A DNA stretch of 64,000 nt from Sulfurivermis fontis. GTDB lineage: Bacteria > Pseudomonadota > Gammaproteobacteria > Thiohalomonadales > Thiohalomonadaceae. The stretch spans positions 2,162,501 to 2,226,500 of the forward strand of contig NZ_AP018724.1 of assembly GCF_004001245.1 (NCBI RefSeq), given 5' to 3'. The notes below the pieces were generated by a model. The model had not been told where the DNA came from. It searched no databases and was given only the letters and a program-made list of their open reading frames with translations. Below are positions 1-64,000 of the stretch, piece after piece. The position numbers and the translations under genes are program-made. Numbering within the stretch: position 1 is the first letter of the stretch; the number at the start of each line of letters is the position of its first letter.

Positions 1-621
1 CTCGCCGATGAGCACCGGATTGTTCTTGGTGCGGCGCTGCAGGATCTGCACGGTGCGGCGGATTTCGTCATCGCGGCCGATCACCGGATCGAGCTTGCCC
101 TGCTCGGCGCGCTCGGTGAGATCGATGGTGTACTTCTCCAGCGCCTGGCGCTGCTCCTCGGCATTGGGATCGTCCACCTTCTGGCCGCCGCGCATCTTGT
201 CGATGGCCTGCTCCAGCGCGCCCTTGCTGGCGCCGTGCTTGCGCAGCAGGTTGCCCAGTTCGCCCTGGTCCTCCAGCGCGGCCAGCACGAACAGTTCGGA
301 GGAGATGTAGGCATCCTTGCGCTGTTGCGCCAGCTTGTCGGTGAGGTTGAGCAGCTTCACCAGCGCATTGGACACCTGCACGTCCCCCCCCGCGCCTTCC
401 ACCGCGGGCAGGCGGTCCAGCGCCTCACCCAGGGCCGAGCGCAGCGGATTGACGTTGACGCCGGCCTGGCCGAGCAGCTGGCGCACCGTGCCGCCCTGCT
501 GATCGAGCAGCGCGGTCATCAGGTGCAGCGGTTCGATGAACTGGTGGTCGCGGCCCACCGCCAGGCTCTGCGCGTCCTGCAGGGCGGTCTGGAACTTGGT
601 GGTCAGTTTGTCCATGCGCAT
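1..621 (-). CDS. clpB: ATP-dependent disaggregase ClpB, N-terminal part
   Basis: ClpB is a hexameric AAA+ ATPase that works with DnaK to pull proteins out of aggregates in the cytosol. The window holds the first 207 codons: the start [11 protein letters not shown], the Clp N-domain repeats (about residues 1-145), the linker with the conserved [20 protein letters not shown] stretch, and NNPVLIGE, just before the first Walker A motif, where the window ends. Of the two close ATGs the one at 621 matches the family start MR(L/M)D. A sigma-32 type promoter lies upstream. The gene is cut by the window edge and is not itself broken. Confidence 0.97.
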
Positions 622-664
622 GGGAAGGAACCTCTATTCGGTTGCAAGTGGCGATTGGCTCCAG

Positions 665-693
665 AGATGGGGCCGGTACACCTACCCTTCAAG
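665..693 (-). promoter_or_regulatory. sigma-32 (heat-shock) promoter of clpB
   Basis: On the minus strand CTTGAAG is followed, 14 bases later, by CCCCATCT. This is close to the RpoH consensus CTTGAAA-N11-16-CCCCATNT. The -10 element ends 43 bp before the clpB start. The -35 element overlaps the stop codon of the upstream acyltransferase gene, so clpB can be heat-induced separately from that operon. The site is seen in the sequence; RpoH use is inferred from the well-known control of clpB in enterobacteria. Confidence 0.75.
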
Positions 694-1393
694 AGGGAAT
701 CGGGTGACGATGCGGCTCGATGTAGGCGGAAATGTAACGCAGGCAGTCGTCGTCGCCGAGCTGGTGGCAGTCGATCGGGGCGTGGCTGGTCAGGCGCGGC
801 CGGCCGCGGCGGAAGACGGCCAGCACCACCTGCCCCTCGCCCCGGATGCCCTCCAGCCGCACCGGATAGACCGGGCAATCGGCCAGTTGCGCCAGCCGCG
901 CCACGCCGCGCTTGAGTGGCTTGGGAGGTTCGCTGTCGAGATGGATGGCGCCATGGGGAAACAAGGCCACCACCTCGCCGGCGGCCAGTGCCTTGAGCGC
1001 CTCGCGGAAGGCACGCTCGGGCCGGCCGCTGCGATCCACCGGGATGCAGCCGGCGGCGCGGAACAGCCAGTGCAGGCCGAAACGGTGATATTGCTCGGTG
1101 GCGATGATGAAACGCAGCGGACGGCGGCTGGCGGCGCACAACAGCAGGGGGTCCAGGCCGGAGACGTGATTGGCCACCACCAGTGCCGGACCGGTGTCGG
1201 GCAAGGGAAGGCAGTCGGCGGACAGACGATGGAAGCGGTGACAGAACAGGCGGTTGAAACCGTCGATGCGGTTCACCCAGCGCCCGCCCCAGTCGGCGAT
1301 GTGCGCGCGATCCAGGGCGCGGAGGGTGCGGTGCCCAAGCCAGGCCAGCAGGAGCGCGGAGAGTGCGAGTACGGCCAGGCCCCAGGGGTTCAT
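689..1393 (-). CDS. PlsC-family lysophospholipid acyltransferase
   Basis: Likely transfers an acyl chain to a lysophospholipid or related glycerol lipid at the inner membrane. One N-terminal membrane segment (residues about 3-20) is followed by the PlsC/LPLAT domain with the catalytic H-X4-D box NHVSGLD (residues 75-81) and the third box as FPHG (about 145-148), where most relatives have FPEG. Its 234 residues are usual for a single-domain member. It follows def on the same strand. The intergenic space is entirely filled by a hairpin repeat, and there is no obvious Shine-Dalgarno sequence before the ATG, so translation may be weak or coupled. The exact acceptor cannot be told. Confidence 0.82.
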   Translation of the reverse strand: MNPWGLAVLALSALLLAWLGHRTLRALDRAHIADWGGRWVNRIDGFNRLFCHRFHRLSADCLPLPDTGPALVVANHVSGLDPLLLCAASRRPLRFIIATEQYHRFGLHWLFRAAGCIPVDRSGRPERAFREALKALAAGEVVALFPHGAIHLDSEPPKPLKRGVARLAQLADCPVYPVRLEGIRGEGQVVLAVFRRGRPRLTSHAPIDCHQLGDDDCLRYISAYIEPHRHPIPS

Positions 1394-1395
1394 GC

Positions 1396-1506
1396 GCAGG
1401 GACGAGATACGGGGGACAAGGGACGAGGGCAGACGGTCGTTTCACAAAGCAACGGTGAGCGCAGCGCACTCATTCCTCGTCCCTCGCCCCTCGCCTCTCG
1501 TACCTG
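1396..1506. repeat. Heptad-periodic hairpin element R1 (def/plsC-like intergenic)
   Basis: This 111-bp element fills the gap between def and the acyltransferase gene. Its ends are inverted copies of each other: GCAGGGACGAG at 1396-1406 and CTCGTACCTG at 1497-1506. The arms are made of roughly 7-base steps (ACGAGGG-like on one side, CCCTCGT-like on the other) around a core GAGCGCAGCGCACTC. The same ends and core occur in the element at 6514-6602. Read on the minus strand it starts within a few bases of the def stop codon. Confidence 0.75.
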
Positions 1507-1508
1507 TC

Positions 1509-2012
1509 TCATTGGTAGACCTTGCGCCGGAAAAGATCGTTGCGCCGGCTCACCAGGCGGTCGAGGAACAGCAGGCCGTCGAGGTGATCGATTTCGTGCT
1601 GGATGGCGCGCGCCTCGTAACCCTCGGCATCGAGCTGCTGCGGCGTGCCCTGAGGGTCGTAGTAATGCAGCGAGATCTTCTCGGCGCGGATCACGTTGCC
1701 GGTGTAGTCCGGCACCGACATGCAGCCCTCACGGCCGCTGGCCATGCCCTCCCAGGCGGTGATCTCCGGATTGATGATGAACAGCCGGCCGTGGTTGGGC
1801 ACCGGCTTGCGCGTGCGCGAACAGTCGACGATGACGATGCGCTGGAAGCGGCCCACCTGCGGCGCGGCGATGCCGACGCCGCCGGGCCCGGCCAGCATGG
1901 TCTGCTCCAGATCGGCGAGGAATGCACGCAGTTCGTCGTCGAAGTTCTCGACCGGCTGCGACTCCTGCTTCAGGCGCGCGTCGGGATAGGTGAGGATTTC
2001 AAGTATGGCCAT
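1509..2012 (-). CDS. def: Peptide deformylase
   Basis: Removes the formyl group from the initiator methionine of new proteins in the cytosol; a metalloenzyme normally using Fe2+. All three motifs are present: GVGIAAPQ (residues 45-52), EGCMS (95-99) supplying the Cys97 metal ligand, and QHEIDH (138-143) with His139 and His143 as ligands and Glu140 as the catalytic base. At 167 residues it is a usual type 1 enzyme. It is not next to fmt, as it is in many bacteria, but downstream of a GcvR-like gene on the same strand. The start ATG at 2012 is followed directly by the conserved AILEILTYPD. Confidence 0.97.
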   Translation of the reverse strand: MAILEILTYPDARLKQESQPVENFDDELRAFLADLEQTMLAGPGGVGIAAPQVGRFQRIVIVDCSRTRKPVPNHGRLFIINPEITAWEGMASGREGCMSVPDYTGNVIRAEKISLHYYDPQGTPQQLDAEGYEARAIQHEIDHLDGLLFLDRLVSRRNDLFRRKVYQ

Positions 2013-2022
2013 GGAGCACCGT

Positions 2023-2544
2023 TCAGCCGATCAGTGTGTCGATCGGTTCCAGATGGGCCTCCACGCCGTCCTGGCGGATCACGTCCACCGCCGCCTGCAG
2101 GGACTCGATGCCCTCGGCCGCGATCCCCTCGATCTGCATCACGTAAATGGGCTTGTCCTCGCTGCCGCCCACCATCGACTCCAGGTCGGTGATATTGAGG
2201 CCGGCCTCGGCCAGGGCGCCGGTCACCCGGGCGACGATGCCGGCACGATCGGCACCATAGACGGTGATGCGCACGTCCGGTTCGACATGCTGGTGCAGCC
2301 GGCCCTCGATGCGATCCAGGTGCAGGTGCAGGTCCAGCGACTCGGCCACCGGGCCGATGAGATCGGTGAGCGCCTTGCTGGAGCGCTCGAAGTCCACCAT
2401 CAGCATGATGGTGAAGTTGCCGCCCAGGCGCATCATCGACGCCTCACCCAGGTTGCAGCCGCCGTCATACAGCGCCGCCGTCACCTTGGCCACGATACCG
2501 GGCCGGTCCTTGCCCACCAGGGTCAGCATGTACCAGTGATTCAT
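2023..2544 (-). CDS. ACT-domain protein of the GcvR family
   Basis: Two ACT domains (about residues 4-80 and 90-165) make up almost the whole 173-residue protein, as in GcvR, the glycine cleavage system repressor partner of E. coli. Features seen are the N-terminal GKDRPGIVAKVTAAL and the second-domain GADRAGIVARVTGALAEAG, both typical ligand-binding ACT starts. It has no DNA-binding domain, so any regulatory effect would be through a partner. It lies between a ZIP transporter and def. The family fit is clear; a role in glycine regulation here is only inferred from GcvR. Confidence 0.8.
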   Translation of the reverse strand: MNHWYMLTLVGKDRPGIVAKVTAALYDGGCNLGEASMMRLGGNFTIMLMVDFERSSKALTDLIGPVAESLDLHLHLDRIEGRLHQHVEPDVRITVYGADRAGIVARVTGALAEAGLNITDLESMVGGSEDKPIYVMQIEGIAAEGIESLQAAVDVIRQDGVEAHLEPIDTLIG

Positions 2545-2560
2545 GGTGTCGCTCCGCGTT

Positions 2561-3343
2561 TCAGTGCAGGGTGGAATGGGCGATGAAGATCACCGCCACA
2601 CCGGCGCCGATGAGGGCCAGCTGCTGGGCCGTCGCCTCGATGTGCAGGCGGCGGTGCAGCCCGGGGATCAGATCGGCTACGGCAATGTAGATAAAACTGG
2701 CGGCGGCGATGGCCAAAATAAAGGGCACCACATGCTCCATGCCGCTCAGGCTGAAGTAGCCCAGCAGGGCGCCCGCCACGGTGGTCAGACTGGACAGCAA
2801 ATTGAACGCCAGGGCACGGGCGCGGCTGAAGCCGCTGTGCAGCAGGATGGCGAAGTCGCCCACCTCCTGCGGGATTTCGTGCGCGGCCACCGCCAGGGCG
2901 GTGACCACGCCGAGATGGATGTCGGTGAGAAAGGCGGCGGCGATGAGTACGCCGTCGACGAAGTTGTGGATGCCGTCGCCGATGAGGATCAGGTGGCCGG
3001 CGGCGGCGTGGCGATCATGGGCGTGTTCGATGCCGTGCGCCTCGCAATGGCCGCTGTGGCAGTGGCGCCACAGCACCATCTTCTCCAACAGGAAGAAACC
3101 GAGGATACCGAACAGCACCGTCATGGTGATGTGGTGCACGTCGGTCACGCCCTCGCCCTCGATGGCGTGGGGCAGCAGGGCGAGAAAGGCCGCGCCGAGC
3201 AGGGCGCCGATGGCGAAGCTCACCGCATGGGGCAAGAGGCGCGTCCGCTGCTGCTCGGGGATGAGCAGGAACAACCCCGCCGCCGTCACGCTCAGTGCAC
3301 CGCCGATGAGGGAGAAAACGATGATCCAGACCAATAGCGTCAT
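2561..3343 (-). CDS. ZIP-family divalent metal transporter
   Basis: Inner-membrane importer for Zn2+ or related divalent metals. About eight hydrophobic segments are visible. The two metal-binding helices carry HNFVDG (His126-Gly131) and HEIPQE (155-160), the signature of ZIP transmembrane helices IV and V. A Cys/His-rich cytoplasmic loop (residues about 94-112, with the pattern HCHSGHCEAH) is a likely metal sensor or relay. It is the first gene of a minus-strand run with the GcvR-like gene and def. Metal choice cannot be read from the sequence. Confidence 0.93.
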   Translation of the reverse strand: MTLLVWIIVFSLIGGALSVTAAGLFLLIPEQQRTRLLPHAVSFAIGALLGAAFLALLPHAIEGEGVTDVHHITMTVLFGILGFFLLEKMVLWRHCHSGHCEAHGIEHAHDRHAAAGHLILIGDGIHNFVDGVLIAAAFLTDIHLGVVTALAVAAHEIPQEVGDFAILLHSGFSRARALAFNLLSSLTTVAGALLGYFSLSGMEHVVPFILAIAAASFIYIAVADLIPGLHRRLHIEATAQQLALIGAGVAVIFIAHSTLH

Positions 3344-3375
3344 GCTGCCGCTTCACTCCTGTAAGGGGAGAGGCA

Positions 3376-4095
3376 TCATACCGCAAGCCAGATCAGGCTC
3401 GCCATGCGCCCGGTGACACCGTCGCGGCGATAGGAGTAGAAACGCGCGGCATCACTGAAGGTACACAGTTCTCCGCCATAGACGGCAGTTACGCCGCAGC
3501 GCGCCAGACGCAGGCGCGCCAAGGCATAGATATCCGCCAGCCAGCGTCCGCCCGGCGAGGGGCGGAACGCCGTTGTTGCCGCCGCATCCTCCGTCATGAA
3601 TGCCGTGCGCACCTCCTCACCCACCTCGAAGGCATCTGGCCCGATGGCCGGCCCCAGCCACACCAGCAATTCCGCGGCAGGTACGCCCAGACGCGTCACC
3701 GCTGCCTCGATCACACCGGCCAGCAGGCCGCGCCAACCGGCATGCACCGCCGCCACCCGCGTACCGGCACGGTCGCACAGCAGCAGCGGCAGACAGTCGG
3801 CGGTCATCACCGTGCACACCGTTCCCGGCGCGAAGGCCACGCTGGCATCGGCACAGCCGCCCCGTTCCTCGGCCACGGCGATACCGTGCACCTGGGTCAG
3901 CCACAACGGCTCCGCCGGCAGTTGCAGTTCATTGCGCAGACGAGTGCGGTTCTCGGCCACGCAGGCCGGGTCGTCGCCCACATGGTCACCCAGATTGAGG
4001 CTGGCATAGGGGCCCGTACTCACCCCGCCCAGACGCGTGGTGGTGCAGGCACGAACCTGGGACGGGGCGGGCCAGTCGGGCAGGATCAGTTGCAT
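3376..4095 (-). CDS. pgeF: Peptidoglycan editing factor / polyphenol oxidase family (YfiH)
   Basis: A 239-residue member of the YfiH/PgeF (formerly multicopper polyphenol oxidase or laccase-like) family. It is linked to removal of wrongly incorporated residues from peptidoglycan precursors and, in other members, purine nucleoside cleavage. The zinc and catalytic residues are in place: His70 in QVHG, Cys101 in TADCLP and His118 in VHAGWRG. The frame stays open far upstream over rluD, but homology starts at MQLILPDWPAP, so the ATG at 4095 is chosen. That places it 20 bp after the rluD stop, the usual rluD-yfiH pair. Confidence 0.93.
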   Translation of the reverse strand: MQLILPDWPAPSQVRACTTTRLGGVSTGPYASLNLGDHVGDDPACVAENRTRLRNELQLPAEPLWLTQVHGIAVAEERGGCADASVAFAPGTVCTVMTADCLPLLLCDRAGTRVAAVHAGWRGLLAGVIEAAVTRLGVPAAELLVWLGPAIGPDAFEVGEEVRTAFMTEDAAATTAFRPSPGGRWLADIYALARLRLARCGVTAVYGGELCTFSDAARFYSYRRDGVTGRMASLIWLAV

Positions 4096-4115
4096 GGCCT
4101 GGGGTGCCAACACCC

Positions 4116-5069
4116 TCAGGCGTTGGCGGCATCCTCGCGCAGCACCGCGATCAGTGCCTGCATGTCGTCCGGTGCCGGTACGCTCCATTCCATGTATTCG
4201 CCGCTGGACGGATGCGCCAGCCCCAGGCGCATGGCGTGCAGGGCCTGGCGCTTGAAGCCGTGCAGGGCGGTGCGCAGCGCCTCGCTGCAGCCGGCCGGGA
4301 AACGCAGGCGACCGCCGTACACCGGGTCGCCGACGATGGGGTGGTGGATGTGAGCCATGTGCACGCGGATCTGGTGGGTACGGCCGGTCTCCAGCCGCAC
4401 CGCCAGGCGGGTGTGGGCGCGAAAGCGTTCCACCAGGCGGTAATGGGTCACCGCCGGCTTGCCTGCGGTGGTGATGGCCTGGCGCTTGCGGTCCACCGGA
4501 TGGCGGCCGATGGGGGCGTCCACCGTGCCGCCGCCGGTCATCTCGCCCACCACCACCGTGTCGTATTCGCGGGTGAACTCGCGCGCCTGCAACGCCTGCA
4601 CCAGGGCGTTCTGCGCCTCCAGGGTGCGCGCCACCACCAACAGTCCCGAGGTGTCCTTGTCGAGGCGGTGCACGATACCGGCACGGGGCACCTGGGCCAG
4701 CTCGGGGGCATGATGCAGCAGGGCGTTGAGCAGGGTGCCGGCGGGATTGCCCGCCGCCGGATGCACCACCAGGCCGGCGGGCTTGTTGAGCACGATGAGG
4801 ACCGCGTCCTCGTAGACGATGTCCAGCGGGATGTCCTCTCCCTGGTGGCGTTCGTCCGCCTCCACCAACGCCTCCAGGGCGATGCGCTCGCCGCCCACCA
4901 CCTTGTCCTTGGGCTTGCACACCCGGCCGTCCACCAGCGCCTTGCCCTCCTTCACCCACTGGCTGAGACGGGCGCGGGAAAAATCGGGCAACAGCGCCGC
5001 CAGGGCCTGATCCAGCCGCTGGCCCGCCATCTCGGGTGGCACTTCCACCACATAATGCTTGCTAGTCAT
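4116..5069 (-). CDS. rluD: 23S rRNA pseudouridine synthase RluD
   Basis: Makes pseudouridines 1911, 1915 and 1917 in helix 69 of 23S rRNA. The 317-residue protein has an N-terminal S4 RNA-binding domain (about residues 17-75) and the RluA-type catalytic domain with HRLDKDTSG (134-142), whose Asp137 is the catalytic residue. An upstream in-frame ATG exists at 5117, but homology begins at MTSKHYVVEVP, so the ATG at 5069 is used. bamD starts divergently about 70 bp away, as in many gammaproteobacteria. Confidence 0.96.
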   Translation of the reverse strand: MTSKHYVVEVPPEMAGQRLDQALAALLPDFSRARLSQWVKEGKALVDGRVCKPKDKVVGGERIALEALVEADERHQGEDIPLDIVYEDAVLIVLNKPAGLVVHPAAGNPAGTLLNALLHHAPELAQVPRAGIVHRLDKDTSGLLVVARTLEAQNALVQALQAREFTREYDTVVVGEMTGGGTVDAPIGRHPVDRKRQAITTAGKPAVTHYRLVERFRAHTRLAVRLETGRTHQIRVHMAHIHHPIVGDPVYGGRLRFPAGCSEALRTALHGFKRQALHAMRLGLAHPSSGEYMEWSVPAPDDMQALIAVLREDAANA

Positions 5070-5139
5070 GTCTTGCCTTCGTGCCGGGGCCCATTCGGGA
5101 TATACTGCGCGGCACATGCCGTTTCAGGAATCGACAGTA

Positions 5140-5901
5140 ATGAGTTTTGCCTGCCGTCTGCTAGTTCTGCTGCTGTTCGTGCTCACCGGCACGGGTTGCT
5201 CCATCTTTCAGGAATACGATGAAACCGCCGGCTGGGATGCCAGTCAGTTGTACACTGCCGGCAAGGAGGCCCTCGACGAGGGCGACTACCAGAAGGCCAT
5301 CCAGCTCTACACCAAGCTGGAGGCGCGCTTCCCCTACGGCCGCTACACCCAGCAGGCCCAGTTGGAAACCGCCTATGTCCACTACAAGGACGGCGAGCCG
5401 CAGGCCGCCATCGCCGCGGCGGACCGCTTCATCAAGCTGCACCCGCGCCATCCGAACGTGGATTATGCCTACTACATGCGCGGGCTGGCCAGTTTCGACC
5501 CCGGCCGCAGCTTCTTGGATCGCTTTTTTCCCCAGGACAGCGCCCAGCGCGACCCCACCACGGCGCGCGAATCGTTCCGCTATTTCAGCGAACTGGTGCA
5601 GCGCTTCCCCACCAGCCGCTACAGCCAGGACGCCATCCAGCGCATGACCTACCTGCGCAACAATCTGGCACGCCACGAAATCCAGGTGGCCGACTACTAC
5701 CTGCGCCGCGGCGCCCCCCTGGCGGCCGCCAACCGCGGCAAATACGTGCTGGAGCATTACCAACGTACACCCTCGGTGCCCGACGCCCTGGAGATCATGG
5801 TGCGCGCCTACCGGGAAATGGGCATGGACGATCTGGCCGCCGACGCCCTGAAGGTGCTGGCGCAGAACCATCCGGAACGAGCGGCACAACTCGTACCCTG
5901 A
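5140..5901 (+). CDS. bamD: Outer membrane assembly lipoprotein BamD
   Basis: Essential lipoprotein of the BAM complex that folds beta-barrel proteins into the outer membrane. The 253-residue product has a lipoprotein signal ending in LTGTGC, with Cys20 as the lipidated residue, and TPR repeats throughout (for example EALDEGDYQKAIQLYTKLEARFPYG). The ATG at 5140 is chosen because it gives a proper signal peptide and AGGAA lies 9 bases upstream; in-frame ATGs further upstream would spoil the signal. It is divergent from rluD, a conserved pairing. Confidence 0.95.
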   Translation: MSFACRLLVLLLFVLTGTGCSIFQEYDETAGWDASQLYTAGKEALDEGDYQKAIQLYTKLEARFPYGRYTQQAQLETAYVHYKDGEPQAAIAAADRFIKLHPRHPNVDYAYYMRGLASFDPGRSFLDRFFPQDSAQRDPTTARESFRYFSELVQRFPTSRYSQDAIQRMTYLRNNLARHEIQVADYYLRRGAPLAAANRGKYVLEHYQRTPSVPDALEIMVRAYREMGMDDLAADALKVLAQNHPERAAQLVP

Positions 5902-5981
5902 ACGGCCGGTTCGAACGTCGGGGCGAGTCTCGCGACCCAAACCACCTGTCTGGGAACAACAACAAAGAGGAGGCAACAGCG

Positions 5982-6503
5982 ATGTGGGACTTCTTCGAAA
6001 CCGTGCGCCACCGCCATTCGGTGCGCAAATACCGCAGCGACATGGCCGTGGAACCGGAAAAACTGCACGCCATCCTGGAGATGGCCTGCGCGGCGCCCTC
6101 CGCCGGCGACCTGCAGTCCTACCACATCGCCGTGGTCACCGACCCGGCCCTGCGCCAGGGACTGGTGGAGGCCGCCGCCGGCCAGAACTTCATCGCCGAG
6201 GCACCGGTGACCCTGGTGTTCAGCAGCCACGCCGAACGCGCCGGCGCCAAGTACGGCGAACGTGGCCGCCAGCTCTACGCCCTGCAGGACGCCACCATCG
6301 CCGCCACCTACGCCCAGCTCGCCGTGGCCGCCGCCGGCCTCGGCTCCACCTGGGTGGGACAATTCGATGAGGCCGCCGTCTCCCGCCTGCTCAAGCTCGA
6401 CCCGGGGCTGCAGCCCATCGCCCTGCTCACCGTCGGCTACCCGGCGGAACTGCCGGAGCTGACCCCGCGGCGGCCGCTCACCGAGGTGGTCAGCTATCGC
6501 TGA
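5982..6503 (+). CDS. Nitroreductase-family FMN flavoprotein
   Basis: A 173-residue nitroreductase-fold protein. The N-terminal RHRHSVRKYRSD is the FMN phosphate-binding start of the family, AAPSAGDLQSYH binds flavin, and GLGSTWVGQFDE resembles the conserved GLG segment. The natural substrate cannot be deduced; relatives reduce quinones, nitro compounds or enones with NAD(P)H. A strong AGAGGAGG precedes the ATG. Its last codons and stop lie inside a perfect 14-bp hairpin that probably ends the transcript. Confidence 0.88.
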   Translation: MWDFFETVRHRHSVRKYRSDMAVEPEKLHAILEMACAAPSAGDLQSYHIAVVTDPALRQGLVEAAAGQNFIAEAPVTLVFSSHAERAGAKYGERGRQLYALQDATIAATYAQLAVAAAGLGSTWVGQFDEAAVSRLLKLDPGLQPIALLTVGYPAELPELTPRRPLTEVVSYR

Positions 6504-6512
6504 CCACCTCGG
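6481..6512 (+). terminator. Perfect 14-bp hairpin across the nitroreductase stop codon
   Basis: CCGAGGTGGTCAGC at 6481-6494 and its exact complement at 6499-6512 flank a TATC loop. The stem includes the last seven sense codons and the TGA stop. There is no T-run after it, so it may act as an mRNA 3'-end stabiliser or a Rho-assisted terminator rather than a classic intrinsic terminator. It sits between converging genes (nitroreductase and glnB). Confidence 0.6.
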
Positions 6513-6513
6513 T

Positions 6514-6602
6514 GCAGGGACGAGGGATGAGGTGCGGGATACGAGAGGATGTGCGCGCAGCGCACACTTCCCTCGCACCTTTCACCTCGTATCTCGTACC
6601 TG
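6514..6602. repeat. Heptad-periodic hairpin element R2 (nitroreductase/glnB intergenic)
   Basis: An 89-bp relative of the element at 1396-1506. It has the same ends (GCAGGGACGAG at 6514-6524 and CTCGTACCTG at 6593-6602) and the same type of core (TGTGCGCGCAGCGCACA, 6550-6566). The arms step in about 7-base units. On the minus strand it begins 4 bp after the glnB stop codon. Confidence 0.75.
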
Positions 6603-6606
6603 AGGT

Positions 6607-7041
<435 letters not shown>

Positions 7042-7045
7042 ATCC

Positions 7046-8668
7046 TCATTTGCCAAACCCCGAGGTGATCGGATAGCGCCGATCGCGCCCGAATGCCCGC
7101 CGCGTGATGCGCACCCCCGGCGCCGCCTGACGCCGCTTGTACTCATTGCGATCCACCAGGCGGATGACGCGGCGCACGGTGTCCGCATCGTAACCCGCCG
7201 CGACGATCTCCTCCAGACATTGATCCAGTTCGACATAACGCTCCAGGATCGCATCGAGGATGTCATAGGGCGGCAGGGAATCGGTGTCCTTCTGGTCCGG
7301 CGCCAGCTCCGCCGAGGGCGGCCGGTCGATGACACGCCGCGGGATCACCGGAGCGAGGGAATTGCGGTACTCCGCCAGACGGAACACCAGCGTCTTGGGC
7401 ACGTCCTTCAGCACATCGAAACCGCCGGCCATGTCGCCGTACAAGGTGGCATAGCCCACCGCCATTTCGCTCTTGTTGCCGGTGGTGAGCACGATCTTGC
7501 GCTTCTTGTTGGAGATCGCCATCAGCAGCACGCCGCGGCAGCGCGCCTGCAGGTTTTCTTCGGTGGTGTCCGGTGTCGTGCCGGCGAACTCTTCGCGCAG
7601 ACTGTCGAGAAAGGCATTGAACAGTGGCTCGATGGTGATGACGCGATAATCGACGCCGAGAATGCGCGCCTCTTCCGCTGCATCCTCCACGCTCATGCCG
7701 GCGGTATAGCGCGAGGGCATCATCACCGCCTCCACCCGCGCGGCACCGATGGCATCCACCGCCACCGCCAGGGTCAGCGCCGAGTCGATGCCGCCGGACA
7801 GGCCGAGCACGACGCCGCGGAAACCGTTCTTCTCGATGTAGTCGCGCACACCGCACACCAGCGCATCGTACACGCTCGCCTCCAGCGACTGCAGCGGAGC
7901 GACTGCGCCGGGCAGGGCACGCACCGCTTCCTCGCTCACCTCGAATACGGCCAGCCACAGTCCTTCCTGCCAGGCCGGCGCGCGTAGCACCACCTCACCC
8001 ATCTCGTCCATCACGAAGGACTCGCCGTCGAACACCAGTTCGTCCTGGCCGCCCACCTGATTGACGTAGACCAGCGGCACGCCATTTTCCTTGATGCGCG
8101 CGCGCACCACCTCCTCCCGTTCGCGTCCCTTGTTGATGTGGAACGGCGAGGCGTTGAGATTGAGGATCAGCCGCGCCCCGGCAGCCACCGCCTGGGCCAC
8201 CGGCCCCGGATGCCAGACATCCTCGCAGATGGTGATGCCGACATTCACGCCATTGAGGGCCACCACGCACGGCTCGCTGCCGGCGGCGAAGTAACGCTTC
8301 TCGTCGAACACGGAGTAATTGGGCAGGTGCTGCTTGTGATAGCTGCCGAGCAGCTGGCCGTCACGCAGCACCACCGCGGCATTGAACAAACCGCCCGCCG
8401 CCTGCTGCGGCAGGCCGATGATCAGGGTGATGCCGGCCACGCGCCGCTTCACCTCCTCCAGCGCGCGCAGCACGCGCACATGCAGGCCGGGGCGCAACAG
8501 CAGGTCTTCCGGCGGATAGCCGGTCAGGCACAGCTCGGGAAACAGCACCGCGTCGGCCCTGAACTCATCGCGCGCCCGCTCCGCCGCCGCGATGATGCGC
8601 GCGGCGTTGCCGTCGATGTCGCCGACCAGCGGATTGATCTGTGCCAGGGCGATGCGGAGGGTTTGCAT
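7046..8668 (-). CDS. nadE: Glutamine-dependent NAD+ synthetase
   Basis: Makes NAD+ from nicotinate adenine dinucleotide, ATP and glutamine. The N-terminal nitrilase-type glutaminase domain (about residues 4-260) has the triad Glu45 (FPELCLTGY), Lys112 and Cys148 (TICEDVW). The C-terminal synthetase domain has the PP-loop SGGIDS (291-296). The 540-residue length is that of the two-domain enzyme. It lies 6 bp downstream of sucD and ahead of glnB on the same strand, suggesting an operon linking the TCA cycle, NAD supply and nitrogen sensing. Confidence 0.96.
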   Translation of the reverse strand: MQTLRIALAQINPLVGDIDGNAARIIAAAERARDEFRADAVLFPELCLTGYPPEDLLLRPGLHVRVLRALEEVKRRVAGITLIIGLPQQAAGGLFNAAVVLRDGQLLGSYHKQHLPNYSVFDEKRYFAAGSEPCVVALNGVNVGITICEDVWHPGPVAQAVAAGARLILNLNASPFHINKGREREEVVRARIKENGVPLVYVNQVGGQDELVFDGESFVMDEMGEVVLRAPAWQEGLWLAVFEVSEEAVRALPGAVAPLQSLEASVYDALVCGVRDYIEKNGFRGVVLGLSGGIDSALTLAVAVDAIGAARVEAVMMPSRYTAGMSVEDAAEEARILGVDYRVITIEPLFNAFLDSLREEFAGTTPDTTEENLQARCRGVLLMAISNKKRKIVLTTGNKSEMAVGYATLYGDMAGGFDVLKDVPKTLVFRLAEYRNSLAPVIPRRVIDRPPSAELAPDQKDTDSLPPYDILDAILERYVELDQCLEEIVAAGYDADTVRRVIRLVDRNEYKRRQAAPGVRITRRAFGRDRRYPITSGFGK

Positions 8669-8674
8669 ACAGCG

Positions 8675-9544
8675 CTACTTCAGCACCGCCGCCATGCGCG
8701 CGCCCATCTCGGCCGGTGAACGCACCACATGCACGCCCGCCGCCTCCAGCGCGGCGAACTTCTCCTCCGCCGTGCCCTTGCCGCCGGCGATGATGGCGCC
8801 GGCATGGCCCATGCGCTTGCCCTTGGGCGCGGTGACACCGGCGATGTAGGCCACCACCGGTTTGCTGATGTGCTTCTTGATGAAGGCCGCCGCCTCTTCC
8901 TCCGCCGTGCCGCCGATCTCACCCACCATGATGATGCCCTCGGTCTGTGGATCCTGCTCGAACAGGCACAGCACGTCGATGAAGTTCATGCCGTGGATCG
9001 GATCGCCGCCGATGCCGACGCAGGTGGACTGGCCGAGGCCGGCATGGGTGGTCTGGTGCACCGCCTCGTAGGTCAGGGTTCCGGAGCGCGACACGATGCC
9101 GATCCTGCCCTTCTTGTGAATCGCGCCGGGCATGATGCCGATCTTGCACTCACCCGGAGTGATGAGGCCCGGGCAGTTGGGGCCGATGAGGCGCGCGTCG
9201 GTATTCTTCAGCGCCGCTTTTACTTTCAGCATGTCCAGCACCGGAATGCCCTCGGTGATGCAGGCGATCACCTCGATGCCTGCGTCGGCGGCCTCCAGGA
9301 TGGCGTCGGCGGCGAAGGGCGCCGGCACGTAGATCATGGTGGCGTTGGCGCCGGTCGCGCGCACCGCGTCGTGCACCGTGTTGAACACCGGCCGGTCCAG
9401 GTGCTTGCTGCCGCCCTTGCCCGGGGTCACGCCGCCCACCAGGTTGGTGCCGTAGGCGATGGCCTGTTCGGAATGGAAGGTGCCCTGCTTGCCGGTGTAG
9501 CCCTGGCAGATCACCCGGGTGTCCTTGTCGATCAGAATGGCCAT
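8675..9544 (-). CDS. sucD: Succinate-CoA ligase alpha subunit
   Basis: With SucC converts succinyl-CoA, ADP or GDP and phosphate to succinate and NTP in the TCA cycle. The 289-residue protein begins with the CoA-binding Rossmann domain ([18 protein letters not shown]) and ends with the ligase domain carrying the active-site histidine in [20 protein letters not shown]. Its ATG overlaps the sucC TAA by one base, so the two subunits are translationally coupled. Confidence 0.97.
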
Positions 9545-10710
9545 TACGCACCTCGCACCGCGGCGACGACCTTCTGCGCCGCGCCGGTCAAATCATCGGC
9601 CGCCGTGATGGCCAGCCCGCTCTCGGCCAGCATCTTGCGGCCCAGTTCCACGTTGGTCCCTTCCAGGCGCACCACCACCGGGATGTGGATGCCCACCTCG
9701 CGCACCGCCTTGATGATGCCCTCGGCAATGAGGTCGCAGCGCACGATGCCGCCGAAGATGTTCACCAGGATCGCCTTCACCTTGGCATCGGACAGGATCA
9801 GCTTGAAGGCCTCCGCCACCTTGTCGGCATTGGTGCCGCCGCCCACGTCGAGGAAATTGGCCGGCTCGCCGCCGTGCAGCTTGATCAGGTCCATGGTGGC
9901 CATGGCAAGGCCCGCGCCGTTCACCATGCAGCCGATGCTGCCGTCGAGGCGCACATAGTTGAGGCCGTGCTGCTGGGCGCGGTACTCACGCTCGTCCTCC
10001 TGCGAAGCGTCGCGCAGCTCGCACAGCGCCGGCTGGCGGTAGAGGGCGTTTTCGTCGAGATTGAGCTTGGCGTCCAGCGCCATCAGGCGGCCGTCGCCGG
10101 TCACCACCAGCGGATTGATCTCCAAAAGCGAGGCATCGCATTCAGTAAACAGACGGTACAGGCCGGCCATGATGGCACCGAGCTGCTTGATCTGCTCGCC
10201 CTCCAGGCCGAGGCCGAAGGCCACCTGGCGGCACTGATAGGGCTGCAGACCGGCCACCGGCTCCACCGCCACGGTGAGGATATTCTCCGGCGTCCTGGCC
10301 GCCACCTCCTCGATGTCCATGCCGCCGGCGCTGGAGGCCATGAACACCACGCGCTGGCGGGCGCGATCGACCACCATGCCGAGATACAGCTCGCGGGCGA
10401 TGTCGCAGGTGGGTTCGATCAGCACCTGGTTCACCGGCTGGCCGTCCGGCCCGCTCTGGGGGGTCACCAGGCGCGTACCGATCAGGGCATCCACGGCCTG
10501 CTGCAGGGCCTCGCTCCCCTCCACCAGCTTGACGCCGCCGGCCTTGCCGCGGCCGCCGGCATGCACCTGGGCCTTCACCACCCAGCGCTTGCCGCCCACC
10601 GCCTGCATGGCGCGCTCCGCCTCGCTGACACTGGCCACCACCCGCCCCTGCGGCACCGCGATGCCGTAGCGGGCAAACAATTCTTTTGCCTGGTATTCGT
10701 GCAGATTCAT
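9544..10710 (-). CDS. sucC: Succinate-CoA ligase (ADP-forming) beta subunit
   Basis: The 388-residue beta subunit has an N-terminal ATP-grasp domain ([17 protein letters not shown] start, [19 protein letters not shown] nucleotide site) and a C-terminal ligase domain ([16 protein letters not shown]) that contacts SucD. It heads the run sucC-sucD-nadE-glnB and is not next to sucAB as in enterobacteria. A 180-bp divergent intergenic separates it from a small gene of the pil locus. No clear promoter could be picked there. Confidence 0.97.
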
Positions 10711-10890
10711 TCTCTGGATATCCCGTCAGACTGGGAAAGGTGGCTATTGTGGAGGAATGCGTCCGGCTTGGAAACCGGCCGGCTAGCGATTTGGCGGTGA
10801 AATATGCAAAACGGCCGGCGACCAGACCACACCACCCGGGCGGCGTAATCTTGCTAAGATCGCACCACCGTCATTTCCGGTGTCCACGCC

Positions 10891-11121
10891 ATGAACCTGT
10901 TCCGCATCCTCGTCATCGCCGCCGTCGTCTGGCTGGCCTATGTGCTGTTCAAGCGCTGGTTGGCGGAAAAGCAGCCGCCGCGCCCGAAAGGTGCACAACG
11001 GCAACAGGAACGCATGGTCAAGTGTGCCTATTGCGGCGTACACGTGCCCGAATCGCTGGCGCTCCGCAGCGGCAACCAAAGCTACTGCAGCCCGGAGCAC
11101 CGCGACGCCCATCATCCCTGA
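10891..11121 (+). CDS. Small PP0621-family protein with one membrane anchor
   Basis: 76 residues: an N-terminal membrane helix (about residues 4-20), a basic proline-rich linker, and a C-terminal CX2C...C pattern (KCAYCGVHVPES... SYCSPEH) that looks like a small zinc finger of the TRASH or treble-clef kind. Its function is unknown. The family is regularly found directly before pilS in pseudomonads and relatives, as here, where the pilS start lies 3 bp downstream of the stop codon, so it is probably co-transcribed with pilS-pilR. Confidence 0.8.
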   Translation: MNLFRILVIAAVVWLAYVLFKRWLAEKQPPRPKGAQRQQERMVKCAYCGVHVPESLALRSGNQSYCSPEHRDAHHP

Positions 11122-11124
11122 CCG

Positions 11125-12743
11125 ATGGCGCAGTCACCCATCACCCCGCCAGCCAGCGGCGACCACGAACCGCCGCGGCTGCACGACAGCGAACACTGGA
11201 CGCCGCTGGGCTACTTCGCCATCTACCGCCTGCTGCTGACCGGACTCCTGCTGGTCCTGCACCTGTTGGGCCAGACCCCGCCCCCCTTCGGCAGTCTGGC
11301 CCCCTCCTTATACGTTGGCGTCATCTACATCTATCTCGCCGCCGCCTTCCTGGCCGGTGTGGCGGTACGCACCCGCATGCTGCCGTTCAACCACCTGGTC
11401 GACCTGCACACCTTTACCGACATCGTCTGCATCACCCTGCTGATGCACGCCAGCGGCGGTCTCAGCAGCGGCCTGGGCATGCTGCTGGTGGTGAGCGTCG
11501 CCGCCGCGGGCATGCTCAGCGTGGGGCGCACCGCCATCCTGTTCGCCGCCCTCGCCTCCCTCGCCATCCTGGTGGAACAGAGCTTTCTACTGCTCAATGC
11601 GCCGGCCCACATCGCACGCGAGGCCATCAACTATCCCCAGGCCGGCATGCTGGGCGCCACCCTGTTCGCCACCGCCGCCCTGGCCCACACCCTGGCACGA
11701 CGCATCCGCGCCAGCGAGAAACTGGCGCGCCAGCGCGGCGTGGATCTGGCCAACATGGCCCAGCTCACCGACTACGTCATCCAGCACATGCAGACCGGCG
11801 TGCTGGTCACCGACGCCGCCGATCAGATCCGCCTCATCAACACCACCGCCCGCCAGTTGCTGGGACTCGGCTCCCAGCCCGTGGTCGGCGAATCGCTGGA
11901 ACGGGTCGTGCCGGCGCTGCACAAGCAACTGCAATCCTGGCGCCGGGGCGAGCGGCAGAAGGCGGACCTGCTGGAAATCCCGCCCGGCGGCCAGAAAGTG
12001 CTACCCCATTTCATGCCCATCGGCAGCGGTGCGGACAGCCTGGTTTTCCTGGAGGACGCCAGCGACGCCAGCCAGCAGGTCCAGCAGCTCAAGCTGGCCG
12101 CCCTGGGCCGGCTCACCGCCAGCATCGCCCATGAGATCCGCAATCCGCTGGGGGCCATCAGCCACGCCGGCGAACTGCTGGAGGAGTCGCCGGCACTGGA
12201 ACCCGCCGACAAGCGCCTGCTGCGCATCATCCTGGAGCAGTCCAAGCGCATCAACGCCATCATCGAAAGCGTGCTGCACCTGGGCCGGCGCGCGCGCGCC
12301 CGTCCGGAGCGGATCGAACTGGTGCCGTGGCTGCAACGCTTCGTGGAGGAGTTCCAGCGCCACGCCACCTGCCAGCCGGGGGACATTAGCCTCACCGTCG
12401 CGGATGAGAACCTCGCCGTGCAGTTCGACCCCGTGCAACTGCATCAGGTGGTATGGAACCTGTGCCTCAACGGCCTGCGCCACGCCGCCGCCGCCCCGGC
12501 GCCGAAGGTGGAACTGCACGCCGGCCGCAGCGGCGGCGACGCCTGGCTCGATGTGCGCGACCACGGCCCCGGCATCCCGCCGGAGGTGGCCGAACACCTG
12601 TTCGAACCCTTCTTCACCACCGAGGGCAAGGGTACCGGCCTCGGCCTGTATCTGGCGCGGGAACTGGCCGAGAGCAACCGCGCCCGCCTGCTCTGCCTGC
12701 CGCCCCCTGACGGCGGCGCCCGCTTCCGGCTAGTATTTGCCCG

Positions 12744-12747
<4 letters not shown>
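11125..12747 (+). CDS. pilS: Type IV pilus sensor histidine kinase PilS
   Basis: Inner-membrane sensor kinase of the PilS/PilR two-component system that adjusts pilin gene expression. The 540-residue protein shows about six N-terminal membrane helices (residues about 30-190), a PAS domain (about 215-310), a HisKA domain with the phospho-acceptor His in SIAHEIRNPLG, and a HATPase_c domain with N, G1 (DVRDHGPGIP) and G2 (GKGTGLGLYL) boxes. The stop codon overlaps the pilR start by 4 bp. Confidence 0.93.
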
Positions 12748-14099
<1,352 letters not shown>

Positions 14100-14135
14100 C
14101 TCCGTTCCTCCACGTGATAACTATCCCTCCTCACT

Positions 14136-14164
14136 TGTGCTATAAATATAAAAACCGTAGCACA
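14136..14164 (+). promoter_or_regulatory. Promoter/operator of the toxin-antitoxin pair
   Basis: TGTGCTA (14136-14142) and TAGCACA (14158-14164) form an inverted repeat around an AT-rich core containing TATAAA -10-like hexamers. It lies 14 bp before the antitoxin ATG, with AGAGG as ribosome binding site. Such a palindrome over the -10 is the usual arrangement for antitoxin self-repression. The core is much richer in A+T than the surrounding DNA. Confidence 0.5.
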
Positions 14165-14178
14165 TAGAGGAAAATACC

Positions 14179-14406
14179 ATGCATGAACTGAGCATAAGGG
14201 AAATGCGTGCCGCGTTAGGGAATCTGGATCGGTTGGCCGATGAGTCCGGCGAACTAATAGTGACACGCCACGGCCAGGCCATCGCCCGTATTCTGCCCAT
14301 CAAGTCACGCAAACTCCGCCCGAGCCACGCCGACCTGCGCAACCGCACCCCGCGTCTTGCCGCCTCCTCCGCAGACTTGATACGCAGCGAACGCGATGAA
14401 CGCTGA
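14179..14406 (+). CDS. Phd/YefM-type antitoxin
   Basis: 75-residue protein with the prevent-host-death fold start (MHELSIREMRAALGNLDRL) and the core strand ESGELIVTRHGQAIARILP. The basic C-terminal tail, rich in Arg and Ser, would be the toxin-binding, disordered part. It overlaps the downstream PIN toxin gene by 11 bp. Expected to neutralise that toxin and repress the promoter upstream. Placed between pilR and pilA, where relatives normally have no such genes. Confidence 0.85.
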   Translation: MHELSIREMRAALGNLDRLADESGELIVTRHGQAIARILPIKSRKLRPSHADLRNRTPRLAASSADLIRSERDER

Positions 14407-14836
14407 CGGGGTCGTCTACATCGATACCAGTGCGCTGGCAAAGTGGTACCTGAACGAGGAGGGTTCGGATACGTTCAGTGCCTACATCCAGACACTGGAC
14501 AGCGCCATCATCAGCACGCTGACCCGTACCGAGATACGCTCCCTGCTCGCACGTCGCAGGCGCATGGGTGATTTGGATGTCGGCCTGGAACCCGTTCTCT
14601 ATGCCGCCTTTCAGGATGACATTTCCTCCGGCCACCTCCAGCTCTACACCGTGGCAAACGAACGTTTCGACGAAGCGGCCAATTTGCTCGCACTCTATCC
14701 GGAGCAACCACTACGCACCCTGGATGCCCTGCACCTCGCCGTGGCAAAACACTACGGCATCGGCGCCATCGCCACTGCCGATACCGTGATGGCCAATGCG
14801 GCGGCAGCAATGGGATTCGCCGTGCGGACCTTCTAA
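14396..14836 (+). CDS. PIN-domain ribonuclease toxin (VapC-like)
   Basis: 146-residue PIN domain protein. The acidic metal-binding residues of the family are visible: Asp in VVYIDTSALAKWY near the N-terminus, Glu in TLTRTEIRS, Asp in RTLDALHLAVA, and Asp in AIATADTVMANAA. VapC-type toxins cut tRNA or rRNA when freed from the antitoxin. It is translationally linked to the upstream Phd-like gene through an 11-bp overlap. Pairing of a PIN toxin with a Phd antitoxin is common. The RNA target cannot be predicted. Confidence 0.87.
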   Translation: MNADGVVYIDTSALAKWYLNEEGSDTFSAYIQTLDSAIISTLTRTEIRSLLARRRRMGDLDVGLEPVLYAAFQDDISSGHLQLYTVANERFDEAANLLALYPEQPLRTLDALHLAVAKHYGIGAIATADTVMANAAAAMGFAVRTF

Positions 14837-14905
14837 CCCTACCCGCCGGGGCTCCAAACGCCCCACAGCGGCCACGTGCTACCATGCGAGCCCCCACTTA
14901 CACGC

Positions 14906-14945
14906 GTCCTGAGCTACCGCCTGCAGAAGCTGGGGCGGGATTGAC
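14906..14945 (+). pseudogene. Remnant copy of the pilR 3' end
   Basis: 38 of 40 bases match 14061-14100. In frame it would read RVLSYRLQKLGRD followed by TGA, against FRVLRYRLQKLGLD in PilR; both differences change the amino acid (Arg to Ser and Leu to Arg), as expected of an unselected copy. It is the downstream member of a direct repeat flanking the toxin-antitoxin genes. Confidence 0.8.
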
Positions 14946-15016
14946 GGTGCCGAATGCCGCCAAAGCCGGCGGCAGAGACGCTTGTTGAGTGCCCCCCCTC
15001 TTATCCCCGGCCGCAA

Positions 15017-15035
15017 TGTGACAATTTTTGTCACA
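15017..15035 (+). promoter_or_regulatory. Candidate activator (PilR) binding palindrome upstream of pilA
   Basis: TGTGACAA and TTGTCACA form a perfect 8-bp inverted repeat around TTT, followed closely by another TGACA half-site (15039-15043). It lies about 100 bp upstream of the sigma-54 promoter, a normal distance for an enhancer-binding protein acting through DNA looping. TGTC-type half sites are known for Pseudomonas PilR. Assignment to PilR is inference. Confidence 0.5.
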
Positions 15036-15136
15036 TTCTGACAAATAGTGACCGCCAGACACCGGGGCGGTGACGCCAAACAAGGAAAAACCCCGGCCAA
15101 CTTGCGCATCCGGTCACACTTTCCCGGCTTGTGACC

Positions 15137-15154
15137 CTGGCACGCCGAATGCTT
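15137..15154 (+). promoter_or_regulatory. Sigma-54 promoter of the first pilin gene
   Basis: CTGGCACGCCGAATGCTT matches the RpoN consensus TGGCACG-N4-TTGCW with the obligatory GG and GC dinucleotides exactly ten bases apart. Transcription would start near 15163, giving a leader of about 55 bases. Together with the upstream pilS-pilR genes this shows RpoN/PilR control of pilin. Confidence 0.85.
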
Positions 15155-15217
15155 AAATAACAGCGGAGTTATTCACCCCATCCCATCCGGGACGTTGTTC
15201 CACAAAAGGAGAGCATC

Positions 15218-15646
15218 ATGAAGAAGCAAGCCGGCTTTACCCTTATCGAACTGATGATCGTGGTTGCCATCATCGGCATCCTGGCCGCCATCGCCATTCC
15301 GCAGTACCAGGACTACATTGCCCGTACCCAGGTCAACCGCGCCTACGGTGAGGTTTCTGCCCTGCGCACTGCGGTGGAAGAGAACCTGATGCGCGGCAAC
15401 GCCGGCTTCGCTGCCGCTGACCTTGGCTATGTCGCCTCCAACATCACTACCGGTGCACTGACCATCAACTTCGCGGCCACCGGCGCGGGCTCCCTGGCCG
15501 TCACGCTGGGCGGCAATGCCGCCGCGGCCGTCGCCGGTACGACCATCACCCTGAACCGCGCCGTTGATGGCACCTGGACCTGTGATGTGGACGAGAGCGG
15601 CGCCGGTAGCTGGAAGGCCAGCTACATGCCCGCCGGTTGTTCCTGA
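15218..15646 (+). CDS. pilA: Type IV major pilin, first copy
   Basis: 142-residue prepilin with the short leader MKKQAG cut by PilD before Phe, then the hydrophobic helix with Glu5 ([27 protein letters not shown]). The C-terminal globular domain has two cysteines (WTCDVD and PAGCS) forming the expected D-region disulfide. Polymerises into pili for twitching, adhesion and DNA uptake. Preceded by a sigma-54 promoter and followed by an intrinsic terminator. A second, clearly homologous pilin gene lies 129 bp downstream. Confidence 0.95.
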
Positions 15647-15690
15647 TCTTAAGGAGCAATGCCGCCTGACGGCGGCACGGCTGCCAGGAG

Positions 15691-15721
15691 AAAAGGCGCG
15701 GATTTCGCGCCTTTTCTTTTT
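15691..15721 (+). terminator. Intrinsic terminator after the first pilin gene
   Basis: A perfect 10-bp stem (AAAAGGCGCG with CGCGCCTTTT, loop GATTT) is followed by CTTTTT. It separates the two pilin genes transcriptionally, so the second needs its own promoter or read-through. Confidence 0.9.
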
Positions 15722-15722
15722 G

Positions 15723-15738
15723 TGGCGCGGTAAATGCA
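15723..15738 (+). promoter_or_regulatory. Second sigma-54-type promoter, before pilin copy 2
   Basis: TGGCGCGGTAAATGCA begins just after the terminator T-run. GG and GC are again ten bases apart, with two differences from the RpoN consensus (G for A in GGCAC, A for T in TTGC; the latter is shared with the first pilin promoter). Start of transcription would be near 15749, 27 bases before the ATG. Confidence 0.55.
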
Positions 15739-15775
15739 TCGGCTACGCAAGCCGAATGGAAGGGAGAGGGGTTTC

Positions 15776-16207
15776 ATGACGCGCAACCGCGGTTTTACCC
15801 TGATCGAGTTGATGATCGTGGTGGCCATCATCGGCATCCTGGCGGCCATCGCCATTCCCCAATATCAGGACTATACCGCCCGCAGTCAGGTCAATCGGGT
15901 ATATCATGAGCTGTCCCAGCTACGCACCCCGGCGGAAGAAAGCCTGTCGCGCGGCGACATCGCTTTTACCGCCGCCGACATCGGCTATGTCGCCTCCAAT
16001 CTCAGTACCGGCCCCTTGGCCATCGACTTCATGGCGGGTGATGGCGCCGGCTCCCTCTCGCTCACCCTGGGCGGTAACGCCACCACCGCCGTGGCCGGTG
16101 CGGTGATTACCCTGAACCGCGACAGCCTGGGCAACTGGGTCTGTACTATTGATGCCTCCGCCGCCACTGGCTGGAAACCCGGTTATATGCCAGCCGGTTG
16201 CAGCTAA
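15776..16207 (+). CDS. Type IV pilin, second copy
   Basis: 143-residue prepilin. Leader MTRNRG is followed by the same [20 protein letters not shown] helix, and the globular domain follows the first copy closely ([31 protein letters not shown]), so this is a tandem duplicate. The ATG at 15776 is used because it gives a proper leader and has GGGAGAGGGG just upstream. Its own sigma-54-like promoter suggests expression under PilR too. It could be an alternative major pilin or a minor subunit; the sequence does not decide. Confidence 0.93.
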
Positions 16208-16346
16208 CCCGTCATATCTGATAAGCCGTTGTTTTCTCATGCACATCGCAATTCCAGCCTACCGCTGGCATAGCGCCGGCATCTGGTAAATAATGTCCCT
16301 TGCCTTCCGGTTTCTGCGGTGATTCCGTTTTTCTGCCCGGGCGGCC

Positions 16347-16355
16347 TGTTATAGT
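16347..16355 (+). promoter_or_regulatory. Candidate extended -10 promoter of pilB
   Basis: TGTTATAGT lies 30 bp before the pilB ATG and fits an extended -10 element (TGnTATAAT, one mismatch). No good -35 hexamer is present. pilBCD may thus be transcribed by the housekeeping sigma factor separately from the pilins. Confidence 0.35.
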
Positions 16356-16384
16356 TTGCAAAATCCAAAGGATTCGAACGACCT

Positions 16385-18100
16385 ATGGCGACATCAGGAT
16401 TGCGTGTACAACTGAGCGGACTGGCTCGCCGCTTAATTCGGGACGGACTCCTGAGCGAGGCCGATGCGGAGAAGGCCACCGAACAGGCCAACAAAAAGCG
16501 CACTCCGTTGGTCAGCTATCTGGTGGAGCAAAAGCTGGTCGAAGCCCGTGCCATCGCCATGGCGACGGCCCATGAATTCGGCGTCCCCCTGCTCGACATC
16601 ACCGTATTCGACCTCGATCCGGAACTCATCAAGCAGGTCGATGAAAAGCTGATTCGCAATCACCACGCCCTGCCCATCTTCAAGCGCGGCAGCCGCCTGT
16701 TCGTTGCCCTGTCCGATCCGACCAACATCGCTGCACTCGACGAATTCAAATTTCACGTCGGCGCCAATACCGAAGCCATCCTCGTCGAGGAGGACAAGCT
16801 CACCAAGGTCATCGAGAAAGCGCTGGAAAGCAAGGAAAGCGCACTGTCGGATATTGCCGACACCGACCTCGATGACCTGGAGATCAGCGCTGAGGACGAG
16901 GAGGGCGGCGGCCCCGAGGTTACCGCCTCCGATGCCGATGACACGCCGGTGGTACGCTTCATCAACAAGGTATTGCTCGATGCCGTCAACAAGGGCGCCT
17001 CGGATATCCACTTCGAGCCATACGAAAAGATGTACCGTGTCCGCTTCCGCCAGGATGGCATCCTGCGCGAGGTGGCCAACCCGCCGACCGCGTTGAGCGC
17101 CAAGATAGCCGCCCGTATCAAGGTCATGTCGCGCCTGGACATCTCCGAGCGCCGCGTGCCCCAGGACGGCCGTATCAAGATGACACTGTCGAAGAACCGC
17201 GCCATCGACTTCCGTGTCAGCACCTGTCCCACCCTGTGGGGCGAAAAGATCGTGTTGCGTATCCTCGATCCCTCCAGCGCCAAGCTGGGCATCGACGTGC
17301 TGGGTTACGAGCCGGAACAGAAAGAGCTCTATTTGAGCGCCCTGGCCAAGCCCTACGGCATGATCCTGGTTACCGGCCCGACCGGTTCCGGTAAAACCGT
17401 ATCGCTGTATACCGGCCTCAACATCCTCAATACACCGGATCGCAATATCTCCACCGCGGAAGACCCGGCGGAAATCAATCTACCCGGCATCAATCAGGTC
17501 AATGTCAATCCCAAGGTCGGACTCACCTTCGCCGCCGCCCTGAAGGCCTTCCTGCGTCAGGATCCCGACGTCATCATGGTGGGTGAAATTCGTGACCTGG
17601 AAACGGCGGAAATCGCCATCAAGGCCGCCCAGACCGGTCACCTGGTACTGTCCACCCTGCACACCAATGACGCCCCGCAGACGCTGGCGCGACTGATGAA
17701 CATCGGTGTGGCTCCCTACAACATTGCTGCCGCGGTCAACCTCATCATCGCGCAGCGCCTGGCTCGACGTCTGTGCAACCACTGCAAGAAACCGGAGGAT
17801 GTACCCAAGGAAGCGCTGATTGCCGAGGGCTTCACCGAGGCGCAGCTCGCCGGCCTCACCATCTACAAACCGGTCGGCTGTGATCAGTGCAATGGCGGCT
17901 ACAAGGGACGCGTCGGTATCTATCAGGTCATGCCAGTATCGGAAGAAATGGGCCGCATCATCATGAAAGGCGGCACGGCGATGGACCTTGCCGACCAGGC
18001 CAAGCGCGAGGGCATCGCCGATCTGCGTGAATCGGCCATCAAGAAACTGCGCGCCGGCGTCATCGGACTGGAAGAACTCAACCGTGTAACCAAGGACTAA
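16385..18100 (+). CDS. pilB: Type IV pilus extension ATPase PilB
   Basis: Cytoplasmic hexameric motor that drives pilus polymerisation. The N-terminal MshEN/T2SSE-N domain (about residues 1-150) is followed by an acidic linker and the GspE-type ATPase domain. Walker A is GPTGSGKT (331-338), then come the Asp and His boxes and a C-terminal zinc site made of two CX2C pairs (RLCNHCKK and GCDQCNGG). The 571-residue length is usual for PilB and excludes PilT. Followed 3 bp later by pilC. Confidence 0.96.
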   Translation: MATSGLRVQLSGLARRLIRDGLLSEADAEKATEQANKKRTPLVSYLVEQKLVEARAIAMATAHEFGVPLLDITVFDLDPELIKQVDEKLIRNHHALPIFKRGSRLFVALSDPTNIAALDEFKFHVGANTEAILVEEDKLTKVIEKALESKESALSDIADTDLDDLEISAEDEEGGGPEVTASDADDTPVVRFINKVLLDAVNKGASDIHFEPYEKMYRVRFRQDGILREVANPPTALSAKIAARIKVMSRLDISERRVPQDGRIKMTLSKNRAIDFRVSTCPTLWGEKIVLRILDPSSAKLGIDVLGYEPEQKELYLSALAKPYGMILVTGPTGSGKTVSLYTGLNILNTPDRNISTAEDPAEINLPGINQVNVNPKVGLTFAAALKAFLRQDPDVIMVGEIRDLETAEIAIKAAQTGHLVLSTLHTNDAPQTLARLMNIGVAPYNIAAAVNLIIAQRLARRLCNHCKKPEDVPKEALIAEGFTEAQLAGLTIYKPVGCDQCNGGYKGRVGIYQVMPVSEEMGRIIMKGGTAMDLADQAKREGIADLRESAIKKLRAGVIGLEELNRVTKD

Positions 18101-18102
18101 TC

Positions 18103-19323
18103 ATGGCGGAAAAAGCTCCAGCACAAGCCACATTCCTGTGGGAAGGGACGGACAAGCGCGGCGCCCGCGCCAAGGGCGAGATCCAGTCCAGCAACGCTGC
18201 CCAGGCCAAGGCCGAGCTGCGGCGGCAAGGCATCAATCCCCTCAAGGTGAAGGCCAAGCCAAAACCCCTGTTCGGCGGCCGCGGCAAGGCGATCACCCCG
18301 AAGGACATCGCCATCTTCACCCGCCAGCTGGCCACCATGCTGTCCTCCGGTGTACCTCTGGTACAGGCCTTCGATATTATCGGCCGCGGCCATGAAAAGG
18401 CATCCATGCGCGACCTTGTCCTGGCCATCAAGGCAGATGTCGAAGGCGGTATCGCCCTGGCCGAAGCATTGCGCAAACACCCAGCTTACTTCGATTCCCT
18501 CACCTGCAACCTGGTTCATGCCGGTGAACAGGCCGGTATCCTCGACTCGCTGCTGGACAAAATCGCTACGTACAAGGAAAAGACCGAGGCCATCAAAGGC
18601 AAGATCAAGAAGGCGATGTTTTATCCCACCGCGGTCATCATCGCGGCGTTTATCATTACCGCCATCCTGCTGATTTTCGTCATCCCGCAGTTCAAGGAAA
18701 TGTTTACCAGTTTTGGCGCGGAACTCCCCGCCCTGACCCTGATGGTCATGGCGATGTCTGATTATTTCGTGTCGTATTGGTGGGCTATCTTCGGCGGATT
18801 GGGCGCCTTCATTTACGGCTTCAGCCAGTTGAAAAAACGTTCCAAGGTATTTTCTGAAGCACTACAGCGGCTGTCACTCACGTTTCCCGTCATTGGCGCC
18901 ATCCTGACCAAGGCCTCCATTGCCCGTTTCGCGCGCACCCTGTCTACGATGTTTGCGGCCGGTGTGCCGCTCGTCGAGGCCATGGACTCTGTCGCTGGTG
19001 CCGTAGGCAATGTGGTGTACAGTACCGCCGTCACCAAAATGCGTGATGAGGTTTCCACTGGCCAATCCCTGCAGGCCGCCATGACCCAGTCCGGCGTGTT
19101 TCCCAATATGGTGTGCCAGATGGTGGCGATCGGTGAGGAGGCTGGTTCCATCGACACCATGCTGGCCAAGGTGGCCGACTTTTATGAGGAGGAGGTCGAC
19201 AATGCCGTGGATGGCCTGAGCAGCCTGCTGGAACCGCTGATCATGGCCTTCCTGGGCGCGGTCATTGGCGGCCTGGTAATTGCGATGTATCTGCCCATCT
19301 TCAAGATGGGTCAGGTCGTCTAA
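18103..19323 (+). CDS. pilC: Type IV pilus inner-membrane platform protein PilC
   Basis: 406-residue polytopic protein with two T2SSF domains, each ending in membrane helices (TAVIIAAFIITAILLIFVIPQ in the first; the last helix is near AFLGAVIGGLVIAMYLPIF). It couples PilB motion to pilin insertion. The N-terminal region (FLWEGTDKRGARAKGEI) is the standard PilC start. Located between pilB and pilD in the classic order. Confidence 0.95.
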   Translation: MAEKAPAQATFLWEGTDKRGARAKGEIQSSNAAQAKAELRRQGINPLKVKAKPKPLFGGRGKAITPKDIAIFTRQLATMLSSGVPLVQAFDIIGRGHEKASMRDLVLAIKADVEGGIALAEALRKHPAYFDSLTCNLVHAGEQAGILDSLLDKIATYKEKTEAIKGKIKKAMFYPTAVIIAAFIITAILLIFVIPQFKEMFTSFGAELPALTLMVMAMSDYFVSYWWAIFGGLGAFIYGFSQLKKRSKVFSEALQRLSLTFPVIGAILTKASIARFARTLSTMFAAGVPLVEAMDSVAGAVGNVVYSTAVTKMRDEVSTGQSLQAAMTQSGVFPNMVCQMVAIGEEAGSIDTMLAKVADFYEEEVDNAVDGLSSLLEPLIMAFLGAVIGGLVIAMYLPIFKMGQVV

Positions 19324-19336
19324 ACGGCCCAACAAC

Positions 19337-20209
19337 ATGAGCGATCCGACGGCACTCATGCTGGCCGATCCGCTGTTCATCACCCTGGTCGCCGCAATAT
19401 TCGGCCTGGTAATGGGCAGCTTTCTGAATGTGGTCATCTACCGGCTACCCATCATCATGGAGCGGAACTGGCGGCGTGACTGCGCCGAGCTGGCCGGCGA
19501 GGCGCCTGCGCCTCAGGAGCGTTTCGATCTGGTGATGCCCCGCTCACGTTGTCCGCATTGCGGGCAGATGGTCACGGCACGCGACAACATTCCTGTGCTC
19601 AGTTATCTGTTGCTGCGGGGCCGCTGCCGGGCCTGTGGGGCACGCCTCTCTCTCCGTTATCCGCTGGTCGAGCTGCTGACCGCTGCGCTGACGGTGGTAA
19701 CGGCCCTGCATTTTGGCCTGAACATGCAGGGGCTATTCGCCGTCCTGCTGACCTGGTCGCTCATCGCCCTCGGCTTCATCGATTTCGACAAGCAGCTGTT
19801 GCCCGACAGCATCACCCTGCCCATGCTCTGGCTGGGTTTGCTGCTCAGCCTGTTTGGCATCTATACCGACAGTCAGGCCAGTATCATTGGTGCCGCCGCC
19901 GGTTATCTGTCGCTCTGGTCCATCTACCATCTGTTCCGTCTGCTCACCGGCAAGGAGGGCATGGGTTATGGCGACTTCAAGCTGTTCGCCTTGTTCGGTG
20001 CCTGGCTCGGCTGGCAAAGCCTGCCACTGATCATCCTGCTATCCTCCGCCGTCGGCGCCGTACTCGGTCTCACCCTGATCGTCTTCCGCGGCCGCAACCG
20101 CCACATCCCCCTTCCCTTCGGTCCCTTTCTGGCCATCGCCGGCTGGATTGCCCTGCTCTGGGGTGAACAGTTGAACGCTTGGTACCTGAAAACCGCCCTT
20201 CCGGCCTAA
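19337..20209 (+). CDS. pilD: Prepilin peptidase / N-methyltransferase PilD
   Basis: Cuts prepilin leaders and methylates the new N-terminal residue. The 290-residue membrane protein has the cytosolic zinc loop with two CX2C pairs (CPHCGQ and CRACGA) that belongs to the bifunctional form, and the catalytic aspartates in GFIDFDKQLLPD and GYGDFKLF. The ATG at 19337 is chosen over an overlapping upstream start because it gives the family N-terminus. Last of pilBCD, 3 bp before coaE. Confidence 0.95.
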   Translation: MSDPTALMLADPLFITLVAAIFGLVMGSFLNVVIYRLPIIMERNWRRDCAELAGEAPAPQERFDLVMPRSRCPHCGQMVTARDNIPVLSYLLLRGRCRACGARLSLRYPLVELLTAALTVVTALHFGLNMQGLFAVLLTWSLIALGFIDFDKQLLPDSITLPMLWLGLLLSLFGIYTDSQASIIGAAAGYLSLWSIYHLFRLLTGKEGMGYGDFKLFALFGAWLGWQSLPLIILLSSAVGAVLGLTLIVFRGRNRHIPLPFGPFLAIAGWIALLWGEQLNAWYLKTALPA

Positions 20210-20212
20210 GGC

Positions 20213-20812
20213 ATGTTGCGCATCGGCCTCACCGGCGGAATCGGCAGCGGCAAAAGCACGGTAAGTGAATTGTTTGCCGGACTCGGTGTACCAATCATCG
20301 ATACGGATCGTATTGCCCATGAACTGACCGCCCCCGGCACGACAGTGGTCGAGCGCATAGCTGAATTGTTCGGCACTGAGGTGCTGGCAAGTGATAACTC
20401 CCTGGACCGTCCCCGCTTGCGCCAGCTCATCTTTGCAGATGCCTCTAGGCGCGAACAGTTGGAAGGCTTGCTTCATCCCCTCATCCAAGAGCGGGTGTTA
20501 CAGCAGATGACGCAGCTAACCGGACCATACTGCATCCTTGTGGTACCCCTGCTGCTCGAAAAAGGCTGGCAGTCCCTGGTGGACCGTATCCTGGTGGTGG
20601 ATGCACCGCCTGAACTCCAGTTCGCCCGGACCCTGCAGCGCGATGACCGTCCCGCCGCGGAGGTCCATGCTATAATTGCAGCGCAGATTTCCCGGGAGCA
20701 ACGCTTGGCAGCCGCCGATGATGTGGTGATCAATGATGCGGATCGGCTGGAGTTGGCTGCCCAAGTGGAGGCGCTGCACAAAAAATATCTCCAGCTCGCC
20801 ACGCTGTCGTAA
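20213..20812 (+). CDS. coaE: Dephospho-CoA kinase
   Basis: Phosphorylates dephospho-CoA at the 3'-hydroxyl, the last step of CoA synthesis. The P-loop GGIGSGKST (residues 8-16) and DTDRIAHELT follow the N-terminus as usual, and 199 residues is the normal length. The pilD-coaE-zapD-yacG order is conserved in gammaproteobacteria. Confidence 0.96.
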   Translation: MLRIGLTGGIGSGKSTVSELFAGLGVPIIDTDRIAHELTAPGTTVVERIAELFGTEVLASDNSLDRPRLRQLIFADASRREQLEGLLHPLIQERVLQQMTQLTGPYCILVVPLLLEKGWQSLVDRILVVDAPPELQFARTLQRDDRPAAEVHAIIAAQISREQRLAAADDVVINDADRLELAAQVEALHKKYLQLATLS

Positions 20813-20842
20813 GCGGATACGACGCCAAGCTGACAAACCACC

Positions 20843-21610
20843 GTGCAGAAATACATCATATACGAACATCCTCTCAACGAGCGAGTACGCACCCTGTTGC
20901 GCCTGGAGTTTCTGTTTCGCCAGATAAAACATTTCATGTCCGGCAACACGGTATGGGACTCACGTGCGGTCCTCAGCAATGTAATGGACATTCTGACGGT
21001 GTTTAGCCGCGGCGATCTCAAAACTGAACTCATCAAGGAACTGGAACGCAATGCCGTCAATCTTGGACGCCTGACCGAGAAAAGCGGCGTCGATCACACC
21101 CAGCTGAAAAATATCCTGCACTGGCTCAACAAACTACGTGGGGTGTTGCACGGCATGGAGGGACAGCTCGGCCAGGAACTGCGCGACAACGAGTTTCTCA
21201 ATGCCATCCGTCAGCGCAGCAGTATTCCTGGTGGCACCTGTGATTTTGACCTGCCGCTCTACCATCAATGGCTACATTTACCACACGAGCAACGCCAAGC
21301 AGATATGGAACGCTGGCTCGCAACGCTGGACACTGTGCGGCAATCGGTCGAGTTGATTCTGAAGCTGATTCGTAACAGTGCCGAGCCCACTACGGCGGTA
21401 GCCGAATCCGGTGTCTATCAACATGCTCTCGACCCGGCGATCCCATTTCAACTGGTACGTATCGGCATCGCCGCGGAGCTGCCGTACTACGCGGAGGTCA
21501 GCGGCGGTAAACACCGTTTCGCCGTGCGCTTCCTGCGGCCGGTGGCCAATGCCCGTCCCCAGCAGGCTACCGAAGACATCGCCTTTCGCCTCACCTGCTG
21601 TGCACTATGA
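20843..21610 (+). CDS. zapD: Cell division protein ZapD
   Basis: Cytoplasmic protein that binds the FtsZ C-terminus and bundles FtsZ filaments. The 255-residue sequence fits the family (formerly YacF): [24 protein letters not shown] at the N-terminus and an all-helical first half. It appears to start with GTG at 20843, since no in-frame ATG gives the full conserved N-terminus. Its stop overlaps the yacG start by 4 bp. Confidence 0.93.
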
Positions 21611-21807
21611 GTCAGGTCACAGTCAAATGCCCAACCTGCGGCAAGCCGGTGCGCTGGTCGGCGACGGAACGCTGGCGGCCATTCTGCAGCGAACGCTGCC
21701 GTTTGATCGATCTGGGAGCCTGGGCCGACGGCAGTCATGCCATACCGGGTGAACCCGCCGGGCTGCCTCCGGGCCGCACCGAACAAGATAGTGACATCAC
21801 GCACTGA
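21607..21807 (+). CDS. yacG: DNA gyrase inhibitor YacG (zinc protein)
   Basis: 66-residue zinc-binding protein with the family pattern [10 protein letters not shown] ... [17 protein letters not shown], giving a CX2C plus CX3C zinc site. E. coli YacG binds GyrB and inhibits gyrase. It overlaps zapD by 4 bp and converges on the nudix-thiE gene with an 11-bp gap and no visible terminator. Confidence 0.94.
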
Positions 21808-21818
21808 ACCGCCGCTAC

Positions 21819-22766
21819 TCACCAGAGTCCGTTGATCGCCGCGATCCCCTGCCCCCCATGCTGCCAGGCCGTTGGGATATCCACCACACGCATCCCCCCC
21901 AGGGCATAGACCGGAATAGTAGTTGCTGCGACCAGGCGCGCAAAGACATCCCATCCAAGAGCAGGAACACCGGGATGGCTGGCGGTAGGTTGCACGGGCG
22001 ATAACAGCGCAAAATCCGCGTCCATCTTGCAGGCATGGGCCAGTTCTTCTGCCGTGTGACACGATACGCCCACCAGCCATCTCTTCCCGGCAACGGGCCG
22101 CTGCACACAATCCTTGGCACACTCACTGTTGAGATGCACACCGTCCATATCCAACTCTGCAGCCAGACTGGGAGCCGCGTTAAGCAACAGGCGCGCGCGA
22201 TATCTTCGACACAGAGCCAACACCTGTGGCGCCAGGAGCTGTAGTCCTGCCTGATCAAGCTGCCTGGCGCGCAACTGCACCAGCGAAGTACCCCGCTGTA
22301 ACGCCTGTTCCAGGTGCGCGAGAAAGATGGGCCAGTCCTTTATCTGTCCGGGCTCCGGGGTGATCAGATAGCGATCCGGCAATTGCAGCGCAGTAATAAT
22401 CGGCCGGTTCGGTGGCGGGAAACTGAATTCGGCAAGTTGGTCGAGGCCAACCCAACGGATATCCTGCCCCGCTTGTCCGCGGGCATCGCCTGCAAAGGCA
22501 TCCACGCGCCAGACATCAAGCAATATTCGACGATCGGGATAGCTGTAGGGAATACTGATCAGCGGCCGTGCCCGCAGCACATCGATACCGAGTTCCTCAT
22601 GCAATTCCCGAGCAAGCGCCGTCAACACATCCTCGCCGTGTTCGAGTTTTCCTCCTGGAAATTCCCACAGCCCCCCTTGATGCGTGTGCAGCGGACGACG
22701 GGCTATGAGGACACGGCCGGCCGCGTCAATGATGGCTGCAGCAGCGACATGGATAACGGGAGTCAG
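21819..22766 (-). CDS. Nudix hydrolase (MutT-like) fused to a ThiE-like domain
   Basis: N-terminal MutT-type domain with a complete nudix box, from GGKLEHGEDV through RELHEELG (residues about 38-60), and a C-terminal thiamine phosphate synthase-like barrel ending ALGGMRVVDIPTAWQHGGQGIAAINGLW. Related fusions occur next to argJ/secA in pseudomonads. The domain needs codons up to at least GTT-ATC-CAT near 22757, but no ATG, GTG or TTG exists there before an in-frame stop. The likeliest start is a CTG at 22766 that overlaps the argJ stop (CTGA). A GTG at 22628 would remove half the nudix box. Predicted to clean 8-oxo-dGTP; the role of the ThiE part is unknown. Confidence 0.8.
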   Translation of the reverse strand: MTPVIHVAAAAIIDAAGRVLIARRPLHTHQGGLWEFPGGKLEHGEDVLTALARELHEELGIDVLRARPLISIPYSYPDRRILLDVWRVDAFAGDARGQAGQDIRWVGLDQLAEFSFPPPNRPIITALQLPDRYLITPEPGQIKDWPIFLAHLEQALQRGTSLVQLRARQLDQAGLQLLAPQVLALCRRYRARLLLNAAPSLAAELDMDGVHLNSECAKDCVQRPVAGKRWLVGVSCHTAEELAHACKMDADFALLSPVQPTASHPGVPALGWDVFARLVAATTIPVYALGGMRVVDIPTAWQHGGQGIAAINGLW

Positions 22767-23977
22767 GAGCGGTACTCGGCGTTGATGCGGATGTAATCAT
22801 AGGAAAAATCGCAGGTCCACACCCGCGCTTGCGCGCTGCCGCGCACAAGATCGACACGAATATTGATCTCGGCCTGCGCCATGACAGCAGCACCACGCTC
22901 TTCCGTATAGTCTGCCGCGCGCCCACCATCACGGACAATGCACACATCCCCCAGATGAATGGTAATGGCATCCAAATCCAATTGTGGCACTCCGGCGCGA
23001 CCAACCGCGGCCAGAATACGTCCCCAGTTGGGATCCGAGGCGAAAAATGCTGTTTTTACCAGGGGAGAATGAGCAATGGTAAATGCAACCTGTTCACACT
23101 CCCGCTCATCACGCCCATTGATTACATCAATGGTAATCAGCTTGGTAGCACCTTCACCATCGCGCACGATGGCCTGAGCCAGGAATTCACATACCTCAGT
23201 CACTGCCGCACTAAAGCGCACAAAGTCCGTTGAATCGGCTGCCACAGAGACGCCCGAATAACCGGTTGCTACCAGCATGCAGGCATCATTGGTCGAGGTG
23301 TCACCATCTACAGTGATGCGGTTGAAGGAACGACCTACAGCACCATCCAGCGCCTGCTGCAATAACGCCTGCTCAACCTTGGCATCGGTTGCAATATAGG
23401 CAAGCATCGTCGCCATATCGGGACGAATCATACCTGCCCCCTTGGCAATACCTGTGATGATGACTTCACCGCCGGATAGGACTACCCGACGGGAACAGCC
23501 CTTAGGCACCGTATCCGTCGTCATGATGCCATACGCAGCATCAGCCCAGTTATCTTCCCCCAGCCCAGTCAGGGCCTGGGGCAATACAGCCGTGATCTTG
23601 GCCAAGGGTAACGGCTCACCAATCACACCTGTGGAAAACGGCAACACCTCGTGCTCCTTGCATCCAGCCAACTGTCCCAGCGATATACAGCTTTGACGGG
23701 CATCTGCCAGCCCCTGCTTGCCAGTACCGGCATTGGCGTTGCCGGTATTGATCAGAAAATAGCGTGGGGCAGTAACGGACAAATGTTCCTTCGCAACGAT
23801 CACAGGTGCGGCACAAAATGCGTTGCGGGTGAACATGCCGGCACAGGTCGCCCCAGCAGCAAGCTCCATCACCACCACATCACGCCGCCCCGGCTTCTTG
23901 ATGCCAGCCGAGGCTATGCCGATACGAAATCCAGGTACAGGTAACAGCTGAGCCAACCCTGCGAAACCTACTGCCAT
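22763..23977 (-). CDS. argJ: Bifunctional ornithine acetyltransferase / N-acetylglutamate synthase
   Basis: Moves the acetyl group from N-acetylornithine to glutamate in the cyclic arginine pathway, and may also use acetyl-CoA. The 404-residue precursor contains the self-cleavage site in KGAGMIRPDMATMLAYIATDA, where the chain is cut between Ala and Thr to give alpha and beta subunits, the Thr becoming the nucleophile. It starts 15 bp after secA on the same strand and shares its stop with the putative start of the nudix fusion. Confidence 0.96.
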   Translation of the reverse strand: MAVGFAGLAQLLPVPGFRIGIASAGIKKPGRRDVVVMELAAGATCAGMFTRNAFCAAPVIVAKEHLSVTAPRYFLINTGNANAGTGKQGLADARQSCISLGQLAGCKEHEVLPFSTGVIGEPLPLAKITAVLPQALTGLGEDNWADAAYGIMTTDTVPKGCSRRVVLSGGEVIITGIAKGAGMIRPDMATMLAYIATDAKVEQALLQQALDGAVGRSFNRITVDGDTSTNDACMLVATGYSGVSVAADSTDFVRFSAAVTEVCEFLAQAIVRDGEGATKLITIDVINGRDERECEQVAFTIAHSPLVKTAFFASDPNWGRILAAVGRAGVPQLDLDAITIHLGDVCIVRDGGRAADYTEERGAAVMAQAEINIRVDLVRGSAQARVWTCDFSYDYIRINAEYRS

Positions 23978-23992
23978 GATTGCGTTTCCTGC

Positions 23993-26689
23993 CTATTCCA
24001 TACGCCCGTGACACTGTTTGTACTTCTTTCCCGAACCACAGGGACAAGGTTCATTGCGTCCCACCTTGCGGCCGTCACGCACAAAAGTCTTTGTTGCTTC
24101 ATTACCGATAGCGGTATCCGCCTCCCCCTGTAATGCAGAGACCTCGGCATGCTGATACTCCATCGGCACCTGAGTACGACGCAGCTGCTCGACCGCTGCC
24201 ACATCCTCTTCGGCACGCACCTGCACCTTGCATAGCACGGCCACAACTTCGTGCTTGATACGTTCCAGCATTTGATTGAATAGCACGAAAGCTTCCCGCT
24301 TGTATTCCTGCTTGGGATTTTTCTGCGCATAGCCACGCAAATGAATGCCTTGGCGCAGATAATCCATTGCGGCCAAATGCTCTTTCCAGTGGCTATCCAG
24401 CGTCTGCAACATCACAGCCTTTTCGAAGTGCCGCAATACGCTGGCGCCGACCTGTTCTTCCTTGGCCTTATAAAGTGCTTCCGTTTCGTCGATGATACGC
24501 TGGCGCAGAGTCTCTTCATGCAACGAATCATCAGCCTCCAGCCAGCCGGCAATATCGAATGTCAGACCGAATTCATGTGCAAGAGCGGCCTGCAAACCTG
24601 GCACATCCCACATTTCATCCAGACTCTGTGGCGGAATATAAGTGCTGATGGTTTCGTTCAATACATCTCTGCGAATCATGCTGATTGTGCCTGAAATATC
24701 GTCTGCAGCCATCAGCTCATTGCGCTGTTCGTAGATTACCTTACGCTGGTCATTGGCGACATCGTCATATTCCAGCAACTGCTTGCGGATATCGAAGTTA
24801 TGACCTTCTACTTTGCGTTGCGCATTCTCGATTGCCTTGCTTACCCAGGGGTGCTCGATGGCCTCTCCCTGCTTCATGCCAAGTCGCTGCATCAGAGCAC
24901 CAACACGATCCGATGCGAAGATTCGCATCAAATTGTCCTGTAAGGACAAATAGAAGCGGGTTGAGCCCGGGTCTCCCTGCCGCCCGGAGCGGCCACGCAA
25001 TTGATTATCGATACGACGGGACTCGTGACGCTCAGTACCTATGATATGCAGCCCGCCAGAGGCGATAACCGCATCATGACGCGCCTGCCACTCGGCACGG
25101 GCCTGCTGCCGTGCAGCATCATCGGGCAGTGACTCCAGTTCGCTTTGCAGATTGCCACCCAGCACGATATCGGTGCCACGACCTGCCATATTAGTGGCAA
25201 TTGTCACGGCACCGGGACGACCGGCCTGCGCAACGATTTCCGCTTCACGCTCGTGCTGCTTGGCATTCAGCACCTCGTGTCTGATACCCTCTTTTTTAAG
25301 TTGCCGCGACAACAGCTCAGAGGCCTCAATGGAGGTAGTGCCGACCAGGATTGGTTGGCCCGCGGCATGGCGCTCGCGAATGTCCTGAATGATGGCAGCA
25401 AATTTTTCCTCGGCGGTGAGAAAAATGAGATCGCCAAAGTCCTGACGAATCATTGGCCGATGGGTAGGTATAACCACAACCTCAAGACCGTAGATCTGCT
25501 GGAACTCATAGGCTTCCGTATCGGCCGTACCGGTCATACCGGACAGCTTGTTGTATAGACGAAAGTAGTTCTGGAAGGTGATGGAGGCGAGCGTCTGGTT
25601 CTCGTTCTGAATCTGCACCCCCTCCTTGGCTTCAACCGCCTGGTGCAAGCCATCGGACCAACGCCGCCCCGGCATGGTACGGCCGGTGAATTCATCAACG
25701 ATAATTATTTGGCCATCTTTTACGATGTAGTCGACGTCACGTTGATAGAGTGCATGGGCACGCAGGGCCGCATTGAGGTGATGCATCAGACCTATATTGG
25801 CCGCATCGTAAAGACTCTCACCCTCGGCCAACAAGCCGTTGGCAAGCATCAACTCTTCAACATGCTGATGCCCTTCCTCGGTGAGATAAACCTGGCGCGC
25901 CTTTTCGTCGACACTGTAATCGCCAGCTCCATCCTCCTCCTGCTGGCGTCGCAGTTTCGGGATAAGAGCATTGATCTGCTTATAGCGTGCAGAGCTGTCC
26001 TCTGCCGGCCCCGAGATAATCAGCGGTGTACGAGCCTCGTCAATCAGAATCGAGTCTACCTCGTCGACCACAGCAAAATTCAACTCGCGCTGCACCTTTT
26101 CGGCAATGCTAAATGCCATGTTGTCGCGCAGATAGTCAAAGCCAAACTCGTTATTGGTGCCATAGGTAATATCGGCAGCATAAGCGGCTCGCTTTTCTTC
26201 ATGCGACATGTTGCCGACGATCACGCCGGTAGTCATGCCGAGAAAGCCGTACAGTTTACCCATCCAGGCCGCATCGCGGCTGGCAAGATAGTCATTGACG
26301 GTAATCACATGCACTCCTTTGCCGGATAGTGCATTGAGATAGGCCGCCAGGGTCGCCACCAATGTCTTGCCTTCGCCGGTACGCATCTCGGCGATCTTGC
26401 CTTGATGAAGTACCATGCCGCCGATGAGCTGGACGTCATAGTGACGCATGCCCAACACACGCTTACCCGCCTCACGGACAACCGCAAAGGCCTCGGGCAA
26501 CAGATCATCCAGCGTTGCACCCTGCGCCAGACGGGCACGGAATTCGTCGGTTTTGCCGCGCAATGCTTCGTCGGACAATCGCTCGAGTTCGGCCTCCAGA
26601 GCATTTATTTGCTCGACCGTTTTGCGCATCCGCTTGACAAGCCGCTCGTTACGGCTGCCGAATATCTTGCTGAGGAATCTGCTGACCAT
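23993..26689 (-). CDS. secA: Preprotein translocase ATPase SecA
   Basis: Motor ATPase that pushes preproteins through SecYEG. The 898-residue protein has the DEAD-like motor with Walker A MRTGEGKT, the [15 protein letters not shown] box, the preprotein cross-linking domain, the helical scaffold and the C-terminal zinc tail [19 protein letters not shown] that binds SecB and phospholipid. No secM is present upstream; instead an M23 peptidase gene and a hairpin precede it. Base composition from secA to the nudix gene is visibly lower in G+C than the pil and dcw regions. Confidence 0.97.
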
Positions 26690-26811
26690 GGGACCGCTTG
26701 CTTGTCATCGTGAATGAAATGGGCTTGATGATACCGCATATCGGCAGCATTTCTCACCACAAAGGCAGCGGAAATGCAGTCAAGAATGGAGGTACGACAG
26801 CGGCGAGGGAT

Positions 26812-26842
26812 CAACTCCCGACAGCACGGCTGCCGGGAGTTG
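26812..26842 (-). terminator. Stem-loop between the M23 peptidase gene and secA
   Basis: A 14-step stem with one mismatch (26812-26825 with 29-42 of the same stretch, loop of 3 bases) lies 7 bp after the M23 peptidase stop codon. It is not followed by a T-run on the minus strand. It could end the peptidase transcript or act as a leader structure ahead of secA. Confidence 0.45.
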
Positions 26843-26849
26843 GAGAGGA

Positions 26850-27772
26850 TTAGCGTACAGCCTGGACGTACCGTGCCGGGTCAACGGCACGACCATTGCG
26901 CAGCACTTCAAAGTGGACGTGGGGGCCGGTAGAACGCCCTGTCGACCCCATGGTCGCCAGGGTCTGGCCTTTTTTGACAGTATCGCCCACCTTGACCAAG
27001 ATGCTCTTGTTATGACCATAACGGGTTACGTAACCCTTACCATGATTGATCTCGACCAGGTTGCCATAGCCGAAACGGGAGCCTGCCCACGTAACCACGC
27101 CGGAAGCAACGGCAACAACCTCGGCACCCTCTTTGCCGGCAAAATCTATACCGTTATGGTGCGCAAGACGCCCGCTGAACGGATCGGTACGGATGCCGTA
27201 GGGCGATGAAATCCAGCCGCTGCGCACTGGTCGGCCGGCGGGAAGTACCTCTGCCTGAAGATTGCGATTGAGCAGCATCGTTTCCAACACGCTGAGCTGA
27301 TCGTCGCGGTTCTGCAGTTGCAACGACAGGTTATCCAACAAAGCAATGAAGTCAGGTACCTGCAAGGACTGCTGGGCGGAAACACTCTCTGGACCACCCA
27401 AAGCAGGAGGAATGTCAAAATTGAACTCGCCGTCTTCCAGACCAGCCATGCGGGTGAGGCGCTGCCCCATGGCATCCAGTCGCATCACATGGGCTTGCAT
27501 CTGTCCCATGCGCAGCGCCAAGGCATTAAGATTCTCTTCTGCCGTACGCTTGGCCTCCTCAATGGCACGGCGTTGACTCTCCAGTTCCCCTGCAAGCCGC
27601 CTGCCACCAGCACGGAAGTCTCGGCGTCGGCAAACCCCATACGGTAACCACCATACAGCGCCACAGCAGGAATCAGCAGAAAAACCGCCACTGCCGCAGT
27701 CACCATACTGCGCCACCCGAGGCTGACGCAACTGGAGCAGCCAAGTTGTCTGGAGATAAACAGTATATTCAT
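26850..27772 (-). CDS. M23-family peptidoglycan endopeptidase, apparent frameshift
   Basis: The C-terminal LytM domain is intact, with zinc-site motifs HHNGIDFAGKEG and GPHVHFEV, and is preceded by a coiled-coil (AGELESQRRAIEEAKRTAEENLNAL). The family N-terminus (MNILFISRQLGC, a membrane helix, GGYRMGFADAETSVLVAGG) is in another frame, ending near 27600. The coiled-coil continues in the -1 frame, as if one G were missing. Read in a single frame, the upstream part turns into an unlikely Trp/Cys/Arg-rich sequence. Corrected, the protein would have about 307 residues. It may be a real mutation, or a sequence error given two more frameshifts in the neighbouring gene. Convergent homologues precede secA in pseudomonads. 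Confidence 0.8.
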
Positions 27773-27845
27773 CGTTCCCTAGCCAGTCGCCTGAACCCCA
27801 TACCAAAACCGGGTTGCCAACGCTCAAATGTTATATGCTTGCTGC

Positions 27846-28290
27846 ATGGCCAGACTACGTTCAGTGCAGCTATTGTTAGGTGTCGGCACCACCGCCCCCC
27901 TGCTTGAGCATGTGCAGCTGCTGCAATCACTCACCAGCCGACTGCGCCACTGCCTTCCTCATGAGGCTGCAAACCACGTTCAGGTGGCCAACCTGAACAG
28001 TGAGCGGCTGGTCATACAGGTTGACTCCACCGCGTGGGCAACGCGCCTGCGCTATCTTGGGCCGCAGTTGTTACGCTGCCTGCGCAAAAACACGGGGCTC
28101 CCCCCCTACTGCAACTCGACGTCCGGGTTGTGCCATTGGCACAACCGACCCCCCCCCTGTCCAACCAGCTGCGCTTTCCATGGACAGTGCCTCACTGCTG
28201 GAGGCGACGGCTGACGGTATCCGTCACCCCGCCCTGCGCGTCGCGTTGAAACGGCTGGCGCGCCGGGGAAACCGGCCGCCCCCTGGCTAA
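27846..28290 (+). CDS. dciA: DciA-family (DUF721) replicative helicase operator, two apparent frameshifts
   Basis: DciA is the common bacterial factor that loads or operates DnaB helicase where DnaC/DnaI is absent. Homology begins at [12 protein letters not shown] (ATG 27846) and runs in one frame to LRKNTGL, moves to the next frame after a run of seven C (28100-28106) as [12 protein letters not shown], and moves again after a run of nine C (28149-28157) as [31 protein letters not shown]. One extra C in each run restores a 148-residue protein of normal length. Since dciA is normally essential, miscounted homopolymers are likelier than a dead gene. The stop overlaps the converging lpxC stop. 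Confidence 0.72.
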
Positions 28291-29198
28291 ACGGCCACTA
28301 CCGGCTGGATATAGGAAATCGGCGCCTCTTGAGGATCGTCGAAGGTAACCTGTTCCCAGGCATCCTCTTCCACCAGCAGCTTGCGCAGCAACTTGTTGTT
28401 CAGTTCATGACCCGACTTGTAGCCGCTGAATGCGCCAATCAGGCTGCAGCCCAGCAGGTACAGATCCCCAATGGCATCCAGTACCTTGTGTTTGACGAAC
28501 TCGTCGTCATAGCGCAGCCCATCTTCGTTCAGGACACGGTAGTCATCCACCACGATGGCATTATCCAGGCTGCCCCCCAGCGCCAGATTGCGGCTGCGCA
28601 ACATTTCCAGCTGGCTCATGAAGCCAAAGGTACGGGCACGGCTTACCTCCTTGACAAAGGAGGTGGTGGAGAAATCAATGCAGGAAAGCTGACTGCGACC
28701 ACGGAAAGCCGGGTGATCGAAGTCAATCTCCATGGAAACCTTGAAACCCTCGAACGGATCGAACTGTACCCAGCGATCGCCATCCTCGATGCGGACGGTG
28801 CGCTTGATACGGATGAAACGTTTGGGGGCCGCCTGCTCGACGATGCCGGCAGACTGAATGAGGAAAACAAACGGCCCGGCGCTACCGTCCATGATCGGCA
28901 CTTCCGGTGCGCTCAGATCGATATAGGCATTGTCGATGCCAAGACCGGCGAGTGCCGACAGCATATGTTCCACGGTGGAAATGCGCACATCACCCTTGGT
29001 AAGGGTGGTGGACATGGTGGTATCACCGACGTTCTCGGCCTTGGCCTCGATCTCGATCGCGGGATTGAGATCCACGCGCCGGAAAATGATACCGGCATCC
29101 ACCGGGGCGGGACGCAGCGTGAGATACACCTTTTCGCCCGTATGCAAACCCACGCCGGTGGCGCGAATCACGTTTTTCAGTGTTCTCTGCCGTATCAT
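28287..29198 (-). CDS. lpxC: UDP-3-O-acyl-N-acetylglucosamine deacetylase
   Basis: Zinc enzyme of the committed step in lipid A synthesis. The 303-residue protein has zinc ligand His78 ([10 protein letters not shown]) and His and Asp in HKVLDAIGD near residue 240, plus the FPHG-equivalent [20 protein letters not shown] region. The start ATG at 29198 has CAGGAGG upstream; longer in-frame starts lack homology. It closes the dcw cluster after ftsZ, the usual gammaproteobacterial place, and overlaps the end of dciA by 4 bp tail to tail. Confidence 0.97.
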
Positions 29199-29262
29199 TT
29201 CGCTCTCAATCCGCCCAAACCTCCTGCCCCGACAAGCGGTTATACCGCCAACCTGGGCAAAA

Positions 29263-29271
29263 CTATACCAT
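29263..29271 (-). promoter_or_regulatory. Candidate lpxC promoter (extended -10)
   Basis: On the minus strand TGGTATAGT fits an extended -10 element, 65 bp before the lpxC start and within the ftsZ-lpxC gap. No convincing -35 was found. A separate lpxC promoter downstream of ftsZ is known in other gammaproteobacteria. Confidence 0.4.
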
Positions 29272-29333
29272 AGGGCAATGCCCATTCCTAGCGAACGGGT
29301 TCACACTACCCCAGCCCCCCGCCGGGGCGGCGG

Positions 29334-30485
29334 TCAGTCAGCCTGGCGACGCAGGAAAGCCGGGATATCGAGGTAGTCCAGACTGCCATCGCTCTCCTTG
29401 CCGAAACGTTCCTGGCTGGGCGGCTGGTTGCGCAGGACGGTCGGCCGCTCCAGGACGCCATAGTCTACCTCACCATTGGCGGCGCGGTTGACCACCAGGC
29501 GCACCGGCTGCTCTGCCGGGGCGGTTGCCGCGTTGCCAAGGCCGGTGGCCACCACGGTGACACGCAGTTCCCCCGACATATTGGGGTCGATAACGGTACC
29601 GACCACAACGGTCGCATTCTCCGAGGCGAACTCCTTGATGGTATTGCCCACCTCCTCGAACTCACCGATCGACATATCCAGACCGGCGGTGACGTTCACC
29701 AGTATGCCACGGGCGCCGGACAGGTTGATGTCCTCCAGCAGGGGACTGGCAATGGCGGCCTGGGCAGCGACACGGGCCCGCTCTTCCCCGGAGGCCACAC
29801 CGCTTCCCATCATGGCCATGCCCATTTCCGACATAACCGTACGGACATCGGCAAAGTCAACATTAATCAGGCCCGGACGGGTAATCAGTTCGGCAATTCC
29901 CTGCACCGCACCGAGCAGCACATCGTTGGCAGCCTTGAAGGCATCCAGCAGGCTGACCTGCTTGCCCAGCACCGACAGCAGTTTCTCGTTGGGAATGGTA
30001 ATCAGGGAATCGACGTATTGTTTCAGCTCCTTGATACCGTCCTCAGCGATGCTCATGCGCTTCTTGCCCTCGAACGGAAAGGGCTTGGTCACTACCGCAA
30101 CGGTGAGGATACCCAGCTCCTTGGCCACCTGGGCCACAATGGGGGCACCACCGGTACCGGTTCCGCCGCCCATACCCGCGGTGATGAATACCATATCGGC
30201 GCCTTCCAGCACCTCGGCGATGCGGTCGCGATCCTCGATGGCAGCCTGACGCCCAACTTCCGGATTGGCACCGGCCCCCAGCCCTTTAGTGACCGCACCA
30301 CCCAGCTGCAACACGGTACGGGCACCGGACTTCTTCAGTGCCTGGGCATCGGTGTTGGCACAGATGAAATCGACGCCGTCGATTTCCTGCGACAGCATAT
30401 GTTCCACGGCATTGCCGCCACCACCACCGACACCCACCACCTTGATAATGGCATTCTGTGCCTGAGTATCCATCAGTTCGAACAT
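29334..30485 (-). CDS. ftsZ: Cell division GTPase FtsZ
   Basis: Tubulin-like protein that forms the division ring. The 383-residue sequence has the nucleotide-binding [14 protein letters not shown] and the tubulin signature [10 protein letters not shown], the T7 synergy loop ([10 protein letters not shown]) and the C-terminal conserved peptide [14 protein letters not shown] that binds FtsA and ZipA. The start MFELMD corresponds to the E. coli start. Last division gene before lpxC. Confidence 0.98.
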
Positions 30486-30530
30486 GGTGTACCTCCTCTT
30501 CCCCTGTTGAGCCCTGCCGCAAAGCAGAAA

Positions 30531-31769
30531 TTAAAAATTCCCCTGGAACCAGCTCTTCATCCGCTGGAACACATTCGACAAACTGCCGGCACCGTGCAGC
30601 TCCGACGCCACACCGCCACCGCGGTTATGCAACCCAAACAACAACAAACCGACGCCGGTGGAATAGATGGGATTGCGCACCACATCCACCAGGCCATTGA
30701 CGCCCTGCGGCACACCGAGCCGCACCGGCATGTGAAAAATCTCCTCTGCCAGATCCACCACACCTTCCATCTTTGCGGTACCACCGGTCAGAACGACGCC
30801 TGCCGCACACAGATCTTCAAATCCACTACGGCGCAGTTCAGCCTGGACCAAAGTGAACAGTTCCTCGTAGCGCGGCTCCACCACATCAGCCAGGGTCTGC
30901 CGGGCCAATCGCCGTGCTGGACGATCCCCCACACTGGGTACTTCAATGGTCTCATCGGCGCTGGCCAGCTGCGCCAAGGCACAGCCGTACTTGATTTTGA
31001 TGTCCTCGGCATGCTGTGTCGGCGTACGCAACGCTACGGCGATATCATTGGTTACCTGATCACCGGCAATCGGGATCACGGCAGTATGGCGGATGGCCCC
31101 TTCGGTAAACACAGCGATGTCTGTAGTGCCTCCACCAATATCCACCAGGCATACGCCCAGCTCCTTTTCGTCATCTGACAACACTGCATAACTGGAGGCC
31201 AGCTGCTCCAGGATGATGTCGTCCACCTCCAGACCACAGCGGCGCACGCATTTGACGATGTTCTGGGCCGCACTCACCGCGCCAGTCACCAGATGTACCT
31301 TGGCCTCCAGACGTACACCGGACATACCGATAGGCTCGCGGATCCCCTCCTGGGCATCAATGACAAACTCCTGCGGCAAGACATGCAGAATCTTCTGATC
31401 GGCAGGTATCGCTACCGCCCGTGCAGCATCAATCACTCGCTCCATGTCACCCTGCGTCACTTCTTTATCACGGATGGCAACAATGCCATGAGAGTTGAGA
31501 CTGCGGATATGACTACCGGCAATACCGGCATACACCGAGTGAATCTGGCAGCCAGCCATCAATTCGGCTTCCTCCACCGCACGCTGAATCGACTGCACCG
31601 TTGACTCGATATTCACCACCACGCCTTTTTTCAGACCGCGCGACGGGTGTGAGCCGATCCCGATGATGTCGATTTCGTTGGCTGCTGTGATCTCGCCGAC
31701 GATGGCCACCACTTTGGAGGTGCCGATGTCGAGGGCGACAATCAGATTCTTTTCACCTTTTCTGGACAT
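30531..31769 (-). CDS. ftsA: Cell division protein FtsA
   Basis: Actin-like ATPase that ties FtsZ to the membrane. 412 residues with the actin-fold phosphate loops (LIVALDIGTSKVVAIVGE, CLVDIGGGTTDIAVF, VVLTGGTAKMEGV), the 1C domain inserted in between, and a C-terminal amphipathic membrane-binding helix (VFQRMKSWFQGNF). The ribosome binding site GGGAGGAACG precedes the ATG. 18 bp after ftsQ. Confidence 0.97.
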   Translation of the reverse strand: MSRKGEKNLIVALDIGTSKVVAIVGEITAANEIDIIGIGSHPSRGLKKGVVVNIESTVQSIQRAVEEAELMAGCQIHSVYAGIAGSHIRSLNSHGIVAIRDKEVTQGDMERVIDAARAVAIPADQKILHVLPQEFVIDAQEGIREPIGMSGVRLEAKVHLVTGAVSAAQNIVKCVRRCGLEVDDIILEQLASSYAVLSDDEKELGVCLVDIGGGTTDIAVFTEGAIRHTAVIPIAGDQVTNDIAVALRTPTQHAEDIKIKYGCALAQLASADETIEVPSVGDRPARRLARQTLADVVEPRYEELFTLVQAELRRSGFEDLCAAGVVLTGGTAKMEGVVDLAEEIFHMPVRLGVPQGVNGLVDVVRNPIYSTGVGLLLFGLHNRGGGVASELHGAGSLSNVFQRMKSWFQGNF

Positions 31770-31787
31770 GCGTTCCTCCCAAAACTC

Positions 31788-32528
31788 CTACGACTGCCGG
31801 AACGAAACGGCAAAACCGTTGGCATGGCGCAAATCAATGCGTGCAATGGTTGTGCTGCGCGGTCTCAGGATACGTGGCCACGCCCGCACAAATCGCTCCA
31901 TCCGCGCCGGATGCTCATTTCGACCCAACATCAATTCCATGCCATTATCCAACCGCAGTCGCCAGGCCCGGCGCTCATCCATCACCACCTCGGCGATATT
32001 GAGTTGCAGGGGCCATAGGACACGCTGCAATTCGATGAACTGTGCCGCGACCATTACCGAGGTACCGTGCGGACCGCGCAACACCGGCAACTCCGTGATG
32101 ACCGTCTCTGCCGGGTGAAAGACCTTCCCTTCGGGATTAACCAATCCATCATCACCCCAACGCGCCAACACCTGCTGCTCACGCAACTGCACCAACAACA
32201 TATCGGGCCATTGGCGCCTTACCTGCACGCTGTGTACCCAAGGCAACTGCTCCAGGGCGGTACGCACGGCATCGATGTCGACGTGCAGGAAACCAGCTTG
32301 CGCATGGGGCAAGACCGCCGCCTGCACCTCCTGCGGAGAGACATGCTGCAACTCTCCCTGCACTCGCACCGTACGCAGAGGCAAACTCTCCGGCCGAGCC
32401 AGCCACCACGCACTACCGCCCCCCAGAGCCAGCAGCCCCAACAGGCTGAGCGCCAGCAACAGCCCACCCTGCCACGGTGAACGTGCCACCTCCGGCCGCG
32501 TGCGCCGCGCCTGTACCTTTCTGCTCAT
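31788..32528 (-). CDS. ftsQ: Cell division protein FtsQ
   Basis: Bitopic divisome protein that brings FtsL/FtsB to the septum. 246 residues: a basic cytoplasmic N-terminus, one membrane helix (about residues 23-45), a POTRA domain ([19 protein letters not shown]) and the beta domain ([17 protein letters not shown]). The ATG at 32528 overlaps the ddl stop by 4 bp and is preferred over an upstream in-frame start. Confidence 0.94.
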
Positions 32529-33454
32529 GCCAGAGTGCCTGCCAGAATGCGCCATACCAGTTCATCAAACTCGATACCGGCAGCACGTGCCGCCATCGGC
32601 ACCAGGCTGTGATCGGTCATACCGGGTACAGTGTTCACCTCCAGCACGAAGGGGTTGCCCGCCGCGTCCATCAGGAAGTCCACCCGCCCCCAACCACGGC
32701 AACCGAGCACGGCGAAGGCGCGCAGCGCCAACGCCTGCATGTGCTGTTCCTGCTCCGCCGGCAGTCCGCAGGGACAGAGATAACGCGTATCGTCACGGAA
32801 ATATTTGGCCTCGTAGTCGTAGAACTCCGTCGCCGGTACGATGCGTACCGCGGGCAACGCGCGCGCACCGAGTATCGCCACGGTGTACTCGCCGCCGCCC
32901 ACGAACCGTTCCGCCAGCACCAGGCTGTCGTACTGCGCCGCCGCCGCATAGGCGGCGCGTGTGCCGCCGGCGCTGCGCACCTTGCTGACACCGATGCTGG
33001 AACCTTCGTTGGCCGGTTTGACGAACAGCGGCAAACCGAGGCGCCGCTCCACCGCGGCAAAGTCGCTCTGCGCGTCGAGCAATTCGAACTCGGGCACCGG
33101 CAGGCCGGCGGCCTGCCACACCATCTTGCTACGCCACTTGTCCATGCCGAGGGCGGAGGCCAGCACACCACTGCCGGTGTAGGGTAACTGCAGCAAATCG
33201 AGGGCCCCCTGCAATTCGCCGTCCTCGCCGCCGCGGCCATGCCAGGCGATGAAGGCGCGGGCAAAGCCGCCGCGCTCGAGCACCTGCACCACGTCGCGCC
33301 CGGCATCGACGCCGTGGGCGTCGACGCCGCGCCGCTGCAAGGCCGCCAGCACGGCATTGCCGCTCTTGAGCGAAATCTCGCGCTCGGCGGACCAGCCGCC
33401 CATCAGCACCGCCACCTTGCCGAAGGCCTTGGCATCACGCACTTCAGCCACCAC
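32525..33454 (-). CDS. ddl: D-alanine--D-alanine ligase
   Basis: Makes the D-Ala-D-Ala dipeptide used by MurF. ATP-grasp enzyme of 309 residues with [19 protein letters not shown] at the N-terminus, the [13 protein letters not shown] nucleotide site and the C-terminal [18 protein letters not shown] with metal-binding Glu and Asn. It starts with GTG at 33454 inside the end of murB (11-bp overlap); GGGGGAA lies just upstream. The short form corresponds to DdlB. Confidence 0.96.
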
Positions 33455-34349
33455 TGCGTTCCCCCACGATATGCACCTCGCGCACCAGGCCGATTCCGCA
33501 CTGGCGCTGCACCGTTGCCGCCACCTCGTCGATCAGTGCCTCGATATCGGCCGCCGTGGCCGCACCGGTGTTGACGATGAAGTTGGCGTGTTTTTCCGAC
33601 ACACAGGCGCCGCCGATGCAGCGTCCTTTGAGTCCACATGACTCGATGAGCCGTGCCGCGTAATCGCCTGGCGGATTGCGGAACACCGAACCGGCATTGG
33701 GCTGCTGTGTCGGCTGCGTCGCCGCACGCTTGTCCAAAAGTTCGCGGATGCGCGCACTGGCCGCCTCGGTGTCGCCGTGCTGCAACTGCAGGGTCGCCGC
33801 CACGAACCACTCCCCTGCCGGGCCATGGACCTCGCGGTAACCGACGTGATACTCCTGCGCCGCGCGCTCGCGCCGCTGGCCAGTGCGATTCAGCGTCTCC
33901 ACCGTATGCACCAGCTTCCAGGTCTCGCCGCCGAAGGCGCCGGCATTCATGGCCAATGCGCCGCCCAGCGTGCCCGGTATGCCGGCCAGGAACTCGGCAC
34001 CGGTCAGACCGAGCCGCGCACAGAAGCGCGCCACCTTGGCGCAGGGCACGCCGGCCTCGACGCGCACGGTGATGTCACCGATCTGCGCGATCCCGCCGAG
34101 CAGGCCGGCGGTGGCGATCACCGTGCCGCGGATACCGCCGTCGCGCACCAGCAGGTTGCTGCCCAGACCGACCCAGAACAGCGGCTCGTCGGCGGGTAAC
34201 TGCGCCAGAAACTGCGCCAGGTCGTCGATGCCCGCCGGCTGGTAATAACGCGCCGCCGGACCGCCCACGCGCCAGGTGGTATGACGCGCCATCGGCTCGT
34301 TCTCGAGCAGCACGCCGTGCACCGCCTGATCGCGCCGCGCCGCCATCAT
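33444..34349 (-). CDS. murB: UDP-N-acetylenolpyruvoylglucosamine reductase
   Basis: FAD enzyme that reduces the enolpyruvyl group made by MurA to give UDP-MurNAc. 301 residues, short type II-like form. Motifs are NTTWRVGG-like [10 protein letters not shown], the FAD-binding [14 protein letters not shown] and [16 protein letters not shown], and the catalytic region [15 protein letters not shown] with the active Ser. The ATG at 34349 overlaps the murC stop; longer frames have no homology. murB between murC and ddl is the order of pseudomonads and Chromatiales rather than enterobacteria. Confidence 0.95.
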
Positions 34350-35785
34350 GACTTGCCCTCCGCCAACTGCTGCGGCAGGGCAGCCGCAGCGGCGCCGATG
34401 TCGCCGGCTCCCAGGGTGAGCAGCACATCGCCCGCCTGCAGCACGCCGCGCAGGGTCGCCGCCAGATCGTCGGGATGGGCTACGAACACCGGGTCCACCT
34501 GGCCGCGCGCACGGATGGCGCGGCACAGGGTGCGGCTGTCGGCACCGGGGATCGGTTTCTCACCGGCGGGATACACCTCCAACATCAGCAAGGCATCGGC
34601 AGTGGACAGCACCTCGGCGAAATCCTCGAACAAATCGCGCGTACGGCTGTAGCGATGTGGCTGGAAGACCACCACCAGGCGCCGCTCCGGCCAGCTGGCA
34701 CGCGCCGCCTGTATCGTCGCCGCCACCTCACGCGGGTGATGGCCGTAATCGTCGACCAGGGTGACCGTGCCATCGCCGACGGTGATCTCGCCATTCAGCT
34801 GGAAGCGACGCCCGATCCCCTGGAAGGCAGCCAAGGCGCGCAAGATTGCTTCATCACTGACCCCCACTTCATGGGCCACCGTAATGGCAGCCAAGGCATT
34901 CAATACATTGTGGCGTCCGGGCAGGGCCAGCATCACATCCAGCCACCTGCCACCTTCACGGCGCATGACACGGAAGTGATTACGCAGCCCATCCTGCCGC
35001 ACATCGACCGCATAAATATCGGCATCCGGCGTCAAACCATAGGTACGCACCGGCCGCGTCACCTCAGGCAGAATCTCACGCACAACCGGATCATCCAGGC
35101 ACAGCACTGCCAAGCCGTAGAAAGGCAGGTGGTGCAGAAATTCGACAAAGGTCTGGCGCAATTTCGAGAAATCGCCGCCGTAGGTGGCCATATGATCGGC
35201 ATCGATATTAGTCACCACTGCCGTCATCGGTTGCAGGTAGAGGAACGAGGCATCGCTCTCATCGGCCTCCGCCACCAGATAGCGGCTGGCGCCGAGGCGG
35301 GCATGGGTGCCGGCACTGTTCAGCTTGCCACCGATGACAAAGGTGGGATCGAGCCCGCCCTCCGCCAGCAGGCTGGCGATCAGGCTGGTGGTGGTAGTCT
35401 TGCCATGGGTGCCGGCGATGGCGATGCCGTGGCGGAAGCGCATCAGCTCGGCCAGCATCTCGGCGCGCGGCACCACCGGTATCCGCTGCTCACGTGCCGC
35501 CAGCACCTCCGGGTTGTCAGCCGGCACGGCGGTGGAAACCACCACCGCGTCGCTGCCCGCCACATGTCCCGCCTCGTGGCCGATGCACACCCTGGCCCCC
35601 AGACCGGACAGGCGGCGCGTCACCATATTTTCCTTCAGATCGGAGCCGGACACTTCATAGCCGAGATTGAGCAGCACCTCGGCGATGCCGCTCATGCCGG
35701 CACCACCGATGCCGACAAAATGGATGCGACGGATACGCCCCATGGGGTTGGAATCCTGACGCACACCGTTGCTGTTCATCGTCAT
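34346..35785 (-). CDS. murC: UDP-N-acetylmuramate--L-alanine ligase
   Basis: Adds L-Ala to UDP-MurNAc. 479 residues in the three Mur ligase domains: N-terminal [20 protein letters not shown] site [13 protein letters not shown]-terminal [14 protein letters not shown]. An extra 14 residues precede the conserved [10 protein letters not shown], and a second ATG there could also be the start. Starts within the murG stop (4-bp overlap). Confidence 0.97.
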
Positions 35786-36888
35786 GCTGCATTCCTCGTT
35801 GCCGTGGCGGCGAGACAGGCCTCGGCCACGGTCGCCGTCGCTGCGGGTTGCGCCAGCGCGCGCGCTGCCTGTGCCATGGCGAGCAGCGCCGTGCGCCCGG
35901 CGTCCGGATCGGCGGTGAAACGCCGCAGCAGCGCCGCCAGCGTCTCCGCATTCATAGTGTGCTGCGGCAGCAGCAGCGCCGCAGCGGCGTCGACCAGAAA
36001 GGCAGCGTTGCGCGTCTGATGGTCATCCACTGCATGGGGATACGGCACCAGCACGGCGGCCACACCGGCGGCGGCCAGTTCACTGACCGTCAGTGCACCG
36101 GCCCGGCACAGCACCACATCCGCCCAGTCATAGGCCGCGGCCATATCGTCGATAAACGGCAACAGCTCACCCTCAACACCAGCGGCCTGATAGAGGTGTT
36201 GCACCTGTTCGAAATGACTGCGCCCGGTTTGATGGCGCACCAGGGGGCGCTGCCCGACCGGCAGCAGAGCCAATGCGCGCGGCACGGTTTCATTCAGCGC
36301 CATGGCCCCGAGACTGCCGCCGACCACCAGCAGGCGCAGCGGCCCCTGATGTGCGGCATAGCGCAGTTCAGGCGCTGCAAGAGCAGCGATCTCCTCACGC
36401 ACCGGATTGCCACAGGTACTTACCCAGGGCGCCTCGGCAAAGGTGCCGGGGAAGGCCTGCATCACCTCCTTGGCCACTCGACCCAACAGGCGATTGGTCA
36501 ACCCCGCCACCGCATTTTGTTCGTGAATGAGCAAGGGACGGCCAGTCAGCCAAGCAGCAAGGCCACCCGGACCGGATGCAAAACCACCCAAGCCAAGCAC
36601 CGCCTGCGGCTCGCGGCGGCGCAGTACGGCAAAGGACTGCCACAGCGCCCGCACGATGCGTAACGGTGCCAACAACCAGCCCAGCGCCCCTTTACCGCGC
36701 AGACCAGCAATGCTGATGTAGTCGATAGCGATGCCCGCCTGCGGCACCAGCTCCGCCTCGATGCCGGCACGGGTGCCGAGCCAGCTCACCTGCGCGCCGC
36801 GGCGCCGCAGTTCCTGCGCCACGGCCAGGCCCGGAAATACATGGCCGCCGGTACCACCGGCCATGATCAGGATACGCGGCGCACTCAT
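35782..36888 (-). CDS. murG: N-acetylglucosaminyltransferase MurG
   Basis: Makes lipid II from lipid I and UDP-GlcNAc on the cytosolic face of the membrane. 368 residues with the GT28 fold: N-terminal [17 protein letters not shown], and C-terminal [34 protein letters not shown], the UDP-GlcNAc site. Overlaps ftsW upstream and murC downstream by 4 bp each. Confidence 0.97.
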
Positions 36889-38069
36889 ATGCTCCGTCCT
36901 CCGCGCCGGTTTTCCCGATCCACCCGCAACAACAGACCCATCGCAGTGCAGGTGATCAGCATGCTGGAACCGCCATAACTCATCAGCGGCAGGGTCAACC
37001 CTTTGGTAGGCAGCACGCCCATGTTGACGCCGAGATTAATGAACGCCTGGATACCGATGAGCATGGCGATACCGTAGGCGAGATAGGCACCGAAATGGGC
37101 ACCCACCTGCGCCGCGGCACGGCCGATGACAAAGGCACGCCACACCACGAACACGAACAGCAGGATCACACCCAGTGCGCCGACCAGGCCCAGTTCCTCG
37201 GCCAGCACCGCGAACAGGAAATCTGTGTGCGCCTCGGGCAGATAGAACAGCTTCTGCACGCTGCCACCGAGACCGACACCGAACCAGTCGCCCCGACCGA
37301 AGGCGATGAGGGCCTGGGTCAACTGGAAACCGCTGTTGAACGGATCGGCCCAGGGATTCATGAAGGTGGTGAGGCGTTCCATGCGATAGGGTGATGTGAC
37401 GGCCAGCAGGGCCAGCGCACCGGCAGCCACGGCAACCAGCAGGGCGAACAGCCACAGGCGCACACCGGCAAGGAACAACATGCCGAGCAGTGTCGCACCG
37501 AGCACCACCAGGGCGCCGAAATCCGGTTGTGCCAGCAGCAATACGGCAAACACCACCAGCACGCCAAGTGGCTTGAGAAAACCGCGCACCGATGTACGCA
37601 CCTCTTCACCGCGGCGGACCAGATAACCGGCGGTGTAAATAATCAGGGCCAGCTTGGTCACTTCGGAAACCTGGAGGCTGAATATACCGAGGGAAATCCA
37701 GCGCGTGGCACCATTCACGTTACGTCCAATTCCAGGAACCAGCACCAGCAGCAAAAGAACCAAACTGATCAGCAGCAACAGCGGACCAAGCCGCTGCCAC
37801 ACCTGCAGCGGGATCTGCATCATCATGGCGGCAAGCATCACACCGCCCCCAACATAGGCGGCCTGCCGCAACAGGTAGTAAAACGGAGTTCCAACCTGAC
37901 GATCGGCGATGGAGATCGAGGCAGACCCCACCATCAGCAGACCAAGCGCCAGCAATGCCATCACCGCCAGCAACAAGGAGATGTCGCCCTGTGCCATATC
38001 GGTGACACGATTGCGCAGCGGCAACGACGGTTGCCGGTAATTGCGCCAGAGAACGCTGCTGCCGTTCAT
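36885..38069 (-). CDS. ftsW: Septal peptidoglycan glycosyltransferase FtsW
   Basis: SEDS-family lipid II polymerase that works with FtsI. 394 residues, about ten membrane helices, with the SEDS signature near the C-terminus (GVLPTKGLTLPLMSYGGSSML) and the catalytic Asp region HTDFLFAVLAEELGLVG. The ATG at 38069 overlaps the murD stop and is chosen over upstream in-frame starts that lie in murD. Confidence 0.96.
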   Translation of the reverse strand: MNGSSVLWRNYRQPSLPLRNRVTDMAQGDISLLLAVMALLALGLLMVGSASISIADRQVGTPFYYLLRQAAYVGGGVMLAAMMMQIPLQVWQRLGPLLLLISLVLLLLVLVPGIGRNVNGATRWISLGIFSLQVSEVTKLALIIYTAGYLVRRGEEVRTSVRGFLKPLGVLVVFAVLLLAQPDFGALVVLGATLLGMLFLAGVRLWLFALLVAVAAGALALLAVTSPYRMERLTTFMNPWADPFNSGFQLTQALIAFGRGDWFGVGLGGSVQKLFYLPEAHTDFLFAVLAEELGLVGALGVILLFVFVVWRAFVIGRAAAQVGAHFGAYLAYGIAMLIGIQAFINLGVNMGVLPTKGLTLPLMSYGGSSMLITCTAMGLLLRVDRENRRGGRSI

Positions 38070-39403
38070 GTCGTCAATCCCCGTACAGCAGCGGCAAACA
38101 CTTCTGCACGGTGCACATAGTTGTCGAACATATCGAAGCTGGCACAGGCCGGCGACAGCAGCACGCTGTCGCCCGGCTGCGCCAGACGGGCGCATTCGTT
38201 CACCGCCCGCTCCATGCTGTGCCCGGCGTGCACCACCGGCACCACACCGTCCAGCGCCTGCTCGATGAGCGGCGCATCGCGGCCGATGAGCACCACGGCG
38301 CGCGCATGCGTGGCCACCGCCTCGCGTAGCGGCGCGAAGTCCTGGCCCTTGCCGTCGCCGCCGGCGATGAGCACTACCTTGTCGCCCGGCATGCCAGACA
38401 GCGCCGCCAGGGTGGAACCCACGTTGGTCCCCTTGGAGTCGTCGTACCAATTGACGCCCTGGTGTTCGGCGATCCACTGGCAGCGATGCGGTAGGCCGGC
38501 GAACTCACGCAATGCACGCAGCATCGCTGCGCCCGGCAACTGCACCGCATCGCCCAGCGCCAGCGCTGCCAATGCGTTGGCCCAGTTATGGCGTCCGGCG
38601 ATCTTCAGCTCGTCGACGGCGATGATGGCCTCGTTGCCGCGGCACAGGCAGGTGCGCCCGTCGATCCAGCGCACGCCGTAGGAGGTCGCGGACAGCGGCG
38701 CCTCGAGCGTGAACCAGCGCACCTCGCGTCCCGCCTGCGCCATGGCCGCCACACACACATCATCGGCATTGAGCACCATCACGCCGGTGCCGGCGAATAT
38801 GCGCTGCTTCAGCGCGGCATATTCGTCCATGCCGCCGTGACGATCGAGGTGATCGGCACTGACGTTGAGCACGGTGGCGGCGCGGCAATCGAGGGAACTC
38901 ACCGTTTCCAGCTGAAAGCTGGACAACTCCAACACGTACAGATCCGGGGCCCCGGCCTCGTCGGATTCCAGCAGCAACTCCAAGGCCGGTGTGCCCAGAT
39001 TACCGCCCACCCGCGTCTCCAGTCCCGAGGCCCGCGCCATCTCGCCCACCAGCGTGGTCACGGTGCTCTTGCCGTTGGAGCCGGTGATGCCGATGACCGG
39101 AGCGTCTACGCTGCGCGCGAACAGTTCGACGTCGCCGATGATTTCGGCGCCTGCGGAGCGGGCCGCGCACAGCGCCGGCTCCTGCAACGACACGCCGGGG
39201 CTGACGATGATTTTCTGCTGCGCAGCGAACAGTGCCGTATCGAACGGACCGAGATGCACTTCCACGGCAGGACGCTCGGCACGCAGTTGTTCCAGCCCCG
39301 GCGGATTGACGCGGCTGTCGGCCACGGCAAAACGCTCGCCGCGGCGCGCCAGGAAGCGCGCCACGGAAAGTCCGGTCTTGCCCAGTCCGACGATCAGTGT
39401 CAT
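38066..39403 (-). CDS. murD: UDP-N-acetylmuramoylalanine--D-glutamate ligase
   Basis: Adds D-Glu to UDP-MurNAc-L-Ala. 445 residues; N-terminal VGLGKTGLSVARFLARRG, ATP site GITGSNGKSTVTTLV, central HRCQWIAEHQGVNWYDDSKGTN, C-terminal LLSPACASFDMFDNY. It starts one base after the mraY stop. Confidence 0.97.
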   Translation of the reverse strand: MTLIVGLGKTGLSVARFLARRGERFAVADSRVNPPGLEQLRAERPAVEVHLGPFDTALFAAQQKIIVSPGVSLQEPALCAARSAGAEIIGDVELFARSVDAPVIGITGSNGKSTVTTLVGEMARASGLETRVGGNLGTPALELLLESDEAGAPDLYVLELSSFQLETVSSLDCRAATVLNVSADHLDRHGGMDEYAALKQRIFAGTGVMVLNADDVCVAAMAQAGREVRWFTLEAPLSATSYGVRWIDGRTCLCRGNEAIIAVDELKIAGRHNWANALAALALGDAVQLPGAAMLRALREFAGLPHRCQWIAEHQGVNWYDDSKGTNVGSTLAALSGMPGDKVVLIAGGDGKGQDFAPLREAVATHARAVVLIGRDAPLIEQALDGVVPVVHAGHSMERAVNECARLAQPGDSVLLSPACASFDMFDNYVHRAEVFAAAVRGLTT

Positions 39404-39404
39404 A

Positions 39405-40487
39405 TCAGCGTATCTTCAGTGAAGCCAGGCCAATCAGTACCAGGATGACGGTGATGATCCAGAAGCGCACGATCACGCGCGGCTCCGGCCAGCCCTTCAG
39501 TTCAAAATGATGATGCAGCGGTGCCATGCGGAAGATGCGCCGGCCGGTGAGTTTGAACGAGGCCACCTGCAGAATCACCGAAACAGTCTCCATCACGAAT
39601 ACGCCACCCATGATGAACAGCACGATCTCCTGGCGCACCACCACGGCGATGGTGCCGAGCGCCGCACCCAGCGCCAGGGCGCCGATGTCACCCATGAACA
39701 CCTGGGCCGGATAGGTGTTGAACCAGAGGAAGCCGAGGCCGGCGCCCACCAGTGCACCGCAGATCACCACCACCTCGCCGGCGCCGGGGACGTAGGGAAC
39801 GCCGAGATAGGTGGCGAAATGCACATGGCCGGCGACATACGCGAACACACCGAGGGCACCACCCACCATCACCGTGGGCAGGATGGCGAGGCCGTCGAGG
39901 CCGTCGGTGAGGTTCACCGCATTGCTGGCACCGACGATGACCAGATAGGTGAACAGGATGAAGCCCAACCCCAACGGCAGCGCAACGTTTTTGAAGAACG
40001 GCACGATGAGCTGGGTTTCCACCGGCACCTGGGCGGTGTAATAAAGGAAGATCGCGGCACCGAAGCCGAAGATGGATTGCAGCAGATATTTGTGTTTTGC
40101 ACGCAGTCCCTGCGACTGCTTCTTCACCAGCTTGATGTAGTCGTCGAGCCAGCCGACGAAGCCGAACAGCAGCGTCACCGCCAGCACCACCCAGATGTAG
40201 CGATTGCCCAGGTCCGCCCACAGCAGGGTGCTGACGAAAATGGCCACCAGGATCAACGCGCCGCCCATCGTCGGCGTTCCCGCCTTGGACAGATGGCTCT
40301 GCGGGCCGTCGTTGCGCACATGCTGGCCGATCTGATACCGGCTGAGGCGGCGGATCATTGCCGGTCCCAGCAACAGGGATATCGTCAGCGCGGTGAGTAT
40401 GCCGAGAATGGCGCGCAACGTGAGGTACTGGAACACGTTGAAGCCGCTATGGAACCGCATCAGGTATTCCGCCAGGTACAGCAGCAT
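39405..40487 (-). CDS. mraY: Phospho-N-acetylmuramoyl-pentapeptide transferase MraY
   Basis: Integral membrane enzyme that joins UDP-MurNAc-pentapeptide to undecaprenyl phosphate, giving lipid I. 360 residues, ten membrane helices, with the cytosolic loop motifs ([52 protein letters not shown]). The ATG at 40487 overlaps the murF TGA by one base and gives the same length as E. coli MraY; a TTG one codon earlier is ignored. Confidence 0.97.
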
Positions 40488-41869
40488 CAACCACGCCCCC
40501 CTTCTTGTAACGCTTCCACCACCCGCTCCATGCGGGCGCTGCGCGAGCCCTTGATCAGTACCGTCATGTCCGCTGTCAGTACCTGATGCAGCGCTGTCGC
40601 CAGCGCCGCACTTTCATCGAAATGCCGCGCCCCGGCACCAAAGCCTGCCGCCGTCGCCGCGCTGAGCGGTCCGACGGCGTACAGCGCGTCGATACCTGCG
40701 GCGCGGGCATAGGCGCCGATCTCCCGGTGCAGTTGCGCGGCGCCTTCGCCCAGTTCCCCCATGTCACCCACCACCAGAATGCGCGGCGCCGCACAGGCGG
40801 CGAGCACGTCGATGGCCGCGCGCATGGAGGCGGGATTGGCGTTGTAGCTGTCGTCGATGAGTTGGGCGCCGTTGAATGCCGTACGCCGCGCCAGGCGCCC
40901 GGCCACGCCCTGCATGCCCTCCAAGCCACGTCGTATGGCAGCGAGATCGACCTCCAGCGCCAGCGCCAGGGCAGTGGCCGCCAGTGCATTCATCACGTTG
41001 TGGCGCCCCGGCACCGGCAACAGCAGTTCCGCCTCGCCCGCCGGTGTTTGCAGCCACAGCCGGCTGCCGCAACCTTCCGCCTGCCAGCGCGCGGTGACGA
41101 TGGCCTCCGGTGCCATGCCGAAGCACAGTTGCCGGTGAGTGCCCGCCATGCTGCGCCACAGATCGGCGTAGGCATCGTCGGCGTTGATCACCGCCACGCC
41201 GTTTTCCCGCAGACCGCGGTAGATCTCGCCCTTGGCCCGTGCCACGCCCTCGACGCTGCCGAACCCCTCCAGATGCGCCGGACCGGCATTGGTGATCACC
41301 GCGGCATCCGGTTGTGCCAGATCGCTCAAATAGGCGATCTCGCCAGCATGATTGGCCCCCATCTCAACCACTGCATAACGATGCTGCGGGGTCAGCCGCA
41401 ACAGCGTCAGCGGCACACCGATGTCGTTATTCAGATTACCCTCGGTGGCCAGCACCTTGCCGGTGTGGGCGAAGATGGCGCGGCACATTTCCTTCACCGT
41501 GGTCTTGCCGTTGCTCCCGGTGATCGCCACCAACGGCGTATTGCAGTGCAAACGCCAGGCTGCTGCGAGGCGTCCCAGCGCCAGACGCGTGTCGCGTACC
41601 ACGAGTTGCGGCAACGGGCTGTCCACCGCATGCTCAACCAGTACGGCAACAGCGCCGCGTGCCGCCGCCTCGGCGACATAATCGTGTCCATCAAAACGCG
41701 GGCCGCGCAGCGCGATGAACAGGGCGCCCGATATCAGGGTGCGCGTGTCGGTGCTCACACCGTGGAACTCCACGTCGGCGCCGCTACGTTCCGCCGCCAG
41801 CCAGGCTGCCGCCTGCGACAGGCGCACCTGGATTCCTTCAGGCAGATGCATTGCCGTTGATTTATGCAT
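40487..41869 (-). CDS. murF: UDP-MurNAc-tripeptide--D-alanyl-D-alanine ligase
   Basis: Adds the D-Ala-D-Ala dipeptide to give the pentapeptide precursor. 460 residues; ATP site [13 protein letters not shown], substrate region [11 protein letters not shown]-terminal [14 protein letters not shown]. The ATG at 41869 lies 8 bp inside murE and has GGAG seven bases upstream. A second ATG six codons on is possible. Frames open further upstream have no homology. Confidence 0.96.
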
Positions 41870-43364
41870 CTCTCCGCTCCCGCAAGCAGCGCGCGACTTC
41901 CTCGCGATCCGAGAACGGCAGCACCTGGCCTGCAATGAGCTGCTCGGTTTCGTGCCCTTTTCCAGCCACCAGCACGATGTCACCCATCCCGGCCATGCCA
42001 ATCGCATGACTGATGGCAGCCGCGCGATCACGCATGACATAGGCGCCATCCGGTTCTTTCATACCGCGCTGGATATCCTCAATGATGTCCCAAGGATTTT
42101 CGCTGCGCGGATTGTCGTCGGTGAGAACAACACGATCGGCCAAGGCCTCAGCCAGCTGCCCCATCAGCGGGCGCTTGGCCCGGTCACGATCGCCGCCACA
42201 ACCGAATACACACCACAGGGTGCCGGCACAATGACCTCGCAATGCCTTGAGCACCTGCTCCAAGGCATCAGGCGTATGAGCGTAATCCACCACCACCGTC
42301 GGCTGCTGTGCGCTGCCGAAACGCTCCATGCGGCCGGGCACCGTGCGTACCTGCTTGAGGCGCTGTATGGCAATATCGAAACCCATGCCGCCAGCCAGCA
42401 ATGCACCCAGTGCCGCGAGCAGATTGGCGGCATTGAATTCACCGAGCAGCGCCGTGGCGATACGTGCCTCCCCCCAAGGTGAGGACACCTTGAACGTCAG
42501 CCCCACCGGGCAGAGTTGCAGCTCGCTGCCACGCAGCACCGTGCCAGGCGTCCGCTGCGCTACGGCGCCGAAGCCGTACCCGATACACGCCAGCCGGCTG
42601 TGCATCTCGTCGTACCACTGCGCGCCGATCGCATCATCCAGATTGAGCACTGCGGCCTTGAGGCCATCGCATTGGAACAGCCGGCGTTTGGCCAGGGCGT
42701 ACGCGGCCATATCACCATGGTAATCCAAGTGCTCGTGGCTCAGGTTGGTGTACACCGCCACATCAAAGGCGACACCGGCGACTCGCTGCTGATCGAGAGC
42801 ATGGGAAGATACCTCCAACACCGCGGCACTGGCACCGGCCGCCTGTTGTGCCGCCAGCTCCGCCTGTAGGGTAACTGCATCAGGCGTCGTATGGCCGGTA
42901 GCGTGCAACGCGCCATAGATGCCGCTGCCCAAGGTACCGTTGACACCGCAGGGCGCGTCCACTGACAGTGCTTGCGCAATGAATTGGCTTACCGAAGTTT
43001 TGCCGTTGGTGCCGGTGACACCGTACACGGCCATGGCACGACTGGGATCACCGAAAAAGCGGGCTGCGATATGACCAACTTTGGAGCGCAATCCCGGTAC
43101 CGCCACCATAGGCACCTTGCTACCTTCATCAACCTGCCCATCTACCAGCACAGCAACGGCACCTCGCTCTATCGCCTGCGCAATATAGGCGGCGCCGTGC
43201 TCGCGGCTGCCGCTCAGTGCAATGAACAGATCACCGGGCCGTACCTTGCGACTATCCAACGTTATGCCACTGATGACACAGGAAACGGGGGCCTGCGTAT
43301 CGACCAGCCCCTGCAACAATTCCTGCAGTGGATATCCAGGTTCCAGGCGCGACTGTGCCATCAT
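41862..43364 (-). CDS. murE: UDP-MurNAc-L-Ala-D-Glu--2,6-diaminopimelate ligase
   Basis: Adds meso-diaminopimelate to the precursor. 500 residues; N-terminal SGITLDSRKVRPGDLFIAL, ATP site GVTGTNGKTSVSQF, and TDDNPRSENP, the DNPR motif that marks the meso-DAP-specific enzyme rather than the lysine one. So the cell wall is of the ordinary Gram-negative type. Starts in the ftsI stop (4-bp overlap). Confidence 0.97.
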   Translation of the reverse strand: MMAQSRLEPGYPLQELLQGLVDTQAPVSCVISGITLDSRKVRPGDLFIALSGSREHGAAYIAQAIERGAVAVLVDGQVDEGSKVPMVAVPGLRSKVGHIAARFFGDPSRAMAVYGVTGTNGKTSVSQFIAQALSVDAPCGVNGTLGSGIYGALHATGHTTPDAVTLQAELAAQQAAGASAAVLEVSSHALDQQRVAGVAFDVAVYTNLSHEHLDYHGDMAAYALAKRRLFQCDGLKAAVLNLDDAIGAQWYDEMHSRLACIGYGFGAVAQRTPGTVLRGSELQLCPVGLTFKVSSPWGEARIATALLGEFNAANLLAALGALLAGGMGFDIAIQRLKQVRTVPGRMERFGSAQQPTVVVDYAHTPDALEQVLKALRGHCAGTLWCVFGCGGDRDRAKRPLMGQLAEALADRVVLTDDNPRSENPWDIIEDIQRGMKEPDGAYVMRDRAAAISHAIGMAGMGDIVLVAGKGHETEQLIAGQVLPFSDREEVARCLRERRDA

Positions 43365-45112
43365 AGGACGCCCCGCGTCGTATTCCTGACTGGTGCCGGC
43401 GCAGGTGCATCGGCCAGCTTCACACCCAGCGACTCCAGATCGTCCGGAGCAATATCCAGCAGACGCAACGCGCCACCCATCACACGGCTGAACACCGGCG
43501 CAGCCACCTGGCCACCGTAGTATTCCTCCCCCTGCGGTTCATCAATCACCACTACCATCGCCAGACGCGGTGCGCTCGCCGGTGCAAAACCGGCAAACAG
43601 AGCGAGATAACGATCCTCGCTGTAGCCGCCGGTGGTTACCTTGTGCACCGTGCCGGTCTTGCCGCCGACGCGGTAGCCGGGTACTGCAGCACGGCTGCCC
43701 GTACCATCCTTCTCTACCGCCAGCTCCAACATGGCGCGCACCTGCTGGGCAATCTGCGGACGCATCACCCGCTGACTCTCCGGCACCTCGCCAGCCACAG
43801 GCAGCAGCGTCACAGAATGCATGCGGCCGTCGGCGGCCAACGCGGCATAAGCCTGGGCCAGTTGCAGCGCTGTCACCGACAGGCCGTAGCCGTAAGACAG
43901 GGTGGCTCGTTCGGTTTCACGCCAGCGCGTGTAATCAGTGAGCAGGCCTGTAGCCTCACCCGGGAAAGCGCTGGCGGTTATGGTGCCGAAACCGAGGCGA
44001 CTGAACATGTTCCACAACTGCTGCGGCTTGATCGCCAGGGCCATGGTAGCGGCGCCGACATTACTCGACTTCTGAATTACACGGCTCACATCGATTCGGC
44101 CATAGTTGTGCACATCGCGCACAGTGAGGCGGCTGCTGACGCGCAGAAAACCGCTGCCGGTATCTATCACCGTGTCGGGACGAAACTTGCCGCTTTCCAG
44201 TGCCGCCGCCACAGTGAATGGCTTGATGGTGGAGCCGGGCTCGAATACGTCCGTGGCGGTCCGGTTGCGCAGGCGCTCGCTGCTCAGGCCACTGCGATTG
44301 TTTGGGTTGTAGGCCGGCTGGTTCACCATCGCCAGCACCTCGCCGCTGGTCACATCCAGCACCACGGCGGAACCGGCGCGCGCCTGGCTGCGCTGCACCA
44401 CCGCCTTCAGTTCACGATAAGCGAGATACTGGATACGACGATCCAACGCCAAACGCAGATCCTGTCCCGGGCGCGGCTCGCTGATGCTCTCCACGTTTTC
44501 CACAATGCGACCGAGACGATCCTTGATGACGCGTTTGCTGCCAGGTGTGCCTTTGAGCCAGTCGTTGTACAGCAATTCCATGCCTTCCTGGCCTACATCG
44601 TCGATATTGGTGAAACCGACGACATGGGCGAACACTTCACCGGCGGGATAGTAGCGACGGTATTCGCGCTGCAAGGCAACACCCGGTATCTCCAGAGCCA
44701 TCACCTGCTGCGCCAACTCCGGCGTGATGTGGCGGCGCAGATAGACGAACTCGCGTTCCTGGCGCTTGGCCAGTAGTTGCTCCAGCGCGCGCGGCGGCAA
44801 CTCCAGCACACGGGCCAGCACCTTCCATTGATCGCGTGCGGCGGCCAGTTCCTTCGGGTTGGCCCACACCGATTCCACGGGAGTGCTGATCGCCAAAGGC
44901 TCGCCATGGCGATCGGTGATCATGCCGCGGTGCGCCGCCACCTCGACCACGCGCAGGGCACGGGCATCACCCTGATGCTGGAGGAATTCACGATTGAACA
45001 CATGCAGGTCCACCACCCGCCACATCAGTACCACCGTGGCGAGGCCGAGGAGAGCCAGCAGAAACCGCAGGCGTCCGTCGTAGTGCGGAATGTGGGACTC
45101 GCGCTCGCTCAT
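43361..45112 (-). CDS. ftsI: Septal transpeptidase FtsI (PBP3)
   Basis: Class B penicillin-binding protein that cross-links septal peptidoglycan. 583 residues: short cytoplasmic tail, one membrane helix (about residues 14-30), the non-catalytic dimerisation module, and the transpeptidase domain with SXXK (GSTIKPF), SXN (QKSSNVG) and KTG (GGKTGTVHKV). Overlaps ftsL upstream and murE downstream by 4 bp. Confidence 0.97.
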   Translation of the reverse strand: MSERESHIPHYDGRLRFLLALLGLATVVLMWRVVDLHVFNREFLQHQGDARALRVVEVAAHRGMITDRHGEPLAISTPVESVWANPKELAAARDQWKVLARVLELPPRALEQLLAKRQEREFVYLRRHITPELAQQVMALEIPGVALQREYRRYYPAGEVFAHVVGFTNIDDVGQEGMELLYNDWLKGTPGSKRVIKDRLGRIVENVESISEPRPGQDLRLALDRRIQYLAYRELKAVVQRSQARAGSAVVLDVTSGEVLAMVNQPAYNPNNRSGLSSERLRNRTATDVFEPGSTIKPFTVAAALESGKFRPDTVIDTGSGFLRVSSRLTVRDVHNYGRIDVSRVIQKSSNVGAATMALAIKPQQLWNMFSRLGFGTITASAFPGEATGLLTDYTRWRETERATLSYGYGLSVTALQLAQAYAALAADGRMHSVTLLPVAGEVPESQRVMRPQIAQQVRAMLELAVEKDGTGSRAAVPGYRVGGKTGTVHKVTTGGYSEDRYLALFAGFAPASAPRLAMVVVIDEPQGEEYYGGQVAAPVFSRVMGGALRLLDIAPDDLESLGVKLADAPAPAPVRNTTRGVL

Positions 45113-45375
45113 GGTTTCACCAGCACCACCGCATCCGGTGGCGGAATCATCATTTCCAGTTTGTCACGGGCGATCATCTCGATACGGCCATGGGTCGCCC
45201 AAGTACTCTGTTCCAACTGCAGCCGTCCCCATTCGATGTTCAGTTCATCGCGTATCGCCTGCAGTGCCTGCAGTTCGACAAAGGATTTGCGTGCCTGATG
45301 CTGCGTGTACACCACGCCCAGGGCGGTGGCGAATACCGCGCCGGCGAGCAGGGCGAGAAACATGCGCCCGATCAC
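45109..45375 (-). CDS. ftsL: Cell division protein FtsL
   Basis: 88-residue bitopic protein: a membrane helix ([19 protein letters not shown]) and a periplasmic coiled-coil that pairs with FtsB. Starts with GTG at 45375 overlapping the rsmH stop (GTGA); an ATG four codons later is the alternative. Small and weakly conserved, recognised by place between rsmH and ftsI and by topology. Confidence 0.92.
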
Positions 45376-46301
45376 GCCGGCTTCTCCGCCACGCGCAACA
45401 CGGCGCTGCGGGCGCGGGGATTGGCTGCCACTTCCGCGGCGCCGGCAACGATCTTCTTGCCCACCGCGCGCAGTCGCGGTTGCCACATCTGCGCCTGAGT
45501 GAGCGGCAGGTCCGGCGGCAACTCCTCGCCGCGCTGCTGGTGGCGGATGAACTGCTTCACGCGCCGGTCTTCCAGCGAGTGAAAACTGATCACCGCCAGG
45601 CGCCCGCCCGGTGCCAGCAAGTCGACGCTCTGCGCCAGAAAGTCATCCAGGTCATCCAGTTCGCGGTTGATGTAGATACGCAGCGCCTGAAAGGCGCGCG
45701 TCGCCGGATCCTTGCCCTTTTCCCAGGCCGGATTGGCGCGCGCCACGATCTCCTGCAGTTGCGCAGTGCGGCTGATGGGCGCCTGTACGCGGGCCTGTAC
45801 GATGGCACGCGCAATGCGCTTGGCAAACCGCTCCTCGCCGTATTCCTTCAGCACGCGGGCAATGTCCTCCTCCGCCGCCTGCGCCAGCCATTCGGCCGCG
45901 CTCATACCGCTCTCCGGGTCCATGCGCATGTCCAGCGGACCGTCGAGACGAAAGCTGAAACCGCGCCCCGCCTCGTCCAGCTGTGGTGAAGACACGCCGA
46001 GGTCGAGCAGGATGCCATCCACCTTGCCCACCCAGCCGCGCTCCGCCACCAGTGCGCCCAGCCGGGTGAAACTCCCGCGTTCGATGGTGAAGCGCGCGTC
46101 GGCACCGAAGCGCTGCTGCGCCACCGCCACGGCCTGCGGGTCCTTGTCCACCGCCAGCAGCCGCCCCTGCGGTCCCAATCGGGCCAGGATTTCCGCTGCA
46201 TGGCCGCCACGGCCGAAGGTGCCGTCCAGATAGATGCCCTCCGGGCGCACCCGCAGCGCCGCCAGCACCTCCGCCAGCAGCACCGGCTTGTGTTCCATCA
46301 T
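45372..46301 (-). CDS. rsmH: 16S rRNA (cytosine1402-N4)-methyltransferase RsmH
   Basis: SAM-dependent methyltransferase for C1402 of 16S rRNA. 309 residues; [13 protein letters not shown] start, SAM site [35 protein letters not shown], and [21 protein letters not shown] 46301 overlaps the mraZ TGA by one base; a second ATG follows directly. RsmI, which methylates the 2'-O of the same nucleotide, is encoded about 1 kb away on the same strand. Confidence 0.97.
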
Positions 46302-46762
46302 CAGAGCACCAGGCTCTGCAGCTCGGGCGCCAGATCCTCGCCGGCGCGGAACACGCCCTCGGCCAGCATCTGGTCGCGCTGGGCATTCCAGCGCTCCTCG
46401 TCCCACAGCTCGAATTTCTTGCCCTGTCCCACCAGCACCAGCTTGCGCTCCAGACCGGCGTATTCACGCAGGGTCGGCGCCAGCAGGATGCGGCCGGCAC
46501 CATCCATCTCGGTATCGGTGGCATAACCGACCAGCAGGCGGCGCAGTTTGGTGGTCATGGGATTGAAGGCAGGCAGGGCGGCGATACGGGCCTCGATCTC
46601 CTCCCATTCCGGCTGGGGGTAGATCCACAGGCAGCGATCGTCCGTGTGAATGGTAATCACCAGATTGCCCCCGGCGCGCTCCAGCAACAGGTCGCGGTAG
46701 CGCGCAGGCATTGCCATGCGGCCCTTCGCGTCCAGCGTCAGTGCGGTCACACCTCGGAACAA
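46301..46762 (-). CDS. mraZ: Transcriptional regulator MraZ, TTG start
   Basis: DNA-binding repressor of the dcw cluster, forming a ring of AbrB-like double repeats. Both repeats are present ([17 protein letters not shown] and [19 protein letters not shown]). The family N-terminus MFRG(V/A)T corresponds to a TTG codon at 46762, preceded seven bases upstream by AGGGGG, giving 153 residues, the normal length. Upstream ATGs at 46792 or beyond would add residues encoded by the operator boxes. Confidence 0.93.
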
Positions 46763-46786
46763 GTTCTGGCCCCCTGGAACTCCATA

Positions 46787-46811
46787 TCCCATTTTTTTCC
46801 ACTTCGATCCA
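46787..46811 (-). promoter_or_regulatory. Three MraZ operator boxes
   Basis: On the minus strand TGGAT (46807-46811), TGGAA (46797-46801) and TGGGA (46787-46791) are spaced exactly ten bases apart, i.e. TGG-type pentamers separated by 5-base spacers. This is the direct-repeat pattern bound by MraZ in E. coli. The boxes lie between the predicted transcription start and the mraZ TTG. Confidence 0.8.
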
Positions 46812-46820
46812 CTTCTGCAC

Positions 46821-46850
46821 ACTATAGGTACCGGAGAGCCTCTGTGTCAA
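46821..46850 (-). promoter_or_regulatory. Main dcw cluster promoter (Pmra)
   Basis: TTGACA (46845-46850) and TATAGT (46821-46826) on the minus strand with an 18-base spacer: a near-consensus sigma-70 promoter. It is the only strong housekeeping promoter seen for the 18-kb cluster that follows. Confidence 0.88.
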
Positions 46851-46997
46851 GCCGGAAAAAGGATATTAATTCTTATGTGACAGTAACTTAGCGCAGGTGG
46901 GTGAAGGTGGGGCATGAGGAAATCCGGGTCTTTCCGACCCTATAAAAATCAATGCGTTGGGGGTTAAAGCTGGAGTGGACTATGAAGAGTTTGGAAG

Positions 46998-47364
46998 GTG
47001 GGAGCCGGCCTGTAAGCCGGGTTCTGTCGTGGACGATCATTCCTCTGGGTAGTGCGTCACCGCACCCCTCAAGCAACCTACCCGGGAACTGTGCGGGCCG
47101 CACATCGCGGCCCGAAGGCCGCACGCTCCCCTATTTGGTCTTGCTCCGAGTGGGGTTTACCGTGCCGCGGACTGTTGCCAGCCGCGCGGTGCGCTCTTAC
47201 CGCACCTTTTCACCCTTGCCGGCGCCCGAAGGCGCTTGGGCGGTATGTTTTCTGTGGCACTTTCCGTCGGCTCGCGCCGCCCAGGCGTTACCTGGCACCC
47301 TGCCCTGTGGAGCCCGGACTTTCCTCCATGCCTTGCGGCACAGCGATCGTCCGGCCGGCTCCCG
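46998..47364 (-). ncRNA. rnpB: RNase P RNA
   Basis: Catalytic RNA that matures tRNA 5' ends. The strand complementary to the window sequence carries the universal RNase P elements, e.g. complements of AAGCCGGGTTCTGTCGTGGA (3' end with P4 half), CTCAAGCAACCTACCCG, CTATTTGGTCTTGCTCCG, GTTTACCGTGCC, GCGCTCTTACCGCACC and CAGGCGTTACCTGGCACCC. Helix P1 closes the molecule: GGCCGGCTCCC at 47353-47363 pairs perfectly with GGGAGCCGGCC at 47000-47010. Type A layout of about 365 bases. Exact ends are estimated. TATGCT (complement of 47366-47371) is a possible -10. Placed between rsmI and mraZ. Confidence 0.95.
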
Positions 47365-47371
47365 GAGCATA

Positions 47372-47430
47372 GTTTCAAGTTGCAAGTGACAAGTTGCAAG
47401 TTATTCCTGCCTTTACTTGCCACTTGTCAC
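47372..47430. repeat. Heptad-periodic hairpin element R4 (rsmI/rnpB intergenic), eroded
   Basis: The arm at 47376-47400 is built of CAAGTTG/CAAGTGA steps and differs from an R3 arm at few positions. The other arm (from about 47413) has degenerated but keeps ACTTGCCACTTGTCACT. Read on the minus strand it begins within the last codons of rsmI, whose TGA lies in the arm, and ends at the rnpB promoter. Confidence 0.7.
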
Positions 47431-48266
47431 TGCCTTTCGTTGACCAGGTAATCGTAGATCTGGTTCTTCTTGGCGCCGGTTATTTTCGCCGCCAGGGCGG
47501 CGGCCTGTTTCACCGGCAGCTCGGCGGCCAGCAGTTCGGCGATGCGCCGCGGCTCGTCCGCCAAGACATCGGCCGCCGGGGGCGGCGCGCCGTGCACCAG
47601 CAGCACCGCCTCGCCGCGCTGCTGGTCGCTATCGGCGCGCACAAACTCCAGCAGTTCTCCCAGCGGCGCCCGGCGCAGCGTCTCGAAGGTCTTGGTCAGT
47701 TCCCGCGCCAGCACCGCCAACCGCTCCGGGCCAAACACCGCCGCCATATCCTCCAGGGTTTCCAACAGGCGGTGCGGCGCCTCATAAAAGGCCAGGGTGC
47801 GGCGCTCGCCCGCCAGTCCCTCCAGGACATGACGGCGGGCAGCGCTCTTCGGCGGCAGGAAGCCCTCGAAGGCAAAGCGATCGGTGGGCAGACCGGCGGC
47901 GGACAGGGCGGCAATCAACGCACTGGCCCCGGGTACCGGCACGACACGAATGCCGGCCTCGTGGGCCAGGCGGGTGAGCGGAAAGCCGGGGTCGCTAATC
48001 AGGGGCGTGCCGGCATCGGAGATCAGGGCGATGTCCTCCCCCGCCAGCAGGCGCCGCACCACCTCCGCACTGACCTCGCGTTCGTTGTGTTCATGCAGGG
48101 CAAACAGCGGGGTATGGATGCCGAAGTGACGCAGCAGACCGGCGCTGTGGCGGGTATCTTCGGCGGCGATGCGCGCGACGCGTTGCAAGACCTCCACCGC
48201 CCGCGGCGTCATGTCGCCCAGGTTGCCGATGGGGGTGGCCACCACGTACAGGGTTCCTGCGTTCAT
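47427..48266 (-). CDS. rsmI: 16S rRNA (cytidine1402-2'-O)-methyltransferase RsmI
   Basis: Methylates the ribose of C1402 in 16S rRNA; partner of RsmH. 279 residues of the tetrapyrrole-methylase fold: LYVVATPIGNLGDMTPRAVE start, AEDTRHSAGLLRHFGI, GEDIALISDAGTPLISDPGF and VPGASALIAALSAAGLP. The ATG at 48266 is preferred over a GTG two codons upstream. The last codons and stop lie inside repeat R4. Divergent from lpoA, as yraL/yraM in E. coli. Confidence 0.96.
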   Translation of the reverse strand: MNAGTLYVVATPIGNLGDMTPRAVEVLQRVARIAAEDTRHSAGLLRHFGIHTPLFALHEHNEREVSAEVVRRLLAGEDIALISDAGTPLISDPGFPLTRLAHEAGIRVVPVPGASALIAALSAAGLPTDRFAFEGFLPPKSAARRHVLEGLAGERRTLAFYEAPHRLLETLEDMAAVFGPERLAVLARELTKTFETLRRAPLGELLEFVRADSDQQRGEAVLLVHGAPPPAADVLADEPRRIAELLAAELPVKQAAALAAKITGAKKNQIYDYLVNERQ

Positions 48267-48346
48267 TGACACTCGCTGATTCCTTTATTGATACTGTGCG
48301 CCTGCGGGCAAAATGCCGCGAGCACCGTTTGCTATTATCCCGGAAA

Positions 48347-48456
48347 CTCCCTCAGAGGGTGTGATGATCGCGCCGGGGTTTGGATTCACAAGGGATTTTC
48401 TGAGGGAGCGCAATACCGGGCCGTACTACCGACCGAAGAAAATTCCTTGTAAATCC
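48347..48456 (+). promoter_or_regulatory. lpoA leader with interleaved inverted repeats
   Basis: CTCCCTCAG (48347-48355) can pair perfectly with CTGAGGGAG (48400-48408), and 48382-48400 can pair with 48438-48456 at 17 of 19 positions. The pairings are interleaved, so they form either a pseudoknot or two alternative structures. A TATTAT -10-like element at 48333-48338 would put all of this in the lpoA 5' leader. Not recognised as a known riboswitch. Confidence 0.5.
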
Positions 48457-48512
48457 GGAGATCAAGCGAGGGCGTGCCCTCTTACGGACATTTCGGGATC
48501 ATCCCTTTTCCC

Positions 48513-50377
48513 ATGCCCAGACTATTCAAGACATCCCTGCTATTGCTCGTCCTGGCCCTGCTCGCTGCCGGCTGCGCCGTTCAACCCCGCGCGCCACGCG
48601 GCGAGCCCAGCGAGAGTGCCGCCGCCGCGGCACTGAGCAAGGCCGACTACGAGGCCGCCGCCCGCGAATACCTGCGCCTGGCCGATGCGGCCCAGTATTC
48701 CGCCCTCCAGCGCCAGCAGTTCCGCCTGCAGGCCGCCGACGCCCTGAGCCGCGCCGAGCAGCCGGCGCGGGCCCTGCAACTGGCGGAACTCATCGATCCC
48801 CGCAACCTGACGGTCGCGGAGCAATTGCAATGGCGCCTGCTGCAGGCACGCGCCTGGCATGCCCTGCGCAACGCCGAGCGCGTGCTGGAGGTACTGGCCA
48901 TGCTGCCGCCGGCCAGTGCGGCCACGGCCGCGCTGGAGGAATACCACCGGCTGCGCGCCTTGGCCTACACCCAGTTGGGCAACCATTTGGAGGCGGCACG
49001 GGAACGCAGCCTGCGCAGTCACTATCTCTATGACGATGCGGTGCTGGAAGACAACCAACAGCAACTATGGAACGCCCTGACCCAGCTCTCCGCCCAGACC
49101 CTGCGCGCCCTGCGCTACGTACCGCCACCCGATGAGTTCAGTGGCTGGCTGGCGCTGGCCGAGATCAACAAGCAATACCAGTTAGGCCGACGTGAACTGC
49201 AACAATTGATCGATGGCTGGCATCAGGCCTATCCGCAGCATCCCGCGCCGCAGCGCTTCATCGACGACATGCTGCAACGCAGTACCGAACTGGTGCTGCA
49301 ACCGAAACAGATCGCCCTGCTGCTGCCCCTGTCCGGCCGCTTTGCCAGCGCCGGAGCGGCAGTGCGCGATGGCGTGCTCGCGGCCTACTATCACTCCCCG
49401 GCCGAGCAACGCATCAACATCCGTATCTACGACACCGCCAATCCGGCACAGGTCCTGCCCATCTACGAACAGGCACTGCTGGAAGGTGCCGACTTCGTCA
49501 TCGGCCCGTTGAGCAAGGAAGGCGTCACCGCCCTGCTCGACCGTAGCGATTTCCCGGTGCCGACCCTGGTGCTGAACAGCGTCGACGGTTCTTCCCTACC
49601 CGCCAACCTGTACCAGTTCTCCCTCTCGCCGGAGGAAGAGGCGCAGCAGGTGGCGGAGCGCGCCTGGGTACAGGGTTACAACCATGCGGCCGTCTTTGTT
49701 CCCGAAGGGGAATGGGGCGAACGCATCGAGCAGGCCTTCGACCGGCGCTGGCAGGAGCTGGGCGGCAGTGTCACCACCCTGGCACGCTATGACGCCAGCA
49801 AGAATGATTTCACCCACCCGTTGCGCACCCTGCTCAATCTGGATCTGAGTGATGCGCGGCACCGGCAATTGCAGGCCGTGATCGGCCAGAAACTGCACTT
49901 CGAGCCGCGTCGGCGCGAGGACATCGATTTTGTGTTCCTCGCCGCCTTTCCGCGTCAGGCGCGCCTGATCCGGCCACAGCTCAAATTCCATCATGCCGCC
50001 GACCTGCCGGTACTGGCCACCTCGCACGTCTATTCCGGCGCCTTCGCCCGCGAGCTGGATCGGGACATGGATGGCGTGCTGTTCGGCGACATGCCGTGGA
50101 CACTGAAAGCTGCGACGCCCACCCAGGCCCTGCGCAAGGATAGCGATGCCCTCCGCGTCAGCGACAACGGCCTGCAGCGGCTGATCGCCCTCGGCGCGGA
50201 TACCTACAACCTGATCCCGGTCCTCAAGGTGCTGGAAAACTATCCGTTCGAGCGTTTCCACGGTGAAACCGGCTCCCTGCGTCTCGATGCGCAACGGCGC
50301 CTGAACCGCCAGCTGACCTGGGCGCACTTCAGCGGTGGCGTACCACACCTACTCACGGAGAGTGGCGCCGACCAACC

Positions 50378-50381
<4 letters not shown>
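48513..50381 (+). CDS. lpoA: Penicillin-binding protein activator lipoprotein LpoA
   Basis: Outer-membrane lipoprotein that activates PBP1A. 622 residues: lipoprotein signal ending LAAGC (Cys21), an N-terminal TPR-like helical domain to about residue 250, and a C-terminal periplasmic-binding fold (IALLLPLSGRFASAGAAVRDGVLAAYY...). The ATG at 48513 gives the correct signal peptide. No good Shine-Dalgarno is visible, and the long leader carries alternative hairpins. First gene of lpoA-yraN-diaA-dolP. Confidence 0.94.
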
Positions 50382-51341
<960 letters not shown>

Positions 51342-51343
51342 AC

Positions 51344-51925
51344 GTGAAACTGTTGTTCACCATCGTGGCGGTTTTCAGCCTTTTGCAGGGCTGTGCCCCG
51401 GTCATCGTCGGTGGCGCCGCGGCCGGCGCTGTGGCCGTGGCCGATGATCAACGTACCACAGGCACCATCATCGATGATCAGGGAATCGAGCTGAAGATCG
51501 GCAAGGCCATCAACGACAATGCCGAATTGCGTGAGCAGACCCACATCAACATCACCAGTTTCAACGGCGTGGTGCTGCTGTCGGGCGAAGCGGCCACGGC
51601 GGCACAACGGGACCAGGCGGAAAAACTCGCCGCTGCCGTCGTCAAGGTACGCCGCGTCGTCAACGATATCGTCATCGGTCCCATCAGCTCGTTGGCCAGT
51701 CGCTCGCGCGACAGCTGGCTCACCACCAAGGTGAAGACGCAGCTGCTTGGCGACAAGGACGTACCCGGTAACCAGATCAAGGTACTCACCGAAGCACAGA
51801 CCGTCTATCTGATGGGCATGGTGACGCGCAGCCAGGGCGACCGTGCCGGCGAAATCACCCGCAACACCAGTGGTGTAAAACGCGTGGTGAAGCTTTTCGA
51901 GTACGTCGAACAACCGACACCGTGA
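51344..51925 (+). CDS. dolP: Dual BON-domain outer membrane lipoprotein DolP
   Basis: 193-residue lipoprotein (signal ending LLQGC, Cys17) with two BON domains (about 45-110 and 120-190), as in E. coli DolP (YraP), which sits at division sites and supports outer membrane integrity. GTG start at 51344 with GGAGAGGAGG upstream, 3 bp after the previous stop. Confidence 0.93.
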   Translation: MKLLFTIVAVFSLLQGCAPVIVGGAAAGAVAVADDQRTTGTIIDDQGIELKIGKAINDNAELREQTHINITSFNGVVLLSGEAATAAQRDQAEKLAAAVVKVRRVVNDIVIGPISSLASRSRDSWLTTKVKTQLLGDKDVPGNQIKVLTEAQTVYLMGMVTRSQGDRAGEITRNTSGVKRVVKLFEYVEQPTP

Positions 51926-51927
51926 CG

Positions 51928-53319
51928 ATGACCGCCTCTCTGCCGGCGGCGTTCCTCGACGCCCTGCGCGCCTTGCTCGGTAACGACGGCTGCATCACCG
52001 CCGCGGACGAGCGCTGGACCTACGGTTACGACAACAGCCGGCGCCACGCCCTGCCCGATGTGGTGGTACGCCCGACCGAGCACGCTCAGGTCGTGGCAGT
52101 CATACGCCTGTGCAACGACTACCGCGTGCCCCTGGTGGCGCGTGGTTACGGCACCGCCACCACCGGTGCGGCAGTACCGCTCAGCGCTGGCGTGGTGCTG
52201 TCGCTGGAGCGCATGAACCGCATCCTGCGCATCGATCCGGCCAACCGATTGATGGTGGTGGAGCCCGGCGTGACCAATCAGGCCGTGCAGGAAGCGGCGG
52301 CGGCCCACGGTTTCTTCTGGCCGCCCGATCCCACCAGCGCCGCGGTGTGCAGCGTGGGCGGCAACCTGGCCTGCAACGCCGCCGGACCACGTGCGGTGAA
52401 GTACGGCACGCCGCGCGAGAACGTGCTTGGCCTGCATGCCGTGACCGGTGGCGGTGTCGAGCTGCGCGCCGGCGTATTCACCACCAAGGGCGTGGTCGGC
52501 TACGACCTCACCCGCCTGCTCATCGGCTCGGAGGGCACCCTGGCGGTGATCACCGAGGCCACCCTCAAGCTGACACCGCTACCACAGGCACGGCGTACCC
52601 TGCAGGCCAGCTACCGCGACATGCGCAGCGCCGCCGAGGCGATCTCGCGCATCATGGCCCAGCCGGTGGTGCCCTGTGCGCTGGAGTTTCTCGATGCCAA
52701 GGCGATCGAAATGATCCGCGGCTACGCCGGCGACGTATTGCCTGCCCATGCCGGTTCGCTGCTGATGATCGAGGTGGACGGGCCCGCGGCCTGCCTCAAC
52801 GACGCGGCCCAGGCACTGATCGATGCCGCACGCGGCGCTGGCTGCATCGAAGTCATCGAGGCACGCACGACGGAGGAAGTGGCGGCCCTGTGGAAGACGC
52901 GCAAGGCACTGTCACCGGCCTTGCGCAAGGTGGCACCGAAGAAGATCAACGAAGACGTGGTAGTGCCGGTATCGCACATGCCGGAACTGATCGAAGGACT
53001 CGGCGGACTGGCCGAACGCTACCGCATCACCATTGTCAATTTCGGCCATGCCGGCAACGGCAACATCCATGTCAATCTGCTGGCCAATCCCGACGACCCG
53101 GAAGAAATGGAGCGCGCGCGGCTGTGCCTGTCGGAGGTATTCGACCTGGTGCTGCGTCTCGACGGCACGCTGTCCGGCGAGCACGGTATCGGGGTGGAGA
53201 AACGGGAGTTCGTCAGTCGCGAAATCGATCCGGCCACACTGGCCCTGATGCACGCCATCAAGGGGCAATTCGACCCCCAGGGGATTCTCAATCCCGGCAA
53301 GAAACTGCCGCCGGCTTAA
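51928..53319 (+). CDS. FAD-linked oxidase of the GlcD / D-lactate dehydrogenase type
   Basis: 463-residue flavoprotein oxidising a 2-hydroxy acid. FAD-binding type 4 (PCMH) domain with VPLVARGYGTATTGAAVPLSAGVVLS, LACNAAGPRAVKYG and VGYDLTRLLIGSEGTLAVITEA; C-terminal FAD-oxidase domain with the metal/substrate histidines in NFGHAGNGNIHVN and GEHGIGVEKREFV. No glcE/glcF genes follow, so a stand-alone D-lactate or D-2-hydroxyglutarate dehydrogenase is likelier than glycolate oxidase. GTG at 51922, overlapping the dolP stop, is an alternative start. Last of the lpoA operon. Confidence 0.9.
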   Translation: MTASLPAAFLDALRALLGNDGCITAADERWTYGYDNSRRHALPDVVVRPTEHAQVVAVIRLCNDYRVPLVARGYGTATTGAAVPLSAGVVLSLERMNRILRIDPANRLMVVEPGVTNQAVQEAAAAHGFFWPPDPTSAAVCSVGGNLACNAAGPRAVKYGTPRENVLGLHAVTGGGVELRAGVFTTKGVVGYDLTRLLIGSEGTLAVITEATLKLTPLPQARRTLQASYRDMRSAAEAISRIMAQPVVPCALEFLDAKAIEMIRGYAGDVLPAHAGSLLMIEVDGPAACLNDAAQALIDAARGAGCIEVIEARTTEEVAALWKTRKALSPALRKVAPKKINEDVVVPVSHMPELIEGLGGLAERYRITIVNFGHAGNGNIHVNLLANPDDPEEMERARLCLSEVFDLVLRLDGTLSGEHGIGVEKREFVSREIDPATLALMHAIKGQFDPQGILNPGKKLPPA

Positions 53320-53338
53320 TCACGCCATTATCATTTAG

Positions 53339-53370
53339 GGAAGCTCTGAATAAGTTCAGAGCTTCCTTTA
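53339..53370. terminator. Bidirectional intrinsic terminator (FAD oxidase / sspB)
   Basis: A perfect 12-bp stem (GGAAGCTCTGAA with TTCAGAGCTTCC, loop TAAG) stands between converging genes and is flanked by TTTA on one side and AAATG/CTAAAT on the other. It should end both transcripts. Confidence 0.85.
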
Positions 53371-53739
53371 CTTCACCACCCGCAAGGCTGGCTTCTTGTT
53401 TCCTTCCGGCGTGGTCGGCGGTGGGGTCTCCTCTTCCTCGGCAAACACCATGCCGCGGCCGTTTTCCCGCGCATAGATCGCCTGTACCGCGCCGATCGGC
53501 ACCACGATGTGATTGGCTACACCGCCAAAGCGGGCGCTGCAACCGATACTTTCGTTTTCAATAGCCAAACCCTGCACGGCAAAGGGGCCGATATTGAGCA
53601 CGATCTTGCCGTTCTCGACGAATTGCTGCGGCACGATGGTGCCGGGATAGCTGGCATCCACCAGGACATGCGGCGTCATTTCGTTGTCGACGATCCATTC
53701 GTACAGGGCGCGGATCAGATAGGGGCGGCTGGAAGTCAT
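53368..53739 (-). CDS. sspB: ClpXP adaptor SspB
   Basis: Delivers ssrA-tagged proteins to ClpXP. 123 residues: the conserved substrate-binding domain (RPYLIRALYEWIVDNEMTPHVLVDA, FGGVANHIVVPIGAVQAIYAREN) and a flexible tail ending KKPALRVVK, the ClpX-binding XB motif. ATG at 53739 preferred to TTG at 53751. Pairs with sspA on the same strand. Confidence 0.95.
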   Translation of the reverse strand: MTSSRPYLIRALYEWIVDNEMTPHVLVDASYPGTIVPQQFVENGKIVLNIGPFAVQGLAIENESIGCSARFGGVANHIVVPIGAVQAIYARENGRGMVFAEEEETPPPTTPEGNKKPALRVVK

Positions 53740-53751
53740 TGCTCTAGTCAA

Positions 53752-53815
53752 GTTGTAGGGCCCGCTGCGCGGGCGAAGACGTTCGGCAGGGTGACGCGTT
53801 CGGGCACACCCTACC
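53752..53815. repeat. Palindromic GTAGGG/CCCTAC element between sspA and sspB
   Basis: GTAGGGCCCGC at one end and GCACACCCTAC at the other are imperfect inverted copies, with the internal hairpin CCCGCTGCGCGGG. The sspA stop codon TAG is part of the CGGTAGGGTG end on the minus strand. Resembles the widespread TAGGGTG palindromes of gammaproteobacteria. Only one copy in this window. Confidence 0.5.
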
Positions 53816-54434
53816 GCATCTCTTTCTCGGCATCGCTCAGACTGGCCTTGAAGGCGCCACGCCGGAACAGGCGCTCCGTGTAGGCATTGAGGGCTGTGGC
53901 CTGGCGCGGCAGTTCAATACCCAGCAGCGGCAGACGCCATAGCAGCGGCAACAGGGCGCAATCGACCAGGGAAAATTCGTCACTGAGAAAGAAAGGCCTG
54001 GCGGCAAACGCCGGCAGCGACGCGATCAGATTGTCGCGCAGGTCTTTGCGCGCCTTGCTGGCCTGCTTCTCGGTGCCGTGCAGCACGACATCGGCGTGGG
54101 TGTAGAGATCCCGCTGGATGCGGTGCAGCATCAGGCGATGGCTGGCACGATTTACCGGGTCTACAGGCATCAACGGCGGATGGGGGAAACGCTCATCGAG
54201 ATACTCCATGATGATGACGGAGTCGTACAGGGCAAGCTCCCGATCCACCAGGGTGGGAACCTCGTTGTAGGGATTCAGTTCGATGAGGTCTTCCAGGCGG
54301 TCGCCCGGCTGTACATCCACTCGTTCGAACTCGATCCCTTTCTCGGCCAGTACGATACGCACACGATGGCTGTACATGTCGTTGGTGCCGGAGAACAGCA
54401 CCATGGCTGCACGTCTGTTGGCAATTACCGCCAT
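53811..54434 (-). CDS. sspA: Stringent starvation protein A
   Basis: GST-fold protein that binds RNA polymerase and aids stress survival. 207 residues: N-terminal thioredoxin-like domain (MVLFSGTNDMYSHRVRIVLAEKGIEFE) lacking a catalytic Cys or Ser, as is typical of SspA, and an all-helical C-terminal domain (FSLVDCALLPLLWRL). ATG 54434 has GGGAGAG upstream. Precedes sspB and follows the bc1 operon, an order shared with pseudomonads. Confidence 0.96.
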   Translation of the reverse strand: MAVIANRRAAMVLFSGTNDMYSHRVRIVLAEKGIEFERVDVQPGDRLEDLIELNPYNEVPTLVDRELALYDSVIIMEYLDERFPHPPLMPVDPVNRASHRLMLHRIQRDLYTHADVVLHGTEKQASKARKDLRDNLIASLPAFAARPFFLSDEFSLVDCALLPLLWRLPLLGIELPRQATALNAYTERLFRRGAFKASLSDAEKEMR

Positions 54435-54454
54435 GTCCGTCTCTCCCTTTGCAC

Positions 54455-54482
54455 AAAAAACAGGGGGGCATAGCCCCCCTGT
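54455..54482 (-). terminator. Intrinsic terminator of the bc1 operon
   Basis: On the minus strand ACAGGGGGGC and GCCCCCCTGT form a perfect 10-bp stem with a TAT loop, followed by TTTTT. It lies about 70 bp after the petC stop and before sspA. Confidence 0.92.
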
Positions 54483-54554
54483 CGGTGTTGCTGATCCCAG
54501 CGGAGGCCTGGGCCATTCTAGCACAGCCCTCCGCCCGGCCTGGCGGCCGCGGGA

Positions 54555-55283
54555 TTAATGCACGTCCTTCCAGTATTCCTTCTTCAACAGATAGGCCAGC
54601 ACGAAGAAGAAGGCCAGGAAGATCAGTACCTTCACACCCAGCTCCTGACGCTTCAGCTGTACCGGCTCGCCCATGTAGACCAGGAAGTTGACCAGGTCGC
54701 CCACGGCCGCGTCGTACTCGGCCGGGGTCATGGTGCCGGGCTTGACCATCTCGAAGCCGCTGATGGTGGCATGACCGTCCTCACCCGTGTGGTACACCGG
54801 CTTCTGCAGACCCTGCAACTCCCACAGCACGTGCGGCATACCGACGTCCGGGAACACCAGGTTGTTCACACCCATGGGCTTCTTCTCGTCGAGGTAGAAG
54901 GTGCGCATGTAGGTGTACAGCCAGTCGGCGCCACGGGCACGGGCGATGACCGACAGGTCAGGCGGCGGATTGCCGAACCAGCCCTTGGAGTCCGCCGCCG
55001 CCATGGCGATGGTCATGGTGTCGCCCACCTTGTCGGTGCCGAACATCATGTTGGCCTTCAGCTGCTCATCGCTGATGCCCAGGTCCGCGCCCATGCGATT
55101 GAAGCGCATGAACTGGGCCGAGTGACAGCTCAGACAGTAGTTGACGAACATCTGGGCACCACGCTGCAGGGAGGCCTGGTCACGCAGATTGACCGGGGCC
55201 TTGTCCAGGTGCACGCCGGCACCGGCAGCCAGGGCAAAGGCCGGCAGGGCTGCCATTACGAAAGCAATTACCAACTTTTTCAT
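54555..55283 (-). CDS. petC: Cytochrome c1 of the bc1 complex
   Basis: Passes electrons from the Rieske protein to soluble cytochrome c. 242 residues with an N-terminal signal (MKKLVIAFVMAALPAFALA), haem c site CLSCH (50-54), and a C-terminal anchor helix (VLIFLAFFFVLAYLLKKEYW). The ATG at 55283 overlaps the petB stop by 4 bp. The frame remains open upstream through petB but without homology. Confidence 0.96.
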   Translation of the reverse strand: MKKLVIAFVMAALPAFALAAGAGVHLDKAPVNLRDQASLQRGAQMFVNYCLSCHSAQFMRFNRMGADLGISDEQLKANMMFGTDKVGDTMTIAMAAADSKGWFGNPPPDLSVIARARGADWLYTYMRTFYLDEKKPMGVNNLVFPDVGMPHVLWELQGLQKPVYHTGEDGHATISGFEMVKPGTMTPAEYDAAVGDLVNFLVYMGEPVQLKRQELGVKVLIFLAFFFVLAYLLKKEYWKDVH

Positions 55284-56509
55284 TCTGTCACCCTCTCCGG
55301 AACCGGCTTGGTCTTGTCGATCTTGCTGTACCACGGCATCAGGAAGAAGAACGCGAAGTACAGGGCGGTGAAGAGCTGCGCCAGCAGCGTCTTGGTCGGC
55401 GTAGCCGCCTGCACGCCCAGCCAGCCCAGCACCACGAAGGAGATCACGAAGATGGTGATGGCGATCTTGAAGATCGGCCCCTTGTAGCGGATGGACTTGA
55501 CCGGACTGCGATCCAGCCAGGGCAACACGAACAGCACGGCGATGGCACCGAACATCACCAGCACACCAGGGAACTGCGAACCCGCGATGGGCGGAATGGC
55601 GCGCAGCATGGCGTAGAACGGGGTGAAGTACCACACCGGGGCGATGTGCTCAGGCGTCTTCAGCGGGTTGGCCGGTTCGAAGTTCGGGGCCTCCAGGAAG
55701 AAGCCGCCCATTTCCGGTGCGAAGAACACTACCGCCGCGAAGATGAACAGGAAGCCGGCGACGCCGACGATGTCCTTCACGGTGTAGTAGGGATGGAACG
55801 GAATACCGTCACGCGGAATGCCGTTTTCGTCCTTGTTCTTCTTGATCTCGATGCCATCCGGGTTGTTGGAACCCACCGCGTGCAGGGCCACGATGTGCAG
55901 GAACACCAGGGCGGCCAGGATGAACGGCAGCAGGAAGTGGAAGGCAAAGAAACGGTTCAGGGTGGCGTCGGAGATGACGTAGTCACCACGTACCCAGACC
56001 GACAGTTCCTCGCCGACGAAGGGCACGGCGGCGAACAGGTTGACGATAACCTGGGCACCCCAGAACGACATCTGGCCCCACGGCAGCAGGTAGCCGAAGA
56101 AGGCGGTGGCCATCATCACCAGGTAGATAATCACGCCGATGATCCACAGCAACTCGCGCGGCTTGCGGTAGGAACCGTAGATCAGGCCGCGGAACATGTG
56201 CAGATAGATGACGATGAAGAAGGCCGACGCGCCGGTGGAATGCAGGTAGCGGATCAGCCAGCCCCAGTCCACGTCGCGCATGATGTACTCGACGGAGGCG
56301 AAGGCCAGACCGGCATCGGGTTTGTAGCTCATCGCCAGCCAAACGCCGGTGAGGATCTGGTTGACCAGCACCAACAGGGCCAGGGAACCGAAGAAATACC
56401 AGAAGTTGAAGTTCTTCGGCGCGTAGTACTTGGAAAGGTGGGCTTCCCAGGTTTCGGTCGCGGGGAAGCGCTCGTCCACCCACGCCATGAATTTTTTCAT
56501 CGTGCTCAT
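55280..56509 (-). CDS. petB: Cytochrome b of the bc1 complex
   Basis: 409-residue membrane core of complex III, with eight helices, the four haem-ligand histidines (for example RYLHSTGASAFFIVIYLHMFRGL and FLLPFILAALVFLHIVALHAVGS) and the quinol-site PEW-type region replaced here by APVWYFTPFYAMLRAIP. N- and C-terminal parts are joined in one gene as in other proteobacteria. Lies 2 bp after petA. Confidence 0.97.
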   Translation of the reverse strand: MSTMKKFMAWVDERFPATETWEAHLSKYYAPKNFNFWYFFGSLALLVLVNQILTGVWLAMSYKPDAGLAFASVEYIMRDVDWGWLIRYLHSTGASAFFIVIYLHMFRGLIYGSYRKPRELLWIIGVIIYLVMMATAFFGYLLPWGQMSFWGAQVIVNLFAAVPFVGEELSVWVRGDYVISDATLNRFFAFHFLLPFILAALVFLHIVALHAVGSNNPDGIEIKKNKDENGIPRDGIPFHPYYTVKDIVGVAGFLFIFAAVVFFAPEMGGFFLEAPNFEPANPLKTPEHIAPVWYFTPFYAMLRAIPPIAGSQFPGVLVMFGAIAVLFVLPWLDRSPVKSIRYKGPIFKIAITIFVISFVVLGWLGVQAATPTKTLLAQLFTALYFAFFFLMPWYSKIDKTKPVPERVTE

Positions 56510-56511
56510 GG

Positions 56512-57111
56512 TTACGCAGCGCCTCCATCTTCACCGATCAGGATACGGGTGTCGCTCAGATACTTGTGCGGCGGCACCACCAGATTCGACGGGGCCGGCA
56601 CGCCGGAGAAGACACGGCCGGCGAGGTCGAAGCGGGAGCCGTGGCAGGGGCAGAAGAAGCCGCCCTTCCAGTCCGGGCCACCCAGGTCGGCGGCACCGAT
56701 ATCGGGACGGTAGGTGGGGGAGCAACCCAGATGGGTGCAGATACCGACCAGCACGGCGTATTCCGGCTTGATGGAACGGTATGCGTTCTTGGCATACTCC
56801 GGCTGCTGAGCCGTGTTCTCGGAGGCCGGATCGAGCAGCTTGCCGTCGAGGCTCGGCAGGTCCTTCAGATTCTCCTCGGTGCGGCGCACGATCCACACCG
56901 GCTTGCCGCGCCATTCCACGGTCAGTTTCTGGCCGGGTTCCAGTTTGCTTACGTCCGCCTCAACCGGCGCGCCAGCAGCCTTGGCCTTTTCGCTGGGCTG
57001 CATGGACAGGACGAAGGGGGTCAGGGCATACACGGCTCCCACGCCGCCGACCACCGAGGTGGCCGCCGTCAGGAACCGGCGCCGACCCTTATCAACGCCT
57101 TCAGTGCTCAT
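56512..57111 (-). CDS. petA: Rieske iron-sulfur subunit of the bc1 complex
   Basis: 199 residues: a Tat-type N-terminus (GRRRFLTAATSVVGGVGAVYAL) that stays as membrane anchor, and the Rieske domain with cluster ligands CTHLGC (Cys125, His127; disulfide Cys130) and CPCHGS (Cys154, His157; disulfide Cys156). ATG 57111 is used; a TTG one codon upstream is ignored. First gene of petABC, about 235 bp downstream of nif3 on the same strand. That gap holds a weak hairpin but no promoter that could be named with confidence. Confidence 0.97.
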   Translation of the reverse strand: MSTEGVDKGRRRFLTAATSVVGGVGAVYALTPFVLSMQPSEKAKAAGAPVEADVSKLEPGQKLTVEWRGKPVWIVRRTEENLKDLPSLDGKLLDPASENTAQQPEYAKNAYRSIKPEYAVLVGICTHLGCSPTYRPDIGAADLGGPDWKGGFFCPCHGSRFDLAGRVFSGVPAPSNLVVPPHKYLSDTRILIGEDGGAA

Positions 57112-57321
57112 CAATACTCTCTCCCGAAGTCAGGCAAAAAAACAAAAACCCGGGCCCTGGCCTTGGCAGTGCTACGGCCGTGACCGTACCGGGCAAACGC
57201 TAAAAAAACCGTCTTGATGCAGTTCGAAGTCGCTTCCGGCCTTACCACTTTCAGTAAGTCAGAAGATACCTATTGAGAATTAGCCGCGTAGTTTCATACA
57301 AAGACCTGCGCCGGGTCAAGG

Positions 57322-57344
57322 AAAGAACGCCCCCAGTGCGGGGC
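57322..57344 (-). terminator. Weak hairpin after nif3
   Basis: On the minus strand GCCCC and GGGGC close a GCACTG loop and are followed by GTTCTTTC, just after the nif3 stop codon. A short stem with a mixed T-tract; plausible terminator separating nif3 from petABC. Confidence 0.35.
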
Positions 57345-57346
57345 TT

Positions 57347-58105
57347 TCATACCGGGTTGTCGATGTCGATAAATTCATGATTGATAGCAAATTTCCGAGC
57401 CAAATACTCACCTAATGCCTGCACGCCATAACGCTCGGTGGCGTGATGGCCAGCACCGAAGTAATCGATACCCAGTTCGCGTGCCGCGTGCACCGTCTGC
57501 TCCGACACCTCGCCGCTGATGAAGCCATCCAGCCCCAGGGCCGCGGCCTGCTCGATCCAACCCTGGGCCGCCCCGCTGCACCAGCCGATGCGCCGCAGAG
57601 GACGGTCGCCGCCGCTGACATGCAACGGTGTCCGCCCCAGGCAACGGCCGATGTGGGCGGCCAGTTCCGCCCCGGACAGGCCCTGCGGCAGGGAACCGTG
57701 GAACGCGATGCCGCCGCCCGGTCCCTTGCCGAAGCGCCCCTCGACGGACAGGCCCAGCACCTGGCCGAGACGGGCGTTGTTACCCAGCTCGGCATGACCG
57801 TCCAGCGGCAGATGATAGGCCACCAGGCTGATGTCATTGGCCAGCAGGGACTTCAGCCGGCGCTGCTTCATGCCTACCACGCGGGGATCCTCCCCGTTCC
57901 AGAACCAGCCGTGATGCACCAGGAGGGCGTCGGCCCCGCGGACGATGGCCGCCTCGATCAGCGCCTGGCTGGCGGTGACACCGCTGACCAGCCGCCGCAC
58001 CTCGCCCCGCCCCTCCACCTGCAGACCGTTGGGACAGTAGTCCTGGTAATCGTCCACCTGCAGCAGATTGTTGCTCCAGGTCACAAGCTCGTTCAGTCGC
58101 ACCAT
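57347..58105 (-). CDS. Nif3-family dinuclear metal-centre protein
   Basis: 252-residue hexameric metal-binding protein (YbgI/Nif3 type 1). Metal-ligand motifs are VHHGWFW, AYHLPLDGH, and the C-terminal GISGEVSEQ-like FISGEVSEQ with FGAGHHATERYG. E. coli YbgI has been linked to GTP cyclohydrolase-like or RNA-related functions, but the activity is not settled. ATG 58105 is chosen over an upstream TTG. Divergent from the DegS/AlgW gene, as next to algW in Pseudomonas. Confidence 0.92.
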   Translation of the reverse strand: MVRLNELVTWSNNLLQVDDYQDYCPNGLQVEGRGEVRRLVSGVTASQALIEAAIVRGADALLVHHGWFWNGEDPRVVGMKQRRLKSLLANDISLVAYHLPLDGHAELGNNARLGQVLGLSVEGRFGKGPGGGIAFHGSLPQGLSGAELAAHIGRCLGRTPLHVSGGDRPLRRIGWCSGAAQGWIEQAAALGLDGFISGEVSEQTVHAARELGIDYFGAGHHATERYGVQALGEYLARKFAINHEFIDIDNPV

Positions 58106-58171
58106 GCCGCGCACCCGCAATTACGTTAAAATCAGCGCCTTCCATACAACCCTCGGCGCGGGACTCCCTGC

Positions 58172-59332
58172 ATGAAGCTCTACCGGCCCATCGTCTTTCT
58201 GGTCCAGTCCGTCACCATCGGCCTGGCCGTCGCCTTTCTGGTCCTGGTGTGGAAGCCGGACCTGCTCGACAACGGCAAGAAGGTGGTGGCCTTCATCGAA
58301 AGCACGCCGGGCGCGCGCCCGACACCGGCCTCCGGCCCCGTATCCTACGCAGACGCCGTGGAGTTTGCAGCCCCGGCGGTGGTGAACATCTATACCAGCA
58401 AGACCGTCACCACGCGCAGCCCGCTGTTCGACGACCCGCTGTTCCGCCACTTCTTCGGCGACCGTTTCGGTGCCGTGCCGCGCAGCCGCCAGGAGACCAG
58501 CCTCGGCTCCGGTGTCATCGTCAGCGACCAGGGCTACATCCTCACCAACAACCATGTGGTGGCCGAAGCGGAAGAAATCGAAGTCGCCCTGCGCGACGGG
58601 CGCACGGCCCGTGGCAAGGTGGTGGGCACCGATCCGGACACCGATCTCGCCGTGGTCAAGGTGGAGCTGGGCGACCTGCCCGCCATCGTCCTGGGCGACT
58701 CCGAGCAGCTGCGTGTAGGTGACGTGGTGCTGGCCATCGGCAATCCCTTCGGTGTCGGCCAGACCGTCACCCTGGGCATCGTCAGCGCCACCGGCCGCAG
58801 CCAGCTCGGCATCAGCACCTTCGAGAACTTCATCCAGACCGATGCCGCCATCAACCCGGGCAACTCCGGCGGCGCCCTGATCAACGCCGGCGGCGAACTG
58901 GTCGGCATCAATACCGCCATATTCTCCCGTACCGGTGGCTCCCAGGGCATCGGCTTCGCCATTCCGGTGAGCCTGGCGCGCGGCGTGATGCAGCAGATCA
59001 TCGAACAGGGCCGCGTCAGCCGCGGCTGGCTCGGCGTGGAAATTCAGGAAATGACTGCGGCCCTGGCCGAGTCCTTCGGCCTCAGTGAACAGCGCGGCAT
59101 CATCATCGCCGGCGTGCTCAAACGCGGCCCGGCCGATCGGGCCGGCCTGCAGCCGGGTGATGTGATCCTGGAAATCAACGGCAACCCCATGCGCGATGTG
59201 CGCACCGCCCTCAACGTCATCACCCAGACCAAGCCGGGCCAGCGCATCCGCGTCAAGGGACTGCGCAACCGCAAGACCTTCGAACTGGAGGCCGAGGTGG
59301 CGGAACGGCCGGTGCAGAACACCGAACAGTAA
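58172..59332 (+). CDS. Periplasmic serine protease of the DegS/AlgW type
   Basis: 386 residues: an uncleaved N-terminal membrane anchor (about residues 7-28), a trypsin-like domain with His128 (TNNHVV), Asp158 (DTDLAVVK) and Ser232 (INPGNSGGAL), and one PDZ domain (RGWLGVEIQEM... GIIIAGVLKRGPADRAGL). One PDZ plus a membrane anchor fits DegS/AlgW, which start RseA/MucA cleavage to release sigma-E when misfolded porin ends bind the PDZ. The nif3 and his/murA neighbours match the algW locus of Pseudomonas. Confidence 0.93.
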   Translation: MKLYRPIVFLVQSVTIGLAVAFLVLVWKPDLLDNGKKVVAFIESTPGARPTPASGPVSYADAVEFAAPAVVNIYTSKTVTTRSPLFDDPLFRHFFGDRFGAVPRSRQETSLGSGVIVSDQGYILTNNHVVAEAEEIEVALRDGRTARGKVVGTDPDTDLAVVKVELGDLPAIVLGDSEQLRVGDVVLAIGNPFGVGQTVTLGIVSATGRSQLGISTFENFIQTDAAINPGNSGGALINAGGELVGINTAIFSRTGGSQGIGFAIPVSLARGVMQQIIEQGRVSRGWLGVEIQEMTAALAESFGLSEQRGIIIAGVLKRGPADRAGLQPGDVILEINGNPMRDVRTALNVITQTKPGQRIRVKGLRNRKTFELEAEVAERPVQNTEQ

Positions 59333-59860
59333 TCAGAACAAGGCGCGGAGCTTGTTCCACAGCGCCGTGAAGTGGGCCACCGCCGCCGGATCGCTCTGCT
59401 CCGGCGTCCACAGGTGGCTGCCTATGCCCAGTTGGGCCAGCACGTACTCGCCCAGAGCAAGCTGTCCGACGGCGGTGTAACCCGTCGCCAGTTGGCCGAT
59501 GCCGAACTCCACCCCCAGCGCCAGCTGCCCCAGCGCGTACCAGCCGCTGGCCGCCTGCCCCAATCCGAACAGCAGACCCACCCCGGCCTGCCCGATGGCA
59601 CACAGACCAAAGGCCGCCTGCCCCAGGGCGATACCCCCCACCGCCACCCGGCCCACGGCGATCACCCCGCGTGCCGTGGTGAGTCGACCGGTCTGCGGGT
59701 CGATGCCACGGGTGTAGTGCAGCAATGGCCAGCCGAGCAGTTCGGCATGGGAGGTGAATTCGGCGTAGTAGCGCCCCTGCTCCGACAGGTGGGTGCGCCA
59801 GGTGCCCCAGGCGGTCTTTTCGATTTTGTAGTCGACGGGTTGCAGCAGCAGGTTCTTCAT
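59333..59860 (-). CDS. Unknown protein with eight decapeptide repeats
   Basis: 175 residues, not recognised. Residues 1-60 form a soluble N-terminal part (KTAWGTWRTHLSEQGRYYAE). Residues 65-147 consist of eight consecutive units of 10 or 11 residues with the pattern G-x-x-(A/G)-(L/I/V)-G-Q-(L/A)-A-x, for example GGIALGQAAF and GWYALGQLAL. A short C-terminal tail follows (PEQSDPAAVAHFTALWNKL). There is no signal peptide. It starts 18 bp after hisC on the same strand and its stop abuts the stop of the converging protease gene, so it is probably the last gene of the his operon. The regular glycine spacing suggests a solenoid or tightly packed helical hairpins in a membrane. Confidence 0.75.
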   Translation of the reverse strand: MKNLLLQPVDYKIEKTAWGTWRTHLSEQGRYYAEFTSHAELLGWPLLHYTRGIDPQTGRLTTARGVIAVGRVAVGGIALGQAAFGLCAIGQAGVGLLFGLGQAASGWYALGQLALGVEFGIGQLATGYTAVGQLALGEYVLAQLGIGSHLWTPEQSDPAAVAHFTALWNKLRALF

Positions 59861-59878
59861 GCCGGTCCCCGCGCTGTC

Positions 59879-60937
59879 CTAGGCCAGGATTTCCCGCAGC
59901 GCCGCCACCAGTGCCGCATTCTGCTCCGGCGTACCGATGGTGATGCGCAGGTGCTGATCGATGCGCGGCAGGCGGAAGTGGCGCACGATGATGCCGCGCG
60001 CGCGCAGCGCCGCCGCCAGTTCCGCCGCATCGCGCTGCGGGTGGGTGGCGAAGATGAAATTGGCCGCCGATGGCGGCATGCGGAAACCGAGCTGTTCCAG
60101 CTCGCGGCACAACGCATCGCGGCTTTCCATCACTGCCCGGCGCGTGTGCTCGAAGTGCGTGCGATCCTCCATCGCCGCCACGCCGCCGATGAGGGCGAGG
60201 CGGTCCAGCGGATAGGAATTGAAGCTGTCCTTCACCCGTTCCAGCGCCTGGATCAGCTCGGGTTGACCCAGCGCAAAGCCGACACGCAGGCCGGCCAGTG
60301 AGCGCGACTTGGACAGGGTCTGCACCACCAGCAGGTTGGGATACCTGTCCACCAGGACCACGGCGCTGGCGCCGCCGAAATCCACGTAGGCCTCGTCCAC
60401 CACCACCACCGAATCGGTGTTGCGTTGCAGCAACCACTCGATCTCGGAAAGCGGCAACAGGCGGCCGGTGGGGGCGTTGGGGTTGGCGAAGATGATGCCG
60501 GCGTTGGGCTGCAGATAGTCGGCGACGCGCAGCTCGAAATCGTCCGTGAGCGGCACCGTCCGGTAGTCGATGCCGTACAGGCCGCAGTACACCGGATAGA
60601 AGCTGTAGGTGATGTCCGGGAACAGCAGCGGCGCCGGATGCTGGAACAGGCCGAGGAATACATGGGCCAGCACCTCGTCGGAGCCGTTGCCGACGAACAC
60701 CTGCGCGGGGGTGAGACCATAGTAGTCGGCCACCGCCTGGCGCAGCGCCATGCCGGTGGGATCGGGGTACAGGCGCAGACCGTCGTTCACCGCGGCACCG
60801 ATCGCCGCCAGGGCGCGCGGCGACGGGCCGTAGGGATTCTCGTTGGTGTTGAGCTTGACCAGATTCGGCAGCCTGGGCTGCTCGCCCGGGACGTAGGGCG
60901 ACAGCCGGTGCACCAGTGGGCTCCAGTAGCGGCTCAT
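59879..60937 (-). CDS. hisC: Histidinol-phosphate aminotransferase
   Basis: PLP enzyme making histidinol phosphate from imidazole acetol phosphate. 352 residues of aminotransferase class I/II fold: [13 protein letters not shown] substrate region, [24 protein letters not shown], and the PLP lysine in [18 protein letters not shown]. Follows hisD on the same strand by 12 bp. Confidence 0.96.
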
Positions 60938-60949
60938 GGACGGCTCCGG

Positions 60950-62248
60950 TTACGGCTTGATGCGGAATTCGGCGGAGCGGGCATGGGCGGTGAGGCCCTC
61001 GCCGCGCGCCAGCACCGAGGCCACCTTGCCCAGCTCCGAGGCGCCGTCCGGCGAGCACATGATGAGCGAGGAGCGCTTCTGGAAATCGTACACCCCCAGC
61101 GGCGAGGAGAAACGCGCGGTGCGCGAGGTGGGCAACACATGGTTGGGACCGGCGCAGTAGTCGCCCACCGCTTCGGCGGTGTGGCGGCCCATGAAGATGG
61201 CACCGGCGTGCTTGATCTTCCTGGCCATCGCCTGCGGGTCGGCCACCGACAGTTCCAGATGCTCCGGCGCGATGTGGTTGGCCACGGCGACGGCCTCGTC
61301 GAGGTCGCGCACCTTGATCAGCGCGCCGCGCGCGTACAGCGAGGTGCGGATGATCTCGGCGCGCTCCATGGTGGGCAGCAGACGCGCGATGCTGGCCTGT
61401 ACCTGGTCGAGGAAGGCGGCATCGGGGCAGAGCAGGATGGACTGCGCGTCCTCGTCGTGCTCGGCCTGGGAGAACAGGTCCATGGCGATCCAGTCCGGAT
61501 GGGTCTGGCCGTCGCAGACGATGAGGATCTCGGAAGGACCGGCGATCATGTCGATGCCGACGGAGCCGAACACCATGCCCTTGGCGGTGGCGACGTAGAT
61601 GTTGCCGGGGCCGACGATCTTGTCCACCTGCGGCACGCTCTCGGTGCCGTAGGCCAGCGCGGCCACGGCCTGGGCACCGCCGATGGCGAACACGCGATCG
61701 ACACCCGCCACCGCGGCAGCGGCGAACACCAGCTCGTTGACCACACCGTCCGGTGTCGGCACCACCATGATCAGTTCCTCCACCCCGGCCACCTTGGCAG
61801 GAATGGCATTCATCAGCACCGACGACGGATAGGCCGCCTTGCCACCGGGCACATACAGGCCGACGCGATCCAGCGGCGTCACCTGCTGGCCCAGCACGGT
61901 GCCGTCGGCCTCGGTATAACTCCAGGAATCCACCTTCTGGTGTTCGTGATAGGCGCGCACGCGCGCCGCCGACTGCTCCAGTGCCTGGCGCTGTGCGGGA
62001 CCGATCCGGCCCAGGGCCTCTTCCAGACGGGCGCGCGGGATCTCCAGTTCGGCCATGCTCGTGGCCTGCATGCGATCGAAGCGGTTGGTGTACTCCAGCA
62101 CCGCCGCATCACCGCGTTGCTTCACCGCCTGCAGGATCTCGCGCACGACGGCGTTGACCTTGTCGTCGGACACGCCTTCCCAGGCCAGCAGCTGATCCAG
62201 CGCCTTCCAGAAATCAGGGGTGGTGGTATCGAGTCGTTTGATGGTCAT
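60950..62248 (-). CDS. hisD: Histidinol dehydrogenase
   Basis: Zinc enzyme doing the last two oxidations to histidine. 432 residues with [18 protein letters not shown] and [15 protein letters not shown]-free zinc region [17 protein letters not shown] (Gln/His ligands) and catalytic EHLELSV. The ATG at 62248 gives the family start [13 protein letters not shown]; an in-frame start ten codons upstream lies in repeat R5 and encodes no conserved residues. Confidence 0.96.
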
Positions 62249-62255
62249 TTGAAGG

Positions 62256-62319
62256 AAGTTCCAAGTTGCAAGTTGCAAGTTACAAGTGCAGGAAATCTTT
62301 TCTCGTCACTCGTAACTTG

Positions 62320-62331
<12 letters not shown>
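62256..62331. repeat. Heptad-periodic hairpin element R5 (hisG/hisD intergenic)
   Basis: One arm (about 62260-62288) repeats CAAGTTG/CAAGTTA/CAAGTG steps; the other (62301-62331) is an imperfect complement that mixes ACTTGT and ACTCGT steps, linking this family with the ACGAG-type elements at 1396 and 6514. The last codons of hisG (ending SHK) and its TGA are encoded inside the element. Confidence 0.72.

Positions 62332-64000
<1,669 letters not shown>

Follow-up and report, generated by a model that had tools for sequence, protein, structure and literature searches.

A decapeptide-repeat protein encoded behind hisC in Sulfurivermis fontis: a candidate beta-solenoid domain also found fused to zinc ribbons and ECF sigma factors

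The window analyzed here is a stretch of 64,000 nucleotides of the gammaproteobacterium Sulfurivermis fontis (contig NZ_AP018724.1). Towards its end a gene for a decapeptide-repeat protein is the last in a row consisting of murA (assigned by eye), hisG, hisD and hisC, with hisG and hisD identified by Pfam, and it meets a convergent protease gene stop to stop (Table 1). An earlier note on this DNA thought it probable that the repeat gene is co-transcribed with the histidine genes, and both the short gap behind hisC, 18 nt long with a GGGGA sequence in it, and a 4-nt overlap of the repeat gene with a hisC-like ORF in genome G002 bear this out. The G002 ORF (positions 4871-6001 of locus L007) appears by eye to be quite unlike the window hisC, as if one aminotransferase gene had been exchanged for another at this site. 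In genome G004, a small membrane protein gene and a TerC gene lie between hisC and the repeat gene. Co-transcription is likely, but beyond the genus the repeat gene has other neighbors (by eye), so the neighborhood says little about function. For the same reason we reject a link to histidine synthesis, and the position in the his operon looks incidental.

Table 1. Features at the repeat-gene locus, in window coordinates.
Feature	Position	Strand	Basis or remark
Trypsin-PDZ (S1C/DegQ-like) protease gene, convergent	58172-59332	plus	Pfam Trypsin_2 and PDZ; stops abut
Decapeptide-repeat protein gene, 175 aa	59336-59860	minus	ORF call, ATG start; stop codon at 59333-59335
Tail DPxAVxxFxxLW, residues 157-175	59336-59392	minus	Predicted amphipathic helix in both models
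Eight decapeptide units, residues 65-146	59423-59668	minus	Prevailing pattern G-x-h-[AG]-h-[GA]-Q-h-[AG]-h
Non-repetitive cap E-F-x-S-x3-LxGxPLxHxxxGxxPxTG, residues 33-62	59675-59764	minus	Signature of the domain family
N-terminal segment TxxGxWR, residues 1-32	59765-59860	minus	Alignments; strands predicted
GGGGA ribosome-binding-like site	59866-59870	minus	By eye, in the 18-nt gap after hisC
Aminotransferase gene (upstream neighbor), assigned as hisC from its place behind hisG and hisD	59879-60937	minus	Pfam Aminotran_1_2

The opposite strand holds a 309-aa ORF (59372-60301, plus strand) across the repeat gene and hisC, with no in-frame stop under the repeat gene in the window. Two orthologues from the same genus each have one stop in this frame, and the ORF therefore looks like a side effect of high GC content. 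The repeat gene itself appears constrained within the genus, with dN/dS of about 0.12-0.17 (dN 0.107-0.115, dS 0.63-0.95) in the three pairs formed by the window gene and its two same-genus orthologues.

The repeat described in the earlier note is firmly supported. Its eight units begin at residues 65, 75, 85, 95, 106, 116, 127 and 137; those from 95 and 116 have 11 residues and the other six have 10. Self-identity of residues 65-147 at a lag of 10 is 25 of 73 positions, against 9.9 in shuffled sequences (z 5.4, reached by none of 20,000 shuffles), and at a lag of 21 it is 23 of 62 (z 5.7, again none of 20,000). A lag of 5 gives 23 of 78 (z 4.4, one shuffle in 20,000), which points to a five-residue sub-period within the repeat. 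When 218 ORFs of at least 100 aa in the window were ranked by lag-10 signal, this one came first (z 5.1, with 4.5 for the runner-up). Tandem Repeats Finder, applied to DNA positions 58000-61000, reported only 2.2 copies of a 9-bp element, so the repeat is maintained by selection on the protein. Some details of the unit needed adjustment: the Gly-Gln pair, said to be kept, is present in six of the eight units, while unit 1 has Gly-Arg and unit 8 Ala-Gln, and the Ala-Leu positions are more variable than the unit string of the earlier note implied. The repeat is not lost among orthologues, as five of them (84%, 85%, 61%, 58% and 55% identical) keep all eight unit lengths.

Alignment of 13 members places this repeat between two conserved elements. 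In the cap, P45, G52 and G58 are invariant and S37, G43 and L46 nearly so, while in the tail D157, P158, A160, V161 and F164 do not vary, although an orthologue from outside this alignment (G436) differs at V161. Further invariant positions are A63, G65, A78, G80, G85, G95, G122, A130 and G132. The segment ahead of the cap, residues 1-32, is common to close orthologues, and other members have a zinc ribbon or a coiled-coil-like stretch in its place. In nine members with Gln-anchored units, Gln occupies 63 of 69 filled cells and Arg the other 6; L014-L017 have Gly instead of Gln, and the row of Gln is thus a subfamily trait. P45 and D157 are 112 positions apart in ten of 16 members; single members have 111 and 102, two have 101 and L017 has 96, and the form fused to an ECF sigma factor gives no measurable value. 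The three members at 101-102 align with a clean gap of 10 columns, equivalent to one unit fewer, while the value of 96 does not correspond to a whole number of units. The tail helix of the window protein has a hydrophobic moment of 0.45 (shuffle p 0.021); for amphipathicity of the C-terminal helix, six of the 13 members have p below 0.05 and three have p of 0.25-0.34. Judged by these sequence features, the cap, 7-8 decapeptide units and DPxAVxxF tail define a domain family that is uncatalogued in the libraries searched. The window protein has the cap pattern [FYW]-x-[ST]-x5-G-x-P-L ahead of its repeat, the 7-8 Gly/Ala-rich units and the tail; the ECF branch lacks the tail.

The earlier note had called the product an unknown protein, and we found no clear match to a characterized family in Pfam, NCBIfam, PHROGs, PADLOC or PDB sequences to change that view. 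With E values up to 10 the window protein has no match in Pfam, NCBIfam, PHROGs or PDB sequences. Searched against Pfam, three of the 13 members matched zinc-ribbon families and all other matches were weak (among the best 25 of 38 families, E up to 1), and the 18 NCBIfam families they matched were likewise weak apart from zinc ribbons. A search of PDB with the family profile gave five matches, all with E of 0.64 or worse. For a role in defense, PADLOC offered one match at E 0.056 in one of the 13 members. A mobile or phage origin was considered and set aside, as there was no match in plasmids or phages, nor in viral contigs, the contigs having been scanned by peptide pattern. Among the titles and abstracts returned by literature searches on decapeptide repeats, solenoids, ECF extensions, membrane solenoids and YadA or pentapeptide proteins, none treats the cap-decapeptide family.

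The distribution of the domain is patchy in the class. Counting the genome of the window, carriers number 5 of 56 relatives, 4 of 20 genomes of the order and 5 of 369 genomes of the class sample (E up to 1e-5). The phylum sample (E up to 1e-3) gave 5 of 299, or 4 of 299 without L020, a 34-residue match at E 1e-4 that we did not trust. We also set aside L018 and L021, which are two frames of one broken gene: genome G269 apparently has a damaged copy of the domain gene, with the matched parts in different frames. Scanning the GTDB collection with two peptide patterns produced 199 candidates, from which 11 loci were accepted; three of these (L006, L007 and L009) are apparently from genomes already counted. 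The 11 loci come from Gammaproteobacteria, Desulfonema, Desulfobacca, a member of the Planctomycetota, a member of the Omnitrophota and beta-type proteobacteria, and with Desulfonema and Desulfobacca presumably belonging to the Desulfobacterota, the domain is present in three other phyla. As the scan detects only close spellings of the patterns, this distribution is a lower bound.

One recurrent neighbor was considered as a possible partner. A small membrane protein of 217-219 aa, multi-spanning by eye, is encoded near the repeat gene in genomes G004 and G053 (loci L006, 4540-5190, and L030, 6234-6890). The copies from these two distantly related genomes are 67% identical, with no match in NCBIfam and none in Pfam for the one copy tested there. 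It occurs in 2 of the 56 relatives, both carriers of the repeat gene, but of the 10 genomes in the class sample that encode it, only one has the repeat gene. We therefore rejected a cassette of the two genes, the link being weak with nine of ten carriers lacking the repeat gene.

The domain also occurs in fusions. An N-terminal zinc ribbon precedes it in L011-L013 and in L017 (Zn_Ribbon_1, E 1.9e-6), and the N-terminus of L014-L016 looks coiled-coil-like by eye. In L019 the domain follows sigma-70 regions 2 (E 2.9e-14) and 4 (E 2.2e-13) and a set of hydrophobic segments. Within the family to which the L019 genome belongs, one family of the class, 8 of 61 genomes have a match to the domain, and all eight ORFs are the same ECF fusion as read by eye, with Pfam and NCBIfam run on one of them. 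The whole ORFs (L037-L044) are ECF sigma factors of 534-552 aa with several hydrophobic segments and the domain at the C-terminus. Homology of the domain to the ECF fusions is supported by a profile E value of 8.0e-9, and the cap alone, with the repeats removed, matches the ECF-fused form with a profile match probability of 96.9%, so the link does not depend on the low-complexity repeats. In each of the eight ECF fusions, hydrophobic segments precede the cap and another lies close to the C-terminus; by eye, the segment count and the positive-inside rule disagree on the side of the membrane where the domain would lie. C-terminal extensions of ECF sigma factors are described as regulatory in PMC8999054, which suggests that the domain may be a sensory or scaffold module. 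The earlier statement that nothing in the sequence tells the function was thus too strong, as the cap ties the protein to others that bear zinc ribbons and to ECF sigma factors that contain membrane-like segments.

To consider the fold of the repeat, AlphaFold2 was run with 11 sequences for the window protein and with nine for the Desulfonema orthologue L008 (61% identical); L015, which contains undetermined residues, and L004 were left out of both jobs. The window-protein model has a pLDDT of 60.6, with strands at 124-131, 134-141 and 144-149 and a partly helical stretch below 50 at residues 68-111. For the Desulfonema orthologue, one of five models reaches a mean pLDDT of 78.0 and the other four lie at 47.3-50.2. 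This model has strands at 63-69, 72-79 and 82-89, a stretch below 50 at 91-101, and a single unbroken run of strand assignments from 103 to 151. Because the strand assignment continues across the corners, it points to a parallel solenoid. The model is beta-solenoid-like and does not distinguish the right-handed quadrilateral beta-helix of the pentapeptide repeat proteins, which has four five-residue faces per coil, from coils of another length or handedness. On the strength of the orthologue model, we lean somewhat towards the repeats forming a solenoid of some kind. The earlier note had held the unit to be too hydrophobic for a usual pentapeptide or hexapeptide solenoid; profile searches agree with that, but a solenoid as such is not thereby excluded, given the orthologue model.

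The same stretch might instead be an integral membrane segment of two or three helices packed by glycine zippers, in an otherwise ordinary small membrane protein. Four 19-residue windows of the protein have a Kyte-Doolittle value of at least 1.6 (best 1.78), the repeats of the ECF fusions hold hydrophobic runs of 46-54 residues, and the first AlphaFold2 model has a helix at 68-94, albeit a doubtful one with pLDDT near 30. The periodicities, however, are 5 and 10 rather than the 3.6 residues of a helical turn, no charged loops separate the would-be helices, the Desulfonema model gives the repeat an all-beta structure, and three relatives lack exactly 10 columns. Hydrophobicity power peaks at 138-152 degrees in all six members chosen for this comparison. 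The peak exceeds the 99th percentile of shuffled sequences for L017 and the ECF form and falls just under it for L016; the window protein's 152-degree peak (5.2; 99th percentile 8.7) is within the range of shuffles, and L008 and L011 are also below. No peak at 96-104 degrees is found among the best four of the window protein, while L016 has one at 104-106 degrees, near the helical value, its 106-degree peak being second to that at 142. Taken together, we regard the helical reading as rather unlikely.

Foldseek against PDB returned nothing below E 1.3 for the Desulfonema model or 0.15 for the window-protein model, and the best match in a viral fold library had E 0.17. The N-domain of KhtT headed the matches for the window-protein model (Z 6.3, rmsd 4.1, 58 aligned, residues 8-73) and was dropped from consideration, being absent among the 50 matches listed for the better model. 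For the Desulfonema model, VIA places a YadA-like head first (3s6l; Z 5.1, rmsd 6.8, 107 aligned), and the protein might accordingly be a short-coil relative of the left-handed YadA-head beta-roll, forming an intracellular oligomer with h-A-h-G strands around a symmetry axis. The SVAIG motif found on the inner strands of YadA heads, as given in PMC2483945 and PMC2942831, does resemble h-A-h-G. A Z of 5.1 is nevertheless in the range that the tool assigns to common arrangements, and no YadA head is among the 50 Foldseek matches listed. YadA head-repeat profiles do not match the window protein or five relatives, and in Pfam these relatives have only chance matches to other families, with neither a YadA-head nor a pentapeptide family among them. 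Heads of trimeric autotransporter adhesins (TAA) moreover sit on secreted proteins, while no signal peptide (judged by eye), stalk or anchor is evident in the window protein, and 175 aa leave no room for a translocator. Kinship with YadA heads therefore seems unlikely to us.

A pentapeptide-type quadrilateral beta-helix with a 20-residue coil would account for the five-residue sub-period, and h-[AG]-h-G-x would alternate inward and outward as in that fold. The pentapeptide repeat family has Asp or Asn at the position where the present family has Ala or Gly, however, and the absence of one 10-residue unit, or the presence of an 11-residue one, would upset a 20-residue coil. No Pfam pentapeptide family matches the window protein with E up to 10, although HMMER filters may drop weak pentapeptide families from such a search. 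We think this fold quite unlikely here.

The reading that we prefer, tentatively and at somewhat less than even confidence as a whole, is that of a cytosolic, membrane-associated, self-associating hydrophobic beta-solenoid that serves as a sensory or scaffold module. A beta cap (residues about 11-62) would begin a short-face solenoid of eight units, which the amphipathic C-terminal helix would close. Each unit would supply two faces of five residues, h-[AG]-h-G-x, the corners being formed by Gly and Gly-Gln; the hydrophobic side chains would fill a thin core and, we infer, also lie at the surface. A greasy surface of this kind could allow the solenoid to stack on itself and to lie on the cytoplasmic membrane with the help of the amphipathic tail, in a role of membrane-associated assembly or sensing. 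In other lineages the same module is fused to zinc ribbons or ECF sigma factors, and the window protein is its free-standing form. A cytosolic location is consistent with the lack of a signal peptide evident by eye and with the zinc ribbons of four relatives.

The solenoid might alternatively be embedded in the membrane or cap it, sensing the state of the envelope and wired in one lineage to an ECF sigma factor, with the window gene again free-standing. With one coil per unit and a rise of 4.8 A, the value given for another solenoid in PMC13123833, eight coils would span about 38 A, near the thickness of a bilayer, and their hydrophobic faces would point outward. We consider this very unlikely.

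The domain is conserved, occurs in several phyla and is joined to sigma factors and zinc ribbons, and the libraries searched do not contain it; its signature of cap, decapeptide pattern and DPxAVxxF tail makes it annotatable. If the membrane contact proposed for the cytosolic solenoid is true, it would be an unusual working mode for a beta-solenoid, and the ECF fusions would give a testable read-out.

Compared with known systems, the family shares with the pentapeptide repeat proteins (PMC8145042) the five-residue sub-period and a likely beta-solenoid; it differs in its Ala/Gly second position, Gly/Gln corners, 11-residue units and lack of a family match. With YadA-like heads it shares the h-A-h-G strand motif (SVAIG), repeated units and the top, if weak, structural match, but its units are of 10 residues, the repeat is almost entirely hydrophobic, the protein is apparently cytosolic without stalk or anchor, and no sequence family matches. 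The Knotted Solenoids are beta-solenoids in which, according to PMC13123833, exposed hydrophobic residues promote dimerization; theirs is a triangular knotted fold, and they may be taken by analogy as a precedent for self-association, not as evidence of kinship. As for the C-terminal extensions of ECF sigma factors, one branch of the cap-decapeptide family forms such an extension; a sigma domain is lacking in the window protein, and the passages of PMC8999054 seen make no reference to the cap-decapeptide domain.
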